Translations under genes and position numbers: made by a program
The notes under the pieces: model-generated
What the model was told of the DNA's origin: nothing
Seen by the model: only the letters and a program-made list of their open reading frames with translations
Database searches by the model: none
Part shown: in pieces, positions 1 to 64,000 of the stretch
Numbering within the stretch: the stretch's first letter is position 1
Layout of the letters: the number at the start of each line of letters is the position of its first letter
Assembly: GCF_002940665.1 (NCBI RefSeq)
Contig: NZ_MIGY01000002.1
Location: 1-64,000, forward strand
Reading direction: 5' to 3'
Length of the DNA: 64,000 bases
From: Xanthomonas arboricola
GTDB taxonomy: Bacteria; Pseudomonadota; Gammaproteobacteria; Xanthomonadales; Xanthomonadaceae

Positions 1-161
1 TCGGTTCCGCGCATGAAGGGGCATCCGTTGGGTCGTACCGAATAGTCTATCGAGGTGGGCGGTATTTCAGCAGCCTGCTAGGGAAGGCGCGGAATTCCTG
101 CAACTAACCGTCAGGGCTAATCAAATGAAAGCACGGCCTGCCTCAGCCAGCTCTTTGATTA

Positions 162-527
162 TCAGTTGTACAAACCGCGCTGCCACGGGCTGGTCAAGTA
201 GCCGTTAGGCCATGGGCCGTCTCCACACATTCCCTGTCCCCACGTATCGCAAAAGTCAGCGCGTAACTGCTGCGACACCTCGGTGTAGGCGATCGAGTTC
301 ACGTTGCGCGTATCGCATGCATAGCTGATGACGACGCGCTTGACGGTCGACGTTGTGCCCTGATGCTCAGTCTGATTACTGCAATACAGGATGCTCTGGC
401 CAACCAGGTTTTCGTTAGCGTCGAACCACATCCAGGTACGGCCATACTGCGTCGCTGCGTTTGCTTCAGTGGTGACAGCAAGTGCACTTATTGCCAAAAA
501 GACTGCCGCCAAAAGTACCGTTTTCAT
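162..527 (-). CDS. Small secreted protein of unknown function
   Basis: The 121-residue product begins with a clear Sec signal peptide (Lys-2, a hydrophobic core, then a probable cut after ANA near residue 24). The mature part is about 97 residues with four cysteines (YCSN, ACDT, FCDT, MCGD), which could form two disulfides in the periplasm or outside the cell. A strong Shine-Dalgarno stretch (complement of ggctcctt, 534-541) precedes the ATG at 527. It resembles the short, poorly described secreted proteins of Xanthomonadaceae such as those under DUF6289, but I cannot assign a family with confidence. It is transcribed in the same direction as the receptor gene upstream, with about 295 bases and a terminator between them, so it is probably a separate unit. 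Confidence 0.65.
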   Translation of the reverse strand: MKTVLLAAVFLAISALAVTTEANAATQYGRTWMWFDANENLVGQSILYCSNQTEHQGTTSTVKRVVISYACDTRNVNSIAYTEVSQQLRADFCDTWGQGMCGDGPWPNGYLTSPWQRGLYN

Positions 528-785
528 TCAACTGGCTCCTTGTTGTGCCTCAAGTCCCTTGAGGCGTAGGTCGTACCCTTTTCCTGATTAGTCCTGACGA
601 ATAGCCTGCTGCTTTGCAGATGGCGCCATTTCCCCTTGCGTTTCTAGCGTGCCCAACCTCGGTGTCGCTCAGTACATGTTTTTCAGTTGGAAATTTATGG
701 GCAAATCGAGGTGGGATAGTTTAAAAAGCAAGAGGTACAGAGTCACTGTGATTAATGATCGGGGCTAATCAAAATCCATTAATTC

Positions 786-814
786 ACCGGAAGCGTCAAG
801 GCGACGCTTCCGGT
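786..814 (-). terminator. Hairpin terminator after Oar-like receptor gene
   Basis: A perfect 12-bp inverted repeat (786-797 with 803-814, 5-base loop) lies directly downstream of the stop codon at 823. Read on the minus strand it is followed by an AT-rich run with several T residues, which fits a rho-independent terminator. Confidence 0.65.
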
Positions 815-822
815 GGCTGCGA

Positions 823-3800
823 TCAGAAGTCGTAGGATGCAGACAGGCGCACATAGCGCGGAGTGTTGTAGCTGTAGTTTTCTAGGCCAATTCCATATGT
901 ATTTGAAACCAGGCCGGGATCTGTTTCATAAACTCCGTCGATGCGAGTGACAGCGCGATCATTAAGGACGTTGAACACCTGGAGCCCGAGAGCAAACTTG
1001 TGTTCGGCGAACGAAGGGCGATATGTCACGCCCAGGTCGACGTTCTTGATCCAGGGGGTCCGGCCAGCATCACCGGGTCGCGAGGGCTGGCCGCCGCAAT
1101 AGTGATAAGCCGATCCGTAGCTGATCGGATCCGGGTTCTCTGGATCGTTGAAATAGCCCAGGCAGGAAACGGGTGTACCTGACATGACACGCAGGGTAGC
1201 TGATGCCATCCATTCTGGCGTGATCTGATAGGCGCCGAACGCTTTCAGTTGATGGCGACGATCATTTGCCAAGCTGCCGCCCGCATAGTACATCAGCGCC
1301 GCAGCATCCCAGTCCTGCGTTTTGGAAACGTCAGATTGCCCGATATCTGACTTGACTTGGCCTTCAGTATTGCCATAACTGTGTGACCAAGTGTAATCGA
1401 TGCGGCCGTACCACTTCTCATCGAACGGGTGTTCCAAAAAGAGGTCAACCGCAATGTAACTACGCTTGGCCTTATCGGTGAAGCCCCAGTCCGATTGGGA
1501 CATCTGCAGCTGGGTGAAGCCCGATCCATCGCGATTTGCGAGATTGTAGGTGTTGGTTTTGCCTGGATTGAAAATAACGCAATACGGAATATCGATGGTC
1601 CTGGGATCGATTCCTTGTGATGCAAGTTTCAGGTCGCCACGTGCGGTGTAGTCATCGTTATGCATGTCGCAGACGTCGTCGATTGCCGCTTCCAGCTTCC
1701 GATACGTTGCCTTGGCGCCAGAGTTCCAACTTTCGCCAATCGTCTTTTCAAAGCCAAGAATCAACTCATCCTGGTACTGCGACTTCAAGTCGCTTGGAGC
1801 AAATGCTCCTGGGTTGGGTGCTTGACCAAATTCGCCGTTGGCCGAAACCGGTCCCGGCCCGAACGGCGTCAAGCCAGTGGGTTCGCCGTTGGCGTCGATG
1901 CCGGTATAGGTGAAATATTGATCGGTATAGGTCGATGCCGACGCGCCGCGGATGGCAACGCTATTAGGAAGCGCCAGGTAGTAACGGCCGAGATTAGCGA
2001 ATATCTTCAAAGATGAGTCGCCAAAGACATCCCAGCTCGCTCCTAGACGCGGAGCCCACTGGTCACCGCTATCCACGTAGGCGACATGATCACTGTTGAA
2101 GTTGGTGAACTGGTCGTTGCGGATGCCCAACGTCAGCAGCCAGTTGTCGTTAACCTGCCAGCGATCTTCCAAGTAATACGCTTTTTGCTCCACTGCCATG
2201 CTTGTGGTGGTGGTGAAAATACGTTGTTGGGCGTAGAACCCGTTGGAGCCAGCTCCGGGAGCACCGACGCCCAGTCCTGGACGTACTGGTGTCTGCTCTG
2301 TGAGAGCGCGTCCATAGATCCATTGGTATCCGGGACCGGTGGTGCGTACGCCCTCGTCATAGGCATTGAAGTACATGTTGTCCACGCCGGCGGTGATGTC
2401 GTGGCCACCCAATCGATAATTCAGCTCCAGACGCAGGCTGCGAGTCTTGTTGATCGGATCCTCCGCCTTCGCGCGGTTGGTCGTCTGATTGTTGCGGATC
2501 GGCGTACCGCCGTTCAGTGCGGGGTTCTGGCTAGTGACGCTGCCAAGGAACGGCAGGTCGGAGATAAATGGGTTGAATTGTTGATTATGCTGGTTGCTGC
2601 GTCCCCATGTAGCGTTCAAGGTCAGATCGTCCGTCAAGTAGCTTGTGTACTTGAAGATGTCGTAGCTGTCTTTGATCTTGAATGTATCTGGATAGGTTCC
2701 GGTGCGATCGCCACTCACTAGGCCATCGTAATCGAACGAGGTGTAGTAACCACTACGGCGATCAGTATTTTGAACGCGCGTGTATTCAAGGATATTGCTG
2801 TCGTTGATGTTCCAGTCGACTTTTCCGTAAAACTTTGGAGTGCTGTATTCGTAATTATTGCGGGCCTGGATGCTTGCATTGCTGGCGTTCGTGCCTACGC
2901 CGTCAACTTTTTCACTTTCCCCAGCCACAAAAATGAAAAGTTTATCCTCGATCAGCGGGCCGCCGGCGTATGCACTGTAGACAGTGCGTGTTTGCTTGTT
3001 GTCCTTGCCGGCGCGGTACAAGGTGCCCGGTTGGTCCGGCGTATCGTATTCGTAGCCATCGGGGAGCGCTGCATTGGGGTACCACACGTCACCACGCGAA
3101 CTCGCCAGCGAATCTGGCTCCCAAACGGTCTGCACACCAAAATGCCATTCATTGGTGCCGCGCTTGCCGAGCTGGTTGATCACGCCGCCTGTGGAACGGC
3201 CGTACTTGGCGCTATAGCCGCCGGTATAGGTTTCCTGCTGGTCGATGGCGCCGTAGGGCAGGCTGACGCCACCCAGGTTGCTCAGCGGATTGCTGACGTT
3301 GAAGCCGTTGATGTAATACGCATTTTCGGTAACGCCCGAGCCGCCGAAAGACACCACGGAGCGCGAGCCGTTGTTGAATGCGCCGGCACCTGAAACAGCG
3401 CCGGGAGCAAGCAGCGCAATCGCTTCCGCACTACGGCCCAGCGGCAGGGTTGCCAGCTGTTCGGACGTGATCACCGAACGCGAGCTGGTGGAGCTGACGT
3501 CGATCTTCGGTGCATTGGCGGCAGTGACCGTGATCGCGCCGAGCGTCGTTGCATCGGTGCTGCCGCTGGCAGCTGCGCCAGCAAACGACACCTCGGTGCC
3601 GGATCCGACGCGCAACTGCACGTTCTTGCGGGTATCGACGACCTGATCGCCACGCTTCAAGGTGACGGTGTAGGCGCCGACCGGCAACGAGCCAAGGTTG
3701 TAACGGCCATTGGCGTCGATGGTGATGGTGCGGCTGAGGCCGGTGTCGCTCTGAACGACGATGGTACTACCGGCCTCCGAGGGAGCGCTACCGTAGATGC

Positions 3801-3906
3801 TGCCGGTCGTGCTTTGTGCATAGACCGCGCCATTGACGAGACAGGCGCCGAGCACAACAGCCAGAGCGGTGCGCTTGAGAGCATGACGACGAATTTGATT
3901 GCTCAT
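823..3906 (-). CDS. Oar-like TonB-dependent outer membrane receptor
   Basis: The 1,027-residue protein has a signal peptide (cut near VYAQ, residue 31) and then a carboxypeptidase-regulatory-like beta-sandwich (about residues 31-110, with ANGRYNLGSLPVGAYTV). A plug domain follows (about 140-250), and then a long beta-barrel ending in the aromatic C-terminus SASYDF. This layout is that of Oar-type TonB-dependent transporters, which are abundant in Xanthomonas and whose substrates are usually unknown. The start at 3906 follows AGGTTAGGA. No TonB-linked regulator or transporter partner lies next to it, so the substrate cannot be inferred. The gene is followed by its own hairpin terminator and looks monocistronic. 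Confidence 0.9.
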   Translation of the reverse strand: MSNQIRRHALKRTALAVVLGACLVNGAVYAQSTTGSIYGSAPSEAGSTIVVQSDTGLSRTITIDANGRYNLGSLPVGAYTVTLKRGDQVVDTRKNVQLRVGSGTEVSFAGAAASGSTDATTLGAITVTAANAPKIDVSSTSSRSVITSEQLATLPLGRSAEAIALLAPGAVSGAGAFNNGSRSVVSFGGSGVTENAYYINGFNVSNPLSNLGGVSLPYGAIDQQETYTGGYSAKYGRSTGGVINQLGKRGTNEWHFGVQTVWEPDSLASSRGDVWYPNAALPDGYEYDTPDQPGTLYRAGKDNKQTRTVYSAYAGGPLIEDKLFIFVAGESEKVDGVGTNASNASIQARNNYEYSTPKFYGKVDWNINDSNILEYTRVQNTDRRSGYYTSFDYDGLVSGDRTGTYPDTFKIKDSYDIFKYTSYLTDDLTLNATWGRSNQHNQQFNPFISDLPFLGSVTSQNPALNGGTPIRNNQTTNRAKAEDPINKTRSLRLELNYRLGGHDITAGVDNMYFNAYDEGVRTTGPGYQWIYGRALTEQTPVRPGLGVGAPGAGSNGFYAQQRIFTTTTSMAVEQKAYYLEDRWQVNDNWLLTLGIRNDQFTNFNSDHVAYVDSGDQWAPRLGASWDVFGDSSLKIFANLGRYYLALPNSVAIRGASASTYTDQYFTYTGIDANGEPTGLTPFGPGPVSANGEFGQAPNPGAFAPSDLKSQYQDELILGFEKTIGESWNSGAKATYRKLEAAIDDVCDMHNDDYTARGDLKLASQGIDPRTIDIPYCVIFNPGKTNTYNLANRDGSGFTQLQMSQSDWGFTDKAKRSYIAVDLFLEHPFDEKWYGRIDYTWSHSYGNTEGQVKSDIGQSDVSKTQDWDAAALMYYAGGSLANDRRHQLKAFGAYQITPEWMASATLRVMSGTPVSCLGYFNDPENPDPISYGSAYHYCGGQPSRPGDAGRTPWIKNVDLGVTYRPSFAEHKFALGLQVFNVLNDRAVTRIDGVYETDPGLVSNTYGIGLENYSYNTPRYVRLSASYDF

Positions 3907-4234
3907 TCCTAACCTTTCAGCTGGGTATCGAGAGAAGTGGCGGTCACCGGAGAGTCAGATGGCCTTAACCCGAACGTAATGAATGTGTGGTCGGAGTCGC
4001 AAGCGTTTTGAATGATTCGTTAATGAAAAGGGTGAGATCCGCATCGAATATGCGGATCTGCGCACAAATTGCCGGGCATGCGGACAAGTGCGTACTCAGG
4101 TGGCACAGGTATTCATTTTTGTCAGTGCGCGTGATGCGTGGTGACAGCTCGCCGATTAAACGAACGCTGCATGGCGCCGCGTGCATCTTTCGATCGTCGA
4201 TTTTGCTTGGCTGGTTTCATCTGAAACATCGATT
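3907..4234. other. Intergenic region upstream of Oar-like receptor
   Basis: This stretch has no convincing gene. It is AT-richer than its surroundings and must hold the promoter of the receptor gene that starts at 3906 on the minus strand. I could not fix a -35/-10 pair with confidence. An open frame running through here on the plus strand continues antisense through the next receptor gene and is a shadow. Confidence 0.5.
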
Positions 4235-4235
4235 C

Positions 4236-4264
4236 AAAAAAAGACCCCGGTGGACGGGGTCTTT
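4236..4264 (-). terminator. Rho-independent terminator of the broken receptor gene
   Basis: On the minus strand a perfect 10-bp stem, AAAGACCCCG with CGGGGTCTTT (4240-4249 and 4255-4264) and a 5-base loop, is followed by a run of seven T (complement of 4236-4242). It begins 20 bases after the receptor stop codon and is a textbook intrinsic terminator. Confidence 0.9.
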
Positions 4265-4283
4265 CCATGCATCGTCGACGGCC

Positions 4284-7273
4284 TCAGAACCGGACTGTCG
4301 TACCCAGGTAGAAAAACCGCCCGATGTTGTCGTACAACGCAGAGTTGAAGTCCGAGCCGAAGTAATTGCGCGGCGGATCCTTGTCGAAGGCGTTGTCGAT
4401 GCCGAGGTAGACGTCGATCTTCGAGCCGGGGAACTGATAGCCGAACTGGACGTTGTGGTAGGTGTACGCGCCGTTCCTGATCGGGCTGGCCGAGCCCGGA
4501 TTGCTGTTGTAGCTTTCCGGCGTCACGCGCAGGTTGCCGTCCACATAGTTCATGTCCCACGAGGCGCGCCATGCGTTCCAGTTGTACTTGGTCTGGAACT
4601 GCGCGCGCCAGCGCGGGTCGGTCACGTAGGTCACGTACTCGTCGTATTCGGCCGGGAAGTCCTGGAACACCCATTCGCGCGACTGGATCAGGCGCGTACC
4701 GACAAGGCGCAGCACGGTATTGCCTTCGCCGAGCTGGAAGCGGTAATCCATTTCCAGATCCACGCCCACACGCCGCGAGCGTGACAGGTTTTCGTTGAGT
4801 GCCTGCCAGCCGATGATGCTGTGCTCGGGATAGATGCGGCCCTGCGGGTCGGTGAATCCGCCCAGCGGGGCGCGCTGCACGAAGCCGCAGAAGCTGTTGT
4901 TGATGCCGCCTGGATTGTCCACGCAGCGCGTGGCATTGGTCTCTGCGGTCACGGTGCCGATCGCGTCCTGCAGGTCGATGCGCCAGTAGTCGATCGACAT
5001 GCCGAAGCCGTCGAAGAACTCCGGCTGCCACACCAGGCCGTAGGACAGGCTGCGCGCGCGCTCCGGCTTCAGCTCCGGATTGCCGCCGCTCACGCCGGGA
5101 CGGGTGGAGGTGAAGGTATCGATCCAGCCCACCGGCACGCCCAGCGCACTGCAGTTGGCCTGGCGCAATGCGACGTCGCCCGCGGTGCCTGGGCGATTGG
5201 TATTGGTCGGCAGATAGTTGCAGGGATCGTTGATGGTTGCGAAGTTTTCGCTCTGCGAGTCGTACAGCTCACCGATGCTGGGCGCACGCACTGCCTGTGC
5301 CACGGTGCCGCGCAGACGCAGCGACGGGATGATGGTCCAGTCCAGGCCCACGTTCCAGGTCTTGGTCGAGCCGATGCTGTCGTAGTCCGAATAACGCCCC
5401 GCCACATCCAGCGCCAACCGGTCCACGCCCGGCAGGCCGGCGAGCAACGGAATGGTGCTCTCGACGAAGACTTCCTTGACGGTGTACTCGCCACCGCTAT
5501 TGGGAATAGCGTTGAGGAAGGTCGCGCCCGAGGCTGCCAGCGGATCGGTGATTTCCTCGCTCTGCTCCTTGCGGTATTCCACGCCACCGGCAAACCCGAT
5601 GTCGCCGGCCGGTAGCGACAGCAGGTTGCTGTTGGCCACCGATGCGCTGAACACGGTCTGCTGGATCTTGGCCTGCGAGCGTGCGGTGGTGTTGAACCAC
5701 GCCGCTGCCTGCGGTGTCACCGCGCCGTTGCCGAACACGCTGAATGGCACGCAGCCTTCGCGCGCCAGTGCCGAATAGACGCGATTGGTGTGGGGGTTGA
5801 TCGCGTTCGGATCCAGCGTGGTGCGGCAGACGATGTTGCCGCTGGCATCACGTGCGGCATCGATACCGGCCTGCCAGCGCTCGTTGATGCGGTTGTTGAG
5901 ATTCAGGCGGTCGACCGTGGTCTTGCCGTAGTTGGCGGATACGTCATAGCTCCAGTTGTCGGTGAAGTTGCCTTCGGCACCGAGCACCGCGCGATAGGTC
6001 TTGCGCTCGATGTTCTCGCCGCGACGGCCGGCATCGACATTGAAGCGGTTCATCAGGATCTGCGTGGCACCACGCGAGTCCATCAGCGCACCGAGTTCGG
6101 GGCTGACATACGGATTCTGGCGACGCACGCGCAGCGAACTGTCGAAGGCCGGCTGGCCGAAGAATTCCGAGTCGGTCTCGCTGTACTTGCCTTCGAAGAA
6201 CAGGCGATGGTTCTCGCTGACCTCGAAGTTGATCATGGTGTTGACGCTCTTGCGATCGAAGCCGGGCTGCAGGTCGGCGACCGCATTCAGATCAACGAAA
6301 TCGCAATCCACGCACGAGGTGTTGCTGACCACCGTGCCGTTGTAGCGGTTGCGGCGGAAGCTGCCGTCTTCGTTGAACAGATAGCGGTTGCCATAGCTGG
6401 CCGGGTTGCGGAAATCGAAGGTGCCCAGGTTGAAGGTGCCGCCGTAGGACGTGGAATGATTGCCGCCCGGGCCGCTGAGCACGTTCTGCGGATTGCGCTC
6501 GCTCGGCGGTTGGCTGGGATCGAACGCGGGGTTAGGAACCGACACCAGATACTCGCGGCCGATGGCGCGGTTGCCGCGGCCGAAGCGGTCCTGCTTGCTG
6601 TATTCGCCCGACACCGCGATGTTGCCGCGGCCGTCCGCAAAGTCGGTGCCTGCCGAGAAGCTGGCGAAGGAGCGGTTGTAGTTGCCCTCATCGGCCAGGC
6701 CGGTCTGCGCGCGCGTCTCCAATCCGGTGAAGTTCTTCTTTAGGATGAAGTGACCACGCCGGCCACTGCGTCGGCGCCGTAGACGGCCGAGGCACCACCG
6801 GTGATGACTTCGACGCGTTCCACCCATTCCACCGGAATCGTGTTGACGTCCACGGCAGTCGAACCCGGGCTGGAACCCACGTGGCGACGGCCGTTGACCA
6901 GCACCAGTGTGCGGTCGGTGCCCATGCCGCGCAGGTCGAGCAGGCCCAGCCCGGCGGTACCGATGAAGCGGGTGGAATTGCCCAGCGTGTAGCTCGGTGC
7001 CAGCGCCGGCATGCGCGCCATCAGATCGCTGATGGTGGTCGCGCCGGTGGCGCGGATTTCCTCGGCACTGATCGCGGTGACCGGCGAGGGCGTGACGAAG
7101 CCGGTACGCGCAATGCGCGAGCCGGTGACAGTGACCTTGTCCAGATCGGTGGTGCCGGGTGCGACCTCGTTTTCTGACTGCGCCGCGGCGTGGCCGGCAG
7201 AAGCGGCCAGCACGGTAAACAATGCGGTGCTCAAACGATGACGCTGGGTGTGTTGCTGAAGACGACTCGACAT
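4284..7273 (-). pseudogene. TonB-dependent receptor, frameshifted in the plug domain
   Basis: The N-terminal part (start 7273, minus strand) reads as a normal receptor. It has a signal peptide (GHAAAQ), a TonB-box-like LDKVTVTG, and a plug with LDLRGMGTDRTLVLVNGRRH and SAVYGADAVAGVV. The expected continuation NFILKKNFTGLETRAQTG lies in another frame. At 6750/6751 the minus strand reads GTC-AC-TTC where GTC-AAC-TTC is expected, so one base is missing. The downstream frame continues for about 820 residues to a proper barrel end (FFYLGTTVRF, stop at 4284). Restored, it would be about 1,000 residues. It may be a recent inactivation, a phase-variable state or a sequencing error. The rest shows no decay, which argues for a very recent event or an error. 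Confidence 0.85.
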
Positions 7274-7610
7274 GATGGTGCGGATTCCTCGCCGGATGTT
7301 GCGAAACAGCAGTGCTCACTGAGCGCTGGCTGAACTGGTCCCCGAACGTAACAATTCCTTAACCATGTGTCCATATTTGTTAAATTTGTCGCTGCCTGAC
7401 ACATGACTTGGCGTGCAGTGCCGGCGTCTGGCCGCGCTGGGAAACGCGTCTGCCCGTGGCCGAGTCGGTAAACTGGCGATCTTTCCAGCGCTGCGGCTGG
7501 CGATGCGGCGATCGCTGCGTTGGCAGCGCACGACGAATCAGGCAGGCAATGACGACGATGGTGCAACGTGCTTCAAGCATGGCGATCGACCTCCTTCAGA
7601 GCGCACGCGC
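7274..7610. other. Divergent intergenic region, receptor / mrp
   Basis: This region separates the minus-strand receptor start (7273) from the plus-strand mrp start. It contains an AT-rich patch around 7345-7395 that probably carries the receptor promoter. The remainder can be read as an N-terminal extension of mrp, but it shows no similarity I recognise and is treated as non-coding. Confidence 0.45.
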
Positions 7611-8462
7611 ATGACGGGCGAGCGCAGAATCCCCGCGCATGCGGTGCAGGGCGCGCTGGCGCCGCACCCGCGGATCCGCAATGTGATTGCGGTCGGTTCC
7701 GGCAAGGGGGGGGTGGGCAAGTCCACCACCGCGGTGAATCTGGCGCTGGCCTTGTGCCAGCAGGGTGCGCGCGTCGGGGTACTGGACGCGGACATCTACG
7801 GGCCGAGCGTGCCGGCGATGCTGGGCCTGAGCGGGCGGCCGGACAGCCCGGACAACAAGTCGATCGAGCCCCTGCGCGCGTTCGGGATCGAGGCGATGTC
7901 GATCGGCTTGCTCGTCGACCAGGACACGCCGATGATCTGGCGCGGGCCGATGGCGACCTCGGCATTGACCCAGCTGTTCAACGACACCCTGTGGGACGAC
8001 CTCGATTACCTGCTGATCGACCTGCCGCCGGGCACCGGCGATATCCAGCTGACCTTGTCGCAGAAGATCCCGGTGGCCGGTGCGGTCATCGTTACCACGC
8101 CGCAGGACATTGCCACGCTGGATGCGCGCAAGGCCTTGAAGATGTTCGAAAAGGTCGAGGTGCCGGTGCTTGGCATCGTCGAGAACATGGCCGTACATAC
8201 CTGCAGCCAGTGCGGCCACCGCGAGCACCTGTTCGGCGAAGGTGGCGGCGAGCGCATGGCTGCGCAGTACGGCGTGCCCCTGCTCGGTTCGTTGCCGCTG
8301 GCGATCGCGATCCGCGAGCAGGGCGATGCCGGCCAGCCGATCGTGGTGGCCGCGCCGGAGTCGGCGGCAGCGCAGGCCTATCTGGCCGCTGCCGCGCGTC
8401 TGTCCGAAGAGCTGGGCAAGCGGCCGCGCGCCAGCATCCCGATTTCGGCTTCGCTGCTGTAG
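7611..8462 (+). CDS. apbC: Mrp/ApbC family Fe-S cluster carrier ATPase
   Basis: This is a P-loop scaffold or carrier protein that delivers Fe-S clusters to apoproteins in the cytoplasm. From the ATG at 7611 it has 283 residues. The deviant Walker [13 protein letters not shown], lies at about residues 28-39, followed by [11 protein letters not shown] and [16 protein letters not shown]. The CxxC motif (CSQCGH) that binds the bridging cluster is at about 199-204. The open frame extends upstream to 7413, but the extension is unrelated to the family, so I chose the start that gives normal family length. It is followed 97 bases later by dcd on the same strand. Confidence 0.92.
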
Positions 8463-8559
8463 CGCGCAGGCCGGCCGCTGGTGCCGGCTGCTTGCTAGAC
8501 TTCGCTGCCTTTCGCGCAGGCCGCTCGGCCTACCGCCTTCCGTCTTCAAGGAACACCGC

Positions 8560-9129
<570 letters not shown>

Positions 9130-9150
9130 TGCAGTGGGCAGCCGTGACCT

Positions 9151-9336
9151 TCAGCAGGTCGCGGTGGCCCGCTCGCGGTAGCGCAGCACTTGGTGCACGC
9201 CGGCGGCGATCAGCAACGCCGGCCACCAGGTCCAAACCAGGTTGCCCAGCTCGATACGGGCCAGCCCGAGGTTGTCCAACAGAAACAGCGTGCCCAGCGT
9301 GATCAGGAACAGGGCGGCAATCAGGCGATAGCGCAT
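9151..9336 (-). CDS. Small LiaF-like transmembrane protein
   Basis: The 61-residue protein has two hydrophobic helices (about residues 3-21 and 33-50) joined by a short turn with LFLLDNLGLARIELGNLVWTWWPALL. The pattern 'NLG...L..L...WWPALLI..G' is that of the LiaI/LiaF-type transmembrane region (DUF5668 and relatives). It is an inner membrane protein with no known activity. A paralogue of the same size lies on the same strand at 9732-9899. The gene converges on dcd, with 21 bases between the two stops. Confidence 0.7.
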   Translation of the reverse strand: MRYRLIAALFLITLGTLFLLDNLGLARIELGNLVWTWWPALLIAAGVHQVLRYRERATATC

Positions 9337-9483
9337 GGCGGTGTCCTCGGTAGGTGTGCGCGCATGCTGCGCGCAGCACGCCCGCCGATCAGGTGCCGGA
9401 AGTCAACTGTTGCGGATGACAGACGTCATGCCGGCAAGGTCATGGCTGCATTGGTGGCCGTGTCGTGTTCGCTGGCAGTCTCA

Positions 9484-9504
9484 CCTTCTCCCGATGGGAG
9501 AAGG
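9484..9504. repeat. Palindromic hairpin, REP-like
   Basis: CCTTCTCCC and GGGAGAAGG form a perfect 9-bp stem around a 3-base loop (GAT). Similar CCTTCTCCC/GGGAGAAGG palindromes are scattered between genes in Xanthomonas genomes. There is no T-tract, so it is more likely a repeat than a terminator. Confidence 0.55.
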
Positions 9505-9700
9505 GATGTCGGCGCTCTGACCAGACGCTGGGGCTGATCGACTGCTGGAATCGCTCCATTCCATGTTCATGGGAGCTAACGCCCATCATGCACACGGGCG
9601 AGAGCCGCGCCTCAAGGCGCATTGCCGCATCCAATCAGTGACAGATCAGAAGCTACGGCCGGGTAGTTCGGGAATCAACAGCGCCAGAAGCGCGCCCTTA

Positions 9701-9731
9701 CGATTCCCCAATCCCGATTCCCGATTCCCGG
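9701..9731. repeat. ATTCCC-type short tandem string
   Basis: The run alternates CGATTCCC, CAATCC and CGATTC units. It lies against the stop codon of the small membrane gene at 9732. The reverse-complement type recurs after trpF (31778-31809). Such strings are common at the 3' ends of genes in Xanthomonadaceae. Confidence 0.6.
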
Positions 9732-9899
9732 CTATTTGCCGCGCCCAAACAACATCCCCACACCGCAAGCGACCAACGCCGCCGGCCACCATGTGGCGAT
9801 CAGCCGGCCAAGACTGACATTGGTCCAGCCCAGGTTATTGGCCAGAAACAGCAGGCCGACGAGGATCAGGATCAGCGCGGCGACGACATTGGATTTCAT
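9732..9899 (-). CDS. Small LiaF-like transmembrane protein (paralogue)
   Basis: The 55-residue product (ATG at 9899; an in-frame ATG at 9917 would add six residues) has two membrane helices around NNLGWTNVSLGRLIATWWPAALVACGVGMLFG. It shares the 'NLG...L..L...WWPAL' signature with the protein encoded at 9151-9336, so the two look like diverged duplicates. The function is unknown. It lies 27 bases downstream of the HIT-family gene on the same strand and may be the last cistron of a DLH-HIT-membrane protein operon. Confidence 0.7.
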   Translation of the reverse strand: MKSNVVAALILILVGLLFLANNLGWTNVSLGRLIATWWPAALVACGVGMLFGRGK

Positions 9900-9926
9900 G
9901 CGGAAAGGTGGTTGCAAGACGGGCGC

Positions 9927-10364
9927 CTATCGTAGCCGCTGCGCCCACGTAGCGACATGCTGGCGCAGCGCATCGGCCTCGAAGCGCTGCGCGCTGCCGC
10001 TGCCCCAGACCGGGCCTGGCCAGGCCGCATCGCCCGGATGCCGGCCGACCAGATGCACGTGCAGCTGCCGCACGACGTTGCCCAACGCCCCGATATTGAG
10101 CTTGGCGACCCCGGGCTCGACCCGCAGCAACTGCGAGAGCTGATTGATCTCGGCCAGCAACAGGCGTTGCTGGCCGCCATCCAGATCGATCCATTCGCTG
10201 ACATCGGCGACCCGCGGCACCAGCACCAGCCACGGGAAGCGGCTGTCGTCCATCAGCCGCACCTGCGACAGCGGTCCGTCGGCGACGAACACGCTGTCCG
10301 CTGCCAGCCGCGCATCGAGTTGGAAGCCGCTCGCCTCGGACATGCCCGCTGCCGTCCCACTCAT
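9927..10364 (-). CDS. HIT domain nucleotide hydrolase
   Basis: The 145-residue protein belongs to the histidine-triad superfamily of nucleotidyl hydrolases and transferases. The signature is QLHVHLVGRHPGD (His-102, His-104, His-108), with the supporting segments FPWLVLVPR and GNVVRQ and the closing WPGPVWG. The chosen ATG at 10364 overlaps the dienelactone hydrolase stop as ATGA, which suggests coupled translation. An internal ATG at 10343 would give 138 residues. The family normally acts on AMP-linked or dinucleoside polyphosphates. The third His lies farther out than in the canonical HxHxH triad, as in a bacterial subgroup of this family, so the substrate is uncertain. Confidence 0.85.
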   Translation of the reverse strand: MSGTAAGMSEASGFQLDARLAADSVFVADGPLSQVRLMDDSRFPWLVLVPRVADVSEWIDLDGGQQRLLLAEINQLSQLLRVEPGVAKLNIGALGNVVRQLHVHLVGRHPGDAAWPGPVWGSGSAQRFEADALRQHVATWAQRLR

Positions 10365-11023
10365 CCCAGATGCGCTTCGAAAAAACCCAGGGTACGCTCC
10401 AGGGCACGCTCGGCGCTGTCGGCGTCGTAGTGGGTGGGGTCGATGCTGCGGTTGAAGGCGTGGCCGGTCGGATACACGAAGGTTTCCATTTGCGGCAGCT
10501 TCTCGCGGTGGGCCTGGATCGCCTCGGGCGGAATGCTGGTATCCCGCTCGCCGAAGTGGAACATCACCGGCGCTTTCGGGGTTTCGTCCAGCAATTGGGT
10601 GTTGCGCCCGCCGTAGTAGCTCACCGAGGGCAGGCCCAGGCGGATCGCCGACAGCAGCGCCACCGAGCCGCCCCAGCAATAGCCCACGGTGCCGACCTTG
10701 CCGGCGCGGCTGAGCAGGGTGGCGGCGGATTTGACCACCTCCACCGCGCGCTCCAGGCCGACCGCATTGGCCAGTGCCAGGCCGCGCTGCAAGCTTTCCT
10801 GGTCGTAGGGCAGCTGCACGTCCTTCTCCTGCAGGTCGAAGAAGGCCGGCGCCAGCACTTCGTAGCCGCGCGCGGCGTAATCGTCGGCCACCGCGCGAAT
10901 ATGTTCGTTGACGCCGAAGATCTCCTGGATCACCACCAGGCCGCCGCGCGGGCTGGTAGTCGGGGTGGCGTGCCAGGCGGCAACCTGGCCGTCGGGGGTG
11001 TCGAGCGTGGTCCAGTGACCCAT
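10361..11023 (-). CDS. Dienelactone hydrolase family protein
   Basis: This is a 220-residue alpha/beta hydrolase. The dienelactone hydrolase triad is visible: nucleophile Cys-116 in GYCWGGS, Asp-161 in FGERD, His-188 in PTGHAF, plus Glu-34 in QEIFG. A GGAG ribosome site lies about 5 bases before the ATG at 11023. Members hydrolyse lactones or small esters, and many are general detoxification enzymes. The lack of chlorocatechol genes nearby argues against a dedicated aromatic pathway. It overlaps the downstream HIT gene by four bases. Confidence 0.9.
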   Translation of the reverse strand: MGHWTTLDTPDGQVAAWHATPTTSPRGGLVVIQEIFGVNEHIRAVADDYAARGYEVLAPAFFDLQEKDVQLPYDQESLQRGLALANAVGLERAVEVVKSAATLLSRAGKVGTVGYCWGGSVALLSAIRLGLPSVSYYGGRNTQLLDETPKAPVMFHFGERDTSIPPEAIQAHREKLPQMETFVYPTGHAFNRSIDPTHYDADSAERALERTLGFFEAHLG

Positions 11024-11127
11024 GGGAACTCCTGATGCAGGACGGGGGAAGGCGCGCATTATCGACCGGATCGACGGCCCTGCAGGTGAGGGTCTCGCTG
11101 AGATGACCTCGCTTGCCCGGCGCACGG

Positions 11128-11157
11128 TTCAGAGCGCTGCCCGCGCGCCGCTATAAT
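11128..11157 (+). promoter_or_regulatory. Candidate sigma-70 promoter of rimO
   Basis: A perfect -10 box TATAAT (11152-11157) follows TTCAGA (11128-11133) with an 18-base spacer. It lies about 48 bases upstream of the rimO start codon, in the divergent region between the hydrolase gene and rimO. Confidence 0.6.
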
Positions 11158-11204
11158 TGCCCTACTCAGGCCCCAGGCCGCTCCGTTCCCAGGCTCCTGC
11201 TTCC

Positions 11205-12578
11205 ATGTCCCAGCTGAACCCCAAAGTCGGCTTCGTCAGCCTTGGCTGTCCGAAGGCGCTCGTCGACTCCGAACGCATCCTCACCCAGCTGCGCGTGGAG
11301 GGCTACGACATCGTGCCCAGTTACGACGCTGCCGATGTGGTGGTGGTCAACACCTGCGGCTTCATCGATTCGGCGGTGACCGAGTCGCTGGACGCGATCG
11401 GCGAGGCGATGAACGCCAACGGCAAGGTGATCGTCACCGGCTGCCTGGGCAAGCGCCCGGAACAGATCCGCGAGGCCTATCCGCAGGTGCTGGCGGTGTC
11501 CGGCCCGCAGGACTACCAGAGCGTGATGGAGGCGGTGCACGCCGCGTTGCCGCCGCGTCACGACCCGTTCGTGGATCTGGTGCCCGACTACGGCATCAAG
11601 CTGACCCCGCGCCATTACGCGTACCTGAAGATCTCCGAAGGCTGCAACCACCGTTGCAGCTTCTGCATCATTCCGTCGATGCGCGGGGATCTGGCCTCGC
11701 GCCCGGTCGATGAGGTGCTGCGCGAAGCCGAGCGGCTGGTCCGCGGCGGGGTCAAGGAATTGCTGGTGGTCTCACAGGACACCTCGGCCTACGGCGTGGA
11801 CCTGAAATATGCCGAGCGCCCGTGGCGCGACCGCATGTACCAGACCCGCATGAAGGCGCTATGCGAAGGCTTGTCGGAACTGGGCGTGTGGACGCGCCTG
11901 CACTACGTCTATCCGTACCCGCACGTGGACGATGTGATTCCGCTGATGGCCGAAGGCAAGCTGCTGCCGTACCTGGACATCCCGTTCCAGCACGCCAGCC
12001 CGCGCATCCTCAAGCTGATGAAGCGGCCGGGCGCAGTCGACAAGACGCTGGAGCGCGTGCAGCGCTGGAAGGCGATGTGCCCGGAGATCACGGTACGCTC
12101 CACCTTCATCGTCGGCTTCCCCGGCGAGACCGATGCCGAATTCGAATCCATGCTCGACTTCCTGGATCAGGCCCAGCTGGACCGTGTCGGCGCGTTTGCG
12201 TATTCGCCGGTGGAAGGCGCCAGCGCCAACGCGCTGCCCGATCCTGTGCCGGAAGAGCTCAAGCAGGAACGTCTGGCCCGCTTCATGGCCAGGCAGGCGG
12301 AGATTTCTGCCGCGCGTTTGGAATCCAAGATCGGCAGCGTGCAGCAATGCCTGGTCGACCTGATCGAAGACGACATCGCAGTGGCGCGCTCACGCGCGGA
12401 CGCACCGGAAATCGATGGGCTGGTGCATATCCAGAACGGCGGCGAACGCGGGTTGAAGGTCGGCGACCTGGTCGATGTGGAGATCACCGACAGCGACGAG
12501 CACGATCTGTTCGGCGATGCGCTGCCGGCCAATGTCGCACCCCAGCAGGGGCGCGCGTTGAATCTGCAGATGGTGTAA
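11205..12578 (+). CDS. rimO: Ribosomal protein S12 methylthiotransferase RimO
   Basis: This radical-SAM enzyme methylthiolates Asp-89 of ribosomal protein S12. The 457-residue protein has the three family parts. The N-terminal MTTase domain carries cluster ligands Cys-15, Cys-51 and Cys-80 (SLGCPKA, NTCGFID, VTGCLG). The radical-SAM core has Cys-147, Cys-151 and Cys-154 ([17 protein letters not shown]). The C-terminal TRAM domain is at about 390-457. The MRG sequence and length distinguish it from MiaB. The ATG at 11205 gives the family's usual N-terminus. The open frame reaches 11157 but overlaps the promoter. Confidence 0.96.
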
Positions 12579-12606
12579 CTGGGTGCGGATTCGTCCGCAT
12601 CTGTCC

Positions 12607-12632
12607 GTAGGAGCGCACAAGTGCGCTCCTAC
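12607..12632. repeat. GTAG-type REP hairpin
   Basis: GTAGGAGCGCAC and GTGCGCTCCTAC form a perfect 12-bp stem with a 2-base loop. It lies between the convergent rimO and greB genes. The GTAGGAGCG end is shared with the larger elements at 20919-21063, 21260-21404 and 27737-27803. GTAG-ended REPs are known in Stenotrophomonas as SMAG elements. It could also act as a bidirectional terminator. Confidence 0.7.
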
Positions 12633-12657
12633 ATGTCAGCAGATTGCGAATGGATGC

Positions 12658-13164
12658 CTATGGGATCGCGTAATCCACCGACACCACCACGAAGGTGTGC
12701 TTGCCCGACGGCAACTGCGCTTCGAACTCGTCGTCCACGCGTTTTTTCAACAAGGCGCGCGCCAACGGCGAGTCGATGCTGATCCAGCCGCGTCCGGCGT
12801 CGGTTTCGTCCGGGCCGACGATGCGGTAGTGCAGCAGCTCGCCGCTGTCGGCGTCCTCCAGCTCGACCTGTGCGCCGAAGAACACCGCGCGCGGGTCGGT
12901 CGGCGCGGTGTCCACCACGCGTAGCGCTTCCAGGCGTTTGCTCAGATAACGCACGCGGCGGTCGATCTCGCCCAGCTGCTTCTTGCGATAGGTGTACTCG
13001 GCGTTCTCCGAGCGGTCGCCCTCTGCCGCGGCGGCGGCCAGCGCACGCACCACCTCCGGCCGACGCACGCGCCAGAGCTCTTCCAGCTCGGCCTTGAGCC
13101 GGGCGTGGCCGTCGGGCGTGATCAGTGCGGTGCTTTTTTCGGCAGGCGGGCGCCAGCGGCTCAT
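12658..13164 (-). CDS. greB: Transcription elongation factor GreB
   Basis: The factor rescues backtracked RNA polymerase by stimulating transcript cleavage. The 168-residue product has the N-terminal coiled-coil finger ([20 protein letters not shown]), the tip acidic motif [10 protein letters not shown] with the catalytic Asp/Glu pair, and the C-terminal FKBP-like domain ([13 protein letters not shown]). The family-length start is the ATG at 13164. The frame extends upstream to 13347 but the extension is not part of GreB. It is divergent from the rhomboid gene. Confidence 0.94.
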
Positions 13165-13270
13165 GGGCGGTGCGTCGGACAGCGGGGGCGCGATGCTAGC
13201 GCGCACGGCCGGCTTGCGCATCTGCCGTCGCACGGCGAAGCTTTGCGCCTTCCGGGACACGGACGTTGTC

Positions 13271-14737
13271 ATGTTGCTGATGCCGCTACACAAACCCTGG
13301 TCGCGCCAGAACATTCCCTGGGTGACCCTGCTGCTGGTAATGATCAATGCGGTGGTCTACCTGGGCTATCAGCGCAAGGACGACGCGCTGGTCGAAAACG
13401 CGGTGCGCTACTACGTCGAATCCGGCCTCGGTGCGGTGGAGGCGCAGGCCCATGTGCGCTATTTGCAGCAGACCGGCGACACCAGGCTGCGCGCTGCGCG
13501 CCAGGCCAGGCTGGACAGCGTGCCGGCGCGGCAACGCCTTGCGTATCTGGCGCACCTGACGATGCACGACCTGGCCTTTACAGAGGCATTGCGCAGCGGC
13601 GCATTGTTCGAGGACGAGCAGCGTCTGCGCGAATGGCGCACATTGCGCGCGCCCTACGATGCGCACCTGTCCAGGGTGTTCACGCTGCGGCATCTGCAGC
13701 GTAGCTCCGAGTGGTCCCCTGCAAGGATGCTAACGGCCACCTTCCTGCATGGCAGTTTCGATCATTTGCTGGGCAACATGCTGTTCCTGCTGGCGCTGGG
13801 CACCTTGCTGGAAGGTGCGATCGGCAGCGGCTGGTTCCTGCTGCTGTACCTGCTGGGCGGGTTCGGCGCCAGCGCAGCCAGCCTGTGGTGGCGCTGGGGC
13901 GCGCCGAGCGGCGGCTTGGGCGCCTCCGGTGCGATCGCCGCCTTGATGGGCGCGTTCTGCGTGGTCTGGGGCAGGCGCAGGGTGCGCTTCTTCTACTGGT
14001 TCTTTGTGGTATTCGACTACGTGCGCGGGCCGGCGATCCTGCTGCTGCCGCTGTGGTTGGGCTGGGAGCTGTACAGCCTGCTATGGAGCGACAACGGCAG
14101 CGTCGCCTTCGAGGCGCACGCCGGTGGGCTGATCAGTGGCGCGCTGCTCGGTGTCGTACTGGTGCTGTTGCGGCGCACGCGCCCGGCCTTCATGCAGGAG
14201 AGCGAGGCAGTGCTGGTGGACGATCGCTGGGAGCGCGCGCAGCGGCATCTGGGACGCATGGAGAACGTGGAAGCCGAACGCCTGTTGGCGGAGCTGGCCA
14301 GCGAGCAGCCGCATAACCTGGACGTGGCGCTCGCGCGCTACCGCACCGCACGCAATGCCGGCCGCAACCAGGACAGAGTGCGGCTAGCGCAGACGCTGCT
14401 GCATCTGCACACACATCACGCCGAGCAGAGCCGCATCCAGCTGACGGTCGCTGCAGAACTGAGCAAGGCCGGGATCGGGTACGCGCCATCGGCACGCACG
14501 GCACTGATCGGCGCATGTCTGCGCACTGGATTGTTGGCCGATGCCGAACGTCTGTTGAAGGAAGGCGAGTCGGGGATGCCGCGCGCCGAGCTGGCGCACC
14601 ACTGGTTCGTGCTGGCCCTGCGACACGGCGAGCTGCAGGACGGCGCGCAGCGTGCGCGCTTGCTGCGTCAGCTGCTGGAGCAGTTCCCCGAGCAGGCGCA
14701 GGCCAGCAAGGCGCGCTTTTTGCTCGAGAACGGGTGA
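13271..14737 (+). CDS. Rhomboid family intramembrane serine protease with C-terminal TPR-like region
   Basis: The 488-residue inner-membrane protease cleaves transmembrane segments. The catalytic dyad is visible: Ser-219 in [11 protein letters not shown] and His-283 in [11 protein letters not shown]. The [14 protein letters not shown] helix supplies the conserved oxyanion and helix-2 motifs. A soluble insert of about 100 residues lies between the first helix (residues 10-30) and the core. After the last helix a cytoplasmic helical region of about 165 residues (from about 320) looks like degenerate TPR repeats. ATG 13271 or 13280 could start the protein. No substrate can be named. The neighbouring gene greB is divergent. 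Confidence 0.88.
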
Positions 14738-15149
14738 GTGATTTCTGCTTGATCCGTGTTGCCAAAGCAAGCGGTGAGGGCTCCGTACACTCGACTCACC
14801 GGAGCTTTTGACCTGGCATTTGACTGCACTTGAAAGACACTGCTACGCGAGGTCCGGGTTGCTGTTGTGTCTTCTGCCTCGAGCAGAATTATCTAGCGCG
14901 GATGGATGAGTTGCAGAGCGGTGGATCTGCAGCCTGGCTGCAGGGACCTTGCCCGCCCACCCTCGCGGGACACGCCGCAAGTACGTCCTTGTAGGCTCTT
15001 ACGCGGCATCCATGCCGCGTAAGGTCCCGCGACGGTGAGCGGACAAGGACCAGCCGAGATGGTCGGTGTGCAGGGCTGCGAGCAGTGCATGTCGCAAGAT
15101 GCGCCAATTTTGTGGATTTACCTGTCGACTTTAAAATTTTGTTGGCCGC
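14738..15149. other. Intergenic region with palindromic repeat
   Basis: This stretch between convergent genes has no gene that I can support. Its central part (about 14960-15050) carries a nested inverted repeat, listed separately. The short frames on either strand lack family similarity. Confidence 0.6.
14970..15036. repeat. Nested palindromic intergenic repeat
   Basis: A perfect 12-bp stem CTTACGCGGCAT/ATGCCGCGTAAG (14998-15009 and 15012-15023) with a 2-base loop lies inside outer arms CTCGCGGGAC and GTCCCGCGA. GTAGG precedes the inner stem. Similar 'GTAGGCTCTTACGCGGCATCC' elements recur in Xanthomonas intergenic regions. It may end transcription from both convergent neighbours. Confidence 0.6.
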
Positions 15150-16424
15150 TCAAGCTGGTTGAATTGCCACCGCTTTCAGCGCGGCTCCCAGCTTCGCGCG
15201 TAGTGCATCGTCGTCGCATTGAGTCAGTGCGTTTTGCAGCACCGCGCGCGCCTGCTCATCGCGGCCGAACCGTTCGCCCAGCAGCAGGCCCGCATCCAGC
15301 GACCATGCCGGCATCATCCGATCGCGCGGCCATGCGGCAATAGCCGCAAGCAGGCCATCGGTCGCCAGCTGGAATTGCCCGGCCATCTTTGCGCGCTCGG
15401 CCAGCACGGTGGCCTGCTCAGGCGTCAGCGGGGTAAACGCGGAGTCGCCGTCCAGCGCTTCGCGCTGCAATGCGAGCGCGCGGCGCTCCTGTTTTTCCTG
15501 CAGCAGACGGTTGATGTACTGGCGGGTGTGCTCGCGCAGTTCGTCGTTGCGATGGTGTTGACGCAGCAGCCGTTGGTACAGCTCGTGCACCGCCAGGCTC
15601 ACCGCACGCGAACGCACCGCGCCGCGCAGCGCCTGAAATGCCTCGTCGGAATGTCCATCGCGCACGTACTGTTCTGCTTCGTCGAGCAGGCGTTGATCCG
15701 GGTCTTCGCGCTCGAACGCCGCGCCACCGCTGGGCATGTAGCCCAGTTCTTCGTGGTACTGGTAGACCAGATACCCCATCAGGTGGAAGCTGGCGAACAG
15801 GCTCCAGATCGAGGCGATTACCATCGTCGCCTCGCGCACGATCGGCGGCAGATACTTCACCGCAATGAAGATCGCCGCAGTGGCGCTGCCCTGGATCACG
15901 TACAGCAGACCGTATGCGGCCAGATACGGCCAGCCGATGCGCACTGCCATGTCGATCGACACGGCAGGATTGAGCGCGCGGCGCAGGCTGCCGTCGATGG
16001 CCAGCGCAATCATCATGCCCGGCAGCAGCAACTGGACTGCCAGATAGGCGATGGTCAGGCCAGGCTTGCCAGCCAGCACGCCCGCCGCAGCAATGACGAT
16101 GCCCAGCGCAAGCGCCAGCAGGACCAGCCGCAGCACCGCGCTGTCGAAGCTGTTGTAGCCCAGCCGGGGAGCGTCGGCTTGCCCGTCGGCGGTGTGGCGC
16201 AGGATGTCGAAGGCATAGGTGTAGGTCGCCATCCCCAGCACGCCGGCAACCACCAGTTTCAGGATGCCCGGCAGCACCAGCAGCGCGCTGCACAGCGTCA
16301 GCGCAATCAACGCGTACAGCGCCGATCCGCGCAGCGGATAGGTGGCGATGGCGGGAATGCGGGTCCAGAACGGTACCGGCGCGGCCTGCGCGGCAACCTT
16401 GCGTGCGCGAAAACGGTCTTCCAT
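15150..16424 (-). CDS. Multi-pass membrane protein with helical C-terminal domain
   Basis: This is a 424-residue protein of unknown function. After a short basic N-terminus there are about six hydrophobic helices between residues 25 and 235, an arrangement like DUF4013-type integral membrane proteins. The C-terminal half (from about 255) is soluble, helical and rich in Leu, Arg and Glu, and resembles TPR-like repeats (QYVRDGHSDEAFQAL, and LGERFGRDEQARAVLQNAL). A GGGGAG ribosome site precedes the ATG at 16424. The frame can be extended upstream to 16568, but that part lacks a ribosome site. Its layout of membrane core plus cytoplasmic helical repeats mirrors the rhomboid protein encoded on the other side of the repeat region. 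Confidence 0.75.
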   Translation of the reverse strand: MEDRFRARKVAAQAAPVPFWTRIPAIATYPLRGSALYALIALTLCSALLVLPGILKLVVAGVLGMATYTYAFDILRHTADGQADAPRLGYNSFDSAVLRLVLLALALGIVIAAAGVLAGKPGLTIAYLAVQLLLPGMMIALAIDGSLRRALNPAVSIDMAVRIGWPYLAAYGLLYVIQGSATAAIFIAVKYLPPIVREATMVIASIWSLFASFHLMGYLVYQYHEELGYMPSGGAAFEREDPDQRLLDEAEQYVRDGHSDEAFQALRGAVRSRAVSLAVHELYQRLLRQHHRNDELREHTRQYINRLLQEKQERRALALQREALDGDSAFTPLTPEQATVLAERAKMAGQFQLATDGLLAAIAAWPRDRMMPAWSLDAGLLLGERFGRDEQARAVLQNALTQCDDDALRAKLGAALKAVAIQPA

Positions 16425-16781
16425 GACGCTCCCCAGGCGTGTGATGTGACCGGATTGTGCGGTGGCGCGCGTCGTCACGCAATTGGGGGAAGGCGAGCCG
16501 ACTAAGCTGGATGGCCAGCGGCTGGCGACATGTCGCCGGCACGGTCCGGATATTGCCGGCCAGGCCATGCGTCAGTGCCGGCATTGCATCCAAGCTTGCT
16601 GTGTCCGATAGCATCGTGCGCGCATCGATAGGCCACCGATTTAGTGCATGCGTCATCTGTCTGACGCTCCAACTCAGCGACAGGTAAAATGGTGGCCCGC
16701 CGCAATCCTTGCGGCCCGTACGAGCGATCGGGCGCGCCGCGCCCCTGGCGCTGCCATCGCTCGCATCACAAGGAGTGTCGC
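16425..16781. other. Divergent intergenic region with structured nudK leader
   Basis: The region holds the promoter candidate at 16661-16690 and a leader before nudK. The leader has two inverted repeats: GCCGCAA/TTGCGGC (16699-16715) and CGAGCGAT/ATCGCTCG (16721-16728 with 16756-16763), just upstream of the ribosome site. I see no gene. Confidence 0.5.
16661..16690 (+). promoter_or_regulatory. Candidate promoter of nudK
   Basis: CTGACG (16661-16666) and TAAAAT (16685-16690) are separated by 18 bases. They match the sigma-70 consensus in four and five positions. The start codon is about 90 bases downstream. Confidence 0.45.
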
Positions 16782-17381
16782 TTGAATCCCTCTGCCACCG
16801 GCAACCCGCAGGTCCGCATTCGCAGCATCGATGTGCTCTCGGACAATTGGTATGTGCTGCGCAAGGTCACGTTCGATTTTCAGCGCAAGGACGGCCGCTG
16901 GCAGACCCTGTCGCGCGAGGCCTACGATCGTGGCAATGGCGCCACCATCCTGCTGTATAGCCGCGCCAAGCAGACGGTGATGCTCACCCGCCAGTTCCGC
17001 TTGCCGACGCTGCTCAACGGCAACGCCGACGGCATGCTGATCGAAGCCTGCGCCGGCCTGCTCGACCAGGACGATGCGCTGACCTGCATCCGCAAGGAAA
17101 CCGAAGAAGAAACCGGCTACCGCATCGACAACGTGCGCAAGGTGTTCGAGGCGTTCATGAGCCCTGGCTCGGTCACCGAACGCCTGTACTTCTTCGTCGG
17201 CGAATACTTCGACGGCGACAAGGTCAGCGAGGGCGGCGGACTCGAAGAGGACGGCGAAGAGATCGAGGTGCTCGAGCTGTCCCTTGATACAGCGCTGGCG
17301 ATGATCGGCTCGGGCGAGATCGCCGATGCCAAGACCATCATGCTGTTGCAGTACGCCAAGTTGCATGGCGTATTGGAGTAA
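16782..17381 (+). CDS. nudK: GDP-mannose pyrophosphatase NudK
   Basis: This Nudix hydrolase cleaves GDP-mannose to GMP and mannose-1-phosphate. The 199-residue protein follows the NudK family along its length: LSDNWYVLRKVTFDFQRKDG, YDRGNGATILLYS, RQFRLPTLLNGN, then the Nudix box at about residues 90-113 with the core RKETEEETGY, and MSPGSVTERLYFFVGEY. The start is a TTG at 16782, chosen because AGGAG lies 6 bases upstream (16771-16775) and it yields the family N-terminus. In a xanthan-type polysaccharide producer this activity would touch the GDP-mannose pool. Confidence 0.92.
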   Translation: MNPSATGNPQVRIRSIDVLSDNWYVLRKVTFDFQRKDGRWQTLSREAYDRGNGATILLYSRAKQTVMLTRQFRLPTLLNGNADGMLIEACAGLLDQDDALTCIRKETEEETGYRIDNVRKVFEAFMSPGSVTERLYFFVGEYFDGDKVSEGGGLEEDGEEIEVLELSLDTALAMIGSGEIADAKTIMLLQYAKLHGVLE

Positions 17382-17453
17382 GTTCACGCCAACACGCGGC
17401 AGCCTTTCAAAGCGACAGTGTCATCGCAACGTGTCGGCGGCGATCAGGGCTGA

Positions 17454-18959
17454 TCAACACTTCCCACCAAAAATACTACCGAAGATGCCGCGCACGATCT
17501 GCTGGCCGATCTTGTTGCCCACCGTGCGCGAGGTCTGCTTGGCCATCGCTTCGAGCATGCCCTGGCGGCGGCCGGTGCCGAACACGGCATCCTTGACGGC
17601 TTTTCCGAAACCGCTGTCCTGCGTTTCCTCGTCCTCGCGCGTGCGTGCCGGCGGTGCGGCGTTGTGTTCGGCGACCTGTTCGACGCGGCGCGCCAGCAGT
17701 TCGGCGGCCGATGCGCGGTTGATCGCGGTGTCGTAGCGGGTGCCGACCGGGCTGGCCGCGCGCACCTGCGCGCGTTCGGTCTCGCTGATGGCGCCCATGC
17801 GGCAGCGTGGCGGGGCGATGAGCGTTTGCTGCACCGGTGCCGGCACCCCCTTGCCTTGCAGCGGCGACACCAGCGCCTCGCCGGTGCCCAGCCTGGCGAT
17901 CGCCGTAGCCACATCGAGCTTGGGATTGCCCACGAAGGTCTGCGCCGCGGTCCTGACCGCCTTCTGGTCGCGTGGGGTATAGGCGCGCAGGGCATGCTGC
18001 ACGCGATTGCCGAGCTGGCCGAGGATGGTGTCGGGAATGTCGTCGGGAAACTGCGAGCAGAAATACACGCCCACGCCCTTGGAGCGGATCAGCCGGACCA
18101 CCTGCTCGATCCGCTGCACCAGCGCGGCAGGCGCATCGTCGAACAGCAGATGCGCTTCGTCGAACACGAACACCAGCTTGGGGTGTTCCAGGTCGCCCAC
18201 CTCGGGCAGACGCTCGAACAGTTCCGACAACAGCCATAGCAGGAAGGTGGAATACAGTTTCGGTTTGAGCACCAGTTGATTGGCCGCCAGGAGGCCGATC
18301 ACGCCGCGGCCGTCCGCAGACACGCGCATCAGGTCGGCCAGTTCCAGCGCCGGCTCGCCGAACAAGTGCTCGCCACCGTCCTGCGCCAGCCGCAGCAGGG
18401 CGCGCTGGATCGCGGCCACCGACTGGCCGGAGACCAGGCCGTAACGGGTGGACAGCTCCTTGCGTTCTTCCACCACCAATCCAAGCAGCGCGCGCAGGTC
18501 GTCCAGGTCCAGCAACAGCAGGCCGCGGTCATCGGCCAGTTTGAACACGATGTCGAGCACGCCGGACTGGGTGTCGTTGAGTTCCAGAATGCGCGCCAGC
18601 AGGGTAGGGCCCATCTCGCTGACGGTGGTGCGCAGCGGGTGGCCGAGCTGGCCGTACAGATCCCAGAACACCACCGGGCTGGCGGCCGGCGTGTAGTCGG
18701 CCATGCCGATCTCCGTGGCGCGCTGCAGCACGCCGGCGGCGCCGTCGCCCGCCACCGCCAGGCCGGCGACATCGCCTTTCACGTCGGCCAGGAACACCGG
18801 CACGCCCATGCGCGAGAAGCCTTCGGCCAGGGTCATCAAGGTCACGGTCTTGCCGGTGCCGGTGGCGCCGGCCACCAGTCCGTGGCGATTGCCGAAGCGC
18901 CCTTCCAGCACAACCGGGATGTCGTCGGTGACGCCTTTGCCGAGCAGGAACGAGGCCAT
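17454..18959 (-). CDS. HerA-like helicase/ATPase of the DUF853 (YjgR) family
   Basis: This is a 501-residue cytoplasmic P-loop ATPase. Walker A GATGTGKT is at residues 31-38. The Walker B-like strand LVFVFDEAHLLF is near 275. The family stretch with QFPDDIPDTILGQLGNRVQHALRAYTP follows. The C-terminus ends FGSIFGGKC, typical of YjgR-type proteins. Members are often called DNA helicase HerA-like, but no partner nuclease NurA is present here. The cellular role is not established. The ATG at 18959 gives the family N-terminus MASFLLGKG. It is divergent from the transglycosylase gene. Confidence 0.9.
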   Translation of the reverse strand: MASFLLGKGVTDDIPVVLEGRFGNRHGLVAGATGTGKTVTLMTLAEGFSRMGVPVFLADVKGDVAGLAVAGDGAAGVLQRATEIGMADYTPAASPVVFWDLYGQLGHPLRTTVSEMGPTLLARILELNDTQSGVLDIVFKLADDRGLLLLDLDDLRALLGLVVEERKELSTRYGLVSGQSVAAIQRALLRLAQDGGEHLFGEPALELADLMRVSADGRGVIGLLAANQLVLKPKLYSTFLLWLLSELFERLPEVGDLEHPKLVFVFDEAHLLFDDAPAALVQRIEQVVRLIRSKGVGVYFCSQFPDDIPDTILGQLGNRVQHALRAYTPRDQKAVRTAAQTFVGNPKLDVATAIARLGTGEALVSPLQGKGVPAPVQQTLIAPPRCRMGAISETERAQVRAASPVGTRYDTAINRASAAELLARRVEQVAEHNAAPPARTREDEETQDSGFGKAVKDAVFGTGRRQGMLEAMAKQTSRTVGNKIGQQIVRGIFGSIFGGKC

Positions 18960-19242
18960 TGCGCAGATCCGGTGGGAAAATCCGGATTCTAGCGGGCAAT
19001 CTGGCCGGGCAAACCGGGCGGGGATCGACCCCGGATTTCGACCGCGCTGTCCGGCTGCCGGCCGCCGACAGGCGGTGTAACGACGCGGCCGGTTTGCCAG
19101 CCGCCTGCCGCCCTTCCTCAAGGCATTCCAGGCCCGGTGCGCCACTGCCAAGCTAACGGCCCACTGACCCTGGGGCGCCGCCGCCTTGCCGCGGTGTCGT
19201 CCCGGCGGCTACCCTGCCTGCCTTTCCGCTGTACTGCCTACG

Positions 19243-20826
19243 ATGCCGCTCGCTCATTTTGGTTTGCGCCCATGGCCGGTTCTGGTCGTGGTGGCGCTGA
19301 TGTCTGTCGTCCCCGCTGCCCACGCCATTTCCAAACGCGACACGGAGAAGGCCGCCGTGCTCGATGCCCGCATGGCCGCCGCCGAAAAGCGTTACCGCGA
19401 TGCGCTGGTGCTGGTGAACAACTCCGACCCCAAGGGCACCGCCGAAGGCGATGCCGCGCTGGAGGACATGGAAGACGTCATCGACGCCTGCATCAAGCAG
19501 CGCGGCTGCCTGGTCGCCAATCAGCTGGCCACCTACAAGCGCCTGCTGAAGGCGCGCGCCGATGCCGAAGCACCGGCCGCCGAAGAGCCGGAAGACGACG
19601 ACACCCTGCTACAGGCCGACCCGGACCATCTCGGCCCGGCGGCGAACGGCGTGCCCGAGGCAGCGCGTGCCGCCACGCTGCTCAACGACCAGCGCCACGA
19701 TTTCGACAAGATGGTGCAGTACAACCCGGCGGTACAGGCAGGCATCCGCCGCTGGCTGACCGACATGCGCCCGGCGCTGCTGACCAGCTACGAGAACTAC
19801 AGCAACCTGCGCGGGGTGATGTGGCCGGAATGGCAGAAGCGCGGTCTGCCCGAGGCGCTGCTGTTCGGCATCATGGCCAAGGAATCCAACGGCAAGGTGC
19901 ACGCCAGCTCGCGTGCCGGAGCGGCTGGATTGATGCAGTTCATGCCGGCCACCGGGCGTCGCTTCGGGCTGGGCCCGGACGGCACCGGCTTCGACACGCG
20001 CTTCGATGCACGCAGCGCCGCCGAAGCCAGTGCGGCCTACCTCAACGAGCGCATGGCCGGGCTCAATCGCAACATCGAGCTGGCGCTGGCCGCCTACAAT
20101 GGTGGCGAGGGCCGTGCCGCGCGCGTGTTCTCGCAGAGCGGCGGACGCGGGTTCTGGGACCAGGACGTCTACAACCAGTTTCCGGCCGAAACCAAGGACT
20201 ACGTGCCGATGGTGATCGCCGCGGCGTGGATCTTCCTGCACCCGCGCCAGTACGGCGTGGACTTCGCCAAGCTCGACGCGCAGCCGGCCACGCTGAAGCT
20301 GGCCAAGTCGACCACCATCTACGAACTCACCATCTGCCTGGGCAGCATGGGCGCGCGCGACGGCTACATGCGCGCGTTGCGCAACCTCAACCCGCGCTAT
20401 GAATCCGATGGCTGGATTCCGGCCGGCACCGTCATCAACGCCACCAACCGCATCGTCAGCCTGTACACGCGCTACTGCGTGAACGGCCCGCGCGCGGACT
20501 TGGCGCGCACGCTGATCACCGCCGACCTCAACAGCGCGATCGTGCGCAGCAGCAGCACCCCCGAGTACGTGCCTAGCGTGGCGGTGGGCGATGTCAGCCC
20601 GATGGCCGGCGTGCCGACCACCGTGGCCACCGGCCAGCCCGCGATCGCCAAGCCCAAGGCCAAGCAGGCGCGCAGCTACACCATCGCCAGGGGCGACACG
20701 CTCGGTCGCGTTGCGCAGAAGTATCAGTGCGAGATCAAGGAGCTGGCCAGGGCCAATGGCCTGAAGGCGCCATCGTATGCGCTCAAGCCCGGGCAGAGCA
20801 TCAAGCTGGCCGGCTGCGATCGCTGA
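19243..20826 (+). CDS. Membrane-bound lytic murein transglycosylase D-like protein with LysM
   Basis: The enzyme cleaves peptidoglycan glycan strands to 1,6-anhydro products in the periplasm. The 527-residue precursor has a signal peptide (cut after PAAHA, about residue 28) and an acidic linker region to about 130. The SLT catalytic domain starts near 195, with catalytic Glu-214 in AKESNG, then AGLMQFMPATG and ALAAYNGGEG. One LysM peptidoglycan-binding motif is at about 477-525 (YTIARGDTLGRVAQKYQ). There is no lipobox, so it is soluble or loosely bound. The ATG at 19243 is the only start that puts the signal peptide at the N-terminus. Confidence 0.92.
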   Translation: MPLAHFGLRPWPVLVVVALMSVVPAAHAISKRDTEKAAVLDARMAAAEKRYRDALVLVNNSDPKGTAEGDAALEDMEDVIDACIKQRGCLVANQLATYKRLLKARADAEAPAAEEPEDDDTLLQADPDHLGPAANGVPEAARAATLLNDQRHDFDKMVQYNPAVQAGIRRWLTDMRPALLTSYENYSNLRGVMWPEWQKRGLPEALLFGIMAKESNGKVHASSRAGAAGLMQFMPATGRRFGLGPDGTGFDTRFDARSAAEASAAYLNERMAGLNRNIELALAAYNGGEGRAARVFSQSGGRGFWDQDVYNQFPAETKDYVPMVIAAAWIFLHPRQYGVDFAKLDAQPATLKLAKSTTIYELTICLGSMGARDGYMRALRNLNPRYESDGWIPAGTVINATNRIVSLYTRYCVNGPRADLARTLITADLNSAIVRSSSTPEYVPSVAVGDVSPMAGVPTTVATGQPAIAKPKAKQARSYTIARGDTLGRVAQKYQCEIKELARANGLKAPSYALKPGQSIKLAGCDR

Positions 20827-20918
20827 TCAGCGCTTGCAGTACCGCGTGGGTTAGAGCATCGGCCAGCTGCTTCGGAGAGCTGCGTTGGGCCGCTTCTGTG
20901 TGAGCGGTCGGGCGCCCC

Positions 20919-21063
20919 GTAGGAGCGGACCTGGCCGCGACGAAGCTGCTCCGGTAACTCCAGCACAGGCAAGGCGGCTCCAAACCGGAGGCTGGAGTGC
21001 CGAGAGGCGCAAGCACCTCCAGCCTCACTGCGAATGCCACGTCGCGGTCGGGCCCGCTCCTAC
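20919..21063. repeat. 145-bp element with GTAGGAGCG terminal inverted repeats, copy 1
   Basis: The ends are imperfect 23-bp inverted repeats (20 of 23 positions pair: GTAGGAGCGGACCTGGCC... against ...GGGCCCGCTCCTAC). The interior holds a second partial dyad (CTCCAG...CTGGAG type). The GTAG end identifies it with the GTAG class of REP sequences. Confidence 0.8.
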
Positions 21064-21259
21064 ACCCGCATCGTTCTTGTTGGGAGCCGTACTGGGCATC
21101 GGTCTTGTAGCGAGCGAGCCTGAGTGCGACGCCGCTGTCATGGTGGCGTTTCGCCGCGGACAGGTGTTCCTGCTCGGCGTAGGTCATCGAGCTGACCAGC
21201 GGAGATCGTTGGTCAGTGCGGGCGTATCGCATCGGGGCACTGCGCCGGGCTGCGCCATG

Positions 21260-21404
21260 GTAGGAGCGGACCTGGCCGCGACGAAGCAGTCCCGGTCGTT
21301 CCAGCGCAGGCGACGACGCTCTACATCGAAAGCTGGGAGTGCGACATGCGCCTGCGCATTGAATTTCGTCGGGAACACCTTGTCGCGGTCAGGCACGCTC
21401 CTAC
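21260..21404. repeat. 145-bp element with GTAGGAGCG terminal inverted repeats, copy 2
   Basis: It has the same length and orientation as copy 1, 196 bases downstream. The left end is identical to copy 1 over at least 28 bases. The right end also pairs with the left end in 20 of 23 positions. The interior has diverged strongly between the copies. Confidence 0.8.
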
Positions 21405-21468
21405 GAGGACGTCGCTGCGTTGCATCACTTGCGTGCAGAAGCGGGCAATCGCAGGCGCGCCGCCGTGA

Positions 21469-22317
21469 TCAGCTCGGCTGGCGACGTGCGAGCGCCTGCC
21501 CCAGGCGCACCGATGTCTCCGCGGCAAGTCCGCCGTCGAGCTTTGCGACACCTGGCGGCAGCAGCACGATCACGGTCGAGCCGTAATTGAAGCGCGCCAT
21601 CTCCGCAAACCGCTCCAGCACGATGCCCTTGCCGCGATAATCCTTGCGCGTGATGCGGTCGCCGTAGCGCGGGATCTCCACGCCGCTCCACACCGTTTCC
21701 ACGCCCGACACCAGCAGCGCGCCCACCATCACCGAGGCCATCGGGCCGAAGTCGGTGTCGAAGTGGCAGACCAGGCGCTCGTTGCGCGCGAACAGCCGCG
21801 GCACATTGCGCACCGCATCCGGACCAACGCTGAACAGGCGGCCGGGCACGTGCACGGTCTCGCGCAGGGTGCCGGTCCACGGCATATGCACGCGGTGGTA
21901 GTCCTTGGGCGAGAGGTAGACGGTCGCGAACAGGCCGTCGTTGAACGGCAGTGCCGCTTCGGCGTCGCCGAGCAACTCGGCGGCAGTGAACGACTGCCCC
22001 TTGGCCTGGAAAATGCGGCCGTTCTCGATCGGGCCGAGCTGGCTGATGCGGCCGTCGGCGGGCATCAGCAGCGCCGCAGGATCGGCGTCGGGCACGCGTG
22101 CGCCCGGCTTCAAGGCGCGGGTGAAGAATGCATTGAAGGTGGGATAGGCGCGCGGGTCCGGTTCCAGCGCCTCGCCCAGGTCCACGCCGAACTTGCGCGT
22201 GACTGTGTCGATCAACCATTGCTTGGTCGACGGCGTATCGGAATAGGCCAGCGCGCGCGCCAGCGAGGACAGCAACCGGTGCGGCAGCACGTAGGTCAGG
22301 GAAGTGACGAGACTCAC
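21469..22317 (-). CDS. psd: Phosphatidylserine decarboxylase proenzyme
   Basis: The enzyme makes phosphatidylethanolamine from phosphatidylserine at the inner membrane. The 282-residue proenzyme shows the family residues Asp-88 (MPADGR), His-144 ([10 protein letters not shown]) and the self-cleavage site GST with pyruvoyl-forming Ser-247 ([13 protein letters not shown]). The start is a GTG at 22317, whose GTGA overlaps the stop of the upstream Sco gene, so the two are probably translated together. The motif is YGST where E. coli has LGST, which is a normal variation. Confidence 0.95.
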
Positions 22318-22964
22318 GGAGCGGTTACCTTGGTCAGTTGCTGGAGGTCGGCGGCGATCGCCTTGGGGTCGAGCGGGGGACGGATCAGTCCGGTCAGGCG
22401 GCCCTGCGGGTCGAGCACGGCGATGCCGGCCGAGTGATCCATGCTGTAGTCGTTGGGATTGTCCGCAAAGCCCTTGCCGGGCACTTTCTGGAACACGAAG
22501 CCCAGCGCGGTGGCGAAGCGCTGCAGCGCCGGCACCTCGGCGGTGGCGGCCAGGGTGTCCTTGTGGAAGGCATGCGCGTATTCGCCCAGGCGCGCCGGCG
22601 GGTCGCGCTGCGGGTCCACCGACACGAACAGCACGCGCGGGCGCAGGCCATCGGGGATGCTTTCCCACTGCTGCTGCGCCACCGCCAGATCGGTCAGCGT
22701 GGTCGGGCAGACGTCCGGGCAGAAGGTGAAGCCCAGGAACACCAGCGTCCAATGTCCCTTCAGCTCACCGGGTACCAGCTGGGTGCCGTCGGACTGGCGC
22801 AGGCTGAACTGCGGCAGCGTGCGTGGTTGCGGATAGAAGGTGATGGTCCGGGTGGGCGGCCAGGGCGAGCTGGGCGCGGCGCCGAGGAACTTCTGGCCCA
22901 GCAACAGCCCCAGGCCGGCGGCCAGCGCCACCAGCAGCACGATGCCGGTATTGCGATTGAACAT
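22314..22964 (-). CDS. SCO1/SenC family copper chaperone
   Basis: The 216-residue protein is anchored by one N-terminal helix (residues 6-24) with a thioredoxin-like domain in the periplasm. Copper ligands are Cys-82 and Cys-86 ([12 protein letters not shown]) and His-177 (SMDHSAG). Sco proteins load copper into the CuA site of cytochrome c oxidase or reduce its thiols. No oxidase gene lies beside it. It overlaps psd by four bases and is divergent from prmB. Confidence 0.92.
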
Positions 22965-23009
22965 GGCGGTTTCCAGTGCAACGGACGCTCATGATACCGA
23001 TCCGACCTC

Positions 23010-23015
23010 TATAAT
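23010..23015 (+). promoter_or_regulatory. -10 box upstream of prmB
   Basis: A perfect TATAAT hexamer lies 30 bases before the prmB ATG, in the divergent region with the Sco gene. No good -35 element is visible at 16-18 bases, so an activator or an extended contact may be needed. Confidence 0.45.
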
Positions 23016-23044
23016 CGGGGGCCGATTCCTCTTTAGTTGTTGCC

Positions 23045-23971
23045 ATGACTGCCGCCGCGGCCGACGAACTGCACACCATCATCGACCTGATCCGCTACGG
23101 CACCAGCCGTTTCAATGCAGCCGGTCTGACCTTCGGCCATAGCTACGACAATGCGCTGGACGAGGCCACCCAACTGGTCCTGCACAGCCTGCATCTGCCG
23201 CACGATCTGGGGCCGGCCTATGGCCAGGCGCGCCTGCTGCGCTCGGAAAAGGAGCAGGTGCTGGGCTTGTTCGAGCGCCGCATCCACGAGCGCGTGCCGG
23301 CGGCGTACCTGACCGGCGAGGCATGGTTCGCCGGGCTGAGTTTCAAGAGCGATGCGCGCGCGCTGGTGCCGCGTTCGCCGATCGCCGAGCTGATCGAGGC
23401 CGGCTTCGAGCCCTGGCTGGGCGGCCGCGAAGTCACCCGCGCGCTGGACCTGTGCACCGGTTCGGGCTGCATCGCGATCGCCATGGGCCACTACAACCCG
23501 CAGTGGGACGTGGACGGCGTGGACATCAGCGACGACGCGCTGGCACTGGCCGCCGAAAACAAGGCGCGCCTGCATGCCGACAATGTCACCCTGCTCAAGT
23601 CGGACCTGTTCGCCGGGCTGGGTGGCCGCCAGTACGACCTGATCGTCACCAATCCGCCGTACGTCACCAACGACGAAACCGACGCACTGCCGCAGGAGTA
23701 TTCCTACGAGCCGGAGCTGGGTCTGCGTGCCGGCGACGACGGCCTGGATCTGGTGCTGAAGATCCTGCGCGATGCGCCGCAGCACCTCAGCGAAGATGGC
23801 CTGCTGATCTGCGAAGTGGGCGAGTCCGAGCAGCACCTGATCAAGCTGCTGCCGGAAGTGGATCTGGCCTGGGTCGAGTTCAAGGTCGGGCAGATGGGCA
23901 TCTTCGCGGTCGAATGCCGCGAGCTGGTCGCGCACGGCGCGCGCATCGCCGAGCTGGCCAGTGCGCGCTGA
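23045..23971 (+). CDS. prmB: Ribosomal protein uL3 N5-glutamine methyltransferase PrmB
   Basis: This SAM-dependent enzyme methylates a glutamine of ribosomal protein L3. The 308-residue protein has the class I methyltransferase motif I (ALDLCTGSGCIAIA, about 133-146) and the catalytic NPPY (203-206, VTNPPYVTNDE). Its N-terminal helical region (DLIRYGTSRFNAAGL) matches PrmB rather than PrmC. Chorismate synthase aroC follows one gene later, as prmB-aroC do in enterobacteria. Confidence 0.95.
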   Translation: MTAAAADELHTIIDLIRYGTSRFNAAGLTFGHSYDNALDEATQLVLHSLHLPHDLGPAYGQARLLRSEKEQVLGLFERRIHERVPAAYLTGEAWFAGLSFKSDARALVPRSPIAELIEAGFEPWLGGREVTRALDLCTGSGCIAIAMGHYNPQWDVDGVDISDDALALAAENKARLHADNVTLLKSDLFAGLGGRQYDLIVTNPPYVTNDETDALPQEYSYEPELGLRAGDDGLDLVLKILRDAPQHLSEDGLLICEVGESEQHLIKLLPEVDLAWVEFKVGQMGIFAVECRELVAHGARIAELASAR

Positions 23972-24449
23972 GTCGTCCATCGCGCGGCCGCAGCTGAGCG
24001 ATCTGCTGTTGCTGGTGCCGGTGTCCATCTTCGGCGTCGGCATTCCGCTCGGTTTGGTCGACGTGGTGTACCGCCTGTTCGACCCGATGTACGGCGGTCC
24101 CTCGCCACAGCGCTGGTTGAGCGCGGGGGCGGAGATCGGCTTCGGCCTGATGGCGTTTTTCGGCCTGGTATCGGCGTGGATCGTGGTGGTCAGTTCGGAT
24201 GCGGCCTTGCGTGCGCACCGGCGCCGCACGCTCATCGTGGCACTCGGCCTGCTGGTCGGAATCGGCGTTGCGCTGTACCTGCTCGCCGATTGGCTGCTCA
24301 GTGAGCGCGACAGGCTGGATGCATTTGTACTGGTGTTCAGCGGCCTGTTGGCGGTGGCGCCGTTGCTGGTGGCGGCACGTCACCTGCCGCGCATCCTGCG
24401 CGCCACGCCACCTGCTGCACTGTTGAGAGGATGCCGTCATGGGCAGTAA
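23961..24449 (+). CDS. Four-helix membrane protein of unknown function
   Basis: The 162-residue product has four predicted membrane helices at about residues 15-37, 54-76, 90-112 and 120-142. The start is a GTG at 23961 that overlaps prmB by 11 bases, and the 3' end overlaps aroC by 11 bases. The double overlap places it firmly in the prmB-aroC operon. I recognise no conserved active-site motif. Confidence 0.7.
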
Positions 24450-25542
24450 CAGTTTCGGCCGCCTGTTGACGGTCACCACCTTCGGCGAGTCGCACGGGCC
24501 GGCGATCGGCTGCGTGGTCGACGGTTGCCCGCCGGGCCTGGAGATCGCACCGGAAGAATTCACCCACGATCTGCAGCGGCGTGCATCCGGCAAGAGCCGG
24601 CACACCTCGGCACGCCGCGAAGCCGACGAGATCGAGATCCTGTCCGGCGTCTACGAAGGCCGCACCACCGGCACGCCGATCGGCCTGCTGATCCGCAACA
24701 CCGATCAGCGCAGCAAGGACTACAGCAACATCGCCCAGCAGTTCCGCCCCGGGCACGCGGACTACACCTATTGGCAGAAGTACGGCATCCGCGACCCGCG
24801 TGGCGGTGGGCGCTCGTCCGCGCGCGAGACCACCATGCGCGTGGCCGCCGGGGTGATCGCCAAGAAATGGCTCAAGCAGCGCTACGGCGTGCTGGTGCGC
24901 GGATTTCTATCGCAGCTGGGCGAGATCCGCCCGACCGGTTTCGACTGGAATGCGGTCGAGGACAATCCGTTTTTCTGGCCGCATGCCGAGCAGGTGCCCG
25001 AGCTGGAAACCTATATGGACGCGCTGCGCAAGTCCGGCGACTCGGTCGGTGCGCGCGTGGACGTGGTGGCCGGTGGCGTGCCGGCGGGCTGGGGCGAGCC
25101 GATCTACGGCAAGCTCGATGCCGAACTGGCCGCCGCCTTGATGAGCATCAATGCGGTCAAGGGCGTGGAGATCGGCGACGGCTTCGCCAGCGCCGCGCAG
25201 AAGGGCACCGAACACCGCGACCTGATCACCCCGGAAGGCTTTCTCAGCAATCATGCCGGCGGCATCCTGGGCGGCATTTCCACCGGCCAGGCGATCACCG
25301 CCTCGATGGTGCTTAAGCCGACTTCCAGCCTGCGCCTGCCCGGCGCGACCGTGGATGCGGACGGCGCGGTGGTCGATGTGATCACCACCGGCCGCCACGA
25401 CCCCTGTGTCGGCATCCGCGCCACCCCGATCGCCGAGGCGATGATGGCGCTGGTGTTGATGGACCAGGCCTTGCGTCATCGCGCCCAGTGCGGCGATGTC
25501 GGCGAGGTGGCGCCACGCATTCCCGGTCAGGCCGATGTCTGA
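24439..25542 (+). CDS. aroC: Chorismate synthase
   Basis: The enzyme converts EPSP to chorismate with reduced FMN, the last shikimate step before Trp, Phe and Tyr. The 367-residue protein contains the family signatures [18 protein letters not shown] (17-34 region), [18 protein letters not shown] and [18 protein letters not shown]. It overlaps its neighbours on both sides, so the segment prmB to the 2-hydroxyacid dehydrogenase reads as one operon. Confidence 0.97.
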
Positions 25543-26611
25543 GTCGCCACGCGTCAAGGTGTGGGTCAGCCAGCCGCTGTTCGACGATGTCGTCGCGCAG
25601 CTGGGCGAGCATTTCGAGCTGACCACCACCGCGCGCGTCACCGCGTATTCGCCGGCCGAGCTGGCTGCGCGGCTGGCGTCGCTGGACGGTGCGCTGATCA
25701 CCCTCAACGAGCGTATCGGCGCGGCGGAAATCGCCTCTGCGCCGCAACTGCGCGCGATCGCCAACGTCGGCGTGGGTTACAACAACCTGGATCTGGACGT
25801 GCTCAGCGCAGCCGGCATCCTGGCCAGCAACACCCCGGATGTCCTGACCGAGACCACAGCCGATCTCGGCTTTGCCTTGCTGATGGCCACCGCGCGCCGC
25901 ATCACCGAAGCCGAGCGCTGGCTGCGCGACGGGCAGTGGGGGCAGTGGTCGTTCAAGACCATGCTTGGTGCCGATCTCCACGGCAGCACGCTGGGCATCC
26001 TGGGCATGGGCCGGATCGGGCAGGGCATCGCCCGCCGCGGCGCGCACGGCTTCGGCATGCGCGTGCTGTACCACAATCGCAGCCAGCTGCCGGCCGCCAC
26101 CGAACAGGCGCTCGGCGCGCAGTACGTGGACCGCGATACGTTGCTGGCGCAGGCCGATCACCTGGTGCTGGTGCTGCCTTACAGCAAGGACTCGCACCAC
26201 ATCATCGATGCCGCGGCGCTGGGCAAGATGCGCCCCACCGCCACGCTGGTGAATATCGGGCGCGGCGGCCTGGTCGATGAAATCGCGCTGGCCGATGCGC
26301 TCGCCAACGGGCGTCTGGCCGGTGCCGGCCTGGATGTCTACGAAGGCGAGCCGGCCGTCCGTCCCGAACTGCTTGCCCTGCGCAACGTCGTGCTCACCCC
26401 GCATATCGGCAGCGCCAGCCTGGCCACGCGCCGCGCGATGGTGCAGCTGGCGGTGGACAACCTGATTGCCGCGCTGGGCAAGGGCCCCAATGCCGGCCAT
26501 CCGCCGAGCGCGCTGAATGCCGATGCAGTGGCTGCTGCCAAACAGGGCGGCGCGCGCGCTGGCGAAGCGACCAGCACCGGCGCCGGCAAAACCATCACGA
26601 CCAAACGATAG
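25535..26611 (+). CDS. D-isomer specific 2-hydroxyacid dehydrogenase, GhrB-like
   Basis: This is a 358-residue NAD(P)-dependent oxidoreductase, probably acting on glyoxylate, hydroxypyruvate or 2-ketogluconate. The Rossmann motif is GMGRIGQG (157-164). The catalytic set is Arg-243 ([10 protein letters not shown]), Glu-272 (YEGEP) and His-290 (TPHIGSAS). About 30 C-terminal residues (from 330) are Ala/Gly/Thr-rich and lie outside the fold. The ATG at 25535 overlaps the aroC stop by eight bases. Substrate preference is inferred from family only. Confidence 0.9.
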
Positions 26612-26642
26612 GGAACCTCCGCGGCCAGCTTTGGAGGTTCCC
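26611..26642 (+). terminator. Hairpin between dehydrogenase gene and asd
   Basis: GGGAACCTCC and GGAGGTTCCC make a perfect 10-bp stem with a 12-base loop, beginning at the last base of the stop codon. No T-tract follows. It may be a weak terminator or an mRNA-end or leader structure 56 bases before asd. Confidence 0.5.
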
Positions 26643-26697
26643 CGAACCCACTGCGCAAGCGCGTTCCCTTCTTTCCTTATTCGATAAAGACAATCTC

Positions 26698-27723
<1,026 letters not shown>

Positions 27724-27736
27724 TCATGGTACTTCC

Positions 27737-27803
27737 GTAGGAGCGCGCTGGCGCGCGACGGAGTTTCTCTGTGATGCCTCCTCGTACGCAAGCGCGCTCC
27801 TGC
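27737..27803. repeat. GTAGGAGCG-ended inverted repeat
   Basis: GTAGGAGCGCGCT (27737-27749) pairs with AGCGCGCTCCTGC (27791-27803), enclosing about 40 bases. It is a shorter relative of the 145-bp elements at 20.9 and 21.3 kb. It lies just after the asd stop and before fimV. Confidence 0.65.
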
Positions 27804-27942
27804 CAATGCGTTGTCGATGGCCTGCTGCATGGATATGGCACCGCGGCATCGCGGCGGCATGTGCGCTCTGCGTCCGGTCGCCGACTTTTTCGCTCATGCA
27901 GCGGCTATATTGATGCCCATGAAACATAGGGGCGGGGGCGCG

Positions 27943-29913
27943 ATGCGTCCGATACAAGGGATAGGTGCGCTGCTGCTGATGGCCTGCAGCGGCGCTGCCA
28001 TGGCATTGGGCTTGGGCGATATCCGGGTGCTATCCAGGCCCGGGCAGCCATTGGTGGCCGAAATTCCGGTCATCTCCAACGAGCCGGGCGAACTCGACAA
28101 CGCACGCGTGGCGCTGGCATCGGCCACCACGTTCGCACGGGTCGGCCTGGAGCGCCCGCAGGGCCTGGTCAGCAACCTGCAATTCCAGTTCGCGCAGGAC
28201 GCGCGCGGGCGTGCGGTGATCCGCGTGACCAGCAGCCAGGCCGTGGAGCAGCCGGCGATCAACTTCCTGATCGAGGTGGAGTGGGGCCAGGGCCGGCTGG
28301 TGCGCGAATACTCCGCACTGGTCGATGCGCCCAACACCGCCGCGGCGATTGCCGAGCCAGGCATCGAGGCGCCGCGCGCCGGGGCCAGCAACGCCATCGC
28401 ACGCGCGCCGGCCGCTGCGCCGGCCGCCACTGCCGAGCGCGCTGGGCAGGCCGCCGACACGGTGGCGCCCGGCGCACGTTCCAGCACACGCGCTGCCGCG
28501 CCGCTGCCGGCCGGCGATGCGTTGCCGGCGGTGCGCTCGGGCCAGACCTTGTCGGAGATCGCTGCCGCCGTGGCCCGTTCCAGCGGACATTCGCTCGACC
28601 AGACAATGTTGGCGCTGCTGCGTACCAACCCGGACGCCTTCATCGGCGGCAACATCAACCGGTTGAAGCAGGGCGCAGTGCTGCGCACCCCGCAGGAAGA
28701 TGCGTTGGCGCAGGTCGGCGCCGCCGAAGCGGCGGTGATGGTGCGCGAGCAGGCCGTGCAGTGGCGACAGGCGCGCTCGGCGATTCCGCAGCCGGCCGAG
28801 GCCGGCGCTGCCGCTGCAACGCCCGCGCTTGCCTCAGCTGCGACGTCGGCAGGTGCCGGCGCGCGGCTCGAGATCGCCCCTGCAGTGGCGAGTCAGACCA
28901 ATACCGCCGGCGCTACGTCCGGTACCAGTGCCGAAGGCGAGGGCGACATGGCGGCCAACCAACAGTTGCAACAGGCCAGGGAAGACATCGCCACCCGCGA
29001 TGCGGAACTGCAGGATCTGCGCACCCGCGTGGCCGATCTGGAAAAACTCAAGCAGCAACAACAAGCCTTGATCGCCATGAAGGACACCGACCTGGCGGCC
29101 GCGCAGAAGCGGCTGTCGCAGACGCCGGCTGCGGCTCAGCAGGGCAGCGGGTTTCCGCTATGGCTGATCGGTGGCCTGGTGTTGATCGTCGCGGCGGTCG
29201 TCGCCTGGCTGGCGGCACGCCGGCGCAAACCCTCGCCGCTGCCGCCGTTGCCGCGGCGTCAGTTCGATTTCGTGCCTGTCCGGGCTGCGGCAGACGCCGC
29301 CGCGCCGCAGGACGATGCGCAGGCCACTGTGCCCAGCGAGCACGATGTGCTGCACGAACCCGAATTCGAGCAGGCCGATCTGCGCGAAGAAGAACGCGCC
29401 TATCAGACGCAGCAACCGCTGTCCGATGTGCTGCGTCGAGAGCCGCTGCTGTCCGAGTCTGTCGCAGCGCCGCCGGTGGTCGCCAGCGAGGATTGGCGCT
29501 CGTTGCGTGCAACGCCGCCAGCTCCTCCAGTCGTGCAGCCGGAGTTCGTTGCGCCGCAGGATTCGGTGCCGCAGCAGACGACGTCCGCGCACGCAGAACC
29601 GGAGGACGGCGAGCGGCAGCTTGCAGGCGCTGCATATGTCAGCAACGATCTCCCGCCGGGCGTGCCCTCCGCAGCTGTCGCCGCGCAGGACAGCCTGGAT
29701 GTCGATCCGGCACCCATTGCTCCCGTCGCTGCGCCCAGTGCGGTGACCAGCAGAGAGTTCATCTCGGCTGGGCGCGATCGTCTGGAACTGGCGGTTGCCT
29801 ACATGGATCTCGGCGACAGGGACACCGCGCGTGGTCTGCTGCTGGAAGTCGCCGCAACCGGCGACGAGGCCACCCGCGCCGAGGCCGCCGAACTGCTGGA
29901 ACGCCTGGCATGA
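27943..29913 (+). CDS. fimV: FimV-like polar/pilus assembly membrane protein
   Basis: The 656-residue protein resembles FimV, which organises type IV pili and the cell pole. Visible parts in order are a signal peptide (cut after AMA, about residue 21), the FimV N-terminal domain (LGDIRVLSRPGQPLVAEIPV), and a LysM-like motif at about 196-250 (VRSGQTLSEIAAAV). A coiled coil follows at about 335-396 and one membrane helix at 402-428. An acidic cytoplasmic region comes next, then the C-terminal FimV TPR motif at about 604-656 (RLELAVAYMDLGDRDTARGLL). ATG 27943 follows an AGGGGCGGGGG stretch; ATG 27919 or 27913 are alternatives. It is shorter than the Pseudomonas protein of about 900 residues. Confidence 0.88.
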   Translation: MRPIQGIGALLLMACSGAAMALGLGDIRVLSRPGQPLVAEIPVISNEPGELDNARVALASATTFARVGLERPQGLVSNLQFQFAQDARGRAVIRVTSSQAVEQPAINFLIEVEWGQGRLVREYSALVDAPNTAAAIAEPGIEAPRAGASNAIARAPAAAPAATAERAGQAADTVAPGARSSTRAAAPLPAGDALPAVRSGQTLSEIAAAVARSSGHSLDQTMLALLRTNPDAFIGGNINRLKQGAVLRTPQEDALAQVGAAEAAVMVREQAVQWRQARSAIPQPAEAGAAAATPALASAATSAGAGARLEIAPAVASQTNTAGATSGTSAEGEGDMAANQQLQQAREDIATRDAELQDLRTRVADLEKLKQQQQALIAMKDTDLAAAQKRLSQTPAAAQQGSGFPLWLIGGLVLIVAAVVAWLAARRRKPSPLPPLPRRQFDFVPVRAAADAAAPQDDAQATVPSEHDVLHEPEFEQADLREEERAYQTQQPLSDVLRREPLLSESVAAPPVVASEDWRSLRATPPAPPVVQPEFVAPQDSVPQQTTSAHAEPEDGERQLAGAAYVSNDLPPGVPSAAVAAQDSLDVDPAPIAPVAAPSAVTSREFISAGRDRLELAVAYMDLGDRDTARGLLLEVAATGDEATRAEAAELLERLA

Positions 29914-30296
29914 GCCCTGCGCTGGACAGCATGGCCGCCGCACGCGAGCGCCGCATCGACTACGTGGAATTCGCCTCGCTCGATCTGGAGGCCAGCCGCG
30001 CCTTTTTCGAAGCCGTGTTCGGCTGGCAGTTTCAGGCCTATGGTCCGGATTATCTGGCCTTCAATGACGGCCGTCTGGACGGTGGCTTCTATCGCGCCAT
30101 TGGCGCAGCGCCGGCAGACGCTGGCCCATTGGTCGTGCTGTATGCCGACGCGCTGGAGCCCATGGCCGAGCGCGTTCGCGCGGCCGGTGGCGAGATCCTC
30201 AAGCCGGTGTTCGGCTTTCCCGGCGGCAGCCGGTTTCATTTCCGCGAGCCGGGCGGTAATACGCTGGCGGTGTGGTCCGAGCGCGCGGTCAGCTAG
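29910..30296 (+). CDS. VOC (glyoxalase/bleomycin-resistance) family protein
   Basis: The 128-residue protein has the single VOC fold: [26 protein letters not shown], then [15 protein letters not shown] and the closing [20 protein letters not shown]. Such proteins bind a metal and act in dioxygenase, isomerase or resistance chemistry. This subgroup (PhnB/YdhL-like) has no settled substrate. The ATG overlaps the fimV stop as ATGA, so it is translated with fimV. It lies 40 bases before truA. Confidence 0.88.
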
Positions 30297-30336
30297 TCCG
30301 CGCACGCTCCATCGATTCGACAACAGGCAGGTTCCG

Positions 30337-31110
30337 ATGCGTTACGCGCTGGGCGTGGAGTACGACGGCAGCGAGTTCCAGGGCTGGCAGCAGTTGGGTG
30401 AACATGGCGGGCCGAGCGTACAGGCCAGCCTGCAGGCGGCGCTGTCCTCGGTGGCCGATGCCCCGGTGCAGGTGGTGTGCGCAGGCCGCACCGATGCCGG
30501 CGTGCACGGCGAATGCCAGGTGGTGCATTTCGACAGCGACGCGCACCGCGCGCCGCGTGGCTGGATGCTGGGCACCACCGCGCGCCTGCCGCCTTCGATC
30601 GCGGTGCGCTGGTGCGTGCCGGCCGCGGCCGACTTCCATGCGCGGTTTTCCGCACGCGCACGCCGCTACCGGTATCGCCTGCTCAATCGGCAGATACGCC
30701 CGGCGCTGTATCGTCAGACCTTGAGCTGGGAACGGCGCCCGCTGGATGCCGATGCCATGCACGCTGCCGCGCAGGCCTTGCTGGGCGAGAACGACTTCAG
30801 CGCATTTCGCAGCGTGCAATGCCAGGCCCTGCACGCACGCCGCAACCTGCAGGCCATCAGCGTGCACCGCATCGGCGAGGTGGTGGAAGTGCAGGTCCAG
30901 GCCAATGCATTCCTTCATCACATGGTGCGGAATATTGTTGGCTCGCTGATCCTGATCGGAACCGGGGAACAACCGGGCGACTGGATCGCGACGTTGCTGG
31001 CCGGCCGCGACCGCACGGTGGCCGGGCCGACAGCGCCGCCACAAGGCCTGGTCTTCATCGGGCCGTTGTATCCCGCAGAGTGGCATCTGCCCGCTGAGGT
31101 GACCCAATGA
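30337..31110 (+). CDS. truA: tRNA pseudouridine(38-40) synthase TruA
   Basis: The enzyme isomerises uridines 38-40 in the anticodon arm of many tRNAs. The 257-residue protein has catalytic Asp-53 in AGRTDAGVH, the opening [17 protein letters not shown] and the late motif [13 protein letters not shown]. The start ATG at 30337 gives the family N-terminus. It overlaps trpF by four bases (ATGA). Confidence 0.97.
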
Positions 31111-31775
31111 ATCGATCGCTGTACCGCACCCGCATCAAGTTCTGTGGCATGACCCGCGCCGGTGATATCCGACTGGCCGGCGAGCTGGGTGTGGACGCGG
31201 TAGGTTTCATCTTTGCGCATGGCAGCCCGCGCCGCGTGGCGCCGGCCGAGGCGCGCGCGATGCGCCAGGCCACCGCGCCGATGGTCGATGTGGTAGCGCT
31301 GTTCCGCAACAATTCCAAGGAAGAAGTGCGCGAGGTGGTGCGCACGGTGCGCCCGACCTTGCTGCAGTTCCATGGAGAGGAAGACGACGCGTTCTGCCGC
31401 AGCTTCAACCTGCCGTATCTCAAGGCGGTGCCGATGGGCAGCGGCGGGACCAACGGCGAGGACGCCAACGCGCGGACCTTGCAGCTCGCCTATCCCAACA
31501 CCGCCGGTTTCCTGTTCGACAGCCATGCGCCTGGCGCGGGCGGCGGTACCGGCAAGACCTTCGATTGGTCGCGCCTGCCCACCGGCCTGCATCGCCCGTT
31601 TCTGCTGGCTGGCGGCATCACCGCCGATAACGTGTTCGATGCGATCGTGGCAACGTTGCCGTGGGGCGTGGACGTGTCCAGCGGCGTGGAACTGGCGCCC
31701 GGGATCAAGGACGGCCACATGATGCGCAAGTTCGTTGAAGAAGTGCGCCGGGCCGATTGTCATGAGATGGGGTGA
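31107..31775 (+). CDS. trpF: N-(5'-phosphoribosyl)anthranilate isomerase
   Basis: This is the third step of tryptophan synthesis. The 222-residue TIM barrel has the catalytic Cys-13 in [19 protein letters not shown], and the phosphate-binding [13 protein letters not shown] and VDVSSGVE loops. It is coupled to truA through an ATGA overlap, an order also seen in pseudomonads. A LysR gene converges on it from the other side. Confidence 0.96.
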
Positions 31776-31777
31776 GT

Positions 31778-31809
31778 TGGGGAATTGAGAATCGGGATTG
31801 GGGAATCGG
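31778..31809. repeat. GGGAAT-type short repeat string after trpF
   Basis: The run GGGGAATTGAGAATCGGGAT continues as TGGGGAATCGG. It is the reverse-complement type of the string at 9701-9731 and again starts right after a stop codon. ATTCCCGG at 31854-31861 can pair with it. Confidence 0.6.
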
Positions 31810-31908
31810 AGCGGGCAGTCTGCCTGGTTGTTTTGATTACTCTTGGGTTATCCAATTCCCGGTGATTGATTGCTTGGTCGTAGTTTCTCCGACCACTGAG
31901 CGTTCCAA

Positions 31909-32829
31909 TCAGGCGCTTGCGGCATCCGTGGTGCCCTGCTGATCTTCTGAAAGTGCGCTACGCAACCAGCCGGCAAGCTGTTCGATGCGCGGGTCCGGGT
32001 TGCGCCTTGCGGCGCACAGCACCCAGCGGCCGCGGGTTGGCGTGAAGCCCCACGGCGCCAGCAGGCGTCCGGCGGCCAGGTCTGCGGCAACCAGCGGTTG
32101 CGGTGCGATCGCCACGCCCAGGCCGGCGGCGGCCGCTTCCAGCAGGTAGACCAGATGTTCGAATTCGGTGCCGAAGCGCAGCGCGTCGGGCGCCAGGCCG
32201 TGGCTTTGCGCCCACTCCGGCCAGGCCTGCGGGCGCGAGCGGGTGTGCAGCAAGGCGTGATCGAGCAGGGCGGCAGGCGCTTTGCCGGCCAGCTGTGTCG
32301 CCGATGCCAGCTGCGGGCTCAGCACCGGACCGATCCACTCCACCCCCAGCTCGTGCACCTGCCAGTCGCCTGGCCATGGCGGGGTGTCCAGCAGCAGTGC
32401 CGCATCCAGGCCATCCAGGTCCGGGCCAGGCGCCTGCTCGTTGGCCGACAGGTGCAGGCGCACCTGCGGCAGATCCCGCTGCAGCCGGCCCAGCCGCGGG
32501 ATGACCCAACGCGCGAGCAGGCTGCCCGAGCAGCCCAGCACCAGCGGCGCCTCGCTGGTGGGGCGGCGCAACGCGGCCCAGGTGTCGCCGATCAGCGCAA
32601 AGCCTTCGCCGGTCGCATCGCGCAGCCGGACGCCGGCAGGCGTCAGCGCCAGGCCGCGGCCCTGGCGGGTAAACAGCGCCGCGCCCAGCGCCTGTTCCAG
32701 CGAGCGCATGTGCCGGCTGATGGCGCCATGGGTCACGTGCAACTCTTGCGCGGCCCGGCTGACGCTCTGCAAACGCGCGGCGGATTCGAACGCGCGCAGC
32801 GCTGCCAGTGGCGGAAGCAGTGTGCTCAT
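31909..32829 (-). CDS. LysR-type regulator divergent from trpB
   Basis: The 306-residue protein has an N-terminal winged helix-turn-helix ([37 protein letters not shown], given here in part as residues 8-44) and a periplasmic-binding-like effector domain from about 90. The helix-turn-helix is of the GcvA/TrpI group. Divergent placement from trpBA matches TrpI of pseudomonads, which activates trpBA with indoleglycerol phosphate. I infer the same role here from context and subgroup, not from specific residues. Confidence 0.88.
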
Positions 32830-32859
32830 ATGTGAGTCCAGGTCACAGGTTGCAGCAAT

Positions 32860-32896
32860 CTTATCGATTTATCGCGCGCCGTGGCTGCGCTACAGT
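32860..32896 (+). promoter_or_regulatory. Candidate LysR-controlled trpB promoter
   Basis: The 106-base divergent gap holds an AT-rich direct repeat TTATCG-AT-TTATCG (32861-32874), which overlaps a weak -35 (TTTATC, 32868-32873). A TACAGT -10 (32891-32896) follows after 17 bases. A weak core promoter with a repeat at the -35 fits an activator-dependent start. Confidence 0.4.
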
Positions 32897-32935
32897 AATG
32901 CCTCTTGTATGACCGCATCGCTGCAGAGGATTCCC

Positions 32936-34152
<1,217 letters not shown>

Positions 34153-34153
<1 letters not shown>

Positions 34154-34362
34154 TGCCACTGCGGCGCGTCACCGTGACCGCGCTGGCCGACCAGCCAGGC
34201 GAACAGGAGCTGCTGCTCGCCTGGCTCGACCGCTGGGCGCCGCAGATCCGTACCTGCTCGGAGAACAGCGGCTGCGGCTGCTGCCTGGACAGTTTCGACC
34301 TCGAGGTCGAGGCCCAGGCATTGGCCGAACTGCCGCCTGCCATGTACCAGGACATCCATTGA
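34153..34362 (+). CDS. Small Cys-rich protein between trpB and trpA
   Basis: The 69-residue product begins at the ATG that overlaps the trpB stop as TGATG, so it should be translated by coupling. It has a clustered Cys motif, C35-x5-C41-x-C43-C44 (TCSENSGCGCC), an N-terminal beta-like start MPLRRVTVTAL and an acidic C-terminal helix (EVEAQALAELPPAM). There is no signal peptide or membrane helix. I do not recognise a family. The Cys cluster could bind a metal or act in thiol chemistry. Codon use matches the surrounding genes, which supports a real gene. The gap to trpA is 39 bases. Confidence 0.72.
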
Positions 34363-34401
34363 AGCGGTCGTACCGCCTCTAAACTTTTGCAAGGTCTTTC
34401 A

Positions 34402-35205
34402 ATGCGTCGTATCGACGAAACCTTCCAGCGCCTGCGCGCCGATGGCCGCAAGGCGCTCATCCCCTTCATCACTGCCGGCGACCCGTCGCTGGAAGCCACC
34501 GTGCCGGTCATGCATGCGCTGGTGCGTGCCGGTGCCGATGTCATCGAGCTCGGCGTGCCGTTTTCCGATCCCATGGCCGACGGCCCCACCATCCAGCGCA
34601 GTTCCGAGCGCGCGCTGGGCCGTGGTGCCGGCCTGGCCTACGTGCTGGAGGCGGTGCACGAATTTCGTCGTGAAGACGCCACCACGCCGGTGGTGTTGAT
34701 GGGCTACCTCAACCCGATCGAGATCCACGGCACCCGGCGCTTCGCGCAAGCCGCTGTCGCTGCCGGAGTGGATGGCCTGCTCCTGGTCGACCTGCCGCCC
34801 GAAGAAGCGGCCGAGACCCGCGCCGTCTTCACCGAGGTCGGCCTAGCCCTGATTGCGCTGGCCTCGCCGACCACCAGCGAGCAGCGCCTGGACATGCTGT
34901 GCAGCAGTGCCCAGGGCTATCTGTACTACGTCAGCTTCGCCGGCGTCACCGGCGCCTCGAATCTGCTCGACACCCATGCCGCCAGCGACCGCCTGCGCCA
35001 GCTGCGTCGGCGTGCCGGGGCCCCGGTGGTGGCCGGTTTCGGCATCAAGGACGCTGCCAGCGCCGCCGCAATGGCCGTCGACGCCGAAGGTGTGGTGGTC
35101 GGCAGCGCCCTGGTCGCCGCGCTGGCCGAAGCTGCCGACGTCCGCAGCGCCCGCGAACGCGCCGAAGCCTTCCTGGTCCCGCTGCGCCAGGCACTGGATC
35201 GCTGA
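34402..35205 (+). CDS. trpA: Tryptophan synthase alpha chain
   Basis: The enzyme splits indoleglycerol phosphate to indole, which is channelled to TrpB. The 267-residue TIM barrel has catalytic Glu-49 and Asp-60 in ELGVPFSDPMADGP, plus YYVSFAGVTGA (loop 6) and the phosphate site VAGFGIKDAAS. The ATG at 34402 was chosen over an upstream TTG because it gives the family start MRRIDETF. Confidence 0.96.
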   Translation: MRRIDETFQRLRADGRKALIPFITAGDPSLEATVPVMHALVRAGADVIELGVPFSDPMADGPTIQRSSERALGRGAGLAYVLEAVHEFRREDATTPVVLMGYLNPIEIHGTRRFAQAAVAAGVDGLLLVDLPPEEAAETRAVFTEVGLALIALASPTTSEQRLDMLCSSAQGYLYYVSFAGVTGASNLLDTHAASDRLRQLRRRAGAPVVAGFGIKDAASAAAMAVDAEGVVVGSALVAALAEAADVRSARERAEAFLVPLRQALDR

Positions 35206-35217
35206 TGCGCGCTACGA

Positions 35218-35970
35218 TCAATACGTCATGCTGCAGGTTGCGCACGCGGCTGCATTGCATACCTTGACCCCGAAATTGGACTCAAGCTTGCAACTTCCGC
35301 CGCTAGCGCAACTACATTTCACTGCGGCAGAAGGGACCTGAATGGATTGGCTTGCCAGCAAGCCTAGTGCCATATTCTCAGTTGCAGAGCCAGTCATGGG
35401 GATCTGATAGCCATCGGGGACATCCATCGGTGCAACATAACCATACAGACGGATCCACACCGCATCGCGCCCGCTGGCGTCCACCGGAATGTCCAGGGTC
35501 TTTTTGAATGCAAGTAGATCCTTTCTGACGTCGGGGACCGACAGCAGGCGTGCATCGATCCGCGGCAAGCTTCTGACTTCGTCAGCACTGGCAAAGGTCG
35601 CACCTATTTGATCCTGCCGAACCGGGTACATCGCTGTGCTTCCACCACGGTTGCATTGTGTGCAGTCTGAGCTCATTGCACAGAAAGTCTGACCATTGGG
35701 AAGTAACGTGGGGCTGCATCCAGATCCTCCAGGACATGCGCAGGTCAGGATGGCGGTCGGACTGATTGCCCAGACACCTTTTTCCTGGGTAAACATGAAC
35801 CAGCCAGTAGGTACCCTTATTGTCATCGAGCCATCTGGATTGATGTGCGACGTCGTCTTGCTTGGAAGCTGTGCGCTGGTCTCAGTTCCGCACATCTTTA
35901 CTTGGGCTTGGCTGCTACCGATAACGGAGACCAGGAGTAAGAGAGCTGCAATGCATGCCGGTGTTTTCAT
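35218..35970 (-). CDS. Secreted protein with a duplicated six-cysteine motif
   Basis: The 250-residue precursor has a signal peptide (cut after SSQA, about residue 22). The mature part carries the pattern C-x-C-x5-C-x(10-11)-C-x(4-5)-C-x2-C twice: C77, C79, C85, C97, C103, C106 and C219, C221, C227, C238, C243, C246. About 110 residues without cysteine lie between them. I recognise no family. Each motif could be a small disulfide-knotted or metal-binding unit. The gene is opposite in strand to trpA and accD, and its base composition is visibly less GC-rich than theirs, which suggests later insertion between them. Confidence 0.78.
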   Translation of the reverse strand: MKTPACIAALLLLVSVIGSSQAQVKMCGTETSAQLPSKTTSHINPDGSMTIRVPTGWFMFTQEKGVWAISPTAILTCACPGGSGCSPTLLPNGQTFCAMSSDCTQCNRGGSTAMYPVRQDQIGATFASADEVRSLPRIDARLLSVPDVRKDLLAFKKTLDIPVDASGRDAVWIRLYGYVAPMDVPDGYQIPMTGSATENMALGLLASQSIQVPSAAVKCSCASGGSCKLESNFGVKVCNAAACATCSMTY

Positions 35971-36250
35971 GATCGATCCTTGTTCACTGAGGCTTCTAGG
36001 GGGCTTGTTTCGTTTGGGCGATACGCATTTAAGCAGGCGTATGGCTGCTGGAGCACTCCAGCCCCGATCCCTGGGCGCCAGGTCGCTAATATCATAATCG
36101 CGTTGCTTGTAAAAGCCTGTGCCGATCGGCGGCTGTCCGCTCGACTATCTTGCTGGTGTTTCGCCGCGTAGGTCTGCGAAAGCGTCGGGCGCCGGGCTGG
36201 TTTACACTCCGCATTCTGATGCCCCATAGGGGGTGCTTTTACGGAATCGA

Positions 36251-37135
<885 letters not shown>

Positions 37136-37217
37136 GGCCGGTGGTTGCGCGCGCGCGCGACAACTTCGCACGCGCTGCTGCGTGTGCGCCCACCCGTAGG
37201 CAGGAACACCGCAACGC

Positions 37218-38567
37218 ATGAGCAGTCGCAAGTATTTTGGAACCGACGGCATCCGCGGTCGGGTCGGGCAGGGCGTGATCTCGGCCGATTTCGTGCTGAG
37301 GCTGGGCAATGCGCTCGGTCGCGTGCTGACCCGTGGCCGTAGCAAGCGTCCGCTGGTGCTGATCGGCAAGGACACCCGGATTTCCGGCTACATGTTCGAA
37401 GCCGCACTGGAGGCCGGCCTGGTCGCCGCCGGCGCCGACGTGCAGCTGATCGGCCCGATGCCGACTCCGGCCATCGCCTTCCTGACCAACACCCTGCGCG
37501 CCGATGCCGGCGTGGTGATCAGCGCCTCGCACAATCCGCACTACGACAACGGCATCAAGTTCTTTTCCGCCGAAGGCGAGAAGCTCGATGACGCCACCGA
37601 AGCGTCGATCGAGGCCGCGCTGGACGAGCCGTTCCACACCGTGGAATCGGAGCGTCTGGGCAAGGCGATCCGCACCCGCGATGCGATCGGCCGTTACATC
37701 GAGTTCTGCAAGGCCAGCGTGGCGCGCGGGTTCACCCTGCATGGCCTGAAGATGGTGCTGGACTGCGCACACGGCGCGACGTATCACATCGCGCCGATGC
37801 TGTTCCGCGAGCTGGGTGCGGACGTGGTCGTCATCGGTGCCGCACCCGACGGGCTCAATATCAATGCCGGTGTCGGCTCCACCCATATCGACAATCTCGC
37901 CGCCAAGGTGCGCGAGAGCGGTGCACAGCTCGGCATCGCCTTCGATGGCGATGGTGATCGCGTGCTGATGGCCGACGACCAGGGCAACCCGGTCGATGGC
38001 GACGATCTGCTGTACGTGCTCGCGCGTTCCTGGCAGGCCAGCGGCCGGCTTACCGGCACCGTGGTCGGCACGTTGATGACCAACTACGGCCTGGAGCAGG
38101 CGCTGGCTGCATCGGACATCCCGTTCCAGCGTGCCAAGGTCGGCGACCGCTATGTGCACCAGGCCCTGGTCGAAGGTGGCGGCACGCTGGGCGGCGAAAC
38201 CTCCGGCCATCTGCTGTGTCTGGATCGCGCCACAACAGGCGATGGGATCGTCAGTGCGTTGCAGGTGCTCGAGGCGCTGGGGCGCGATGGACAGAGCCTG
38301 CGCCAGGCACTGGGCAGTCTGAGCAAGGTGCCGCAGAAGACCGTCAATGTGCGGCTGGACGGCGGTGCCGCCAAGGCGATTGTCGAGGCCGCCGGCGTGC
38401 AGCAGGCGCTACAGCAGGCGCAGACCGCCGTGCAGGGCCGTGGGCGTGCGTTCCTGCGTCCTTCCGGCACCGAGCCGGTGGTGCGCGTGACCGTGGAGGC
38501 CGACGACGCCGGTCTGATGCAGGACACGCTCGACCGTCTCTCCGGAGCCGTGCGTGACGCGGCGTGA
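37218..38567 (+). CDS. glmM: Phosphoglucosamine mutase
   Basis: The enzyme interconverts glucosamine-6-phosphate and glucosamine-1-phosphate for UDP-GlcNAc. The 449-residue protein starts [13 protein letters not shown], has phosphorylated Ser-104 in [11 protein letters not shown], the Mg loop [11 protein letters not shown], the sugar loop GGETSGH and the phosphate loop [11 protein letters not shown]. It lies 82 bases after accD. In many gammaproteobacteria glmM is followed by tpiA-secG; here about 6.8 kb separates them. Confidence 0.97.
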
Positions 38568-38643
38568 GTCGCTGATCATTGGTGTCTGCGTGGTCTTTGC
38601 CAAGGCCGCGACGTTCTACCTGCTGTATCGCCTGCTGTCCTGA
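38554..38643 (+). CDS. Possible 29-residue membrane peptide after glmM
   Basis: A GTG at 38554, overlapping the last 14 bases of glmM, opens a 29-codon frame. It encodes a basic start (VTRRES, with GTG read as Met) and then one hydrophobic stretch [20 protein letters not shown], followed by LLS. The architecture is that of single-span micropeptides. Evidence is limited to frame and composition, and there is only a weak ribosome site (CCGGAG, 38543-38548). Confidence 0.35.
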
Positions 38644-38691
38644 GCGGCAGGCTTTCCTTTTGACTTCCCGACTTCAACTGCAGATATCCGT

Positions 38692-39630
38692 ATGAGCGCC
38701 CGCATCCCGACCCTGGACATCACCCGTTTCGACAGCGACCGCGACGCTTTCGTCGCCGAGCTCGGTGCGGCCTATCGGCAGTGGGGCTTTGCCGGCATCC
38801 GCAACCACGGCATCGCGCAAGCCGACATCGACGCGGCGTATGACGTGTTCAAGGCGTTCTTCGCGCTGCCTGAGCAGGTCAAGCGTCGCTATCACGTCGA
38901 AGGCAGCGGCGGTGCGCGCGGCTATACCGCGTTCGGCGTGGAGACCGCCAAGGATTCCAAGCATTTCGACCTGAAGGAGTTCTGGCACATCGGCCGCGAG
39001 ATCACGGACGATTCGCCGTACCGCGCGGTGATGTCGCCGAACCTGTGGCCCGAAGAGGTGCCCGGTTTCCGTGAGCGCGGCTATCGCCTGTACCAGCAGC
39101 TGGACCAGCTGGGCTCGCGCGTGCTGTCGGCGCTGGCGCTGCATATCGGCCTGCCGCAGGACTACTTTGTCGACAAGACCAACAACGGCAATTCGATCCT
39201 GCGGCCGATCCACTACCCGCCGATCACCAGCGACGACATTCCCAACGTGCGCGCCGGGGCGCACGGCGACATCAATTTCATCACCTTGCTGGTCGGTGCC
39301 AGCGCGGCCGGGCTGGAAGTACGCTCCAACGACGGCGAGTGGGTGCCGTTCACTGCCGATGCCGACACCATCGTGGTCAACATCGGCGACATGCTGCAGC
39401 GCCTGACCAACCACGTGTATCCGTCCACCATCCACCGGGTGGTCAATCCGCCGGGCGAACAGGCGCGCAAGCCGCGCTATTCGGTGCCGTTCTTCCTGCA
39501 CCCCAATCCGGATTTCCTGATCGACGTGCTGCCTTCGTGCATCACCGCCGACAATCCGAGCCGCTATCCCGAGCCGATCACCGCGCACGGTTTTCTGGAA
39601 GAACGTCTGCGCGAAATCAAGCTGAAATGA
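38692..39630 (+). CDS. Isopenicillin N synthase-like 2OG-Fe(II) oxygenase
   Basis: This is a 312-residue non-haem iron dioxygenase. The N-terminal DIOX_N part (IPTLDITRF, WGFAGIRNHG) is followed by the jelly-roll core. The iron ligands are visible: His-191 and Asp-193 (GAHGDINFITLL) and His-248 (STIHRVVNPP). The 2-oxoglutarate-binding pair is Arg-262 and Ser-264 (RYSVPFF). The substrate is unknown. Relatives oxidise diverse small molecules and are common as lone genes in proteobacteria. It is 48 bases after the possible micropeptide and about 200 bases before the cupredoxin operon. Confidence 0.92.
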   Translation: MSARIPTLDITRFDSDRDAFVAELGAAYRQWGFAGIRNHGIAQADIDAAYDVFKAFFALPEQVKRRYHVEGSGGARGYTAFGVETAKDSKHFDLKEFWHIGREITDDSPYRAVMSPNLWPEEVPGFRERGYRLYQQLDQLGSRVLSALALHIGLPQDYFVDKTNNGNSILRPIHYPPITSDDIPNVRAGAHGDINFITLLVGASAAGLEVRSNDGEWVPFTADADTIVVNIGDMLQRLTNHVYPSTIHRVVNPPGEQARKPRYSVPFFLHPNPDFLIDVLPSCITADNPSRYPEPITAHGFLEERLREIKLK

Positions 39631-39828
39631 TACGTTCGCAGCGACCAGCCCGTGCAGCAGCTGCGCTTACAGCAGAAGCAATGACCGCTGGCACAGTTTG
39701 ATTCATGAAGCTCTGTTCGCGTCTGGTTAAAGCTTGCATTCACCTCAGCCGATAACCCAGTCTGATCGCTAGCGCGACGTCGGATTCGCCTGGCGCCGCT
39801 GCCGATTGCATTAGAGCTCGGGGGGCGC

Positions 39829-40515
39829 ATGAGGACGCAGTGGTTCAAACGGATCGGCCCGGTTGCGGGGTTGCTGGCGTCCTGCGCCGCAAGCTGCGCA
39901 TCGGCAACGCCGATCAGCGTGACCGTGGTCGATGGCAACGGCATGTTGGTCGATGCGGTGGTGAGTCTGGAGCCGGCTCGTGCGGTTGCCGCCGGGGCGC
40001 CCAGGACCGTCGAGATGGACCAGGTCAATTCGCAGTTCGTGCCTGCCGTGCTGGCGGTGCGCACCGGCACCCTGGTGCGGTTTCCCAACAGCGACCAGAT
40101 TCGCCATCAGGTCTATTCGTTCTCAGCCGCAAAGCGGTTCGAGTTGCCGCTGTTCCAGGGCAGCACTGCGGCCCCGGTGCGCTTCGACCAGGCTGGTCTG
40201 GTAACGGTGGGCTGCAATATCCATGACTGGATGCTGGGCTATATCGTGGTGATGGACACGCCGTATTTCGGCAAGACCGGCAGCGACGGTCGGGTACAGC
40301 TGGATGCGCCGGCAGGCAGCTACACGCTGCGGGTCTGGCATCCGCGCATCAAGGGCGCCATGCTTGCCGAACCGGTGGCGCTTGCGCGCGAGGCTGTGCA
40401 ACGGCGGGTGACCTTGCAGACCACCGGCGTCGCGCCAGCGGTGCCACCGGATGCGCGCGTGCGGGCGCTGCAGGACAAGTTCCGTCGCGCCGACCCGAAG
40501 ACGCCGAAGCCATGA
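39829..40515 (+). CDS. Periplasmic cupredoxin-like protein (methylamine-utilisation type)
   Basis: The 228-residue precursor has a signal peptide (cut after CASA, about residue 26). The plastocyanin-like domain places a type I copper set at His-93 (IRHQVYSF), Cys-129, His-132 and Met-135 (GCNIHDWM). It also contains the PNSDQIRHQVYSF and GYIVVMDTPYF segments seen in proteins annotated as methylamine-utilisation cupredoxins. A carboxypeptidase-regulatory-like stretch follows (GRVQLDAPAGSYTLRVWHP). No methylamine dehydrogenase genes are here, so the name does not imply that function. It overlaps the next gene by ATGA. I infer a copper-binding redox or sensor role for the operon. Confidence 0.85.
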   Translation: MRTQWFKRIGPVAGLLASCAASCASATPISVTVVDGNGMLVDAVVSLEPARAVAAGAPRTVEMDQVNSQFVPAVLAVRTGTLVRFPNSDQIRHQVYSFSAAKRFELPLFQGSTAAPVRFDQAGLVTVGCNIHDWMLGYIVVMDTPYFGKTGSDGRVQLDAPAGSYTLRVWHPRIKGAMLAEPVALAREAVQRRVTLQTTGVAPAVPPDARVRALQDKFRRADPKTPKP

Positions 40516-42875
40516 AGGCCATGCGCCTGCATACCCGGATCGCGGCCTTTCTGGTGCTGGTCGTGCTCGCCACGCAGGCATTGACCTTCATCGCGGTGCA
40601 GGTCGCCACCGAGCGCAGCGTCAAGGCGCAGCTCGACGAGGAAATGCGGATCGGCGAGCGCGTCTGGCAACGCATCAATCTGCGCCGCGACGAACAGCTG
40701 ATGCAGTCGGCCTCGGTGCTGGCCGACGATTTCGGTTTTCGCGCCGCCGTGGCCAGCGGCGATGTGCCAACCATGCAATCGGCATTGCGCAATCACGCGG
40801 CGCGCATGTCGGCCCAGACCGCGCTGCTGCTGGCGCCGGATGGCGAATTCTTGACCGGGCTCGCCGATCTGCCGCAAGCCGAGCAGCTGCGCGCGGTGCA
40901 GACCCTGCTGCAGCAGGCGCAGCGCGATGGGCACGCGGTCGGCGTGGTCGCATTGGACCGACGCATCGTGCGGCTGGCGGTGGTGCAGGTGCTGGCACCG
41001 AGCCGGGTAGGCTGGATCGCGATCGGCAACGAATCCGGCGACGGTCTCGCGCAGGATTTCCGTTCCACCACCGGGCTGGATGCGACCTTCTTCACCGACG
41101 GTCCGCCGGTGCGCGTGCTGGCCTCCACCCTGGAGCCGGCGGCGCGCGCCGAATTTGCGCAGCAGTTGCCGGCCGCTCAACGCGCGCAGGGTGCGGCGGT
41201 TGCGTTGACCCTGGCCGAGTCGCGTTACCTGGTCAAACTGCGGTCGATCCAGGGCGACAGCCATGTGCGGGTCGCGCTGCAGGCCTCGCTGGATCGCGCG
41301 GTGGAGCCCTACCGCGTCCTCAGATTGCGCATCCTGCTGTTGGCCGGTCTGGCGACGGCTGCGGCGCTGGGTGTGGCGATCTTCCTGGCGCGCAGCGTCA
41401 GCCAGCCGGTCGCACAACTGGTACAGGCAGCACGGCGCATCCAACGCGGCGATTATCACACTGTGGTCCAGGTGCCACCCGGGCGCGAACTGGCCGAGTT
41501 GGCCGACAGCTTCGGGCGCATGCAGCAGCAGATCGCCAGTCGCGAGCAGCGCATCCTGCATCAGGCGCGCCACGATGCCTTGACCGGTCTGCCCAATCGC
41601 ATCTGGTTGCTGGAGCGGCTGAAGGAGGTGGTGGACCAGACCGTGGCTTCCGGCGGCACGGCGGCGGTGTTGATCCTGGATCTGGAACGCTTCAAGGAGC
41701 TCAACGACAGCCTGGGCCACGATTTCGCCGATCAGATCCTGATCGAGGCGGGCCGCCGCCTTGCCGACGTAGTGCAGCAGCCCAATCTCGTCGGGCGGCT
41801 GGGCAGCGACGAATTCATGGTGGTGGTGGCGCAGACCGACGTCACCACCGTGCAACAGGATGCGCAGCGCTTGCTGCTGCAGTTGCGCCGCCCGCTGGCG
41901 CTGCCGCAGGCGCGCATCCAGCTGGAAGCCAGCATCGGCATCGCCCTGATTCCCGAACACGGCGCCGATCCGGACACCTTGTTGCGCCGCGCCGACATCG
42001 CACGTCGCCAGGGCGGCAACGCCACCATCATCGGCGCCAGCGTGTATCGTCTGGGTCAGGACGAGCAGCATCTGCGCCGGTTGCGCCTAACCGGCGATCT
42101 GCGCCAGGCCATCGGCGGCAATGAGCTAACCTTGCGCTTTCAGCCCAAGATCTGCCTGCGCAACGATCGCGTCGAACAGGTGGAGGTGCTGGTGCGCTGG
42201 CACCATCCGGCGCTCGGGGCGATCGGCCCGGACGAATTCATTCCCTTGGCCGAGCACTCCGGCGTGATCCATCCCTTGACCCGCTTCGTGCTGGACGAGG
42301 CGCTACGCTGCCAGGCGCAATGGCGCAGGCAGGGGCTGGAGCTGGGCATGGCGATCAATCTCTCCGCACTGGATCTGTCCGACCCCGGCTTGCCGGATTA
42401 TGTGCGTGGCCGTCTGGAGCATCACGCGGTGCCGGCGCAGTCGGTCACCCTGGAACTGACCGAAAGCGCCTTGATGCGCGATGTCGAGTCCGCCCTGCAC
42501 ATGCTGCATCAGCTGCGCAGCGTTGGCGTACGTCTGTCCATCGACGACTTCGGCACCGGCTACTCCTCGTTGGCGCAGCTCAAGCGCATGCCGGTGAACG
42601 AATTGAAGATCGACAAGAGCTTTGTCATGCAGCTGGCCGAAGGCACCGACGATGCGTTCATCGTGCGCAGCACGATCGATCTTGGACATAACCTCGGCTT
42701 GAGCGTCATCGCCGAAGGCGTAGAAAGCGCCACTGCGCTGAGCCTGCTGCGCGGTTACGGCTGCGACATGGTGCAGGGCTATCTCTATTCGCCCGCATTG
42801 GAGGAGGTGCCGCTGATCGCCTGGTGCATGCGTCAACTCGATCTGGCGCCGACGGCGCAAGCAGGGATGCATTGA
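40512..42875 (+). CDS. Membrane GGDEF/EAL protein with periplasmic sensor and HAMP
   Basis: The 787-residue protein has a membrane helix (about 8-30), a periplasmic sensor region (30-275) and a second helix (about 277-297). HAMP (298-350), GGDEF (about 360-520) and EAL (about 535-780) domains follow. The GGDEF signature reads GSDEF (residues 431-435), so cyclase activity is doubtful. The EAL motif reads EVL (558-560), a variant found in active phosphodiesterases. The other catalytic positions are present: NLS, ELTES, DDFGTGYSS, KIDKSF, AEGVE and QGY. I infer a c-di-GMP phosphodiesterase tuned by a periplasmic signal. Overlaps on both sides tie it to the cupredoxin-like protein and DUF3034 genes. 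Confidence 0.93.
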   Translation: MKAMRLHTRIAAFLVLVVLATQALTFIAVQVATERSVKAQLDEEMRIGERVWQRINLRRDEQLMQSASVLADDFGFRAAVASGDVPTMQSALRNHAARMSAQTALLLAPDGEFLTGLADLPQAEQLRAVQTLLQQAQRDGHAVGVVALDRRIVRLAVVQVLAPSRVGWIAIGNESGDGLAQDFRSTTGLDATFFTDGPPVRVLASTLEPAARAEFAQQLPAAQRAQGAAVALTLAESRYLVKLRSIQGDSHVRVALQASLDRAVEPYRVLRLRILLLAGLATAAALGVAIFLARSVSQPVAQLVQAARRIQRGDYHTVVQVPPGRELAELADSFGRMQQQIASREQRILHQARHDALTGLPNRIWLLERLKEVVDQTVASGGTAAVLILDLERFKELNDSLGHDFADQILIEAGRRLADVVQQPNLVGRLGSDEFMVVVAQTDVTTVQQDAQRLLLQLRRPLALPQARIQLEASIGIALIPEHGADPDTLLRRADIARRQGGNATIIGASVYRLGQDEQHLRRLRLTGDLRQAIGGNELTLRFQPKICLRNDRVEQVEVLVRWHHPALGAIGPDEFIPLAEHSGVIHPLTRFVLDEALRCQAQWRRQGLELGMAINLSALDLSDPGLPDYVRGRLEHHAVPAQSVTLELTESALMRDVESALHMLHQLRSVGVRLSIDDFGTGYSSLAQLKRMPVNELKIDKSFVMQLAEGTDDAFIVRSTIDLGHNLGLSVIAEGVESATALSLLRGYGCDMVQGYLYSPALEEVPLIAWCMRQLDLAPTAQAGMH

Positions 42876-43747
42876 TGCACAGGTGGCGAGGCACGTTGCT
42901 GTCTGCGGCATTGGCCGGGCTGGGCCTCCCACCCGCGGCGGCGGTCGCAGGCGAGGGGCGTCTGCTCGCCACCGGTGGCGTGTCCATGATCGAAGGCAGC
43001 AGCGGTGGCGGCATCGTGCCGTGGGCCACGCTGTCGGGATACGGCACCCGCGACGAACTCGGCAGCGTGCTGTTCGCCACGCATGTGGACAGCGGCGACT
43101 ACCGGCTCGACGTGCAAGGTGCCGCGCTGACGGTCGGTAACCGGCTGGAACTTTCGCTGGCGCGGCAACGTCTGGATCTGGGTACCCTGCAGGATCGGCT
43201 GGGTCTGCCGTGGAATGCGCTCGGCCAGGATGTGTTCGGCGCCAAGCTGCGGGTCTACGGCGATCTGGTCTACGGACATGCGCCACAGGTCAGTGTGGGC
43301 GTGCAGTACAAGCGCCTGCGCGATGGCGCGCTGCCGCTGGCGATTGGCGCGCGCGACGATCACGGCACCGACGTCTATGTCAGCGCCAGCCGTCTGTTCC
43401 TGCAGGCAGCGGGCGGCTATCAACTGCTGCTCAACGGCACGTTGCGCGCGACCCGCGCCAATCAGACCGGCTTGCTCGGTTTCGGCGGCGATCGTCGCAA
43501 CGCCCGTCGGCTGGTCGGCGAAGCCAGCGCCGCCGTCGTGCTGTCGCCGGCGTGGGTGGTCGGCGTGGAGTATCGCGACAAACCCGACAACCTCGGCTTC
43601 GCCCGCGAGCAGGCCTGGGGCGATGCATTCGTGGCCTGGTTTCCCAGCAAGCATGTGTCCCTGACCGCGGCATGGGCCGAGCTTGGCGACATCGCCACGC
43701 TCATCGACCAACGCGGCCCCTATCTTTCCCTGCAGGTGGCGTTCTGA
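42875..43747 (+). CDS. DUF3034 family outer-membrane-like protein
   Basis: The 290-residue precursor has a signal peptide (cut near AVAGEG, about residue 25). The mature sequence begins GRLLATGGVSMIEGSSGGGIVPWA and continues as alternating beta strands ending in LSLQVAF. A terminal Phe and this amphipathic pattern fit an outer membrane beta-barrel. The overall sequence matches the uncharacterised DUF3034 family. The start ATG overlaps the GGDEF/EAL gene stop as TGATG, and the stop overlaps the globin gene in the same way. Confidence 0.82.
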   Translation: MHRWRGTLLSAALAGLGLPPAAAVAGEGRLLATGGVSMIEGSSGGGIVPWATLSGYGTRDELGSVLFATHVDSGDYRLDVQGAALTVGNRLELSLARQRLDLGTLQDRLGLPWNALGQDVFGAKLRVYGDLVYGHAPQVSVGVQYKRLRDGALPLAIGARDDHGTDVYVSASRLFLQAAGGYQLLLNGTLRATRANQTGLLGFGGDRRNARRLVGEASAAVVLSPAWVVGVEYRDKPDNLGFAREQAWGDAFVAWFPSKHVSLTAAWAELGDIATLIDQRGPYLSLQVAF

Positions 43748-44175
43748 TGAATCGACGGCTGCGCTGGCCCTTGCTGTGCATGCTGGCGCTGATGAGTGCC
43801 TGCGCCACCACGCAGCCGCGCCCCACGCTCTACGACGAGCTCGGCGGGCAGGCCGGTATCGAAGCGCTGGTGGAAACCATGCTGTCGCGCATCGCCGACG
43901 ACCAGCGCATCGTCGACAAGTTCGCGCGCGTCAACATCGTGATGCTCAACGAGCGCCTGGTGCAGAAGTTCTGCCATGTCGCCGACGGCCCGTGCCCGGA
44001 TACCGCCAAGTCGATGCAGCAGGCGCACGCGCACCTGGCCATTCGCGAAGGCGACTTCAACGCGCTGGTCGAGGATCTCAACTGGGCGATGGATCAGCGC
44101 AAGATTCCGCGCCGCACGCAGAACCGTCTGCTGGCGCGGCTGGCGGCCATGCACGGTGACATCGTCAATCACTGA
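43747..44175 (+). CDS. Group 1 truncated haemoglobin, predicted lipoprotein
   Basis: The 142-residue product opens with a lipoprotein signal: hydrophobic LLCMLALMSAC with the acylated Cys at residue 19. The globin domain follows (LYDELGGQAGIEALVETML). The proximal haem His is probably His-94 in MQQAHAHLAI, by alignment with the mycobacterial HbN pattern. FNALVEDL then matches helix G. Two further cysteines lie at 76 and 83. Truncated globins usually bind O2 or NO in the cytoplasm. A lipid anchor would put this one in the periplasmic space, next to the cupredoxin-like and DUF3034 partners. It is the last gene of the four-gene operon. Confidence 0.85.
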   Translation: MNRRLRWPLLCMLALMSACATTQPRPTLYDELGGQAGIEALVETMLSRIADDQRIVDKFARVNIVMLNERLVQKFCHVADGPCPDTAKSMQQAHAHLAIREGDFNALVEDLNWAMDQRKIPRRTQNRLLARLAAMHGDIVNH

Positions 44176-44456
44176 GGGTGTCGCACCACTGCCGCGCGCA
44201 GTGATGGACGCGCGTGGTCGTTCCTCATGACGGCAGCTTTCCACCCACGGACGACGACCTTGAGCGGGTCGTCCATGGCACCGGAAGTCCGCTCGCGACG
44301 TGTTGCCAGTCGCCCTGCGCTGCAGACAGGACCGAGGCCGTGGCCGGTATCGGCCGCGGCCATCGCAACGGACGAGCTGGCTGCTGCAGACGGCGCGCAG
44401 TCACGGGCGTGTGGCTGCGCACGCAAAACGCTGCAGGCAGCCGAAGCGCAGCCGCC

Positions 44457-45257
44457 TCACTGCAACGGACGTACCCGATGCGATCCGCGCGCCATCAGGC
44501 GCAATGCGAGCGCATGCGGCAACACGCGCAACGCCGCGTTGACCAGGCGATAGCGCCAGCCCGGCACGGCCAGTATCTGGCCACGCTCCAGCGCGGCAAT
44601 GCCGTACTCGGCCACGTCGTCGGCCTGCAGCCATGCCCAGCGGGGCAGGGTGGACATCGCCGCGCGGGTGCCGGTGACATCGTGAAACTCCGACCAGGCA
44701 AAGCCGGGACACAGCGCGCAGACCTTGACTGCGCAGTCGGCGTTTTCCAGCGCCAGTGATTCGCTGAAGCGCAGCAGGAAGCTCTTGCTGGCTGCGTACA
44801 GCGTCTGCCCGTCGGCACTCGGCGCCAGTGCGGCGAACGAGGCCACGTTGAGGATGCGGCCCTGGCCGCTGGCGCGAATCATCGGCAAGAGCCGCCAGGT
44901 CAACTCGCATACCGCGCCTACCATTACCTGCAGGAAGCGTGCATGCGTGGGCCAGTCGTTGTGCAGGTAGCGGCCCGGCACGCCGTAGCCGGCGTTGTTG
45001 ACCAGGGTGCCCACCGTCCAGCCATTGCGCTGGATCTGCGCGACCAGTGTTGTGGCCGCGCCGGGATCGCTCAGATCGGCCGGCACTACTTCCACCCGCA
45101 CCGACGGCCGCAACTCCACGGCCAGCGCCTGCAGCCGGTCGACCCGGCGCGCGGTCAGGATCAGCGGCACGCCACGCCTTGCGTAGGCGCGCGCAATCTC
45201 GCGGCCGATGCCGCTGGAGGCGCCGGTGACCAGCGCGAAGACAGGCGAAACGGACAT
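44457..45257 (-). CDS. Short-chain dehydrogenase/reductase
   Basis: The 266-residue NAD(P)-dependent oxidoreductase has TGASSGIG (cofactor loop, residues 11-18), NNAG (about 92-95), the catalytic Ser in NVASFAALAPSADGQ and Tyr/Lys in LYAASKSF. The C-terminal 40 residues form a hydrophobic helix region like that of DltE/YqjQ-type members. The substrate is unknown. It converges on the globin operon and is divergent from tpiA. Confidence 0.92.
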   Translation of the reverse strand: MSVSPVFALVTGASSGIGREIARAYARRGVPLILTARRVDRLQALAVELRPSVRVEVVPADLSDPGAATTLVAQIQRNGWTVGTLVNNAGYGVPGRYLHNDWPTHARFLQVMVGAVCELTWRLLPMIRASGQGRILNVASFAALAPSADGQTLYAASKSFLLRFSESLALENADCAVKVCALCPGFAWSEFHDVTGTRAAMSTLPRWAWLQADDVAEYGIAALERGQILAVPGWRYRLVNAALRVLPHALALRLMARGSHRVRPLQ

Positions 45258-45369
45258 GGCAGGTTCCCGTTGAAGGAGAGACAGGACAGGCGGGGGACAG
45301 AAGTGTGCCGGCTACCGACAGGGCATGGGCTATTCTGTCGCCTGTCTTCCACTCAGGAGCCTGCACCTG

Positions 45370-46122
45370 ATGCGTCGAAAACTTGTTGCCGGAAATTGGA
45401 AGCTGCATGGCAGCCGCGCCTTCGCCACCGAACTGGTGGCCCAGATCGCTGCTCACATGCCCCTGGAGGGTGTCGATGTCGTCATCCTGCCGCCATTGCC
45501 TTACCTGGGCGACCTGATCGAGGATTTCGAGGAGCACCACCTTTGTTTCGGTGCCCAGGATGTCAGCAGCAACGAGAAGGGCGCCTATACCGGTGAAGTC
45601 TCGGCCACCATGCTGGTCGATGTGGGCGCCGAATACGGCTTGGTCGGCCACTCCGAACGCCGCCAGTACCATCGTGAGAGCAGTGAGCTGGTGGCGCGCA
45701 AATTCGCCGCCGCCATGCATGCTGGGCTGATCCCGGTGCTGTGCGTGGGCGAGTCGCTGGAACAGCGCGAGGCCGACCAGACCGAGGCGGTGCTGCGCGC
45801 CCAGCTCGAACCGGTGCTGGCGCTGGTGGGGAGCGCGGGCTTCGCCCGCGCCGTGCTCGCTTATGAGCCGATCTGGGCCATCGGCACCGGCCGTACTGCC
45901 AGCCCGGAGCAGGCGCAGGCGGTCCATGCGTTCCTGCGTGGCGAAGTCGCGAGGGCGGATGCTAGAATTGCCGATTCTCTGCCCATCCTGTACGGGGGCA
46001 GTGTCAAGCCCGATAACGCCAGCGAGCTGTTTGCGCAGCCCGATGTCGATGGCGGGCTGGTCGGAGGCGCCTCGCTGGTCGCCGAGGACTTCCTGGCCAT
46101 CGCGCGTGCGGCGGCCGCTTGA
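45370..46122 (+). CDS. tpiA: Triosephosphate isomerase
   Basis: The enzyme interconverts dihydroxyacetone phosphate and glyceraldehyde-3-phosphate. The 250-residue TIM barrel has Lys-11 (AGNWKLHG), His-94 (VGHSERR) and catalytic Glu-166 (AYEPIWAIGTG), and ends with the phosphate loop GGSVKPDNA and GGLVGGASL. The ATG at 45370 starts at the conserved RRKLVAGNW. secG follows after 37 bases. Confidence 0.97.
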   Translation: MRRKLVAGNWKLHGSRAFATELVAQIAAHMPLEGVDVVILPPLPYLGDLIEDFEEHHLCFGAQDVSSNEKGAYTGEVSATMLVDVGAEYGLVGHSERRQYHRESSELVARKFAAAMHAGLIPVLCVGESLEQREADQTEAVLRAQLEPVLALVGSAGFARAVLAYEPIWAIGTGRTASPEQAQAVHAFLRGEVARADARIADSLPILYGGSVKPDNASELFAQPDVDGGLVGGASLVAEDFLAIARAAAA

Positions 46123-46159
46123 TTAACCCATTAAGTTTTGTCCGGGGACGGATTTCGAA

Positions 46160-46621
46160 ATGCTGATGTTGATCCTCAATGTGGTCTACGTGCTGGTCGC
46201 GCTGGCGATGATTGCGCTGATCCTGATGCAGCGTGGTGCGGGTGCTGCAGCCGGTTCCGGCTTCGGCGCCGGCGCGTCGGGCACCGTGTTCGGCTCGCAG
46301 GGCGCGTCGAACTTCCTGTCCAAGTCCACCAAGTGGCTGGCGGTGGTGTTCTTCAGCATCAGTCTGTTCATGGCGTGGTACGCCACCCACGGCGCGCGTC
46401 CCACCGACCAGAACCTGGGCGTGATGTCGCAGTCGGCTGCCCCGGCGCCTGCCGCTGCGGGCGAGCTGACTCAGCCGTTGCCGCAGGCGCCGGCTGCCGG
46501 CGCCGTGCCGACTGCTCCTTCGCAGCCAGTGCCTGCCGCAACGCCGGCGCAGTCCGCACCGGTCCAGCAGGCCCCTGCGGCACGCGAAGAAAACGCTTCA
46601 GAACCAGCACAAAAACACTGA
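46160..46621 (+). CDS. secG: Preprotein translocase subunit SecG
   Basis: This accessory subunit of the SecYEG channel aids protein export. The 153-residue protein has two membrane helices (about 3-22 and 55-74) around the conserved cytoplasmic loop LMQRGAGAAAGSGFGAGASGTVFGSQG. The C-terminal 70 residues are a Pro/Ala/Gln-rich tail longer than in E. coli SecG (110 residues). It is followed by tRNA-Leu, as in enterobacteria and pseudomonads. Confidence 0.95.
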   Translation: MLMLILNVVYVLVALAMIALILMQRGAGAAAGSGFGAGASGTVFGSQGASNFLSKSTKWLAVVFFSISLFMAWYATHGARPTDQNLGVMSQSAAPAPAAAGELTQPLPQAPAAGAVPTAPSQPVPAATPAQSAPVQQAPAAREENASEPAQKH

Positions 46622-46670
46622 AGCCGGTTACAATGCGCTGCGCACTGGGATGCCCAGCGGCGCAACGTAT

Positions 46671-46755
46671 GCCCAGGTGGCGGAATTGGTAGACGCACTA
46701 CCTTGAGGTGGTAGCGACTTAGGTCGTAGGGGTTCGAGTCCCCTCTTGGGCACCA
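46671..46755 (+). tRNA. tRNA-Leu (GAG)
   Basis: An 85-base class II tRNA with encoded CCA. The acceptor arms are GCCCAGG and CTTGGGC. The anticodon stem CTACC/GGTAG encloses the loop TTGAGGT with anticodon GAG at 46705-46707. A long variable arm (GCGACTTAGGTCGT) and the GGTTCGAGTCC T-arm follow. TACAAT at 46629-46634 could serve as a -10, or it may be cotranscribed with secG. No T-rich terminator follows it before nuoA. Confidence 0.97.
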
Positions 46756-46857
46756 TTGTTTGGCTGCAGTTCCTGCGCATCGCTTGTCGCGCGCGGGGTC
46801 TGCCTATACCCCATGCCGGCACGCGGCGCGTGCGGGCAGAGGCAAGAGAGAATCGCT

Positions 46858-47214
46858 GTGCTGGCCGAATATTTGCCGAGTCTGCTGTTTCTGATCGTCG
46901 CCACCGGTATCGGCATCGTGCTGATGCTGGTCGGTCGATTCCTCGGTCCGCGTAGTCCGGACCCGCGCAAGCTCTCGCCTTACGAGTGTGGCTTCGAAGC
47001 CTTCGAAGACGCGCGCATGAAGTTCGACGTGCGCTACTACCTGATCGCGATCCAGTTCATCGTGTTCGATCTGGAAATCATCTTCATCGTGCCGTGGACG
47101 CAGGTGTTCATGGAGATCGGCGCACGTTCGCTGGTCACCATGGGGCTGTTCGTCGGCATGTTGTTCCTCGGCTTTATCTATGTGTGGAAGAAGGGAGCGC
47201 TGGAATGGGAGTGA
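46858..47214 (+). CDS. nuoA: NADH-quinone oxidoreductase subunit A
   Basis: This is a membrane-arm subunit of complex I near the quinone site. From the GTG at 46858 it has 118 residues with three helices. The conserved loop [20 protein letters not shown] carries the Cys that changes exposure between active and resting states in relatives. The GTG is preferred because AGAGAG precedes it and it gives family length; the open frame extends back into the tRNA. It overlaps nuoB by 10 bases. GGGGT/ACCCC at 46795-46812 forms a small hairpin upstream. Confidence 0.94.
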
Positions 47215-47759
47215 TTCAGACCCTGGATCGTCTGATGACCAACCCGATGCCGGAAGGCCGGGTGGAAGACATCCTGCGCCCGGAAGGCGAAAACCCGCTG
47301 CTCGAGAAGGGCTACGTGACCACCAGCGTCGATGCGCTGCTGAACTGGGCGCGCACCGGCTCGATGTGGCCGATGACCTTCGGTCTGGCCTGCTGCGCGG
47401 TCGAGATGATGCATGCCGGCGCAGCGCGCCTGGATCTGGACCGCTACGGCGTGGTGTTTCGTCCGTCGCCGCGCCAGTCCGATGTGATGATCGTGGCCGG
47501 TACGCTGGTCAACAAGATGGCCCCGGCACTGCGCAAGGTCTACGACCAGATGCCGGACCCGAAGTGGGTCATCTCGATGGGCAGCTGTGCCAATGGCGGC
47601 GGCTACTATCATTATTCGTATTCGGTGGTGCGCGGTTGCGATCGCATCGTGCCGGTGGACATCTACGTCCCCGGTTGCCCGCCGACCGCCGAGGCGCTGG
47701 TTTACGGCATCCTGCAGCTGCAGAAGAAGATCTGGCGTACCCAGACCATCGCGCGCTGA
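47205..47759 (+). CDS. nuoB: NADH-quinone oxidoreductase subunit B
   Basis: NuoB carries cluster N2, the last [4Fe-4S] centre before quinone. The 184-residue protein has the ligands Cys-63, Cys-64 (ACCAVEMMH), Cys-128 ([11 protein letters not shown]) and Cys-158 (VPGCPP). The ATG at 47205 overlaps the end of nuoA. Confidence 0.97.
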
Positions 47760-47795
47760 CACCCGTCTTCTTCTACTGAGAGCAGCCAAGCCCCC

Positions 47796-48548
47796 ATGGC
47801 AGAGCAAGCATCTTCTTTCACTGACCGACTTGCGGCACGTTTCGCCGGTGCGCAGATCGCCGTGGCATTGCCGCGCGGCGAAGTGACGCTGGAAGTTGGT
47901 GCGGCCGATTGGCACGCCACCTGTCTGGCCCTGCGCGACGAGCTCGGTTTTGAGCAGCTCAGCGATCTGTGCGGCGTCGATTACCTGGGCTACGGCAGCG
48001 ACGAGTGGGACACCGCCGACGTGTCGTCGCAGGGCTTCAGCCGCGGCGTCGAGGGCAAGGCCGTCGGTCGTTTCGCCTGGGGCGAATTTCCCAGCCAGGA
48101 AAGCTCCGACGGCGCCCATCCGCAGCACATGCCCAAGCAGCGTTTTGCGGTGGTCGCACAGCTGATCTCCTACCAGCACAACCAGCGTCTGCGCGTGCGT
48201 TGCTACGCACCGGACGAACAAGTGCCGGTGGTGGCGTCGTTGACCGACATCTGGCCCGGCGTGAACTGGTTCGAGCGCGAAGCCTTCGACCTGTTCGGCA
48301 TCGTCTTCGATGGCCATCCGGACCTGCGCCGCATCCTGACCGACTACGGATTTGTCGGCCATCCGTTCCGCAAGGATTTCCCGCTGATCGGCAACGTCGA
48401 AGTGCGTTACGACGATGAGCGCAAGCGTGTCGTGTACGAGCCGGTGACCTCGGTCGAGCCGCGCGTCGGTGTGCCGCGCGTGATCCGCGACGACGCCCGT
48501 TATGAGACTGCCGCTGGTGAAGTGGGCAAGTCGGAGACCGCCAAGTGA
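47796..48548 (+). CDS. nuoC: NADH-quinone oxidoreductase subunit C
   Basis: This peripheral-arm subunit contacts NuoB and NuoD. The 250-residue protein contains the 30-kDa signature [24 protein letters not shown] followed by [13 protein letters not shown]. It is separate from NuoD, unlike the NuoCD fusion of E. coli. It overlaps nuoD by GTGA. Confidence 0.97.
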
Positions 48549-49852
48549 GTGAGTTCCGCCAGGCAACCGATGCCTTCGCGAGCAATCCTGTCGAAAGCAA
48601 GCAGGAAATCCGCAATTACACGATGAACTTCGGCCCGCAGCATCCTGCGGCGCACGGCGTGCTGCGCCTGATCCTGGAAATGGACGGCGAAACCGTGGTG
48701 CGTGCCGATCCGCATATCGGCCTGCTGCACCGTGGTACCGAGAAGCTGGCCGAATCCAAACCGTTCAACCAGTCGGTTCCGTACATGGACCGCCTGGATT
48801 ACGTGTCGATGATGTGCAACGAGCACGCCTACGTGCGCGCGATCGAGTCCTTGATGGGCATCGAAGTGCCCGAGCGTGCGCACTACATCCGCACCATGTT
48901 CGACGAGATCACCCGCATCAAGAACCACCTGATGTGGGTCGGGTCCAACGCGCTCGACCTGGGCGCGATGGCGGTGATGCTGTACGCGTTCCGCGAGCGC
49001 GAGGAATTGATGGACGTCTACGAGGCGGTCAGTGGCGCGCGCATGCACGCTGCCTACTACCGTCCCGGCGGCGTGTATCGCGATCTGCCCGATCGCATGC
49101 CCAAGTACAAGGAATCCCGCTGGCACAAGGGTGGGGCACTGAAGAAGCTCAACGCAGCGCGCGAAGGCTCGATGCTGGACTTCCTCGAGGATTTCACCAA
49201 TACCTTCCCGTCGCGCGTGGACGAGTACGAGACGCTGCTGACCGACAACCGTATCTGGAAGCAGCGTACCGTCGACGTCGGCATCATCAGCCCGGATCTG
49301 GCGCGTGCCTGGGGCATGACCGGTCCGATGCTGCGTGGCTCGGGCATCGAGTGGGACCTGCGCAAGAAACAGCCTTATGCCAAGTACGACGCGGTGGAGT
49401 TCGATGTGCCGGTCGGCACCAATGGCGATTGCTACGACCGCTATCTGGTGCGCGTGGCCGAGATGCGCGAGTCCAACCGCATCATCAAGCAGTGCGTGAA
49501 GTGGCTGAAGGCCAATCCTGGCCCGGTCATGGTCACCAATTTCAAGGTCGCTCCGCCAAGCCGCGAAGGCATGAAGGACGACATGGAAGCGCTGATCCAT
49601 CACTTCAAGCTGTTCAGCGAAGGCTACTGCGTGCCGGCCGGCGAAACCTACTGCGCGGTCGAGGCGCCCAAGGGCGAGTTCGGCTGCTACCTGATGTCCG
49701 ATGGCGCCAACAAGCCGTTCCGCGTACATCTGCGCGCGCCGGGCTTTGCGCATCTGTCGTCGATGGACGCGGTGGTGCGTGGCTATCTGCTGGCCGACGT
49801 CGTGGCGATGATCGGTACTTACGATTTGGTTTTCGGTGAGGTTGACCGATGA
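48545..49852 (+). CDS. nuoD: NADH-quinone oxidoreductase subunit D
   Basis: NuoD forms the quinone-binding pocket with NuoB. The 435-residue protein starts at a GTG overlapping the nuoC stop and has [22 protein letters not shown], where the conserved His acts near quinone, [14 protein letters not shown], and the C-terminal [18 protein letters not shown]. It overlaps nuoE by ATGA. Confidence 0.97.
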
Positions 49853-50376
49853 AGGCGACGGGTAATTTCGAAGCGGCGCGCGACGTCGATCCGCAGGTGG
49901 TGCTGAGCGACAAGACGCGTGCGCACATCGATCATTGGCTGAGCAAGTTTCCGCCCGATCGCAAGCGTTCGGCCGTGCTGCAGGGCCTGCACGCTGCGCA
50001 GGAGCAGAACCAGGGCTGGCTGACCGACGAGCTGATCGTCGGCGTGGCAAAGTATCTGGATCTGCCGCCGGTGTGGGCCTACGAAGTCGCCAGCTTCTAC
50101 TCGATGTTCGAGACCGAAAAGGTCGGCCGCCACAACGTGGCGTTCTGCACCAACATCAGCTGCTGGCTCAACGGCGCCGAAGATCTGCTGGCGCACGCGG
50201 AAAAGAAACTGGGGTGCAAGCTGGGGCAGTCGACGGCCGATGGCCGCGTCTACCTCAAGCGCGAAGAAGAGTGCCTGGCGGCCTGCTCTGCAGCGCCGAT
50301 GATGGTCATCAACGGCCATTACCACGAGCACCTGACGAAAGAGAAAGTCGACGCGCTGCTGGACGGGCTGGAGTAA
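49849..50376 (+). CDS. nuoE: NADH-quinone oxidoreductase subunit E
   Basis: NuoE holds the off-pathway [2Fe-2S] cluster N1a beside the flavin subunit. The 175-residue protein has ligands Cys-100 and Cys-105 ([11 protein letters not shown]) and Cys-142 and Cys-146 ([12 protein letters not shown]). It starts at an ATGA overlap with nuoD, and nuoF follows 3 bases later. Confidence 0.97.
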
Positions 50377-50379
50377 GAC

Positions 50380-51714
50380 ATGGCACATCATCACGCACCC
50401 TCAGGCCCGGTCGGTCCGGCGCCGTTGCCGCATCAGGTCGTCTACACGACGCTGCACTACGACACTCCGTGGTCGTACGAGAGCTATCTGAAGACCGGTG
50501 GCTATGCCGCGCTGCGCAAGATCCTGGAAGAGAAGATCGCGCCGGCCGACGTCATCGAGATGGTCAAGGCGTCCAATCTGCGCGGCCGTGGCGGCGCGGG
50601 CTTCCCGACCGGTCTGAAGTGGTCGTTCATGCCCAAGGGCACGATGCAGAAGTACATCCTGTGCAACTCGGACGAATCCGAGCCGGGAACCTGCAAGGAC
50701 CGCGACATCCTGCGCTACAACCCGCATTCGGTGGTGGAGGGCATGGCGATCGCCTGCTATGCCACCGGCTCGACCGTTGGCTACAACTACCTGCGTGGCG
50801 AGTTCCACCACGAGCCGTTCGAGAACTTCGAGCTGGCGCTGGCCGATGCATACGCCAACGGCTGGCTGGGCAAGAACATTCTCGGCAGCGGCGTGGATAT
50901 CGATATCTACGGTGCGCTGGGTGCCGGCGCCTACATCTGCGGCGAAGAAACCGCGCTGATGGAATCGCTGGAAGGCAAGAAGGGCCAGCCGCGCTACAAG
51001 CCGCCGTTCCCGGCCAACTTCGGCCTGTACGGCAAGCCGACCACCATCAACAACACCGAGACCTACGCGTCGGTGCCGGCGATCATTCGCAACGGCCCGG
51101 AGTGGTTCCTGGGGCTGAGCAAGACCAAGAACGGCGGCCCGAAGATCTTCTCGGTGTCCGGCTGCGTGCAGAAGGGCGGTAATTTCGAAGTACCGCTCGG
51201 CACCACCTTCGACGAGTTGCTGGAAATGGCCGGTGGCCTGCGTCCGGGCCGCAAGCTCAAGGGCGTGGTGCCTGGCGGCGTGTCGATGCCGGTGCTGAAG
51301 GCCGACCAGGTTGCCGGGCTGCAGATGGACTACGACACCTTGCGTGCGCTCGGGACCGGTCTGGGGTCGGGCGCGATCGTGGTGCTGGACGACAGCGTCT
51401 GCTGCGTGCGTTTCGCCTGCCGCATCTCGCAGTTCTTCCACAAGGAATCCTGCGGCCAGTGCACCCCGTGCCGCGAGGGCACCGGCTGGATGCACCGCGT
51501 GCTGGAGCGCATCGTCGCCGGCAAGGCCACGATGGAAGACCTGCATCAGCTGCGCACCGTTGCCGGCCAGATCGAAGGGCACACCATCTGTGCCTTCGGC
51601 GAAGCGGCGGCGTGGCCGATTCAAGGCTTCCTGCGCCAGTTCTGGGACGAGTTCGAGTACTACATCGTCAACGGTCGTTCGATCGTCGACACGCATGTCG
51701 GAGTGGCTGCATGA
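50380..51714 (+). CDS. nuoF: NADH-quinone oxidoreductase subunit F
   Basis: NuoF binds NADH and FMN and passes electrons to cluster N3. The 444-residue protein shows the NADH motif [15 protein letters not shown], the FMN motif around [15 protein letters not shown], and the N3 ligands in [12 protein letters not shown] with a later Cys in [10 protein letters not shown]. It overlaps nuoG by ATGA. Confidence 0.97.
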
Positions 51715-53945
51715 GCGCCCAACCAGTGAACCCGAACGTGCCACCGGACCATGTCACCGTCGAGATCGACGGGCAGTCCCTGGTGGTGCCGAAGGGTTCG
51801 ATGATCATCCAGGCGGCCGACAAGGCCGGCATCCCGATCCCGCGCTTCTGCTACCACGAGAAGCTGCCGATCGCGGCCAACTGCCGCATGTGCCTGGTGG
51901 ATGTCGAAAAATCCCCGAAGCCGTCGCCTGCCTGTGCCACGCCGGTGATGGATGGCATGAAGGTCACCACGCGTAGCGAAAAGGCGTTGAAGTACCAGCG
52001 CAGCGTGATGGAATTCCTGCTGATCAACCACCCGTTGGACTGCCCGATCTGCGATCAGGGCGGCGAGTGCGAGCTGCAGGACGTGTCGCTCGGTTACGGC
52101 CGTTCGGTCAGCCGCTTCAACGAGCGCAAGCGCGTGGTGCCGGACGAGGACATCGGGCCGCTGGTCGCCACCGAAATGACCCGCTGCATCCAGTGCACCC
52201 GCTGCGTGCGTTTCACCGCAGACATTGCCGGCACCTATGAGCTGGGCGGCATGTATCGCGGCGAGAACCTGCAGATCGGCACCTACGACGGCAAGCCGCT
52301 GACCACCGAAATCTCCGGCAACGTCATCGACGTCTGCCCGGTCGGCGCGCTGACCAACAAGGTGTTCCAGTTCCGCGCGCGTCCGTGGGAATTGATGGCG
52401 CGCGAATCGCTCGGCTATCACGATGCGATGGGCTCGAACCTGTTCCTGCATGTGCGTCGCGGCGAAGTGCTGCGCACCGTGCCGCGCGAGAACGAGGCGG
52501 TCAACGAGTGCTGGCTGTCCGACCGCGACCGGTATTCGCATCAGGGCTTGTATTCGGAAGACCGTGCGGTCAAGCCGTTGAAAAAGGTCAACGGGCAGTG
52601 GACCGAGGTGAGCTGGGCCGAAGGTCTGGCCGCCGCGACGCAGATCCTGCGTGACAACGCCGGCGACCCGCTCGGTGTGCTCGTGCATCCGTCCACCTCC
52701 AACGAAGAGGGCGCATTGCTTGCACGTCTGGCCGAAGGCCTGAACAGCGGCAATCTGGATCACCGCCTGCTCAACCGCGATTTCTCCGATGCCGCGGTGG
52801 CCGAAGTGTTCGCCACGCCGCTGGCCGAGATCGAGCGCGCCGATGTGGTGGTGCTGTTCGGCACCAATGTGCGTCACGAGCTGCCGTTGCTGCATGCACG
52901 CCTGCGCAAGGCCAGCATCCAGAACGGGACGCAGATCCATTCGGTCAATCCGGTCGATTTCGATTTCGCCTTCACCCAGGCAAGCCGTACGGTCGTTGCG
53001 CCGTCGCAGCTGGCCAGTGCCCTGGACGATGCGGCATTGCGCGATGCGGTCAAGGGCGCCACGCGCGCCGTGATCGTGGTCGGCGCACTGGCTGAAAACC
53101 ACCCGCAGGCTGCCGCGTTGCGTGCCGCTGCACGCGACTTTGCCGCTGCAACCGGCGCCTCGCTGTGCCGGATCCCGCAGGGTGCGAACGCAGTCGGTCT
53201 GGTGGCGCAAGGTGTGCTGCCGATCGCTCGCGATGTCGCCGGCATGCTGGCGCAGCCGCGCCAGGCCTACCTGCTGTATGGCATCGAGCCGGGCCTGGAT
53301 TTCGCCGATGCCGCCGCTGCACGCAGTGCGTTGGCGGGTGCCAAGGTGGTCGCATTCAGTCAGTTCGCCTGCGCCTCGACGCGCGATGTGGCCGATGTGA
53401 TCCTGCCGATCGGCGCACTGCCGGAAATCGACGCATCGCTGACCAATCTGGATGGTCGCGTGCAGACCGCACGTGCCGCCGGTCGCCTGCCGGTCGAAGC
53501 GCGCGAAGGTTGGCGCGTATTGCGTGCCCTCGGTGGCGAGCTTGGCCTGGCCGGTTTCGAATTCACCGATCTGGTCGGCCTGCGTGCCGGCATGCAGAAC
53601 CGTATCGTCAGCCCTGTCGCCTCGGCGCAGCCGGCTTCGAGCAATGACGGGCTGGAAGTTGCCGCCACCGCTGCGATCTATCGCACCGATGCGGTGGTGC
53701 GTCGCGCCGCCGCGCTGCAGTCGCATCCGCTCAACATCGCGCCGTGTGTGGCGATGCATCCGGAGCAGGCTGCGCAGCTGCAGGTCGGCGCCGGTCAGAT
53801 GGTCAAGGTCGGTACCGACGTCGGTAAGGCGACGTTGCCGGTGGTGCTGGACAAGCGCGTCGCACCGGGCACGGTGTGGATCGAATCCGGCCATGGCGCA
53901 ACCGCGCCGCTCGGTGCCGGTCGTGTAACGGTGGTGGCTGCATGA
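51711..53945 (+). CDS. nuoG: NADH-quinone oxidoreductase subunit G
   Basis: NuoG carries the [2Fe-2S] N1b and the [4Fe-4S] clusters N4 and N5. The 744-residue protein has the N-terminal ferredoxin-like ligands Cys-47, Cys-58, Cys-61 and Cys-75, the HxxxCxxC segment [14 protein letters not shown], and [10 protein letters not shown] with a later CPVGALT. A molybdopterin-oxidoreductase-like domain lacking the cofactor follows. The ATG at 51711 gives the family start. It is coupled to nuoF and nuoH. Confidence 0.97.
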
Positions 53946-55033
53946 ACGAATTGCTGTTGAACCTGGTCGATCCCCTGCACCAGTGGTTTGTCGGTCTGGG
54001 CGATGGCGGCGTGGTGCTGTGGACCGTGCTGAAGATCCTGCTGATCACCGTGCCGGTGATCGTGTCGGTGGCCTTCTACGTGGTCTGGGAGCGCAAGCTG
54101 ATCGGCTGGATGCACGTGCGTCACGGGCCGATGTACGTGGGCATGGGCATCTTCCAGGCCTTCGCCGACGTGTTCAAACTCCTGTTCAAGGAGATCGTGC
54201 AGCCGAGCAGCTCGCACAAGGCGATGTTCATCATCGCGCCGTTGCTGACGCTGGCACCGGCCTTCGCGGCCTGGTCGGTGGTGCCGTTCGACACGCAGCT
54301 GGTGCTGTCCAACGCCAACGTGGGTTTGCTGTACCTGCTGGCAATGACCTCGCTGGGCGTGTACGGCATCATCCTGGCCGGCTGGGCATCCAACTCCAAG
54401 TACGCGTTCCTGGGCGCGATGCGCTCGGCCGCGCAGGTGGTCAGCTACGAAATCGCGATGGGCTTTGCGCTGGTCGGCGTGATGATCGCCTCGGGCAGCG
54501 TCAACCTGAGCCAGATCGTGTTCGCACAGGCGGGCAGCTCCGGCTTCTTCGACTGGTTCCTGATTCCGCTGTTCCCGTTGTTCATCGTGTACTGGGTGTC
54601 CGGCGTCGCCGAAACCAACCGAGCGCCGTTCGACGTGGTGGAAGGCGAATCGGAAATCGTCGCCGGTCACATGGTGGAGTATTCGGGCGGTGCGTTCGCG
54701 CTGTTCTTCCTGGCCGAATACGCCAATATGATCCTGGTCAGCTTCCTGATCTCGATCTTCTTCCTCGGCGGCTGGTTGAGCCCGATCCAGGGGTGGGTCA
54801 ATGCGGATATTTCGCCGTGGATCGACTGGGTGTGGAAGGGTGGTTGGCCGTGGCTGCTGATGAAGGTGTTCTTCTTCGCCAGCGCCTACATCTGGTTCCG
54901 TGCCAGCTTCCCGCGTTACCGCTATGACCAGATCATGCGTCTGGGCTGGAAGGTGTTCATTCCGCTCACGATCGTATGGATCGCAGTGACGGCGTTGATG
55001 GTGTTTTACGGCGTGATCCAGAAGGGCGTGTAA
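53942..55033 (+). CDS. nuoH: NADH-quinone oxidoreductase subunit H
   Basis: NuoH is the membrane subunit that forms the quinone entry and the first proton path. The 363-residue protein has about eight helices, the [14 protein letters not shown] loop, the [20 protein letters not shown] signature, and [20 protein letters not shown] near the C-terminus. The ATG overlaps the nuoG stop. Confidence 0.97.
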
Positions 55034-55036
55034 CCG

Positions 55037-55525
55037 ATGAACAAGATCACCCATTACTTCAAGAGCCTGCTCCTGCTCGAACTGCTAGGCGGCCTGTGGC
55101 TGACGTTGAAATACACGTTCAAGCCCAAGTACACCGTGCTGTATCCGATGGAGAAGTTCCCGCAGTCGCCGCGTTTCCGTGGCCTGCACGCATTGCGTCG
55201 CTATCCCAACGGCGAAGAGCGCTGCATCGCCTGCAAGCTGTGCGAAGCGGTGTGCCCGGCGCTGGCGATCACCATCGACTCGGCCAAACGCGAGGACGGC
55301 TCGCGCCGCACCACGCGCTACGACATCGATCTGTTCAAGTGCATCTTCTGCGGCTTCTGCGAAGAAAGCTGCCCGGTGGACTCGATCGTCGAGACGCACA
55401 TCCTCGAGTACCACTTCGAGAAGCGTGGCGAGAACATTGTCAACAAGCCGCAGCTGCTGGCGATCGGAGACCGGTTCGAAACCGAGATCGCCGAGCGTCG
55501 CGCTGCCGATGCCGCCTTCCGTTGA
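55037..55525 (+). CDS. nuoI: NADH-quinone oxidoreductase subunit I
   Basis: NuoI holds clusters N6a and N6b, linking the peripheral arm to NuoB. The 162-residue protein has two ferredoxin motifs, Cys-63/66/69/73 ([12 protein letters not shown]) and Cys-102/105/108/112 ([12 protein letters not shown]). It lies 3 bases after nuoH. Confidence 0.97.
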
Positions 55526-55532
55526 GGTCATG

Positions 55533-56192
55533 ATGGACTGGGTCACTATTGCTTTTTACGCCTTCTCCGCCGTCGCGGTCGTGTCCGCCGGTGCGGTGAT
55601 CAGCGTGCGCAACCCGGTGTACGCCGTGTTGTGCCTGATCCTCACCTTCTTCTCGATGGCATGCATCTGGTTGCTGGTCGGCGCCGAGTTCCTCGGCGTA
55701 ACGCTGGTGCTGGTCTACGTCGGCGCGGTGATGGTGCTGTTCCTGTTCGTGGTGATGATGCTGGACATCGACACCAGCCGTCTGCGCGAAGGGTGGGTCA
55801 AGTACATGCCGGTCGGCGTCATCGTGGCGGTCGCCATGCTGGCGCAGATGGTCACCCTGATCGGCGTCAAGGCGCGCAGTGCCGCACCGTTCCCGGCCGA
55901 CAACGCCGCCGCGCAGGCGGCCGACGTGTCGAACCTGACCTGGCTGGCCAAGACCCTCTACACCGAGTTCCTGCTGCCGTTCGAGTTCGCTGCGGTGATC
56001 CTGACCGTGGCCGTGGTGGCTGCCGTGATGCTGACCCTGCGCAAGCGCACCGGCATCAAGCACCAGAACGCGGGCGAACAGTCGCGGGTGAAGGCGGGCG
56101 ATCGTCTGCGCATGGTCAAAATGGCGGTTGAAAAGCCGGTACAGGTTGCGCCGAAGCTCGACGCAGCCGACGGACAGGAGGCGAAGTCTTGA
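55533..56192 (+). CDS. nuoJ: NADH-quinone oxidoreductase subunit J
   Basis: NuoJ is a membrane-arm subunit with the pi-bulge helix that couples quinone chemistry to pumping. The 219-residue protein has five helices and the signature [27 protein letters not shown]. Two ATGs stand in tandem (55530 and 55533). I chose 55533 because GAGG (55524-55527) is then 5 bases away. The last 45 residues form a hydrophilic tail that overlaps nuoK by four bases. Confidence 0.95.
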
Positions 56193-56494
56193 TTACCTTG
56201 GGCCACCTGCTTGGACTGGGCGCGGTGCTGTTCTGCATCTCCCTGGCCGGCATCTTCCTCAACCGCAAGAACGTCATCGTGTTGCTGATGTCGATCGAGC
56301 TAATGCTGCTGTCGGTCAACGTCAACTTCATTGCGTTCTCGCGCGAGCTTGGCGACCCTGCCGGTCAGCTGTTCGTGTTCTTCATCCTGACCGTTGCCGC
56401 TGCGGAGGCTGCGATCGGCCTTGCGATCCTGGTGACTCTGTTCCGCACGCGCCGCACGATCAATGTGGCCGAAGTCGATACGTTGAAGGGCTGA
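56189..56494 (+). CDS. nuoK: NADH-quinone oxidoreductase subunit K
   Basis: NuoK is a small proton-path subunit. It has 101 residues and three helices, with the key membrane glutamates in [13 protein letters not shown] and [13 protein letters not shown]. The start is a TTG at 56189 that overlaps the nuoJ stop (TTGA), with AGGAGGCGA just upstream. Confidence 0.96.
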
Positions 56495-56501
56495 CCTGTA
56501 G

Positions 56502-58676
56502 ATGGAAATCACTCTCTCCAAGAGTCTGTTGATTGCGGTGGTGCTTGCACCGCTGGTCGGCAGCATCATCGCCGGCCTGTTCGGTCGCCAGGTAGGGCGC
56601 AAGGGCGCGCAATACGTCACCATCCTGGGCGTGGCGGTCAGCTGCGTGCTGTCGTGCCTGACGCTGTATCAACTGGTGGAGCAGGGCGCCAGCCCGTTCA
56701 ACCAGAACCTGTACACCTTCTTCGATGTCGGTAACTACTCGGCGCACGTCGGCTTCATGGTCGATCGCCTGACCGCGATGATGATGGTGGTGGTGACCTT
56801 CGTGTCGCTGCTGGTGCACATCTACACCATCGGCTACATGGAAGAAGACCCGGGTTACCAGCGCTTCTTCAGCTACATCTCGTTGTTCACCTTCTCCATG
56901 CTCACGCTGGTGATGAGCAACAACTTCCTGCAGCTGTTCTTCGGCTGGGAAGCGGTGGGCCTGGTGTCCTATCTGTTGATCGGTTTCTGGTTCAAGCGCC
57001 CGACTGCCGTGTTCGCCAACATGAAGGCGTTCCTGGTCAATCGCGTCGGCGACTTCGGCTTCATTCTCGGTATCGCCGGCGTGCTGCTGTGGTTTGGCTC
57101 GCTGGATTACTCCACCGTGTTCGCCAACGCGACCACCATGGCCGGCGCCAAGGTGCAGCTGTTCGCAGGCCACGAATGGAGCGTGATGACGCTGATCTGC
57201 ATCTGCCTGTTCATCGGTGCGATGGGCAAGTCGGCGCAGGTGCCGCTGCACGTGTGGCTGCCGGACTCGATGGAAGGCCCGACGCCGATTTCGGCACTGA
57301 TCCATGCCGCCACGATGGTCACCGCCGGCATCTTCATGGTCGCGCGCATGTCGCCGCTGTTCGAGCTGTCGGAAACCGCGTTGAACTTCATCCTGTTCAT
57401 CGGTGCGACCACGGCCTTCTTCACCGGCCTGATCGGCATTGTGCAGAACGACATCAAGCGCGTGGTTGCGTACTCCACGCTGTCGCAGCTGGGCTACATG
57501 ACGGTGGCGCTGGGCGTGTCGGCCTATTCGGCCGCCGTGTTCCACCTGATGACGCATGCCTTCTTCAAGGCGCTGCTGTTCCTGGCGGCCGGCTCGGTCA
57601 TCATCGGCATGCACCACGAGCAGGACATGCGCAAGATGGGCGGCCTGCGCAAGTACATGAAGGTGACCTACTGGACCAGCGTGATCGGTACGCTGGCACT
57701 GGTCGGTACGCCGTTCTTCTCCGGCTTCTACTCCAAGGACACCATCATCGAGGCAGCCGCACACCATGCCCACGAGTCGCATAGCTGGATCGCGACGTAC
57801 GGGTACTGGGCAGTGCTCGGTGGCGTACTGGTGACCAGCTTCTACAGCTTCCGCCTGCTGTTCCTGACCTTCCATGGCAAGGAGCGCTTCCGCGATGCCC
57901 ATGCGCACGACGTCCATGGCCACCACGACAGCGCGCATACCGATGCAGAGGCGCAGGTCCACGCGCACGACAGTCATGCGCACGACGCACATGCACACGA
58001 TACGCACGGTCACGACGATCACGGTCATGGTCACCATGGTGCCCACGAGCCGCACGAATCCAAGTGGGTGGTGACGTTGCCGTTGATCCTGCTGGCGATC
58101 CCGTCGGTGGCGATCGGTTTCTTCACCATCGGCCCGATGCTGTTCGGCACCGATTGGCAGGGCCACCACGCCGCGCATGCGATCAAGGGGCAGGCAGTGT
58201 CGTTCTTCACCGGCATCGTCGATTTCTACGATCCGGCACGCGACACCGTCGGCGCACTGGCCGAAGAGTTCCACGGCCCGGTCGCCTTCGCGCTGCATGG
58301 CATGATGGCGGCGCCGTTCTTCCTGACGGTCGCCGGTCTGCTGCTGGCTGCGCTGTTCTATCTGTGGAAGCCGGAACTGGCTACCAAGTCGCGCAAGGCG
58401 TTCGCGCCGGTGGTGTGGCTGCTGGAAAACAAGTACGGCTTCGACAAGCTCTGGATCAATGGCTTCGCCGGTGGCGGCGTGGTCCTTGGCAAGGCGTCAC
58501 GTGCCATCGATACCCATGTGGTCGACGGTGTCGTCGTCAATGGTTCTGCCCGACTGATCGACCTGGCTGCAAATCTGCTGCGTCGCACGCAATCCGGTTT
58601 CCTCTATCACTACGCCTTCGCAATGATCATCGGTTTGATCGCCTTGTTGGCGGTACTGATGCATTTCTGGCGTTGA
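56502..58676 (+). CDS. nuoL: NADH-quinone oxidoreductase subunit L with His-rich insert
   Basis: NuoL is the distal antiporter-like proton pump. The 724-residue protein has the family helices with LFFGWEAVGLVSYLLIGFW, GMGKSAQVPLHVWLPDSMEGPTPISALIHAATMVTAG and the conserved HAFFKALLFLAAGS. Its long C-terminal part provides the lateral helix. A hydrophilic loop at residues 465-520 carries about 20 His among 56 residues (AHAHDVHGHHDSAH...). This lies between membrane segments and is much richer in His than the same place in E. coli NuoL. It could bind metal ions. Confidence 0.96.
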   Translation: MEITLSKSLLIAVVLAPLVGSIIAGLFGRQVGRKGAQYVTILGVAVSCVLSCLTLYQLVEQGASPFNQNLYTFFDVGNYSAHVGFMVDRLTAMMMVVVTFVSLLVHIYTIGYMEEDPGYQRFFSYISLFTFSMLTLVMSNNFLQLFFGWEAVGLVSYLLIGFWFKRPTAVFANMKAFLVNRVGDFGFILGIAGVLLWFGSLDYSTVFANATTMAGAKVQLFAGHEWSVMTLICICLFIGAMGKSAQVPLHVWLPDSMEGPTPISALIHAATMVTAGIFMVARMSPLFELSETALNFILFIGATTAFFTGLIGIVQNDIKRVVAYSTLSQLGYMTVALGVSAYSAAVFHLMTHAFFKALLFLAAGSVIIGMHHEQDMRKMGGLRKYMKVTYWTSVIGTLALVGTPFFSGFYSKDTIIEAAAHHAHESHSWIATYGYWAVLGGVLVTSFYSFRLLFLTFHGKERFRDAHAHDVHGHHDSAHTDAEAQVHAHDSHAHDAHAHDTHGHDDHGHGHHGAHEPHESKWVVTLPLILLAIPSVAIGFFTIGPMLFGTDWQGHHAAHAIKGQAVSFFTGIVDFYDPARDTVGALAEEFHGPVAFALHGMMAAPFFLTVAGLLLAALFYLWKPELATKSRKAFAPVVWLLENKYGFDKLWINGFAGGGVVLGKASRAIDTHVVDGVVVNGSARLIDLAANLLRRTQSGFLYHYAFAMIIGLIALLAVLMHFWR

Positions 58677-58696
58677 CCTGTACGGAATAAGAAAAC

Positions 58697-60199
58697 GTGT
58701 CGAACTGGCCTTTACTGTCTATCCTGATCTGGCTGCCGATTATCGGTGGCGCCTTGATCCTTGCGTTGCGCAACGCCGAGACCGCCCGCTGGGCATCGTT
58801 GGCGGTGGCGGTGGCGACCTTTGTGCTGAGTCTGCCGCTGCTGGGCTACGATACGGCCAATGACGCCATGCAGTTCATCGAACTGCATGCCTGGATTCCG
58901 GCCTACAACATCGGCTACAACCTGGGCGTGGACGGTATCGCGGTCGCGTTGATCGTGCTGACCACGCTGGTGACGGTGCTGGCCCTGATCGGCGCCTGGC
59001 GCTCGATCGACAAGCGCGTCAATCAGTACGTCGCCGCCTTCCTGATCCTGGAAGGCGTCACGGTCGGCATCTTCGCTGCGACCGATGCGATGCTGTTCTA
59101 TGTCTTCTTCGAAGCCATGCTGATCCCGATGTTCCTGATTATCGGCGTCTGGGGCGGTCCGCGGCGTATTTACGCGGCGATGAAGTTCTTCCTGTACACC
59201 TTCCTCGGCTCGGTGCTGATGCTGGTGGGCCTGGTCTACCTGTATCTGAAGGGTGGCAGCTTCCAGCTGGCCGACCTGTACGCGCTGCAGCTGACCGCCA
59301 AGGAGCAGACCTGGATCTTCTTCGCCTTCCTGATCGCATTTGCGGTCAAGGTGCCGATGTTCCCGGTGCACACCTGGCTGCCGGATGCGCACGTCGAAGC
59401 GCCGACTGCCGGTTCGGTGATCCTGGCTGCGATCGCGCTGAAGATCGGCGGCTACGGCTTCCTGCGCTTCAACCTGCCGATCGTGCCGGATGCAAGCCAT
59501 GAGTTCGCCTGGCTGGTGATCGCGCTGTCGCTGATCGCGGTGGTCTACGTCGGCTTGGTGGCCCTGGTGCAGGACGACATGAAGAAGCTGGTGGCGTATT
59601 CGTCCATCGCGCACATGGGCTTTGTCACCCTCGGCACCTTTATCGCCTTCACCCTGGTCCGTGAGTACGGCAGCACCGACGCCGCCCGCCTGGGCCTGCA
59701 GGGTGCGATGGTGCAGATGATTTCGCACGGCTTCGTGTCCGGTGCGATGTTCTCCTGCATCGGCGTGCTGTACGACCGCATGCATACCCGCCGCATCGCC
59801 GATTACGGCGGCGTGGTCAACGTGATGCCGTGGTTCGCGACGTTCTCAATGCTGTTCTTCATGGCCAATGCCGGCCTGCCGGGCACCAGTGGCTTCGTCG
59901 GCGAGTTCATGGTGATCCTGGCCAGCTTCCAGAAGCATCCGCTGGTTGCCTTCGCTGCCGCCACCACGCTGGTGATCACCGCCGCTTACACGCTGTGGCT
60001 CTACAAGCGCGTGTTCTTCGGCGAAGTGGCCAACGCCCATGTGGCCGAGCTGAAGGACATCAATGGCCGTGAGGCGTTCGTGCTGGGGGTGTTCGCCGTT
60101 GGCGTGCTGGCCCTGGGCCTGTATCCGAAGCCGCTGACCGATCTGATGGAACCATCGATCGCCAAGCTGGCTACCCAGATTGCCGCGTCCAAGCTGTAA
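58697..60199 (+). CDS. nuoM: NADH-quinone oxidoreductase subunit M
   Basis: NuoM is the central antiporter-like proton pump of the membrane arm. From the GTG at 58697 the protein has 500 residues and about 14 helices. Signatures are FYVFFEAMLIPMFLIIGVWGG, which includes the conserved proton-path Glu, VPMFPVHTWLPDAHVEAPTAGSVILA, and HMGFVTLGTF. It lies 20 bases after nuoL. Confidence 0.96.
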   Translation: MSNWPLLSILIWLPIIGGALILALRNAETARWASLAVAVATFVLSLPLLGYDTANDAMQFIELHAWIPAYNIGYNLGVDGIAVALIVLTTLVTVLALIGAWRSIDKRVNQYVAAFLILEGVTVGIFAATDAMLFYVFFEAMLIPMFLIIGVWGGPRRIYAAMKFFLYTFLGSVLMLVGLVYLYLKGGSFQLADLYALQLTAKEQTWIFFAFLIAFAVKVPMFPVHTWLPDAHVEAPTAGSVILAAIALKIGGYGFLRFNLPIVPDASHEFAWLVIALSLIAVVYVGLVALVQDDMKKLVAYSSIAHMGFVTLGTFIAFTLVREYGSTDAARLGLQGAMVQMISHGFVSGAMFSCIGVLYDRMHTRRIADYGGVVNVMPWFATFSMLFFMANAGLPGTSGFVGEFMVILASFQKHPLVAFAAATTLVITAAYTLWLYKRVFFGEVANAHVAELKDINGREAFVLGVFAVGVLALGLYPKPLTDLMEPSIAKLATQIAASKL

Positions 60200-60235
60200 C
60201 AGCTTGCCGTACGTTTTGATTTCCAGGATTTGATG

Positions 60236-61696
60236 ATGACCACGCCAACGCTCGCGCCGTTGACCACCGCTGACCTGGCTCCGCTTGTTCCGGAGCTGGT
60301 GCTGATCGGCGGCGCCTTTGCACTGCTGATGCTCGACCTGTTCGTGAGCCAGCGGAACAAGGTCTGGACCCACCTGTTCTCCGTCGCCGTGCTCGCGGTG
60401 GTGTTCGCGCTATTGGCGACCGGTACGGGCGGGCAGGGCGAGATCTTCCACGGCATGTTCGTGCGCGACACCGCGGCCGACGTGATGAAGACGGTGATCG
60501 TGCTGGTCAGTGGCCTGAGCCTGGTCTACGGCTGGACCTACCTGCGCGAACGTAATCTCTATCAGGGCGAGATCCCGGTGCTGGTGTTGTTCGCCACCGC
60601 TGGCATGATGCTGCTGACCTCGGCCGGCAGCCTGTTGATGGTGTACCTGGGCCTGGAACTGCTCGCGCTGTGCTCGTACGCATTGGTCGCCTCCAATCGC
60701 GACAACGGCCTGGCCACCGAAGCGGCGATGAAGTACTTCGTGCTCGGTTCGCTGGCTTCTGGTTTGCTGCTGTACGGCATGTCGCTGGTCTACGGCGCTA
60801 CCGGGACGCTGAGCCTGAGCGGCATTCACGACGCGATCGACGGCTCCAACGAGCGCACGCTGCTGCTGACCGGCACCATCTTCATGATCGCCGGCGTGGC
60901 ATTCAAGCTGGGTGCAGCCCCGTTCCACATGTGGTTGCCCGACGTGTACCAGGGCGCGCCGGCGCCGATCGCCTTGTTCATCAGCTCTGCGCCCAAGCTC
61001 GCCGCTTTCGGCATGGCGTATCGCCTGCTCGAGGTCGGCATGGGCCCGCTCTCGCCGCAGTGGCATCTGTTGATCGGTGGCCTGTCGGCAGTATCGCTGG
61101 TGATCGGCAACCTGATGGCGATTGCGCAGAGCAATCTCAAGCGCATGCTGGCGTACTCGACCGTGTCGCACATCGGCTTCCTGTTGATGGGCGTGGCCGG
61201 CGGCGGAGAGCAGGGCTATGCCGCGGCGATGTTCTACGCGGTGAGCTACACCATCATGTCGACTGCCGCGTTCGGCGCCATCATCGCGCTGTCGCGCAAT
61301 GGCTTCGAAGCCGAGAACATCGACGACTTCAAGGGACTCAACGCACGCAATCCGTGGATGGCCGGGCTGGTGCTCTGCATCATGGCCTCGCTTGCGGGTA
61401 TCCCGCCGTTCCTGGGTTTCTGGACCAAGCTGGCGGTGCTCGGCGCCGCGGTGAAGGGCGACATGCTGTGGCTGGCCCTGGTCGGCGTGCTCTGCGCGGT
61501 GATTGGCGCGTTCTACTATCTGCGCGTCATCAAGGTCATGTACTTCGATGAGCCGGTGGGCGAGCCGTTGCCGGCCAACAACGATCGTGTGCTGGGTACC
61601 GTGCTCGGTGTCAACGCGCTTGCGTTGCTTGCGCTGGGCCTGGCTTGGAGCCCGATCATGGTGTGGTGCCAGCGTGCATTTGCAGGCCTAGCCTGA
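60236..61696 (+). CDS. nuoN: NADH-quinone oxidoreductase subunit N
   Basis: NuoN is the antiporter-like pump nearest the quinone arm and the last gene of the operon. From ATG 60236 the protein has 486 residues, with the conserved Glu in YLGLELLALCSYALVA, KLGAAPFHMWLPDVYQGAPAPIALFIS and KRMLAYSTVSHIGF. ATG 60233 and TTG 60230 stand in tandem before it. AGGA at 60225-60228 best suits 60233 or 60236. Confidence 0.95.
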   Translation: MTTPTLAPLTTADLAPLVPELVLIGGAFALLMLDLFVSQRNKVWTHLFSVAVLAVVFALLATGTGGQGEIFHGMFVRDTAADVMKTVIVLVSGLSLVYGWTYLRERNLYQGEIPVLVLFATAGMMLLTSAGSLLMVYLGLELLALCSYALVASNRDNGLATEAAMKYFVLGSLASGLLLYGMSLVYGATGTLSLSGIHDAIDGSNERTLLLTGTIFMIAGVAFKLGAAPFHMWLPDVYQGAPAPIALFISSAPKLAAFGMAYRLLEVGMGPLSPQWHLLIGGLSAVSLVIGNLMAIAQSNLKRMLAYSTVSHIGFLLMGVAGGGEQGYAAAMFYAVSYTIMSTAAFGAIIALSRNGFEAENIDDFKGLNARNPWMAGLVLCIMASLAGIPPFLGFWTKLAVLGAAVKGDMLWLALVGVLCAVIGAFYYLRVIKVMYFDEPVGEPLPANNDRVLGTVLGVNALALLALGLAWSPIMVWCQRAFAGLA

Positions 61697-61858
61697 GTCA
61701 CGCGTCCTTGCATGACCTCGCGGCGCGTGTGCTACGCGCGCCGTCGAGGGAGGACTGAAATAAAGTCGTGATTGCTGTTTCGTTTTTGTTGCAATGCGGT
61801 TATCATTTGCCGCGACGTTGAAGCCCCCCAGGGTTTTCAATCGATGAAAAACTAGGGC

Positions 61859-61887
61859 TTGCAATTGCCGCTCAAGTTCTTCATAAT
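61859..61887 (+). promoter_or_regulatory. Candidate promoter of initiator tRNA gene
   Basis: TTGCAA (61859-61864) and CATAAT (61882-61887) are 17 bases apart, matching consensus in four and five positions. Transcription would begin about 5-7 bases before the mature tRNA. The 160 bases between nuoN and this point contain no gene. Confidence 0.5.
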
Positions 61888-61898
61888 TCCGCTTCTGC

Positions 61899-61975
61899 TG
61901 CGGGGTGGAGCAGTCTGGCAGCTCGTCGGGCTCATAACCCGAAGGTCGCAGGTTCAAATCCTGCCCCCGCTACCA
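61899..61975 (+). tRNA. Initiator tRNA-Met (CAT)
   Basis: A 77-base tRNA with encoded CCA. Initiator hallmarks are visible: three consecutive G-C pairs in the anticodon stem (CGGG/CCCG around CTCATAA) and an unpaired 1:72 position, here T1 with T72. The anticodon CAT is at 61933-61935. The gene precedes rimP-nusA, the same place as metY in E. coli. Confidence 0.95.
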
Positions 61976-61980
61976 AGTTT

Positions 61981-62021
61981 TGAAGTACTGCTTTAACGCA
62001 ATGCCTTAGGGCAGTACTTCA
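61981..62021 (+). promoter_or_regulatory. Inverted repeat after initiator tRNA
   Basis: TGAAGTACTGC (61981-61991) and GCAGTACTTCA (62011-62021) form a perfect 11-bp stem around a 19-base AT-rich loop, 6 bases after the tRNA. There is no T-tract. It could be an RNA processing structure or part of the rimP-nusA leader. Confidence 0.5.
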
Positions 62022-62059
62022 GCTTCTTGGATCGCAAAGACGCATGTTCCCGTCTTTGC

Positions 62060-62086
62060 GCCGACCCTGAGAGGTCGGGCTTTTTT
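62060..62086 (+). terminator. Rho-independent terminator 1 before rimP
   Basis: CCGACC (62061-62066) and GGTCGG (62073-62078) pair around a 6-base loop, followed by GC and six T (62081-62086). It ends transcripts coming from the tRNA and probably nuo. Confidence 0.8.
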
Positions 62087-62090
62087 CACA

Positions 62091-62119
62091 CAAGGGGCCC
62101 ATCGGGCCCCTTGTTTTTT
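62091..62119 (+). terminator. Rho-independent terminator 2 before rimP
   Basis: CAAGGGGCCC (62091-62100) and GGGCCCCTTG (62104-62113) pair perfectly around a 3-base loop, followed by six T. It stands only 4 bases after terminator 1, giving a tandem pair 67 bases before the rimP start. Confidence 0.88.
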
Positions 62120-62185
62120 CCGGAACCGGAAAGTTTGCTGCCGGTTGCCGGGGTTCTACTGGCAATCATCTGATCAGGGCAGTCT

Positions 62186-62776
62186 GTGAGCGAAAAAGCG
62201 ACCGAAATCGCGAATCTGCTGAGTCCAACGGTTGAATCCTTGGGCTTGGAACTGCTGGGTGTGGAATATCTTCCCGCTCCAGGTGGCGCCACATTGCGCC
62301 TGTACATCGATGTGCCGCTGGCCGAACAGCCCGAGCGCGTGATCAATGTCGACGACTGCGAGCGCGTGAGCCGCGAAGTCTCGGCCCAGCTCGACGTCGA
62401 GGACCCCATCACCGGCAACTACACGCTCGAGGTGTCCTCGCCGGGTGTGGACCGCCCGTTGTTCACGCTGGAGCAGTTCGGCCGTCACGTTGGCGAGTCC
62501 GCCAAGATCGTGTTGAAGCTGGCGCAGGATGGCCGGCGCCGCTTCCAGGGCCAGATCGCGCGGATCGACTCCGAGGCCGATACGGTGGTGTTCGCCATCG
62601 ATGGCAAGGATGTGCTGGTCGGCTTCGACAACATCGACAAGGCGCGCATCCTGCCGGATTGGGTCGCCCTGGGCCTGGCCCCGCAAAAACCGAACAAGCC
62701 CGGCCCGAAAAAACCCGGGCACGAGAAGAAGAAACCATCCAACGAGTCGGCGGCTGGCAAGCCGCGCGCGGAGTGA
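62186..62776 (+). CDS. rimP: Ribosome maturation factor RimP
   Basis: The factor is needed for 30S subunit maturation. The 196-residue protein starts at a GTG (62186) and has the RimP N-terminal domain ([24 protein letters not shown]), the linker signature [15 protein letters not shown] and the C-terminal SH3-like fold to about 160. A basic Lys/Pro-rich tail of about 35 residues follows ([13 protein letters not shown]), longer than in E. coli RimP. nusA follows after 4 bases. Confidence 0.96.
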
Positions 62777-62780
62777 CGAA

Positions 62781-64000
62781 ATGAGCAAGGAACTTTTGCT
62801 GGTAGTGGATGCGGTGGCCAACGAAAAGGGCGTGCCGCGCGAAGTGATCTTCGATGCGATCGAGGCCGCGCTGGCTTCCGCAGCGAAGAAGCGCTATCCC
62901 GACCAGGACGTGCTGACGCGCGTGACCATCGACCACAAGGACGGTAACTACGAAACCTATCGTCGTTGGGAAGTGGTTGCCGACGATGTCGTGATGGAAT
63001 CCCCGGATCGCCAGGTGCGTCTGATGGATGCCGTCGACGAAGCCGACGGCGTGGATGTGGGCGACTACATCGAAGAACAGATCGAAAACCCGGACTTCGG
63101 CCGTATCGCGGCGCAGGCTGCCAAGCAGGTGATCGTGCAGCGTGTGCGCGAAGCCGAGCGTCAGCAGGTGGTCGATGCCTGGAAGGATCGCGTCGGCGAG
63201 TTGATCACCGGTGTGGTCAAGCGCGCCGAGCGCGGCAACATCTTTGTCGACCTGGGCGGCAATGCAGAAGCCTTCATTCCCAAGGACAAGGGCATCCCGC
63301 GCGACGTGCTGCGCCCGGGCGACCGCGTGCGCGGTTATCTGGCCGAAGTGCGTTCCGAACCCCGTGGCCCGCAGCTGTTCATCAGCCGCGCCGCGCCGGA
63401 ATTCATGATCGAGCTGTTCAAGCTCGAAGTGCCGGAGGTGGGCCAGGGCCTGGTCGAGATCAAGGCCTGCGCACGCGATCCGGGCGACCGCGCCAAGATC
63501 GCAGTGATCGCGCACGACACCCGCACCGATCCGATCGGCGCGTGCATCGGCATGCGTGGGTCGCGCGTGCAGGCGGTGTCCAACGAGCTCAATGGCGAGC
63601 GCGTGGATATCGTGCTGTGGAACGAGAACCCGGCCAACTTCGTCATCAATGCGATGGCGCCGGCCGAAGTGCAGTCGATCATCGTCGATGAAGACAAGCA
63701 CTCGATGGATCTGGCCGTGGCGGAAGACCGCCTGGCCCAGGCGATCGGCAAGGGCGGCCAGAACGTGCGTCTGGCCAGCCGCCTGACCGGTTGGCAGCTC
63801 AACGTGATGACCGCCGACCAGGTGGCCGCCAAGTCCGAAGCCGAGCAGACCTCCGCGCGCCAGTTGTTCATGGATCGCCTGGAGGTGGACGAGGAAATCG
63901 CAGCGATCCTGGTGACCGAGGGCTTCAACACGGTCGAAGAAATCGCCTACGTGCCGGTCGGCGAGTTGTTGGCGGTGGAAGGCTTCGACGAAGACATCGT
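62781..64000 (+). CDS. nusA: Transcription termination/antitermination protein NusA (3' end outside window)
   Basis: NusA binds RNA polymerase and modulates pausing, termination and antitermination. The visible 406 residues cover the N-terminal polymerase-binding domain (1-125), the S1 domain (about 135-200, GVVKRAERGNIFVDLGGNAEAFIPK), and the KH domains (about 230-345, with GMRGSRVQAVSNEL and AIGKGGQNVRLASRLTG). The start of the C-terminal acidic-repeat region follows (from about 365). The start is the ATG at 62781. The end lies beyond the window. It forms an operon with rimP. Confidence 0.97.
   Translation, partial: MSKELLLVVDAVANEKGVPREVIFDAIEAALASAAKKRYPDQDVLTRVTIDHKDGNYETYRRWEVVADDVVMESPDRQVRLMDAVDEADGVDVGDYIEEQIENPDFGRIAAQAAKQVIVQRVREAERQQVVDAWKDRVGELITGVVKRAERGNIFVDLGGNAEAFIPKDKGIPRDVLRPGDRVRGYLAEVRSEPRGPQLFISRAAPEFMIELFKLEVPEVGQGLVEIKACARDPGDRAKIAVIAHDTRTDPIGACIGMRGSRVQAVSNELNGERVDIVLWNENPANFVINAMAPAEVQSIIVDEDKHSMDLAVAEDRLAQAIGKGGQNVRLASRLTGWQLNVMTADQVAAKSEAEQTSARQLFMDRLEVDEEIAAILVTEGFNTVEEIAYVPVGELLAVEGFDEDI

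Follow-up and report, generated by a model that had tools for sequence, protein, structure and literature searches.

Organization of the operon

The window analyzed here is a stretch of 64,000 nucleotides from Xanthomonas arboricola (contig NZ_MIGY01000002.1). At positions 39829 to 44175 it carries four overlapping genes, as described in the first-pass annotation, preceded by a candidate promoter recognized by its motif:

39728..39755, + strand, candidate sigma-28 (FliA)-type promoter, TAAAGCTT-N12-GCCGATAA
39829..40515, + strand, CUP, gene of an exported cupredoxin
40512..42875, + strand, EAL, gene of an inner-membrane protein with dCache_3, HAMP, degenerate GGDEF and EAL domains
42875..43747, + strand, DUF3034, gene of a predicted outer-membrane beta-barrel
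43747..44175, + strand, GLB, gene of an exported group-1 truncated globin with a lipobox

A gene for a 2-oxoglutarate oxygenase and one for a short-chain dehydrogenase flank the operon, and no copper regulator was found among the flanking genes scanned.

Features of the four proteins

The structure model of CUP shows a cupredoxin nested inside a carboxypeptidase-regulatory/transthyretin-like domain. The four copper ligands that had been proposed for it (H93, C129, H132, and M135) are all invariant among the aligned relatives, and by ligand set and fold the protein can be assigned to the type-1 (blue) copper cupredoxins. Export signals were detected in 41 of 41 CUPs with a heuristic of our own. 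An identity as amicyanin was discarded (16.7 bits against the NCBIfam equivalog cut-off of 110.2). Plastocyanin-like C-x2-H-x2-M sites are typical of electron transfer, and cupredoxins act as electron donors to haem and copper enzymes.

The catalytic set of EAL phosphodiesterases comprises ExL, N, E, DD, K, and E. In the 37 sequences of the EAL alignment, from which rows spanning fewer than 700 profile positions were excluded, residues E558, L560, N616, E648, D678, D679, K699, and E735 are invariant, and Q755 is kept in at least 90%. The GGDEF motif reads GSDEF in the window protein, which led us to reject a diguanylate cyclase (an intact GG[DE]EF was required), and it is intact in only 9 of the 37 relatives. 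Given the invariant catalytic residues and this mostly degenerate GGDEF domain, the c-di-GMP enzyme recognized in the first-pass annotation is probably a phosphodiesterase. Within its sensor domain, the best-conserved His, Cys, or Met is His95, present in 25 of the 37 sequences, so that metal sensing has probably been delegated to another protein.

DUF3034 was modeled with 12 strands of at least eight residues between positions 62 and 289. A signal-like N terminus was found by our heuristic in 47 of 50 proteins, and the last residue is Phe, Tyr, or Trp in 37 of 46 (Leu in eight and His in one), being Phe in the window protein, which also carries a predicted signal peptide; rows spanning fewer than 220 profile positions (L108) were excluded from this alignment. 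These features are consistent with the outer-membrane barrel suggested earlier, predicted here to be 12-stranded. The top structural match was FapF, with ca. 12% identity, and KdgM and COG4313 fell within 2 Z units of it; none of the three was taken as indicative of function. Mentions of DUF3034 in the searchable parts of the literature amounted to a figure legend, with DUF3037 in the other panels, and one row of a Streptomyces table.

The globin gave a profile match to the group-1 truncated haemoglobin HbN (PDB 1idr) with an E value of 1.3e-23 and, having the F8 His (His94) as well, can be classified in that group. This His and the pair Cys76/Cys83 are invariant among the aligned relatives, and export signals were detected by heuristic in all 50 globins (34 of them lipobox-like), in agreement with the exported haem protein first proposed. 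PDB matches to designed Ika proteins, a 39-residue stretch lacking a qualifying domain, were set aside. GLB thus shares with HbN the family, by profile, and the F8 His, but differs in being exported, in its Cys pair, and in its distal pocket. NO dioxygenation of the HbN type depends on B10 Tyr and E11 Gln, each found in 0 of 47 aligned globins, and the pocket is apolar in 46 of the 47, an argument against O2 chemistry of the HbN type in GLB. Among 18 other group-1-like globins used as a control, B10 Tyr was present in nine and E11 Gln in eight. An earlier control set looks group 2-like (11 of 13 sequences alignable, B10 Tyr in 11/11). The apolar pocket was dropped as a hallmark of the operon globins, as their nearest relatives are apolar too, three of them with both Cys residues.

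Conservation of the neighborhood

DUF3034 was present in 39 of the 398 Pseudomonadota genomes sampled (not counting L109, a broken second copy in G078). The globin is adjacent to it in 39/39, CUP is nearby in 33, and both CUP and EAL are found there in 30, in three gene orders. The set recurs in many bacteria that are only distantly related, and with CUP and EAL beside DUF3034 and the globin in these 30 genomes, the rarity that would have refuted the first-pass annotation was not observed. Six of the 39 loci have no nearby CUP (five of these six genomes carry one elsewhere), and the CUP-EAL pair is missing from nine. The pieces are also found together on plasmids of Caballeronia and Novosphingobium. 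The globin subfamily (>130 bits) was detected in 41 of the 398 genomes, and DUF3034 is present in 39 of these (Fisher test, 5e-52), where only its rarity elsewhere is new information, since the profile was built partly from the globins of those same 39 genomes. Pfam lists DUF3034 without a function; in this exported globin it now has a partner in every genome examined.

Among 28 stretches retrieved around CUPs located away from DUF3034, EAL was found in 15, and DUF3034 or globin matches in none. CUP is often accompanied there by another barrel family, with which the CUP-EAL pair also occurs. DUF3034 and the globin can in turn occur without CUP-EAL, and by gene content CUP-EAL and DUF3034-globin appear as two separable pairs. 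As each pair can stand without the other, a single obligate complex of all four proteins everywhere is unlikely. Distances among CUPs followed those of the periplasmic half of the EAL protein (rho of 0.53) more closely than those of its cytoplasmic half (0.44), and the highest values were found not for CUP-EAL but for DUF3034 with the cytoplasmic half (0.67) and with the globin (0.66), all of these being small differences compared without a species tree. The named Xanthomonas loci aligned were L031, L049, and L057 only, with L063, L067, L068, and L070 left out.

A putative flagellar promoter

The site upstream of CUP matches 15 of 16 sigma-28 consensus bases with a spacer of 12, and it was the sole exact match reported in the genome for the pattern TAAANNNTN{11,12}GCCGATAN. 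Neither this promoter nor the separability of the two pairs had been noticed in the first-pass annotation. The site is strong in 28 of 32 Xanthomonas rows and weak in the X. albilineans-like L057, L058, and L060. Outside Xanthomonas, only 6 of 59 upstream regions scored at least 13/16; a looser rule recovered 8 of the 59, against 0.5 expected from shuffles and two in a reversed-string control.

A looser motif gave 30 rows in the window genome, with an imbalance of strands (28 forward and 2 reverse), at 27 distinct places, and the reversed-pattern control gave eight and six rows. One place is the operon itself and the frames downstream of 20 were scanned, with four places and the two minus-strand rows left out. 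Motility or c-di-GMP genes were found behind 12 of these 20, scanned in two batches of which the first was picked for promising N termini: fliD, fliS, a motA-type gene, three chemoreceptor-like genes, two EAL and two GGDEF genes, ycgR, and a MinD/ParA-type ATPase, read as FlhG because it directly precedes fliA. The other eight were a trehalase, a LysR regulator, a gyrase-B-like protein, and five without a Pfam match. FliA exceeded the cut-off in 33/33 DUF3034 genomes of the same class as the window and in 32/39 controls (P = 0.013), a weak test, as the controls were hand-picked within the class among genomes without DUF3034 and kinship was not controlled; over all DUF3034 genomes the figure was 35/39. 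The promoter motif leads us to infer that the operon belongs to the sigma-28 (FliA) regulon of Xanthomonas. Scanning of 84 upstream regions for FNR sites gave none with at most one mismatch and seven with two (0.4 and 5.6 in shuffles), the RpoN pattern appeared in 3 of 84 with at most one mismatch (against 0.2), no Fur sites were detected in the regions scanned, and a sigma-70 scan found nothing.

Proposed function and alternatives

We tentatively favor, at somewhat short of an even chance, a reading of the four genes as one functional unit, an envelope copper/haem sensor that lowers c-di-GMP and belongs, in Xanthomonas, to the flagellar regulon. The operon would be transcribed by FliA RNA polymerase and its products made alongside the flagellum. 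The EAL protein would be anchored in the inner membrane, expose its dCache_3 domain to the periplasm and, judging by its intact catalytic residues, hydrolyze c-di-GMP and favor swimming. The pairing of the genes points to blue-copper CUP as the likely periplasmic partner of the dCache_3 domain. The DUF3034 barrel, with the globin tethered beneath it, may admit or present the stimulus; the globin, whose haem pocket is apolar, might bind NO or reflect the redox state, and this state could be carried by CUP, as an electron or a ligand, to the EAL protein. The most explicit version, a haem-to-copper-to-second-messenger relay in which NO or some redox-active molecule enters through the barrel, the tethered globin passes its state to CUP, and CUP acts as ligand of the dCache_3 phosphodiesterase to set c-di-GMP while the cell swims, is unlikely to hold in full.

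The first-pass annotation had proposed a similar module, and part of it stood: the family identities, the linkage and conservation of the set, the copper site, the exported haem globin, the predicted barrel, and an intact EAL beside a mostly degenerate GGDEF. Complex formation, the signal (O2, NO, or redox), and the sign of regulation are what we infer for the four-gene module.

Two alternatives are each rather unlikely. According to one, CUP reports periplasmic copper, and its copper-loaded form docks on dCache_3 and switches the phosphodiesterase, leaving the globin and the barrel as a loosely coupled second function. The invariance of all four ligands and the 15 of 28 stretches with EAL beside CUP alone fit this view, but it leaves the constant association of the globin with DUF3034 (39/39) unexplained, the flanks offer no copper regulator, and the plastocyanin-like C-x2-H-x2-M arrangement is typical of electron-transfer proteins. 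According to the other, the DUF3034 barrel would move a substrate in or out, with the globin and CUP as redox helpers and the EAL protein tuning c-di-GMP to the traffic; here the operon has no substrate gene, the identity to FapF is only ca. 12%, and many outer-membrane barrels score almost equally. Detoxification of NO or radicals by the globin and the cupredoxin as an envelope redox pair, whose state the EAL protein senses secondarily, is very unlikely, for although the invariant haem His, an apolar pocket compatible with NO, and the capacity of cupredoxins to donate electrons agree with it, the HbN-type Tyr and Gln are absent from all 47 globins and the operon has no reductase.

If the favored copper/haem sensor is correct, c-di-GMP signaling would be fed directly by envelope copper and haem chemistry. 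DUF3034 would also gain, besides its predicted fold, a likely pathway (c-di-GMP, and motility in Xanthomonas).

Comparison with known systems

As the first-pass annotation had supposed, the set seems to be undescribed: among the matches listed, in a search whose coverage left out most subscription journals, no published description was found, guessed X. campestris locus tags included. The main text of a review published in 2022 on the stimuli that act on c-di-GMP signaling (PMC8846402), as far as it was searchable, gave zero matches each for copper, cupredoxin, outer membrane, and truncated. Nor was the set named in the portions of main text retrieved by term from Xanthomonas papers.

Several known systems resemble parts of it. 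In NspS-MbaA of Vibrio cholerae and similar pairs, as here, neighboring genes encode a periplasmic protein and a membrane GGDEF-EAL protein whose sensor domain faces the periplasm, but in our operon the partner would be a blue-copper protein, and the operon additionally encodes an exported globin and what is predicted to be an outer-membrane barrel. YfiBNR/TpbB likewise gathers outer-membrane, periplasmic, and inner-membrane c-di-GMP components in one operon; the families are different, and its output enzyme is a cyclase, where ours is probably a phosphodiesterase. PdeH (YhjH) of Escherichia coli offers a parallel in which the flagellar sigma factor controls an EAL phosphodiesterase, as the promoter motif suggests here, but it is a stand-alone enzyme, unlike the membrane sensor with envelope partners proposed here. 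In the parts of the literature available, haem globins are tied to c-di-GMP turnover in globin-coupled sensors, where the enzyme itself contains the globin as a domain (PMC5549716, PMC10882959), whereas the truncated globin here is exported and separate. Finally, the available text on Salmonella describes a periplasmic redox system, DsbA/DsbB, that acts via the GGDEF-EAL protein STM3615 (PMC4143323), through Dsb thiol chemistry there and putatively through copper and haem proteins here.

Distribution and gene order of the four-gene neighborhood

Of 398 Pseudomonadota genomes sampled, 39, belonging to 28 of the 213 genera, contained the gene for DUF3034, a predicted outer-membrane barrel; none of the 14 well-known control genomes did. 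The globin gene adjoined it on the same strand in all 39 (gap of at most 245 bases, counted to the aligned start of the globin); the exported cupredoxin (CUP) was nearby in 33, and both CUP and the membrane dCache_3-HAMP-GGDEF-EAL protein (EAL) in 30.

Gene orders around DUF3034 (genomes of 39)
CUP-EAL-DUF3034-globin: 23
CUP-EAL divergent from DUF3034-globin: 6
DUF3034-globin-CUP-EAL: 1
DUF3034-globin-CUP: 2
CUP-DUF3034-globin: 1
DUF3034-globin alone: 6

At one of the six DUF3034-globin-alone loci (L092), an operon-type EAL gene remains upstream, and CUP is located elsewhere in five of these six genomes. The set reaches betaproteobacteria and alphaproteobacteria, since annotated plasmids of Caballeronia (order DUF3034-globin-CUP-EAL) and Novosphingobium (divergent order) carry it. 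The operon-globin profile exceeded 130 bits in 41 of the 398 genomes, 39 of them with DUF3034, before a drop to 93 bits; as it was built from the operon globins themselves, the informative part is the rarity outside the DUF3034 set, where only two genomes (G154 and G328) came close to the operon globins. The globin of our operon (window 43747-44175) was the sole Bac_globin (PF01152) match reported in its whole genome.

Three loci have a second, tandem GGDEF-EAL gene upstream of CUP (L071:4768-7200, L072:11654-14047, and L078:11656-13746). In X. phaseoli ATCC 49119, a single 1073-residue frame (L048:5595-8813), probably resulting from a frameshift, spans the EAL and DUF3034 genes. Decaying copies comprised a DUF3034 without its start next to an intact globin (L108:7676-8233), a second broken DUF3034 copy in genome G078 (L109:7679-8161), and a Caballeronia plasmid EAL gene reduced to a cache fragment (L110:9950-10363).

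Two separable gene pairs

The CUP profile matched 86 of 398 genomes, many weakly, and 28 stretches around CUPs distant from DUF3034 (CUP score of at least 81 bits) were fetched. None of the 28 had a DUF3034 or globin match and 15 contained an EAL gene; thus, CUP and EAL form one module, and DUF3034 and the globin a second. Thirteen encoded an exported barrel-like protein of ~410 residues (with EAL at eight loci, without it at five), a single homologous family absent from DUF3034 loci, in which a Pfam scan gave weak porin/barrel matches for three members and none for four others.

Members of the ~410-residue barrel-like family
L165:2374-3612
L163:9078-10322
L150:4773-6005
ten other CUP loci

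Distant CUP relatives adjoin MauG-type di-haem peroxidase genes at L167:4984-6629 (by Pfam) and L168:5963-6936 (judged by eye), both with a nearby protein partially matching the sensor half of EAL. Such neighbors could be where the name "methylamine utilisation protein" comes from.

Conserved sites

H93, C129, H132, and M135 were invariant in 41 aligned CUPs. Export signals were found, by our own lenient heuristic, in 41/41 CUPs, 50/50 globins, and 47/50 DUF3034 proteins. Because the catalytic EAL residues were invariant in 37 aligned EAL proteins and GGDEF was intact in only 9 of them, EAL is most naturally read as a phosphodiesterase. A DFGF stretch is conserved in the dCache_3 part, but the domain itself is unlikely to bind metal, since its best-conserved His/Cys/Met (His95) was kept in only 25 of 37.

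The globin F8 His, Cys76, and Cys83 were invariant in 47 aligned sequences, with an apolar distal pocket: B10 was L/V/I/M in 46 (N in one), E7 was L/F/V/I in all 47, and E11 was L/F/V in all 47. HbN holds O2 through B10 Tyr and E11 Gln; among 18 other group-1-like globins, these residues occurred in 9 and 8, respectively. The closest relatives also have an apolar pocket, which therefore marks a clade and not the operon alone. Since apolar pockets of other haem sensors favor NO/CO over O2, NO or redox would, by analogy, be the preferred candidate for the signal.

A sigma-28-type site and the motility link

TAAAGCTT-N12-GCCGATAA was conserved in the aligned upstream regions of Xanthomonas loci (n = 31). 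Scored out of 16 against the E. coli sigma-28 consensus (spacer 11), the site reached at least 14 in 28 of the 32 rows from Xanthomonas (L052 has no upstream DNA; L057, L058, and L060 were weak) and in 4 of 59 others; no shuffled sequence reached 13. With a looser rule, 8 of the 59 rows outside Xanthomonas passed (0.5 in shuffles and 2 with the string reversed), as did 6 of the 28 CUP-only loci (0.7 in shuffles). Judged from these motif scores, the motility link therefore holds firmly for Xanthomonas and is no more than a suggestion for other lineages.

The strict pattern had one reported match in the genome that carries the window, at this operon, while a looser one gave 30 rows (28 forward, 2 reverse); reversing the looser pattern gave 14 (8 forward, 6 reverse). 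Motility or c-di-GMP genes made up 12 of the 20 downstream frames scanned, including fliD, fliS (also with a spacer-12 site, like that of the operon), a motA-type gene, three chemoreceptor-like genes, two EAL genes, two GGDEF genes, and ycgR.

ycgR, GGDEF, and EAL genes preceded by sigma-28-like sites, same genome
L268:1574-2368
L272:1556-2527
L279:1565-3025
L270:1534-3024
L274:1564-2307

These last sites suggest a wider flagellar c-di-GMP regulon in this genome. In X. oryzae, rpoN1 and rpoN2 mutants are reported to show lowered expression of six of ten GGDEF-EAL genes and also of fliA (PMC7970052), which is consistent with, but not specific to, a flagellar link of the operon.

Proposed mechanism and comparison with known systems

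Building on the families, linkage, conserved sites, and promoter-like motif observed here, FliA would transcribe the operon, EAL would act as a phosphodiesterase with CUP docked on its dCache_3 domain, the globin would bind a putative ligand, and a redox relay, its sign equally putative, would operate. The strongest of the CUP distance correlations was that with the periplasmic half of EAL (0.53; the others, 0.41 to 0.44), a modest difference with the species-tree signal still included, and DUF3034-globin and DUF3034-EAL correlations were higher; the CUP-EAL value is compatible with docking. Among the matches listed from the open-licence literature, a copper protein, an exported globin, and an outer-membrane barrel were not found as a partner set of a c-di-GMP enzyme. 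Periplasmic partners of c-di-GMP enzymes and phosphodiesterases of the flagellar regulon are both known kinds.
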